From the NCBI GenBank assembly GCA_026991065.1, contig JALXCG010000441.1, positions 1-19,280 of the forward strand: a stretch of DNA of 19,280 nt, in the 5' to 3' direction. Of this stretch, positions 1 through 19,280 are shown piece after piece; position 1 is the stretch's first letter, and the number at the start of each line of letters is the position of its first letter. The stretch comes from JALXCG01 sp026991065 [NCBI: Gemmatimonadota bacterium]. Lineage in GTDB: Bacteria; GCA-2686955. The notes beneath the pieces are model-generated. The model made no database searches and was not told where the DNA came from. It saw only the letters and a program-made list of their open reading frames with translations. The translations under genes and the position numbers were made by a program.

Positions 1-236
1 AAATCCGGCAACTGAACAATCGCCCATGCCCGGTTTTTCACTTTCACAATCGCCCTGACTTCGGAACTTCCAGGAGCGCAAAAAGGATCACGCACCCAGG
101 GGTTGCCATCGAGCAACTCGTCCACCTGCCGCTCACTGCCGTCGGCATCAACCCCGGCAGGTGCCTCCGGTACCGCCAGTGCGGCCAAAGCCAACCCGCA
201 AGAAACCAGCAGCGCTTGCTGGAAGCTTCTGGTCAT
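1..236 (-). CDS. pilP: PilP-like T4P alignment-complex protein (5' part only)
   Basis: Only the first 78 codons are in the window; the gene continues beyond the left edge. The ATG at 236-234 overlaps the stop of the preceding pilO in an ATGA junction. A GGAGGAGGG Shine-Dalgarno stretch sits six bases upstream of it. The N-terminus looks like a Sec signal peptide: an Arg, then a hydrophobic stretch ending near VPEAPAG at about residue 28. A Cys at residue 13 lies in an LVSC context, but it is too close to the start for a convincing lipobox. The mature part has an NPWVRDPF segment followed by an AIV-type strand, which resembles the start of PilP proteins. In T4P systems PilP links the inner-membrane PilN/PilO dimer to the PilQ secretin. 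The assignment rests mostly on position after pilM, pilN and pilO, and the fragment is too short to confirm. Confidence 0.6.
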   Translation of the reverse strand, partial: MTRSFQQALLVSCGLALAALAVPEAPAGVDADGSERQVDELLDGNPWVRDPFCAPGSSEVRAIVKVKNRAWAIVQLPD

Positions 237-673
237 GAAGAACCCTCCTCCGCCGCCAGTATCGAAACGACCACATCAAGCTCACCACGGCCGTCACTTC
301 TACGATGCAGCCGCAACGAACTGAGCCGTGAAATCTCGCCGCCGGACTCCAAAGCTTCCAGTAATGTCGCGATCCGCTGGTAGCGACCGGTCATTCGCAG
401 GCGGAACCGCACTTCCGTCACTGCACCGTGGCCGTATCCTCCCAGACCTTCCAGGCGCGCGTTGGCATCAACCTCCCGAGCCGCACTCAGCACGGACTCC
501 GCGACTGCAGAAACCCCCTCCCTGCTAAAGAACATGGGTGCCTGCCTCGACTGGCTATCGACAAGTTCTTCCAGACGGCACACATCCTCTCGTAGCCGCG
601 GGATAAGCGTGAGCGCCACCGCCCCCAGCACCAACAGAAGAGCCGTCATCGACCGCACGACCAACCTACCCAT
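233..673 (-). CDS. pilO: PilO-like T4P inner-membrane alignment protein
   Basis: A 146-residue protein with a short cytoplasmic N-terminus, one membrane helix at about residues 8-25, then a periplasmic alpha/beta region. This is the usual PilO plan, although the protein is on the short side. PilO pairs with PilN in the inner membrane and connects the cytoplasmic PilM ring to PilP/PilQ. The frame is open upstream to 745. I chose the ATG at 673 because it overlaps the pilN stop (666-668) by eight bases and has a purine-rich GGAGGGGGAAG ribosome-binding region just upstream. The upstream alternative would lie deep inside pilN. The gene ends in an ATGA overlap with pilP, so translation is probably coupled along the operon. 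Sequence similarity in this family is weak, so the call depends on size, topology and gene order. Confidence 0.75.
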   Translation of the reverse strand: MGRLVVRSMTALLLVLGAVALTLIPRLREDVCRLEELVDSQSRQAPMFFSREGVSAVAESVLSAAREVDANARLEGLGGYGHGAVTEVRFRLRMTGRYQRIATLLEALESGGEISRLSSLRLHRRSDGRGELDVVVSILAAEEGSS

Positions 674-1160
674 CTCCGACTTCCCCCTCCGCGGCCGAGA
701 TGAGATCGCTCTTGCCACCAAAAACCGCTTCAAGCACGCCCGCATGGCCCCCCAGCGACGGTTGCCAAATGCGCACGACTCGGAGTGAGGATACGGTGGG
801 GTCGTTTCTCAAACGTTCCGCGTAGCGATCAATGGCCGAAGCGTTGTGCGCCCTCAACTTGATCCTTGCGATCCCCGATGCGTCATCGATATCCAGTAGC
901 CAAACATCATCCGCCGGCAGGCAACGCGCCAGCGTGCGAAGAAATCGCCCATACTCACTGCCGACCACAACCCGAGCGTAGCGCTCCTGAACAGCTCGCT
1001 GGACCCGCAGGTCAGCGGCACGAAACTCCAGGCGGACAAACCAGACCAAGACCGCGAGAGCAAGCAGCGAGAGCCACGCAAGTACCCAGCGTACGCCCTG
1101 GTTTGGTGAATGCTCCGGCTCCGCGCTGGAGTCGGCCGGAAGGAGATTGATTTCGATCAT
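666..1160 (-). CDS. pilN: PilN-like T4P inner-membrane protein
   Basis: A 164-residue protein starting MIEINLLP. This INLLP motif is the hallmark of PilN, whose N-terminal tail binds the groove of PilM. A membrane helix follows at about residues 25-44, then a periplasmic domain with a coiled-coil-like start and a ferredoxin-like region, as expected for this family. PilN forms a heterodimer with PilO and transmits the state of the pilus motor across the inner membrane. The ATG at 1160-1158 overlaps the pilM stop in an ATGA junction, and the 3' end overlaps pilO by eight bases. It is the second gene of a tightly packed pilMNOP operon. Confidence 0.88.
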   Translation of the reverse strand: MIEINLLPADSSAEPEHSPNQGVRWVLAWLSLLALAVLVWFVRLEFRAADLRVQRAVQERYARVVVGSEYGRFLRTLARCLPADDVWLLDIDDASGIARIKLRAHNASAIDRYAERLRNDPTVSSLRVVRIWQPSLGGHAGVLEAVFGGKSDLISAAEGEVGDG

Positions 1161-2170
1161 TGGGCCAACTCTACACGCCGCGCGAGACCTCTCAAAGCAG
1201 CACCGTCCGTGGAAAGTTTTCCGACCAGGCCGGCCGGGCTGATCGGATCCACCGCAGCAAAGGGAAGCCCCAGTTCCTCCTCAATCGCCGCCGCCAGGCG
1301 CGGAGCGCGCAGCGGAACTCCGGCAAACCGAAGCTCCACTTCTTCCCTTCCAGCAGCACTTTCAGGACCCACCAGAAGTTGTTTAGCAATGGATACTTCT
1401 GACGCTATCTGCTGCGCCCACACACGGAGCCAGGGATCCAGTTCCGGCGCCGGCCCATCGTCGCGCTTCACGCTCTCCCCCGCGGCCAGCGCCTTGATGG
1501 ACGGAATCAGTGTCGCCGTCTCATTCGCCGCGCGTCGGCAAATCCCCGCGACCGACGCCCCGGTGGCACTGAGGAAGGCTGCCGGCACACCATCGCGGAC
1601 AACCAGACTGGTCAGGAACTCAGAGCCGATTTGGACCACGACACCGGAACTCCCCTGCGACCAATCCATGCAGTTGAATACTCCCAGTGCATCAACGTCT
1701 ACCAACACAGCGTCGAGTTCCAGGTCCTGGATTACCCAGAGACGCTCTTCGACAACCTCACGGTGCGCCGAAACCACGAGCAAGACGTCACCGACCGGTT
1801 GCGAATCATAGATCTCTTCCCCTGGGTCGAGAGACAAGCGATGACCCAGTTCAAACCGCAGTGCATCTGGAATCGCGGCTGTGTCGGCAACACCAAAAGT
1901 CGCGGGATCGAGCGTGTGAATCTCGGCGAAGGCGGCCGGCAGATGGATCGCGGTCGGGGCTCCACGCGGGACCTGCAGTTCCTTCATTAGTTGCCGCAAC
2001 GTGGCGGTCACCTGCCCGCGCTCAAACACCCTTCCATCTTGGATCGCATTCTCAGCCAGCGGAAGTTCCCCCAGCCTGCCGCCGCCCCTCTTGCCCAGCC
2101 AGATTCCGGCGATGCGGTCGCTGTTCATGTCTACACAGAATACACCTGGTCCGTGATTGCTTGCTGCCAT
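1157..2170 (-). CDS. pilM: PilM-like actin-fold T4P assembly ATPase
   Basis: A 337-residue cytoplasmic protein with no signal peptide or membrane helix. It has the actin-like layout of PilM: an N-terminal strand pair (VFCVDMNSDRIAGIWL, about residues 10-25), a central region with a VVVQIGSEF-type phosphate-binding strand near residue 180, and a later GLPFAAVDP segment near residue 307. PilM polymerises or forms a ring on the cytoplasmic face and binds the PilN tail. The length is close to the usual 340-370 residues. The ATG at 2170 has only a weak purine stretch (ACGGAA) upstream. It opens the pilMNOP operon and follows a 363-bp intergenic region holding a repeat element and a possible promoter. 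Confidence 0.85.
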   Translation of the reverse strand: MAASNHGPGVFCVDMNSDRIAGIWLGKRGGGRLGELPLAENAIQDGRVFERGQVTATLRQLMKELQVPRGAPTAIHLPAAFAEIHTLDPATFGVADTAAIPDALRFELGHRLSLDPGEEIYDSQPVGDVLLVVSAHREVVEERLWVIQDLELDAVLVDVDALGVFNCMDWSQGSSGVVVQIGSEFLTSLVVRDGVPAAFLSATGASVAGICRRAANETATLIPSIKALAAGESVKRDDGPAPELDPWLRVWAQQIASEVSIAKQLLVGPESAAGREEVELRFAGVPLRAPRLAAAIEEELGLPFAAVDPISPAGLVGKLSTDGAALRGLARRVELAQ

Positions 2171-2229
2171 CTGGTTCCGTGATGAATATCGAGTAATCAG
2201 GAAAACGCAGTCGATGCCGCTGCAGCCGG

Positions 2230-2258
2230 AGGCTATCGGCCCGCGGGGTCACGGTCAA
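2230..2258 (-). promoter_or_regulatory. weak sigma-70-like promoter candidate for the pilM operon
   Basis: Read on the minus strand, TTGACC (2258-2253) is followed after 17 bases by TAGCCT (2235-2230). The -35 box matches well but the -10 box matches only half of the consensus. A start near 2223 would leave a leader of about 50 nt before pilM. If correct, the repeat element at 2270-2451 lies upstream of the promoter and is not in the transcript. Confidence 0.25.
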
Positions 2259-2269
2259 CCAAGGAGCAG

Positions 2270-2451
2270 CGCCCTCGGCCGCCAGCAAGGCCCCATCTGC
2301 GTCGTTGGCTGCGAGCCCGACTCCCTGCGGCGTATTGAGATACGCCTCAGTCGCCGGTCCCTTGCCGCCTAGCATCTGGCACCTTGCTGGCGGCCGAGGA
2401 GAGCCACAACCGATGCACTGGAGCGGGATTGCAAAATCAGGTGGAGGATTC
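2270..2451 (+). repeat. dispersed structured element, copy 1 (upstream of pilM)
   Basis: This stretch matches 16565-16725 in the same orientation. The core at 2286-2359 is 74 nt long and differs from the other copy at 8 positions with no indel. The right part, 2396-2451, matches at 40 of 56 positions and ends in an identical GGTGGAGGATTC. The 36-nt link between these parts is 22 nt longer than in copy 2. The core holds GGCGTA-N6-TACGCC (2329-2346) inside a longer dyad, and CAAGG/CCTTG enclosing arms. The strand given is the one on which differences between copies keep G-U pairs; the DNA alone does not prove transcription. It fills most of the gap between the prepilin peptidase stop (2534) and pilM (2170). 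No plausible protein is encoded: the open frames through it are not conserved in copy 2. Confidence 0.8.
2273..2399. repeat. 18-bp perfect inverted repeat enclosing the core of copy 1
   Basis: CCTCGGCCGCCAGCAAGG at 2273-2290 is the exact reverse complement of 2382-2399, with 91 bases between. The right arm can instead fold locally: GCCGCC (2364-2369) with GGCGGC (2389-2394). CAAGG at 2286-2290 can also pair with CCTTG at 2361-2365. Two mutually exclusive folds are therefore possible. Copy 2 does not have the long 18-bp arm, so this extension is specific to copy 1. Confidence 0.75.
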
Positions 2452-2533
2452 TGGAGCGCACCACCCCTCATCACCCCAACATGAGGCGACGCTCAGTTCA
2501 TCCCTGCGCCAGCCGTGGATCCAGTCACGGGAA

Positions 2534-3484
2534 TCATCGGAAGGCGAGAATCCCGCCAAGCTCTGGACCACACAAAAGAACCGCCATGCAGCCAAACGCC
2601 AGAAACGGGCCGAAGGGAAGTTGGGAACGCATGCTGCCACGACCGACGGCCACCATCCCGAGTCCAATCAAAGAGCCCAGAAATGCCGCGACAAAGATCG
2701 CCGGGACAATCCCCCGCGCCCCCGTGAGCGCGGCGATTCCCGCCACGAGCCGAATGTCTCCACCACCAATGGCCACATCCACATGCCGGATTCGACAGTA
2801 GATCCGGTCGAGAAGTGCGAAAGCCCCAGCCGCTAACAGGGCCGCCAGAACGTGCCGGATAAAGAGTGGCGATGCAGCCAATGTGGCCAGAGCCATGCCC
2901 CTCGCCAACCACCGCCACCAGCGATTGCCACTCCCGCTTCCATCAAGGACAACCCAGGTGACGCCTGAAGCGCCCAGCAACTGCGGGATCCCCCAAGTCT
3001 CGGGATCAGCCAGGAGCAGGGCAACAAAGAGGAGGCTGCCAGTGATCCCCAAGGGCAACCGCTGTTCGTGCAAATCAACCACTGAGCCGATCACCAGAAG
3101 CGGAAGAGCAACCAGTGCCCGAACAGTGATCAAGCCCGGCCCCAAGCGCAGGAAAATCAGTGGCATCGCCAGGGCGAAGAAAAGTTCGAGAAAGAAATCA
3201 AGCGGCCGGATCGTGGCACCGCAGGTTCGGCACCTTCCTCGCAGCAACAAGAACCCGAGGACCGGGACATTTTCCCAGGCGCGGAGGCGTCGGTGGCAGG
3301 ACTCGCACCGGGAAAAAGGCCCGAAGGGCTCATGATCAGAGCGCAGGCGAAAGGCTGTAGCAGCGACGTAACTTCCCAGTGCTGCCCCCGCTGCCATTGC
3401 AAAAAGCCACCACACTCCCGGCCACGGTCCGGTGCTCAAGAGACGGTGAGCGGTTCTTCCCCAGATGGTGAATTGTTCGATCAC
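2534..3484 (-). CDS. pilD: prepilin peptidase (A24 aspartic protease, PilD/GspO/ComC type)
   Basis: A 316-residue polytopic membrane protein. The N-terminal cytoplasmic domain carries the two CxxC pairs (C60-x2-C63 and C85-x2-C88) of the zinc-binding, N-methylating form. The catalytic aspartates are D137 in a VVDLHEQRLP context and D243 in GGGDIRL, which matches the GxGD motif of the family. Several hydrophobic helices follow, to the C-terminus. The enzyme cleaves short leader peptides of type IV prepilins and pseudopilins and methylates the new N-terminus. The start is a GTG overlapping a TGA. It has only a weak GGAA upstream, so an internal start near residue 30 cannot be excluded. It lies just downstream of a pseudopilin gene, its likely substrate, and upstream of the pilM operon. 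Function is confident; the exact symbol is by analogy. Confidence 0.92.
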   Translation of the reverse strand: MIEQFTIWGRTAHRLLSTGPWPGVWWLFAMAAGAALGSYVAATAFRLRSDHEPFGPFSRCESCHRRLRAWENVPVLGFLLLRGRCRTCGATIRPLDFFLELFFALAMPLIFLRLGPGLITVRALVALPLLVIGSVVDLHEQRLPLGITGSLLFVALLLADPETWGIPQLLGASGVTWVVLDGSGSGNRWWRWLARGMALATLAASPLFIRHVLAALLAAGAFALLDRIYCRIRHVDVAIGGGDIRLVAGIAALTGARGIVPAIFVAAFLGSLIGLGMVAVGRGSMRSQLPFGPFLAFGCMAVLLCGPELGGILAFR

Positions 3485-3541
3485 TCAGGATTCCAACTGC
3501 GCCCGCTCGGAAGAAGAGCGAGGGTGAAGGCAACGGCTCAC

Positions 3542-3892
3542 TCATTCCCACGAGGGAATTCCATCTTGCACCCTGCCATGTGCTCGCTCCGCTGGACACG
3601 TAATCGTGTAGTGGAGTCCATCGGACCGGACGACAAACGGCTCTCCACTCACCGGACAGTTCAGCCTGGAAACAGACTCGGGGTCGAGTTCGCGGAGGTC
3701 CGCAGTATAGCGATCGCTGCGGGCGAAGTGGAGTTCTTCGGCAGCAGCCAGGATCTGCATTCGTTTGCGGCAGGCTTCTTCGGCATCATCGCGACGTGCG
3801 GCGGCCAGTCGCGGCCACGCCAGAATCCCCAGCGACCCTATCGCGCCGGCTACCAAAACCAGATGCAGCACGGTCCGCCAACCACGGGACAA
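3542..3892 (-). CDS. small pseudopilin-like protein with degenerate leader
   Basis: The proposed product has 116 residues. I place the start at a TTG (3892-3890) preceded by AAGGAG with a seven-base spacer. The frame stays open to a GTG at 4027, which is poorly placed relative to its own GGA. From the TTG the protein begins with a very short leader, M-S-R-G, then one hydrophobic helix (about residues 8-25) ending in a Pro. A charged helix (DDAEEACRKRMQIL) and a small C-terminal domain follow, with RYTADLRELDPES, two CP motifs and an HG...G.PSW ending, as in GspG/PilE-type pseudopilins. The usual Glu at mature position 5 is absent (Leu at that place if cleavage follows the Gly). It could be a minor pilin or a membrane protein derived from one. 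Its neighbour downstream is the prepilin peptidase. Confidence 0.62.
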   Translation of the reverse strand: MSRGWRTVLHLVLVAGAIGSLGILAWPRLAAARRDDAEEACRKRMQILAAAEELHFARSDRYTADLRELDPESVSRLNCPVSGEPFVVRSDGLHYTITCPAERAHGRVQDGIPSWE

Positions 3893-3987
3893 GGCGGTGC
3901 TCCTTTTCCGACCCTCGTTGAACACTTCTTTCCCGCGTTCGAGCGAACACCGGGAGATCTCTTTGAGATCGGTCCGGGACGCCGGCC

Positions 3988-4004
3988 GGGCCGCAGTTGT
4001 GCCA
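3988..4004 (-). promoter_or_regulatory. possible sigma-54 promoter for the pseudopilin gene
   Basis: On the minus strand TGGCAC (4004-3999) is followed by the invariant GC (3991-3990) at the required ten-base spacing. The -24 box is perfect, but the -12 box reads CGGC where TTGC is expected. Transcription would start about 85 nt before the TTG start at 3892. One chance match of this quality is expected in a window of this size, so support is weak. Confidence 0.25.
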
Positions 4005-4081
4005 AGTTCGGACAGGCCCCTACGCACTCCTCACGGTAACAGGGCGCAACAAGATCCACCGCGAACTGCCACAGAGATCCC

Positions 4082-6028
4082 CTACTTGCCCTGCTCTCGA
4101 TGGTCACCGCCGGGCCCATGGTCCGCACCGCTATTTTCGCCGAATCCAAGCGTTTTCAAGAGAGCCAAGGCCGACCGGTAATTGCCAAGAGGCGGCATGA
4201 CATACGCCCCCACGACCCGCTCTTTGACCTCGTGCAGAGCTTCGCTGGCGATGGCGACTCCTTCGCGGCGTGCCAAACGGCCACTCCCAACCGCTTTCAT
4301 GCGTTCCAGGATCTTCGCCGGAATCTGCATCCCAGGGACTTCATTGTGGAGGAAGAGCGCGTTCTTGAAACTGGCGAGGGGCAAGAGCCCCACCATCACC
4401 GGTAAATCCAAGGTCGCAATGTCGTCGAGAAACCGGTGCAAGAGTTCTGCTTCGTAGACGGGCTGGGTCATCACGAATTCAGCACCAGCGGACTTTTTTT
4501 CCTCCAGCCGGCGCAATTCGCGATCGTAGTCAAGCGCAGCCGGCTCCGCTCCACATCCGAGGACGAACGAGGTCCGTGCTCCCACTCCTCGCCCCGCAGG
4601 ATCCACGCCGCGATTCAACCCCCTGGCCAGTTTCAGCAGCCCAATCGCGTCGACGTCGTAGACGGCGGTCGCATTGGGATAGTCTCCGGTCTTGGGCGGA
4701 TCTCCCGTGATAATCACCAGATTGTGCAGTCCCGAAACTGCTCCACCGAGAAGGTCGGACTGCAACCGCAGCAGATTGCGGTCGCGCGCGCAGACATGCA
4801 ATATCGTATCGATTCCGACCCTTTCCTGAATCACCGCAGCCAGGACCGAATTGGAGATTCGGACGGTGGCCCGAGGGCCATCCGCGATATTGACAACGTC
4901 GCAGCCGCCATCCCGGAGCAATCGCGCCGCATTGATCGCCCGGTCGAGATTGAGTCCAATCGGCGAAGCCACTTCCACGCTGACGCAAAACGAATCCGGG
5001 GTCACTCGCCCGGGGTCGTCGCCCTTTACCCTTTGCCGATAGACGCGCGCAATCTTCGCGCCGAAAGGGGAACGGGCCTCAAGAGGGATGGCCTCGCGCG
5101 CCACCCCCTCGGACGCGGGTTGCGCCCCCCCACCGCTCACCACGTGAATCTTACCGCCGCTCAGCATGCGGGCCGCGCCGGCAGCCGCGCGTATATGGTC
5201 AGCCGTTGTACCGCAGCAGCCTCCCGCCATCGCCACACCCGCTTTGAAGGCTCGCCGCACAAACCCGGAGAAGTACTCCGGTGTGACCATATAGAGCAGT
5301 CGTTCGTCCACTTTCCGAGGGTAGCCGGCATTGGGCTGCATCGACACAGGCAGACCGCGCCCGACCATCCTCCTGGCCACGGCAAAGCTTGCCTGGGGGC
5401 CTTCCATGCAGTTCACCCCGACAGCTTGCGCGCCCCATTCCTTGACCAGGTCCGCCACGCGTTCGGGATCAGCGCCGTCTGCAGTGCACCCCTCTTCGTC
5501 AAAAGCCATCTGAGCGACCACGGGCAGGCTGGTCGTCGTCCGCACCGCCCAGAGAGCCACCTTCAATTCGGAAAGCAATCGAAACGTTTCCAGGACGATC
5601 AAATCGACCCCAGCCGCGGCAAGCGCCATGGCCTGTTCTTCATATGCAGAACGAATTTCGGCCAACTCCGCATCGCTTAGCACCGAGGGGATGCGCCCCG
5701 TCGGCCCCATCGCGCCCGCCACCCACACCCGCCCGGCTGCTGCTTCGATCGCCAACGCGACCGCCGCAGTGTTGATCTTTTCCGCCTTTTCTTCGATCCC
5801 CGAACGTCGCAGGCGAATGCGGTTGGCACCGAAGGTATTGGTTTCGATCACCTGGGCGCCGGCCGCGATATACTCCAGATGCACGCTGCGAACCAGTTCC
5901 GGGCGCGATAGGCACAACTCTTCGAAGACCTGGTTCAGAAAGACGCCCCGACCGTACAAACTCGTCCCCATCGCTCCGTCCCAAAGAATCGGGCGCGCCC
6001 CAAGAGCATTGACGAAGGGTTCAAGCAT
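4082..6028 (-). CDS. bifunctional homocysteine S-methyltransferase / 5,10-methylenetetrahydrofolate reductase (YitJ type)
   Basis: A 648-residue fusion. Residues 1 to about 295 form the zinc-dependent homocysteine methyltransferase barrel: WDGAMGTSLYGRG near residue 16, ETNTFGAN at 62-69, and the zinc-binding cysteines C207 (GVNC) and C271-C272 (GGCCGTT). After a linker, residues of about 330-620 form the FAD-dependent MTHFR barrel, with PDSFCVSVEVASP, a LHVCARDRN segment, ITGDPPKTGDYP and MTQPVYE. Methylenetetrahydrofolate is reduced to methyl-THF. The other domain methylates homocysteine from a donor that may be S-methylmethionine or methyl-THF; no B12-binding domain is present. The ATG at 6028 is the natural start of the barrel. 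The gene has no obvious link to pili and sits between the response regulator and the pseudopilin with short gaps. Confidence 0.93.
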   Translation of the reverse strand: MLEPFVNALGARPILWDGAMGTSLYGRGVFLNQVFEELCLSRPELVRSVHLEYIAAGAQVIETNTFGANRIRLRRSGIEEKAEKINTAAVALAIEAAAGRVWVAGAMGPTGRIPSVLSDAELAEIRSAYEEQAMALAAAGVDLIVLETFRLLSELKVALWAVRTTTSLPVVAQMAFDEEGCTADGADPERVADLVKEWGAQAVGVNCMEGPQASFAVARRMVGRGLPVSMQPNAGYPRKVDERLLYMVTPEYFSGFVRRAFKAGVAMAGGCCGTTADHIRAAAGAARMLSGGKIHVVSGGGAQPASEGVAREAIPLEARSPFGAKIARVYRQRVKGDDPGRVTPDSFCVSVEVASPIGLNLDRAINAARLLRDGGCDVVNIADGPRATVRISNSVLAAVIQERVGIDTILHVCARDRNLLRLQSDLLGGAVSGLHNLVIITGDPPKTGDYPNATAVYDVDAIGLLKLARGLNRGVDPAGRGVGARTSFVLGCGAEPAALDYDRELRRLEEKKSAGAEFVMTQPVYEAELLHRFLDDIATLDLPVMVGLLPLASFKNALFLHNEVPGMQIPAKILERMKAVGSGRLARREGVAIASEALHEVKERVVGAYVMPPLGNYRSALALLKTLGFGENSGADHGPGGDHREQGK

Positions 6029-6074
6029 AGCGACGCATCGCGTGGGTTCAGACGACCGTAAGAAAGAGCGGCTT

Positions 6075-7472
6075 CTAGGTGTGGCTCGGTGCCAGGAGAG
6101 CGAGGTTCCTCTCCCCCCCCTTGGTCAGGTGATACCGCTGAATCTTACGGTAGAGAGTTGATGCGTCGATACCCAGAATCTGGCTCGCGCGCTTCTTGCG
6201 CCAGTTCGATTCATCCAGCACCTTTGTGATGTACCGCTTTTCGAGCGCTTCCAAGGTGGGGTTGCCCTCCATCAATTCCTCAACCGATGGTGCCCCACGG
6301 CCACGGACAACCGCTGCCGGTAACGCGTCGGCCAAGATCTCGCGAGCATCAACCAGGATCACCGCGCGCTCAACGATGTTCTCGAGTTCCCGAACATTCC
6401 CCGGCCAGTCATGCTGCTTCAAGAGCCGCGCCGCCTCGGCATCAAACCGCTTGCATGGAACTCCCTCCGCATCGCATGCCTTGCGCAGGAAGTGCTCCAC
6501 CAGAAGGGGTATATCGTCCGGTCGCTCGCGCAGCGGGGGCACACGAAGCGGAACCACATTGAGCCGATAGTAGAGATCAGCACGGAACTTCCCGCGCCGA
6601 ACATCCTCTTCAAGATCACGATTGGTCGCGGCCAGCACACGCACTTCGATGGCAACAGGCCGTGTCCCGCCGACCGGCATAACCTCTCGTTCCTGCAGTG
6701 CTCGCAACAGCTTGACCTGGATCCCGGGAGACATCTCCCCGATCTCGTCGAGAAAAAGCGTCCCCTCATGCGCTACGCGGAACAGGCCATCGTTGTTGCG
6801 GTGCGCTCCCGTAAAGGCGCCCTTCATGTGCCCAAAAAGCTCCGATTCCAGCAATGTCTCAGGCAGTGCCCCACAATTGATGGACACAAACGGGCGATCG
6901 CCACGGCGGCTGTTGCGATGGATGTAACGGGCGAAAAGTTCTTTTCCGGTTCCACTCTCCCCGGATATCAAGACGGTACAATCAGACCCCGCAACCTTGT
7001 CGGCAATTTTAAGCACCTCCTGCATCGAACTCGACTTGCCAATGATCTGCCGCTGCGGAATCGCCTTCCGCAGTTCGTGCCTGAGATGGCGGTTTTCCTG
7101 ACGGGTCCGGTGCATCTCGATGGCGGCAGCGACTACACCACGTACTTCATCGCCGGAAAACGGCTTGCGCAAGAAGTAGTAGGCTCCCTTGTTGACCGCG
7201 TCGACGGCGGCCTGCAACGATGCCTGCGCGGTCAAGATGATCACGGGAAGAGTCGGCAAATTGGCCCGCGCATGATCCAGGACGTCGATCCCCGAACCTC
7301 CAGGCATGCGAACATCAGTAATGACGCAATCAAGACGCTCCTGATCCAGCAACTGAATCGCTTCGGCAGCCGAGTAGGCCTGGACAACTTCTACTCCGTC
7401 GCGCTCCAGCAAACGGGAAATGACATCGCAGACGCTCACTTCATCGTCAACGATCAGGACTCGTTTCTGCAC
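6075..7472 (-). CDS. sigma-54-dependent response regulator (NtrC/PilR family)
   Basis: Proposed length is 465 residues. The receiver domain (1-120) has the acidic pair D9/D10, phospho-acceptor D53 (VITDVRMPG) and K103. The AAA+ domain has Walker A GESGTGKE at 171-178, the sigma-54 contact loop GAFTGA at 218-223, Walker B TLFLDEIGE at about 238-246, and an RADLYYRLNV motif. A Fis-type helix-turn-helix lies at about residues 405-448. I chose the GTG at 7472 because AAGGAGG lies exactly six bases before it. The frame is open to 7595, but that extension would overlap the kinase gene, and a GTG at 7478 abuts the ribosome site. The residue before KGAFTGA is Met where Glu is usual. It follows its partner kinase after an 82-bp gap. 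A run of eight G in the coding strand (6113-6120) falls after the DNA-binding domain. Confidence 0.93.
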   Translation of the reverse strand: MQKRVLIVDDEVSVCDVISRLLERDGVEVVQAYSAAEAIQLLDQERLDCVITDVRMPGGSGIDVLDHARANLPTLPVIILTAQASLQAAVDAVNKGAYYFLRKPFSGDEVRGVVAAAIEMHRTRQENRHLRHELRKAIPQRQIIGKSSSMQEVLKIADKVAGSDCTVLISGESGTGKELFARYIHRNSRRGDRPFVSINCGALPETLLESELFGHMKGAFTGAHRNNDGLFRVAHEGTLFLDEIGEMSPGIQVKLLRALQEREVMPVGGTRPVAIEVRVLAATNRDLEEDVRRGKFRADLYYRLNVVPLRVPPLRERPDDIPLLVEHFLRKACDAEGVPCKRFDAEAARLLKQHDWPGNVRELENIVERAVILVDAREILADALPAAVVRGRGAPSVEELMEGNPTLEALEKRYITKVLDESNWRKKRASQILGIDASTLYRKIQRYHLTKGGERNLALLAPSHT

Positions 7473-7554
7473 CGTCACCCTCCTTGGTGGATGTGCATTT
7501 GGCGGTTCACACTGCGGGCGTCTACCGTCTTCTATCGGTACCTGCGGCCTGGAT

Positions 7555-8589
7555 CTATAACGCCGGCGGCAGTTCGACCCGGACCCATGTTCCACCCGAC
7601 GGACGGTCGCCCAACCGCACCTTGCCGCGGTGCGCCTCGACGACCCGCTGAGCCATGGTCAGCCCCAACCCCGGGTGGTTCGCACGGGTAGAGAAAAAGG
7701 GACGCATCACGTCTCCACGAATCTCGTCTGGTATTCCGGGTCCATCGTCAAGGATGTCCACCCCGCTCCCGTTGACTCTCATCTCAACCGCTCCCGTCGG
7801 TCCCGCCGCCTCGCGCGCATTTCGCAGCAGGTGAACCAGCGCCCGCCGAACCGCATCCGGCGACACCCGAACCAGCACCGCCGCATCCTCCACAATGCTC
7901 ACCGGTGGATGCTTCTGCTCCTGCAGTACGGTTTCCAATGCATTCCGGCAAATCTCCCCGAGTGGGAGAATCTCGCGGTGTGTCGGCGCCCCCGCGGCGA
8001 ACTCCTGGAAGCTGTGCAATACACTGACGATGCGGTCGGCCGCGGAGAAAACTCGCGGCATACACGCGGCCGCTCCACCTTCAGAGGGAATCTCCGAGCC
8101 AATCAATTCCAAGTAACCGGTAATGATCGCCAGAGGATTGCGTATCTCATGGGCAATGGCACCCGCTGCCTCTGCGATCAACGCAAAGGCTTCCGTGTCA
8201 TTCAAGCGCGCCTCGATCGCCTTGATCGCAGTGATGTCGCGGCACAGAACCGTAGCCCCACCACCACTCTGTCCATCTCGCGCCCACACCGAAAAACCGA
8301 TCAAACGCGATTTCCCGTCTTTGCCCAGGCACGCCATCTCGGCACGCCCAACGCTTTCGCCTTCTTTGATTGCCCGGCAGATCTTGGCCACAACCAGGTG
8401 TGGAGTCGCCGCCAGCACATCGTCAAGGAAAGCCCCCTGCGGTAGGGCAATACCGAGAATCTGCTCGGCCGCCGGATTGGCGTACTCGATCCGAAGATCA
8501 TTGCTGACGATCCACAGCCCCGCATCGAGCGCATCCAGGGCACCGGTCACAGTCTGAGTTGTTGGTACATAGACGGAAAACGCCGACAC
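7555..8589 (-). CDS. cytoplasmic PAS-domain sensor histidine kinase (NtrB/PilS/AtoS type)
   Basis: A 344-residue protein without membrane helices. A PAS domain occupies about residues 14-125 (LDAGLWIVSNDLRIEYANPAAEQ, ending in VLCRDIT). The dimerisation and phospho-acceptor helix has H147 in AHEIRNPLAIITGYLEL. The ATPase domain has the N box (HLLRNAREA, N257), G1 box DDGPGIP at 281-287, the PFFSTR box at 297-302 and the G2 box GLGL at 307-310. It would autophosphorylate H147 and pass phosphate to D53 of the regulator encoded next. Without a membrane sensor, the signal is probably intracellular, through the PAS domain. The start is a GTG at 8589 with GAGG seven bases upstream. It lies 33 bp after the comEA-like gene, in the same direction. 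Confidence 0.92.
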   Translation of the reverse strand: MSAFSVYVPTTQTVTGALDALDAGLWIVSNDLRIEYANPAAEQILGIALPQGAFLDDVLAATPHLVVAKICRAIKEGESVGRAEMACLGKDGKSRLIGFSVWARDGQSGGGATVLCRDITAIKAIEARLNDTEAFALIAEAAGAIAHEIRNPLAIITGYLELIGSEIPSEGGAAACMPRVFSAADRIVSVLHSFQEFAAGAPTHREILPLGEICRNALETVLQEQKHPPVSIVEDAAVLVRVSPDAVRRALVHLLRNAREAAGPTGAVEMRVNGSGVDILDDGPGIPDEIRGDVMRPFFSTRANHPGLGLTMAQRVVEAHRGKVRLGDRPSGGTWVRVELPPAL

Positions 8590-8622
8590 AGGGGATCCTC
8601 GAGAAGGGGAAAGATCGGTGGC

Positions 8623-9084
8623 TCACTCCCTTTGATGATCGGCCCTCACGGGGGATCTCTGAAGCCCTTCCGCGTTGGGATCACTCAGTGCCAAATGTGG
8701 CCTCATCGCCCGGAGTCTCGCTTCTCCGATTCCCCGCACGGCAAGCAGTTCCTCGACCGATTCAAAGCCTCCCTTGCGTTCACGCAACGCCAGAATTCGC
8801 TCCGCGGTCGCCGGACCAACCCCGGGAAGAAGAGTCAAATCTTCAGCGGACGCCAAGTTCAGATCGATCGGTGCATCACGAGCTGCCAGGCGCTCGGCTT
8901 TGCTCAACTGCTCTACCTGAGCCACCTCGCTTGCCGGCTCGCCCGGCCACTGGGTTACCGGCGGCTGCGGCAGCCATCGCGCGACCACAACAACCAGGAA
9001 GACGACGGCCGCAACACGGCGCTCGGCGGGCGAAAATGCCACCAGAGTGCGCAACTTCTCAAGTCGTCGAGGGTCGACTACCAC
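8623..9084 (-). CDS. comEA: ComEA-like helix-hairpin-helix DNA-binding protein
   Basis: About 153 residues from the chosen start. After a short basic N-terminus there is one membrane-spanning or signal-anchor helix (AAVVFLVVVVARWL). A spacer and two helix-hairpin-helix motifs follow: PIDLNLASAEDLTLLPGVGPATAERIL and FESVEELLAVRGIGEARL. This is the ComEA arrangement, a periplasmic or membrane-anchored protein that binds incoming DNA and ratchets it in during transformation, together with T4P. The frame is open to 9183, inside the preceding gene. I use the GTG at 9084, which overlaps the upstream stop by seven bases. A TTG or GTG slightly downstream is also possible because no strong ribosome site decides it. 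The C-terminal tail after the motifs is short and polar. ComEC and other uptake genes are not in the window. Confidence 0.82.
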   Translation of the reverse strand: MVVDPRRLEKLRTLVAFSPAERRVAAVVFLVVVVARWLPQPPVTQWPGEPASEVAQVEQLSKAERLAARDAPIDLNLASAEDLTLLPGVGPATAERILALRERKGGFESVEELLAVRGIGEARLRAMRPHLALSDPNAEGLQRSPVRADHQRE

Positions 9085-10022
9085 GGCAGTTGCGGAGCGT
9101 AAACAGCAGCCAGAACTACCCGACCGACCGTTGCCAATGACGACGCCGAAACCTTGTCGGGCGTATCGGCGGTAGTGTGCCAATATGGATACTGGAAGTC
9201 GATGATGTCGATGGTGGGAATTCCTCGCTGCAGGAAGGCGATGTGATCATCAGTGACGGCGGGGCCAACCTGAGCGAGAAAAGCCGTTTCGCCCAGTTGA
9301 GCAGCAAGCCCCCACAGCCACCGTGTTTGTGGCCCCGCGTAGCGCAATGAGTGGACCTCCATCGGCAGTCGGAGATCCGCGTCTCCCACCATATCCAGGA
9401 GAATCCCCAACTTCGGTTGATAGCCGGTCAGTTCCTCGGCCAACGCTTGGCTGCCAAGGCACCAGGAACCGGGATCGGAGTGCGTCCCGCCATCTTCAGC
9501 ATCGACCAAGAAAAGGTCCACCCCGCGCGGCGGCGGCTCCGCTGCCAGTGCCCGCGCCACTTCGAGAAGTACCGCCACACCGGAAGCGCCGTCATTGGCC
9601 CCCGGCACCCCCACCTGGTGCTTGCTCGGATCGGGGTCTTCATCAGCCCACGGACGCGTATCCCAATGAGCCATCAAGAATACACGCTCTCTTGCATCGG
9701 GGCGAAATGTGGCAACCAGGTTTGTCAGGTGAACGCCCCGGCGCACGGCCTCGTCGCGCCGCACATCCGCCGCCAGCGTCTTGAGTTCCCCCTCCAACTC
9801 CGCCAGACAGGCCCGATGCGCCGCGGATCCCGGAACCCGTGGCCCATGCGCAACCTGCTTCTCAACCCACAGCTTGGCGCGGGAGCCATCGAAAGCGGGG
9901 GCCGCCCCGGCTGCGGAGCACCACCAAAGGGAGAGCAGAATGACCCCCAGGTTCCAGAATCCGACCCGCGTACCGCGTGCACCGGAACCAGGGGTCGCCT
10001 GTGAGATATCGTTTTGTAGCAT
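9078..10022 (-). CDS. secreted M28-family glutaminyl-peptide cyclotransferase-like metalloenzyme
   Basis: A 314-residue protein whose N-terminal signal peptide (hydrophobic helix at about 21-38) ends near AAGAA. The M28 metal-site residues are visible: H119 in AHWDTR, D144 in GANDGASG, E176-D177 in DAEDGG, D210 in LDMVGD and H282 in YWHTTADTPD. The segment TDDHIAFLQRGIPTIDIID (258-276) is characteristic of glutaminyl cyclases and not of aminopeptidases, as is WCLGSQ near 187. Such enzymes convert N-terminal Gln of exported proteins to pyroglutamate, using one zinc. I chose the ATG at 10022 because AGAGG lies five bases upstream; the frame is open to 10067. The gene follows sprA after 87 bp on the same strand. 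An ordinary M28 peptidase remains possible. Confidence 0.82.
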   Translation of the reverse strand: MLQNDISQATPGSGARGTRVGFWNLGVILLSLWWCSAAGAAPAFDGSRAKLWVEKQVAHGPRVPGSAAHRACLAELEGELKTLAADVRRDEAVRRGVHLTNLVATFRPDARERVFLMAHWDTRPWADEDPDPSKHQVGVPGANDGASGVAVLLEVARALAAEPPPRGVDLFLVDAEDGGTHSDPGSWCLGSQALAEELTGYQPKLGILLDMVGDADLRLPMEVHSLRYAGPQTRWLWGLAAQLGETAFLAQVGPAVTDDHIAFLQRGIPTIDIIDFQYPYWHTTADTPDKVSASSLATVGRVVLAAVYAPQLPW

Positions 10023-10109
10023 TGAACCTCTTTTCTGCTGACTCCGCACTCGCAACTTTCGCACCAATCAGACTTCAGACAGCCTGCTCCTTGCGCCCGC
10101 CCGCCATCC

Positions 10110-13100
10110 TTAGAAGCGAAAAACCGTCCAGAGAGTCAACTTAACGTTCCGGGTCGTGCGGTCATCACGCAGATTGCGATTTTCTGACCAGCGCAATTGG
10201 ACGCCACCATCAACCGAGCGGCTGAACCCATAGTCCATGGTTGGCTCAATGGTCCACGTTCGCGTATGGAGATCTGGAATCAATCCAAGTTGCTCATTGT
10301 CGAAATCTTTCTCTTCCGGATCGTCTTCAAACGGCCAGTTGACCCCCGGCACAATCGAGATGGTCGAAGACTCCTCGCGCGAAACCTCGAGCCCCGCCTT
10401 TACATTGCCGTGCAGCTTGACATAACCGAAAAGGGGAAGATTCACGCCCCGCCGCGTATTGAGCGTATAGCGCAAAGACGCGCGCGAGGAGTTGCTCTTG
10501 GCTCGCTGAGTGCGCGTAATCTCACGCGTGAACGTGGTTGAACGCGAGTGCGAAAAAGTACTGGTCACGTCATGCTTCCAGGTGGTCTGCCATTGGAGTA
10601 AGGGCTTCCATTGTCGCTTGGTTGAGACCCGATCCAGTTCATCGATGTGGTGCCGACGGCGAAAAGCAGTTCCGCTCATGCTGCGAGACCACTGCCAGCT
10701 TGAGGAGAGCGACGATGACTGCGCGTAGCGACTGAGCAAACGCGATGATTCAAGGCCGGCCCAAGTGGCGGAGAGGTCCGGGCGCGTCCAACTCTTGGTG
10801 CACTTGTGATCGATCGAAGGGTTGTCGTAAGCCGACAGCTTCGATGACCAACTCACACTCGCCTTCAGATGCAGTCGCAACGGCAGTTGCACCCCACTGG
10901 AGGCCCGCACCGTGTGATCTCCAAGGTAGCTGCCCTGGCGCGTCTCTTGATAGAAAGACCCGTTCCCCAATTGCCCAAGCCCTAGCATGTAGCGCAGGTC
11001 GCCGCCTTCGATCGCGTTGGGATCATTGCGGTCCTGGTTCCAGACCCAGGAGGTCGAAATTGGATCGATGGCCGCTAATCCATCACTCCACATCCGGCTC
11101 AGATCCTGCCACAAGCCGGTTGGTTCCGCTCTCTCCTCCCTCTCTGCGCTCTGCTTCGTCGAGCCACCATCCGCGCCGCTTGCCTTCCTGCCAGTACGCG
11201 AAGAGACCCGAGCTTTCTGGGTGTGCTTTGTTCCCCATATCTGCCCCGGCTTGAGCGTCAGACTCATATCGACGCGGCCGTCTGACTGTAGATTGTGCAG
11301 CTCCTCATCGGTTGCCGCGGATTGGATTTCGCTGCTCTTGTTCTCGTTATACGTAACCGTATAGCTGGCTTTCGGAGCCAACCAGCGACCGATCTTTGGC
11401 GCGAACGACGCCCCGGAGCGCATGTTGAACCGATCCTGCCGCCCCAGCCAGCCGCTGGATCCGCGCAGATCCCGATTCTCAGTAATCGAGTGATTAAACG
11501 TGAGAGCACGAAACGGTGCCCATGTCGATGCGTATTGATTCTCCAGATCCTCATCGTGAATCGGGATATTGGAGGTCTCGACAATCTCTCCAAAGAGCTT
11601 GGTGAAGCGGTCATGACTGCGCAACGTGTAAGCACTGCCAAATGAGAGCGAAGAGGGCAGAAGCGAAATCCCCCAAGGACCAGGCAGTGGAATCTCTCTG
11701 CGCTTGCGCTGATTCCAGTTCCAGTCGAGTTCGCCGCTCAGGTCCGTGTTGTCGACCTTTTCCACAAAGGAGTCGCGCTTCTCCCGGCGCCAGGACACGC
11801 GGCCGGTTGTGTTGTCGACCGTCAAATTCACCAGCGCGCCGGAACGGCGGCGTTTTTTCGAAAACCGCAGCGACGCATCGTAGATCCTGGTCCTGGACAT
11901 CTCCTCCGCCGCGCGGCCGCTATCCAAACGAACATCCGAGCCCACCGCGAGGCGCGGCTTGCGCACGGTCTGCGTGAGAGAGCCTTTCAGCGGAAGCGAG
12001 ACTCCCCATCCGGGGGGAAGGAACCGGTCGAGTTGCAGATCCCCCAGCCCGTTCCAATCGGTCTGGTCTGCGCCCTGTCCGCGATTGGTTCCAAGCCCAT
12101 GAAACTCGGAATCGCGGTATTGCCAAGTCAATGATGCATTGGCGAAGTCCGAGAGCGCGACCCGGCCGGATACGCGGGCCGCCACACCCGGATCGCGGCG
12201 AACCCGGGTCAGCCGCAAATCATCGACCCATACCTCATCGGCGACGATCATCTCCCCCGAGCCCGGAACCAAGAGTCCGTCCCCCTCGGCAGCATTCCCG
12301 AGATTGCGAACTCCGATCTCCAGCCGCTTGATTCGCGTCAAGGAAGGGCGGCCGACCACGCTCACGCCCATCTCCTGGTTTTCGTAAGGCAACTCCAAAC
12401 CTGCCTTCTCCGCATCATCCTTAAAAAGCGTCAAGGCCTGCAGATCCAGCTCTCTCCGCGCCCAACCATTGGCATCGAGTCCCACCGAACCCGGCGGCTC
12501 GACCGGAACTCTCCATTCGTAGTAGTTCAGAGAATCGGCGCCGAAACGAAAGAAGAGTTCCGGCTGAGACTCCCGCCCCTGAACAAAGACCTCCAGACCT
12601 CCATAGAGGGTGTAGTCCACCGGATCAAAGAGGGACTGCACCAGAAGCGCTTCGTGTCCAGCCCGCAGGTTGTTGATCTGCAAAGCCAGCCCCTGCTCAT
12701 TCCGCACCCGTCCATCCTGGTCCCGCTCAACTCTTACCCCAACCGGGGGCTTGTAACCACGCTTATCGTCCTCACGGGTGCTCACGGTCGCCGCCGCAAG
12801 CCCCTCATCGGGATAGACCGGCGAGCCATCGAGAGAATTGACTTTGCGCTGTAGCCAAGTACTACCGACGACGTCGAGATTGGCGATCGAAATCTCCGAC
12901 TTGGATTCAACACCGTCGTACCAGAGCCGCACATGCTTGATCTCTCGCAACGACGGTTCGACTCCCCCATCAACTACAACAGTCGCGTCGGTGATGGGGA
13001 TGCGGTAGCGACGCCAGGTCCGGCCGCTGCTGTTGGGTTCCCGGTCGCCGCCAACAATTCGCGGATCATTGCGATCACTCAGGTCGAGCGTGTAGCGAAA

Positions 13101-16100
13101 AAGCGATTCAGCCAGATCCAGCCCACCATCCTCATCCATATCTTCGGTATCGAGCGTGTTGTTGTCTTCGGTTCCGTTGAGATCGCGATACACACCTTGG
13201 CGATAGTTGTAGTCATCGTTGCCATCATCGCAACCGGGGCCACACTCGGTTTCACCACAGGCAGGGTCATCACTGTCGACATCGGGGATCTGGTCAAGCC
13301 CAACATCCTCTACTCGCTGCAGCAATCCATCGCGATTGAGATCCTCAGTGTCAAAGCACCCCTTGCCCACCAATTCGCCACGCCGATTGCGCCGATTCTG
13401 ATCCTCGCTGACAGTCCCGAGGTCGATGTGCAGCACTCCGGCTTCGGAGCCCTCTATGGCGATCCAGGCCTCGATATAGCTCCGATTCGCAAAGTCGACA
13501 CCAAGGGAGGAGAGAGGCCGCTGAATGCTCATGTAGGAGCGCCGGAGAGCTTCCGGGTCGCTCCCGCGAGGATTGAAACTCAGCCTCAGCACGGTCATTC
13601 TATCGTTGCGCTCCTGAGGCGGCAGCTCGTCAAAGATCTCGTCCCGGCGCGGTAGATCCTGCGGATCGGGATTGAACCAGATGGCGCTCCCCACATCCAA
13701 CGAATCGGGAGCCCCCCCGGGGCCTGAGGCAACCGCATCCTCGTCGCTCTTGTCGCTGCCGGCGGGAGTCGAGCCAAAGCTCCAGGTGCGGCGCGATCCA
13801 AGCAGACTGAAAACGGTCTCGACCGCCTCCATATCGTCCACGTAGCCGTAGTCCCGCACATTGGGATTCGGCAGTGAAGCCGCCACCTCCCCCTCGATCC
13901 GGACCTTCGATGGGCGCGAGGCTTCGACCAACGGAATCGCGTCGGTCATCGCGGTCAGAAAGCTCGGCTCCAACTCCACATGGGCGTCGACATCTGCCAC
14001 ATGGATCCGCCCGACCTCTCGTCCAACACGGGGCTTCTGATCCACTGATCGCTGCGACTCATAGAGCCAGGTCGCACCGATCGCGCCATCACCATCCAGG
14101 AACTGGTAGTTCGAGCGAACCCCCAACAGGGTCTTCTGGGCGAGATCAAAGAAGGGCGCATATTCATAGTTGATCTTGACGGTCGAAGTTGGGCTCGGTG
14201 GCGTCACGAAAGTAATCTGTCCCACTTCATAGACAATGAAATAGTCCTTGTCGCGCACCAGGGTGCGGCCATCGACCCTTACCACCTCCGAGTTCGGAAG
14301 GATGTTGATGTGCCCGAGACTGAAGCTCGAGCGGATCTGCTTGAATGCCGCCCGCAGCCGATAGATCGCGTTCTCGCTGCTGAGGAGCTTTGACTTCTGT
14401 GTTTCGTAAATGGTTGGGTTCTTTACGTCCAGCGACGTGGAGATCCAGGGAAACGGCAGAGAATCCGCTTCCGTGGCCCCCTCCGGAACCACCGGCTGCA
14501 ACGGAATCGTCACAATTCCCTTGGCCAAGGCGAACTGATTTTCGGGAACGGAGATGTCGGTGTTCAGTCGACCGTCGCCATCTGGATCAAGTCCCAACAG
14601 CTGCATGTAGGGTGTTCCAGACGCATCGACTTCGATCGCATCCAGCCCCCCCGCCTCATTGACAATGCGTTCAACCTTGAGCACAAAGCCCTCCGCCGGG
14701 ATGTTGCGTGCTCCGAGGTCGTAGCGATTGCGCAACATGTACGGCCAGGTCGCATGATCCGGGTGGAGGCGGGGCTCCTTGAGCAATTTCAGCGTCAGGG
14801 AGCCATCGGTCGTCCCGACATCCTCAACTTGCCCGCCAATGCGACGTCGATAGGCCACAGCCAAACGATAGCCGTCGTCCAGGCGAAAATTCGGCAGGAT
14901 CTCCAGAACTCCGGCCTGGGCATCGTAGACATAGTCCTGCTGCTCGATCAGTTGGACGAAAGAACCACTGGAATCCAGCGGTGCAAAGTCGGCTGCCTTG
15001 CCGAAATCCTCTCCGTCGAGGAAGAGCGTTCCCGGGATCGCTCCGGTGCGCAAGGAGTTGTTGCCATTCCCGTCATCATAATAGACTCGCAGGTCCAGCA
15101 CTTCCGCGCCTTCGCGCAACCCGCGAACCGGAACCGGGTGCCCCGCAACCACGACTTCCGGATTTAGTTCGAGAGCGAAAAACCGGTTGGCAACATATTC
15201 GATATCCTGAATCACCAAAGTATCGAGCGTGGCCTGCCCAAGAAATTTACCCTCTTCGGCGTTTCCTTTCTGTTTCGAAGCGATCATCGTCAGATCAAGA
15301 TTGCCCAACCGGCCCACGGCCTTCAGCCCAAACAGCCCCTTGCTCTGCGCATTGACCCCCACAAAACGGGTTGAGGGCAGTGAGAGTTGAGTATCGCCGG
15401 CCTCGATGCTCTGAATGATTTCATCCTCGTCCCCCTTGTAGGAGAGCTTGATCTTGTTCTGCGACTCCGCTCCCGCCGTGGAGTTGTGGTCGACGTCGAT
15501 GTGAACCTTGGTCCCGACCGTCCCCTCCAAGCTCAATACCAACTCCTGCTCCATGCCCAGATCAGGCCAGGCTGAATTGCGGTCGAAGTCAGTACGGGCC
15601 TGGCCCACCTGCCAGTTGGATTCACCACTAAAAGCGATCCGCTGATGCCCGGAAACACGGATGCTCCCTCCCTGTCCTATCACGCTGCCTAGCAGGCCCG
15701 GGAGTTTCACGGGCAAAGCGATATCGGGTACCAGCCCCTCCTGTCCAGCGCGCTCCTGGTCAGCGCGTTCTTGATGCCCGCGCCGAAAAGCCTCTTGCAG
15801 CGACCGCACTGCTCCCGCGCCAACAAACTCCTCCAGATAGGCGTCCAGAGGGCGCACTTTCACCGGAACTGTCGGAATGCTGTCGAGCAGCGTCGAACGC
15901 ACCAGTAGAAGATGCGTGGAGAAATCGATGCTCCACGTCTGGTCACCGTGGATGGCGGCCGCGCGTCCCGGCAAGCGGGAAGGGAACAGGTGCCGGAACG
16001 CGTGGGAAGGCTGATCGCGGGGGATCTCCAATCCAATGTCGCGAGGCAGCAAGAAAAGAGCGAACCCGTCAGCCTCGTCCCCGCTGGACGGTTGCCCCCC

Positions 16101-16265
16101 CCGGGCATCGTCCCCGGCCAAGGCGCGGTTGCCAGAGAGTGCCGAGCAGAGCAGCACAACAAGGAGAACAATTGCCCGGCTGCTCCACGCACAACATCGG
16201 TGGCTGAACCGAGCCGGACCGCCCTTGCGCGACCTTCCTGGCACTTTAAGAATGAATGGACCCAC
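10110..16265 (-). CDS. sprA: SprA-like giant outer-membrane protein (type IX secretion translocon family)
   Basis: A 2051-residue protein with a signal peptide: hydrophobic helix after an Arg-rich start, cleavage near ALAGDD at about residue 51. Residues of about 190-340 carry SprA signatures: LPVKLPGLLGSVIGQGG, SESQNKIKLSYKGDEDEIIQ-like strands with an IEAGDTQLSLP turn, and SKGLFGLKAVGRLGNLDLT. The middle has repeated blocks of short beta strands. The C-terminal half consists of alternating strands ending in a terminal Phe (WTVFRF), as in outer-membrane barrels. A Cys- and Asp-rich insert at about residues 967-1055 has calcium-loop-like repeats (DLNRDG, DVDSDD, DMDEDGG). In Bacteroidota, SprA forms a very large barrel that passes type IX substrates; those proteins are usually about 2300-2500 residues, so this one is a little short. 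The GTG at 16265 is the first start after an in-frame TGA and has a weak ribosome site. Confidence 0.87.
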   Translation of the reverse strand: MGPFILKVPGRSRKGGPARFSHRCCAWSSRAIVLLVVLLCSALSGNRALAGDDARGGQPSSGDEADGFALFLLPRDIGLEIPRDQPSHAFRHLFPSRLPGRAAAIHGDQTWSIDFSTHLLLVRSTLLDSIPTVPVKVRPLDAYLEEFVGAGAVRSLQEAFRRGHQERADQERAGQEGLVPDIALPVKLPGLLGSVIGQGGSIRVSGHQRIAFSGESNWQVGQARTDFDRNSAWPDLGMEQELVLSLEGTVGTKVHIDVDHNSTAGAESQNKIKLSYKGDEDEIIQSIEAGDTQLSLPSTRFVGVNAQSKGLFGLKAVGRLGNLDLTMIASKQKGNAEEGKFLGQATLDTLVIQDIEYVANRFFALELNPEVVVAGHPVPVRGLREGAEVLDLRVYYDDGNGNNSLRTGAIPGTLFLDGEDFGKAADFAPLDSSGSFVQLIEQQDYVYDAQAGVLEILPNFRLDDGYRLAVAYRRRIGGQVEDVGTTDGSLTLKLLKEPRLHPDHATWPYMLRNRYDLGARNIPAEGFVLKVERIVNEAGGLDAIEVDASGTPYMQLLGLDPDGDGRLNTDISVPENQFALAKGIVTIPLQPVVPEGATEADSLPFPWISTSLDVKNPTIYETQKSKLLSSENAIYRLRAAFKQIRSSFSLGHINILPNSEVVRVDGRTLVRDKDYFIVYEVGQITFVTPPSPTSTVKINYEYAPFFDLAQKTLLGVRSNYQFLDGDGAIGATWLYESQRSVDQKPRVGREVGRIHVADVDAHVELEPSFLTAMTDAIPLVEASRPSKVRIEGEVAASLPNPNVRDYGYVDDMEAVETVFSLLGSRRTWSFGSTPAGSDKSDEDAVASGPGGAPDSLDVGSAIWFNPDPQDLPRRDEIFDELPPQERNDRMTVLRLSFNPRGSDPEALRRSYMSIQRPLSSLGVDFANRSYIEAWIAIEGSEAGVLHIDLGTVSEDQNRRNRRGELVGKGCFDTEDLNRDGLLQRVEDVGLDQIPDVDSDDPACGETECGPGCDDGNDDYNYRQGVYRDLNGTEDNNTLDTEDMDEDGGLDLAESLFRYTLDLSDRNDPRIVGGDREPNSSGRTWRRYRIPITDATVVVDGGVEPSLREIKHVRLWYDGVESKSEISIANLDVVGSTWLQRKVNSLDGSPVYPDEGLAAATVSTREDDKRGYKPPVGVRVERDQDGRVRNEQGLALQINNLRAGHEALLVQSLFDPVDYTLYGGLEVFVQGRESQPELFFRFGADSLNYYEWRVPVEPPGSVGLDANGWARRELDLQALTLFKDDAEKAGLELPYENQEMGVSVVGRPSLTRIKRLEIGVRNLGNAAEGDGLLVPGSGEMIVADEVWVDDLRLTRVRRDPGVAARVSGRVALSDFANASLTWQYRDSEFHGLGTNRGQGADQTDWNGLGDLQLDRFLPPGWGVSLPLKGSLTQTVRKPRLAVGSDVRLDSGRAAEEMSRTRIYDASLRFSKKRRRSGALVNLTVDNTTGRVSWRREKRDSFVEKVDNTDLSGELDWNWNQRKRREIPLPGPWGISLLPSSLSFGSAYTLRSHDRFTKLFGEIVETSNIPIHDEDLENQYASTWAPFRALTFNHSITENRDLRGSSGWLGRQDRFNMRSGASFAPKIGRWLAPKASYTVTYNENKSSEIQSAATDEELHNLQSDGRVDMSLTLKPGQIWGTKHTQKARVSSRTGRKASGADGGSTKQSAEREERAEPTGLWQDLSRMWSDGLAAIDPISTSWVWNQDRNDPNAIEGGDLRYMLGLGQLGNGSFYQETRQGSYLGDHTVRASSGVQLPLRLHLKASVSWSSKLSAYDNPSIDHKCTKSWTRPDLSATWAGLESSRLLSRYAQSSSLSSSWQWSRSMSGTAFRRRHHIDELDRVSTKRQWKPLLQWQTTWKHDVTSTFSHSRSTTFTREITRTQRAKSNSSRASLRYTLNTRRGVNLPLFGYVKLHGNVKAGLEVSREESSTISIVPGVNWPFEDDPEEKDFDNEQLGLIPDLHTRTWTIEPTMDYGFSRSVDGGVQLRWSENRNLRDDRTTRNVKLTLWTVFRF

Positions 16266-16319
16266 GTCGAGAAATCAACCGATTGGAACTCGCGCTCTCC
16301 GCACTGCCGAAAGAGCGAG

Positions 16320-16340
16320 CGCGGGGTTGGAATCCCCGCG
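16320..16340 (-). promoter_or_regulatory. GC-rich hairpin in the sprA leader
   Basis: CGCGGGG and CCCCGCG form a seven-pair stem around a seven-base loop. It lies 55 bp before the sprA GTG and downstream of the sigma-54-type promoter, so it would be in the 5' leader of the mRNA. No U run follows, so it is not a normal terminator; it could affect mRNA stability or translation. Confidence 0.4.
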
Positions 16341-16413
16341 GAAGGTATGCACAGCCTGCGGGCGCTTCTAGCGAAACACCATCTACCGGCATGCAGCGTA
16401 ATGAGTTGACCTA

Positions 16414-16430
16414 TTGCAAAAATGCCGCCA
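16414..16430 (-). promoter_or_regulatory. sigma-54-type promoter upstream of sprA
   Basis: Read on the minus strand, TGGCGGCATTTTTGCAA fits the TGGCAC-N5-TTGCA pattern. GG and GC are separated by exactly ten bases, and the -12 box is complete. Transcription would start near 16404, giving a leader of about 140 nt before sprA. A matching activator of the NtrC/PilR class is encoded at 6075-7472. The repeat element at 16565-16725 then lies about 150-300 bp upstream, where enhancer sites for such activators are usually found. Confidence 0.5.
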
Positions 16431-16441
16431 CCTAGTACAAT
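16414..16441 (+). promoter_or_regulatory. possible sigma-70 promoter toward the kinase gene
   Basis: TTGCAA (16414-16419) and TACAAT (16436-16441) are separated by 16 bases. The -10 box matches five of six bases and the -35 box four of six. It overlaps the opposing sigma-54-type site exactly, so the two would compete. It would transcribe through repeat copy 2 and give a leader of nearly 490 nt for the kinase gene. Confidence 0.28.
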
Positions 16442-16564
16442 GCGGCGTTGCGATTAGCGTCGGGTCCAGTAAACTCCTTGTGTCGATACTCTGGAAAAGT
16501 CGGAACCACTGATCGGCCCATGATCTTCGCGCACGCCACAGAAGTCAAGATCCCGCAGACAGCC

Positions 16565-16725
16565 TCGCCTCGATCCAGCATCAAGGCCCCATCTGCGTCG
16601 TTGGCCGCGGGCCTGACTGCTTGCGGCGTATTGTGCTATGCCTCAGTCGCCGGTCCCTTTCCGGCGTCCGGGGAGCGCCAAGACCAGTACGCTGGAGCAG
16701 ACTCGCAAGACTGGGTGGAGGATTC
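16565..16725 (+). repeat. dispersed structured element, copy 2 (between sprA and the kinase gene)
   Basis: The core at 16582-16655 matches 2286-2359 at 66 of 74 positions. The right part, 16670-16725, matches 2396-2451 at 40 of 56. On the plus strand the dyad becomes GGCGTA...TATGCC and TTG...CAG: both changed pairs remain G-U wobbles there, but would be A-C mismatches on the minus strand. The link region holds its own small hairpin (CCGG-CGT-CCGG at 16661-16671) at the position where copy 1 has GCCGCC/GGCGGC. A frame of 187 codons (16448-17011) runs through it, but the predicted protein is low-complexity and is not conserved in copy 1. The rest of the 16266-16934 gap holds the promoters and hairpin listed separately and nothing else I can name. 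Confidence 0.8.
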
Positions 16726-16776
16726 GCCGGGGCGGGCGGACTCTCCGCGACCGAGGCCAGCAATCGACGGTTCACT

Positions 16777-16794
16777 GGGGGATTCGGGGGATTC
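16777..16794 (+). repeat. two tandem copies of GGGGGATTC
   Basis: Two exact nine-base units lie side by side. A related GGATTC also occurs at the end of the repeat element (16720-16725). Two units are too few to suggest a function; this could be slippage. Confidence 0.5.
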
Positions 16795-16934
16795 CTCGGG
16801 ACCAACCGCCCAGTTTCCAGAGAAACTGCTAAAGCCAAACGTGCATTGTGGTCGATCAAACAATAGTGATCTTCTCGCTGCGCCCATCCACACCGCTCCC
16901 ATCGTATTTGAGCTGAGTTCTACCTGGAGTCGAC

Positions 16935-19280
16935 TTGACCCACTCCCGGCGGCCTTCGATTCTCAACTCTGCCGCCCCAGCCGCACTACTCGAAACTCGA
17001 CCGTCCCCTGATTCCGGCGAGCGGATCGCGGGACGCTACGAGACTCTTCATGTGCTGGGGGAAGGCGCTGAAGGCATCGTCTACGCCGTGCTGGACCACT
17101 TGACCGGCCGTCGTCTGGCGCTCAAGAGGCCCCACAGCGTGGAGAATGCCGGGGTCTTGCGCACGCAGTTCTACCGCCTGGCCTCGGTGCGGCATCCCAA
17201 TGTTGCCGCAGTGGATGACTACGGGCTGGATGCCACCGGCACGCCCTTCATGACCATGGAGATCCTGCCGGGCAAAGAGGCAACACCGCAGCTTTTTGAC
17301 CGTGACTGGGATCTCATCCTACCAGCGGCATCGCAAGTCGCGGCCGCGCTCGGAGCGCTGCATCAAGCCGGCTGGGTCCATGGAGACATTAAGCCGGAGA
17401 ACATCCTCTGGATCGATGAACCGCATGGACGTGCGGTCCTTGCCGACCTTGGTCTCGCCCATCGGCCCGGTCGATTGAGTGCAATTTCGGGAACCCCCGC
17501 TTACATGGCACCTGAAGTCGTCCGCGGCGAGGAGGTCGACGCGCGCGCCGATTTCTACAGTCTGGGCGTCACTCTCTTCGAATGGATCGCCGGACGGCGC
17601 CCATTCGACATCGATGAAGATGTCGCGCTGCTGCGGGCACAGATCGAGTCTCCTCCCCCCCTGTTGAGCACGCTGGTTGCTGATTTGCCTCCGGTTCTCG
17701 ACGAACTGGTGGCGCGCCTGCTGGAGAAGGATCCGAACGCGCGCGTGCGCAACGCTCGCGAGGTCATGGATGCCCTCAGCGCCGCAGCCGACACCCTTCG
17801 GGTCGCCAGCCGTGTGGCGCCGCCGCTCTTCCTCGACTGCGCCTTCCAGGGACGCAGCGCCGATCTCCGCCGCCTGCGCCAAGCCTGGGTCCGCTCCCGT
17901 CGCCGGCGTTGTCTCGAAGCCCTGCTCCTGACCGGCGAATCCGGAAGCGGCAAGACACGTGTGATCAGCGAACTTCTGTGGCGCGCTCGGTGGCAGGGCG
18001 CCTGGGTCGGCGAGGCGCTTTGCGACCCCGATGACCCCCTTCCCTACGCACCTTTGGCAACTGCCTGTGCTCCATTGTTGCGGCGCCTCCCTCCCGCACA
18101 GGTTTCTGCATGGCTGCGTGACCTCCCGGGGGCCAGCGCCCTCGCCGCGTCGGATTCGTCCCTCCCTCAACCGGCCGCGATTCAAGTGGCCGAGGCGCTC
18201 CTCCACCTCCTCAATCTGCTGCCTCGCCCCGCCCTGCTGGTCATCGACCAAGCGGAGCACGCCGCACCCGAATGCCTTGAGGTGCTCGCCGACATCGCCG
18301 ACAACCCCACCATCGACCACCCCCTCCTCCTGCTCGTTGCCCGCGGCGCCCTGCGCGCGGATCAGCGCCGGGAGGTGCGCGCAAGCGCCACTGCCATCGG
18401 CGTAGACGAGACACCGCCGCCAACCCCCGCGGTGATCAAAGCCTGGAAACGGATCGCGGCCGCATTTGCCGAACTCGCGCTTGAACCGCTGCCGCCGGAA
18501 GAGATCCATGGCATCGCCAAAGCGATTCTTGGCGCCACCACCCTCTCCACAAATTTCCGCGCGTTGCTGGCCGCGGAAGCCCGCGGGATCCCCGGTCGGG
18601 TCCCCAAGATCCTTCGCGCCCTTGACGCCACCGGTCAACTCCACCGCACCAACGGCGCCTGGACAGTCGAAGTCGAAGGAATCGAGTTCTCGGCGGATGG
18701 TTTCGCCCTGGACGCCGATGACCGCGCCCATGTCGCCCGGCTGGTGAGCACGCTGGACCCGGGTCTGAACCGGATCCTCCTGCACGCCGCGCTCCTGCGC
18801 CACGGCTCTCCGCTCTTGCTCGCCCACGCCACGCTCGATGCCGTCGGCTTCGTTCGCCAGGCACTTCCACGCTTGGAGAAGCTTGGCCTCATCACGCTCG
18901 ACAGCGAGGGGAACTTTCGCCTCCCCTCGCGTGAACTCACCGAAGCGGTGATCGCCTGCGCAACATCCGCCCCCCCGGCGGAATCCTCTACCCCCTCGAA
19001 GAGCGCAACAATTGCCGCCACGGCCGAAACCACCGAAGCGGACGCAATTACCCGCTTGCAGCGCGCCCGCGCCGCCTGCGCGGTGGCTCTCGCGCAAGAA
19101 CCCGACGCTCCCCCCCTGCGCGTTGCCCGCCTCGCCCTCGGTGGGAAAAGACTCGATCTTGCCACTGAGTGGGGCTTGCGCGCCATCGACACGCTCGGTC
19201 CCGCCGCATCCGTCGCCGCTCGGCGAGCGCTGATCGATGGGCTCATCGCCCTGCAAAACGAACTCGACGCTCCCCCGATG
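16935..19280 (+). CDS. serine/threonine protein kinase fused to a P-loop ATPase region (PknK-like, 3' end missing)
   Basis: The frame is open from 16917 to the right edge: 782 codons without a stop from the chosen start. The start is a TTG at 16935 with GGAG five bases before it; the first in-frame GTG is inside the kinase domain. Kinase domain, about residues 34-280: glycine loop GEGAEGIVY at about 41-49, catalytic Lys in LALKRP, HGDIKPEN at 149-156 (HGD in place of HRD), ADLGLA at 170-175 (DLG in place of DFG), GTPAYMAPE, and DFYSLGVTLFEW. The position that normally carries the helix-C Glu appears to be Gln (TQF). Then come Walker A GESGSGKT at 334-341 and a Walker B-like LLVIDQAEHA near 434-443, followed by helical, possibly TPR-like, sequence. 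Such fusions act as signalling hubs or transcription-linked regulators. It is divergent from sprA and is the only plus-strand gene. Confidence 0.88.
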   Translation, partial: MTHSRRPSILNSAAPAALLETRPSPDSGERIAGRYETLHVLGEGAEGIVYAVLDHLTGRRLALKRPHSVENAGVLRTQFYRLASVRHPNVAAVDDYGLDATGTPFMTMEILPGKEATPQLFDRDWDLILPAASQVAAALGALHQAGWVHGDIKPENILWIDEPHGRAVLADLGLAHRPGRLSAISGTPAYMAPEVVRGEEVDARADFYSLGVTLFEWIAGRRPFDIDEDVALLRAQIESPPPLLSTLVADLPPVLDELVARLLEKDPNARVRNAREVMDALSAAADTLRVASRVAPPLFLDCAFQGRSADLRRLRQAWVRSRRRRCLEALLLTGESGSGKTRVISELLWRARWQGAWVGEALCDPDDPLPYAPLATACAPLLRRLPPAQVSAWLRDLPGASALAASDSSLPQPAAIQVAEALLHLLNLLPRPALLVIDQAEHAAPECLEVLADIADNPTIDHPLLLLVARGALRADQRREVRASATAIGVDETPPPTPAVIKAWKRIAAAFAELALEPLPPEEIHGIAKAILGATTLSTNFRALLAAEARGIPGRVPKILRALDATGQLHRTNGAWTVEVEGIEFSADGFALDADDRAHVARLVSTLDPGLNRILLHAALLRHGSPLLLAHATLDAVGFVRQALPRLEKLGLITLDSEGNFRLPSRELTEAVIACATSAPPAESSTPSKSATIAATAETTEADAITRLQRARAACAVALAQEPDAPPLRVARLALGGKRLDLATEWGLRAIDTLGPAASVAARRALIDGLIALQNELDAPPM

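Follow-up and report, generated by a model that had tools for sequence, protein, structure and literature searches.

What is the noncoding repeat that occurs twice in a 19,280-nt stretch of a Gemmatimonadota genome (the whole stretch is called the window here), and how far beyond this genome does it reach? A preliminary description, made from the letters of the DNA, had offered a structured RNA, a mobile non-autonomous repeat, and a regulatory block of DNA. Our analysis indicates that the window feature is very probably a decayed or decaying IS1380-type MITE, and that its core belongs to a cross-phylum hairpin family of candidate function, probably known in part from Geobacter. The MITE explanation is ordinary for the window; the reach of the core, ~90 nt long, is not.

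Copies, limits, and target sites in the window genome

The core of the first window copy, described earlier as 74 nt long and repeated 14 kb away, was found again at 16579-16663 in the same orientation (88% identity over 85 nt), and further alignments join 2248-2367 to 16544-16663 (78%) and 2382-2451 to 16656-16725 (73%). The ORF list likewise agrees with the two copies occupying the window's only two intergenic regions longer than 300 bp. A repeat produced by chance or recombination and confined to the window would account for these two copies and for nothing beyond them; it has practically no probability left, being refuted by 28 matches in the window genome (BLAST, some partial; other copies down to E 5e-51), a MAG of 4.14 Mb in 902 contigs that is 83.8% complete, and by relatives in other genomes. 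The same count replaces the earlier figure of two copies. The covariance-model search of the source genome, one of the checks proposed earlier, found further copies as well, with at least 29 core matches among the 150 of 2802 candidates scored, and G001, the one further genome searched from that family and phylum, contained no match to the repeat.

The aligned copies have a common start, CCTCGATCCACCATCAAGG, and a common end, GGTGGAGGATTCTGG (the family ends are also given as CCTCGATCCACC / GGTGGAGGATTCTGG), and are about 160-183 bp long, typically ~182 bp. Their terminal inverted repeats, CCTCGATCC / CCAGAATCC, are imperfect, agreeing at 6 of 9 positions, and the two ends resemble each other partly, as CCnnnATCC. 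Of the 12 copies whose ends could both be read, 10 are flanked by a 5-bp target-site duplication (TSD; at least 4 of 5 bases), an outcome seen in 0 of 10,000 permutations, with the register of 5 bp chosen after the flanks had been inspected. Per-base identity was 0.77 for a copy's own flanks versus 0.25 for swapped ones, and the 4-mer and 6-mer registers show nothing (0.25 and 0.28). The 12-copy count left out L002_1, L002_2, L027_1, L018_1, L012_1, L011_1, and L013_1, together with truncated copies; when these seven are restored, the duplication is present in 10 of all 19 aligned rows (still 0 of 10,000 permutations) and missing from nine, the second window copy included. Since a TSD is a signature of transposition, the limits of the first copy were set at 2273-2454, in place of the 2270-2451 given previously. 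The copies differ by indels that are not multiples of three, in agreement with a non-coding element. The features assigned in the window are as follows.

2268-2272, no strand: left target-site duplication AGCGC (sequence and 5-bp TSD statistics)
2273-2454, + strand: copy 1 of the putative MITE, 182 bp, with IS1380-type ends (genome copies, TSD, ends)
2273-2287, + strand: left terminal inverted repeat CCTCGGCCGCCAGCA, consensus of the other copies CCTCGATCCACCATC (aligned copies, end comparison)
2273-2290, + strand: 5' outer arm, exact reverse complement of 2382-2399 (sequence)
2291-2381, + strand: 91-nt core common to other lineages (model R1, 111 bits, E 7.5e-26, this copy being part of the R1 training alignment A2)
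2325-2350, + strand: apical hairpin CTGC-GGCGTA-N6-TACGCC-TCAG (sequence and fold; no covariation support in the window genome)
2382-2399, + strand: 3' outer arm CCTTGCTGGCGGCCGAGG (sequence)
2440-2454, + strand: right terminal inverted repeat GGTGGAGGATTCTGG (family consensus 21/27 identical to the right end of an IS1380 element in G094)
2455-2459, no strand: right target-site duplication AGCGC (sequence and 5-bp TSD statistics)
16568-16730, + strand: copy 2 of the putative MITE, of a shorter subfamily, right end uncertain (alignments; no TSD, 1/5 bases match)

Both the apical motif, first written as CTG-x-GGCGTA-N6-TACGCC-x-CAG, and the arms enclosing it are present in copy 1. Copy 2 reads TTGCGGCGTATTGTGCTATGCCTCAG, has its core match to the covariance model at 16587-16673, and carries CCTTTCCGGCGTCCGGGG at the position of CCTTGCTGGCGGCCGAGG in copy 1. 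It belongs, as L013, to a short subfamily that is ~22 nt smaller and has only one of two CCTTGC segments; L002_2, L005, and L008 are further members, and L024 was also assigned to it by alignment. One contig of the window genome (L002, G000:C813) holds two copies of the window element head to tail, the first of which ends after about 127 bp.

According to a crude ORF caller, 17 of 23 copies are intergenic and six overlap a frame; the window copy is one of the six, because there the caller preferred a spurious frame to that of the prepilin peptidase. Copy 1 lies between minus-strand genes for this peptidase (PF06750, PF01478) and for a protein that we read as PilM-like and that has no Pfam match, and copy 2 lies between the divergently transcribed genes of an SprA_N protein and a protein kinase. 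A regulatory block beside surface-structure genes had been suggested; matches occur on many contigs, beside gene pairs of varied orientation, and therefore no regulatory role is suggested. Elsewhere in the window, a single gene (4082-6028) fuses homocysteine S-methyltransferase and methylenetetrahydrofolate reductase domains, and the SprA_N-domain protein (10110-16265), encoded in the same window as the prepilin peptidase, is 2051 aa long.

IS1380-like ends and a sister element in Desulfobacula

The end motif together with the 5-bp TSD led us to consider the IS1380 family. The ends of ISEcp1, a member of this family, are presumably similar to the end motif of the window MITE. Direct repeats of 5 bp are given for another member, IS1247, in a table of PMC3281130. 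The window genome contains two IS1380 fragments, both below the curated cut-off; PF13701 had no match, and this 84% complete MAG of 902 contigs yielded no IS1380 gene that is intact. In one relic (L046), a C-terminal IS1380 remnant is followed by GGTGGAAGATCCTGG, to which the right end of the MITE consensus is identical at 19 of 27 positions (0/20,000 shuffles).

IS1380 was detected above the cut-off in 16 of 78 genomes from the class of the Desulfobacula MAG described below. Among the 18 IS1380 loci examined, two have ends CCCCAATCCACC... / ...GGTGGATTTGGG (L093/L114 in G077 and L094 in G094). The right end of the MITE consensus is 21/27 identical to the G094 end (0/20,000 shuffles) and its left end 15/24 identical to the G077 end (11/20,000), both being the best of the ends compared and the shuffle counts uncorrected for that choice. 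The four G094 IS1380 copies have identical flanks in the stretches examined.

Like IS1380-family MITEs, the window element is short and non-coding, its ends start with CC...ATCC and resemble those of complete IS1380 elements from the class to which Desulfobacula belongs, and it has a 5-bp TSD and many copies. Unlike them, it has as its interior a large imperfect palindrome that other bacteria carry between different ends, and the window assembly holds no intact partner IS that we could find. The IS1380-like ends and 5-bp TSDs speak for the mobile non-autonomous repeat among the options first proposed. Most likely, an IS1380-family transposase acting in trans would have recognised the ends CCTCGATCCACCATC.../...GGTGGAGGATTCTGG and inserted the element at a cut staggered by 5 bp, whose repair would account for the AGCGC duplication. 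The interior of the element is an imperfect palindrome of ~91 nt from a hairpin family of many bacterial lineages, and its copies in the window genome drift apart, with the fold not clearly kept.

A sister element was found in a Desulfobacula MAG (G041; L035, L038-L042), with at least 121 model matches among the 150 of 997 candidates scored. It is 184 bp long, and its consensus is identical to the window MITE at 136 of 177 positions (77%); once the ends and the core are set aside, little similarity is left, and 36 of 2000 shuffles score as well. The element has ends CCCTGATCCACCATC / GATGGTGGATTTGGG and imperfect terminal inverted repeats CCCTGATCCACCATC / CCCAAATCCACCATC. TSD-like repeats of 4 or 5 bp flank 9 of the 13 usable copies, out of 29 rows, with at least 3 of 4 bases matching (0/10,000 permutations). 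In one sibling (L041) the outer arms are exact, CCCTGGCCATCATACGGT / ACCGTATGATGGCCAGGG, unlike most of the others and like the window copy.

The core in other bacterial lineages

A pattern search of genome contigs found the core in MAGs named Rokubacteria, Tectomicrobia, Desulfobacula, and Geobacteraceae; the Geobacteraceae contig (L037) scored only E 0.059 with model R1. This model was built from 24 cores, used with a hit threshold of E 1e-4, and applied to 386 genomes with at most 11 candidates scored per genome. At this threshold or better it matches 15 of the 386 genomes, from 14 genera; training sequences had come from two of these, namely the window genome and G032, which is apparently the Tectomicrobia MAG. 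RNAalifold gives only six pairs on the mixed 24-copy alignment, and R1 is therefore in effect a sequence model, with rough E-values. A model search of 15 genome or locus sets yielded 38 matches in G367, 13 in G174, 12 in G441, and nine in G438.

Many copies have the form X-TGAAAAAG-CCCATCTGC.GCGTTG-m-GCGGCGTA-loop-TACGCCTC-m'-CGCCTTGCATCTGGG-CTTTTTGA-X'. These copies fold as a single hairpin, L138 and L117 less regularly, with recurring mismatches, namely G.G beside A/T tracts and TC/TC next to CATCTG. No wide-family copy scanned had a match in Rfam, and among the matches listed in the open-licence literature there was no description of a cross-phylum family or of such an IS1380 MITE. Carriage by phages or plasmids was rejected: searches of viral contigs with three exact patterns found 0, 0, and 1 stretches, and three queries gave no plasmid match. 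The core is present in the viral contig IMGVR_UViG_3300044712_002209 (L185:6193-6283, 57.8 bits). Neighboring elements were seen at some loci. A Rokubacteria MAG (L034:3592-3869) has two cores 186 bp apart with an apparent partial third between them, hairpins in L152 (G367) are 128 bp apart from start to start, and in L141 (G441) another hairpin begins just behind the copy.

A 2009 paper on Geobacter metallireducens (PMC2700814) reports 24 elements, named "predicted short RNA elements", whose central palindrome is GRCGTAGCGCTGCTACGCC, and multicopy sequences are mentioned for G. bemidjiensis and Pelobacter in PMC2996986 and PMC3543383. With one mismatch allowed, GRCGTAGCGCTGCTACGCC gives 18 matches, spread over 9 of 44 Geobacteraceae genomes, versus two for the reversed control. 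The elements of 2009 share with the window core a central GRCGTA...TACGCC palindrome. Sixteen of these 18 loci were inspected by eye; boxes of the type CATCTGC-like / GCGTT ... GCCTTGCAT were seen in 10 and were absent from 6. The R1 values for the palindrome are uneven, with 4.9e-6 for L198, 0.004-0.01 for L194, L199, and L200, and weaker ones for the others; L201 has a separate core (R1 2.9e-10). The 2009 family appears related to the window core; in contrast to the window MITE, no IS1380-type ends were noticed by eye at the palindrome loci. Several Geobacteraceae copies lie between genes read from translations as the partners gltB-gltD, gatC-gatA, and nuoCD-nuoE.

Pairing of the arms and the rival readings

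The fold of copy 1 beats 200 of 200 shuffles (z -3.5 as RNA, -4.2 as DNA), and its outer arms pair with -43.8 kcal/mol versus -3.2 to -25.6 in 18 other copies. Its sibling L002_1, 93% identical, has an identical 3' arm and a 5' arm, CCTCGATCCCCCATCAAGG, that differs in the central block. Since the window copy is an outlier in pairing and the arm of the sibling differs, the strong hairpin is largely particular to the window copy. The exact 18-bp outer arms would most likely result from one template switch (quasi-palindrome correction), by which the 3' arm was copied into the 5' arm.

The nested hairpin had been called conserved. Copy 2 differs, and among 20 window-genome copies pairing in the apical stem does not exceed that of shuffled controls (75.4% versus 74.3%, 166/500). 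Arm-swap permutation over 19 copies, with the second copy in L002, L004, L005, L008, L013, and L024 omitted, gave 243/5000 for the X arms with the window copy, which is borderline, and 796/5000 without it; the m arms gave 3322/5000. These arm swaps and apical-stem pair counts do not bear out a conserved hairpin in the window genome. In the Desulfobacula element, own and swapped X arms differ slightly (1/5000) and m arms do not (4658/5000).

In other genomes the wider family covaries. Within-genome swaps in 54 of 60 elements, from nine genomes, gave -19.7 kcal/mol for own versus -15.0 for swapped X arms and -12.7 versus -10.9 for m arms (0/5000 each), and the outer control flanks gave 1372/5000 in the same test. 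The X-arm effect is strong in G367, G438, G174, G212, and G125, weak in G441 and G213, and absent in G032 and in the six window-genome copies of this test. Pairing is also kept at a single locus, unlike in the window-genome copies. Downstream of nuoCD, the wide-family hairpin follows just past the stop codon in 6 of 22 Geobacteraceae loci and is absent from 16 (by eye, 300 nt; loci from 39 genomes with a NuoCD match). The six nuoCD-nuoE copies, which include two close relatives, have 18 compensatory double changes among 42 aligned pairs and 93.3% pairing cells versus 80.6% when shuffled (0/500), the structure being derived from the same alignment; four of five pairing measures gave 0/500 shuffles, and further pair types gave 11/500. 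The lasting mismatches would argue against palindrome correction as the sole force.

These observations bear on the reading that the window genome retains the element as a functional structured RNA, be it a riboswitch, an sRNA, or part of an untranslated region. The strong fold of the window copy, the covariation of the related family elsewhere, both in X and m arms and at nuoCD-nuoE, and the borderline X arms with the window copy included are what would be expected of it. However, the X-arm signal is lost without the window copy, neither the m arms nor the apical stem covaries, the TSDs show that the whole unit was transposed, and the flanking genes are codirectional or divergent. At the Rfam gathering threshold the window had no match, and four weak matches at E 1-4.6 are at chance level. 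Thus a riboswitch or other Rfam RNA was rejected, which agrees with the earlier remark that no known riboswitch could be recognised, and the structured RNA offered in the preliminary description is very unlikely for the window genome. An intrinsic terminator is disfavoured because several Geobacteraceae copies lie between genes read as operon partners and a T-tract is missing from the window family. Selection for RNA on the + strand was not apparent either: 69 elements have 64 G.U-type versus 87 A.C-type mismatches (p 0.07), so that the covariation does not tell RNA from single-stranded DNA.

In another reading the element is a hairpin of REP/BIME type, mobilised by some hairpin enzyme such as a RAYT (Y1) transposase, and the IS1380-like ends are incidental. 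The wide family, with its recurring mismatches and copy-specific arms, has this character; moreover, a comparison of 16 of the 19 copies in the constant-arm family of G174, G441, and G169 brought out no TSD register, at least two of these copies being poorly anchored. Like REP, BIME, and REPIN sequences, the window elements are palindromic repeats, mostly intergenic, in tens of copies. However, they are longer and have a 5-bp TSD and IS1380-like ends, and we consider this reading very unlikely. Integron attC sites are also imperfect palindromes with conserved unpaired bases and variable stems, as are the elements described here; unlike them, the window elements are mostly dispersed singly and have TSDs, and no attC boxes were seen by eye.

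An IS1380-type MITE remains the preferred reading for the window. For its core we tentatively consider, as a possibility that is somewhat doubtful, an unrecognised bacteria-wide folded element of ~120-150 nt, which would have been spread by a hairpin-based mechanism, captured by an IS1380 transposon, and carried across phyla; in such an element the stems would differ copy by copy and yet stay complementary. Copy-specific complementary stems offer a natural test of selection for folding versus palindrome insertion versus template switching. Since Geobacteraceae have copies between genes that we read as members of the nuo, glt, and gat operons, relatives that grow in culture could be used to test for a function or a neutral mechanism. 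Several of the remaining nuoCD-nuoE gaps (L204-L225) contain, by eye, other small hairpins or repeats, and this locus is possibly a hot spot of palindromic repeats.
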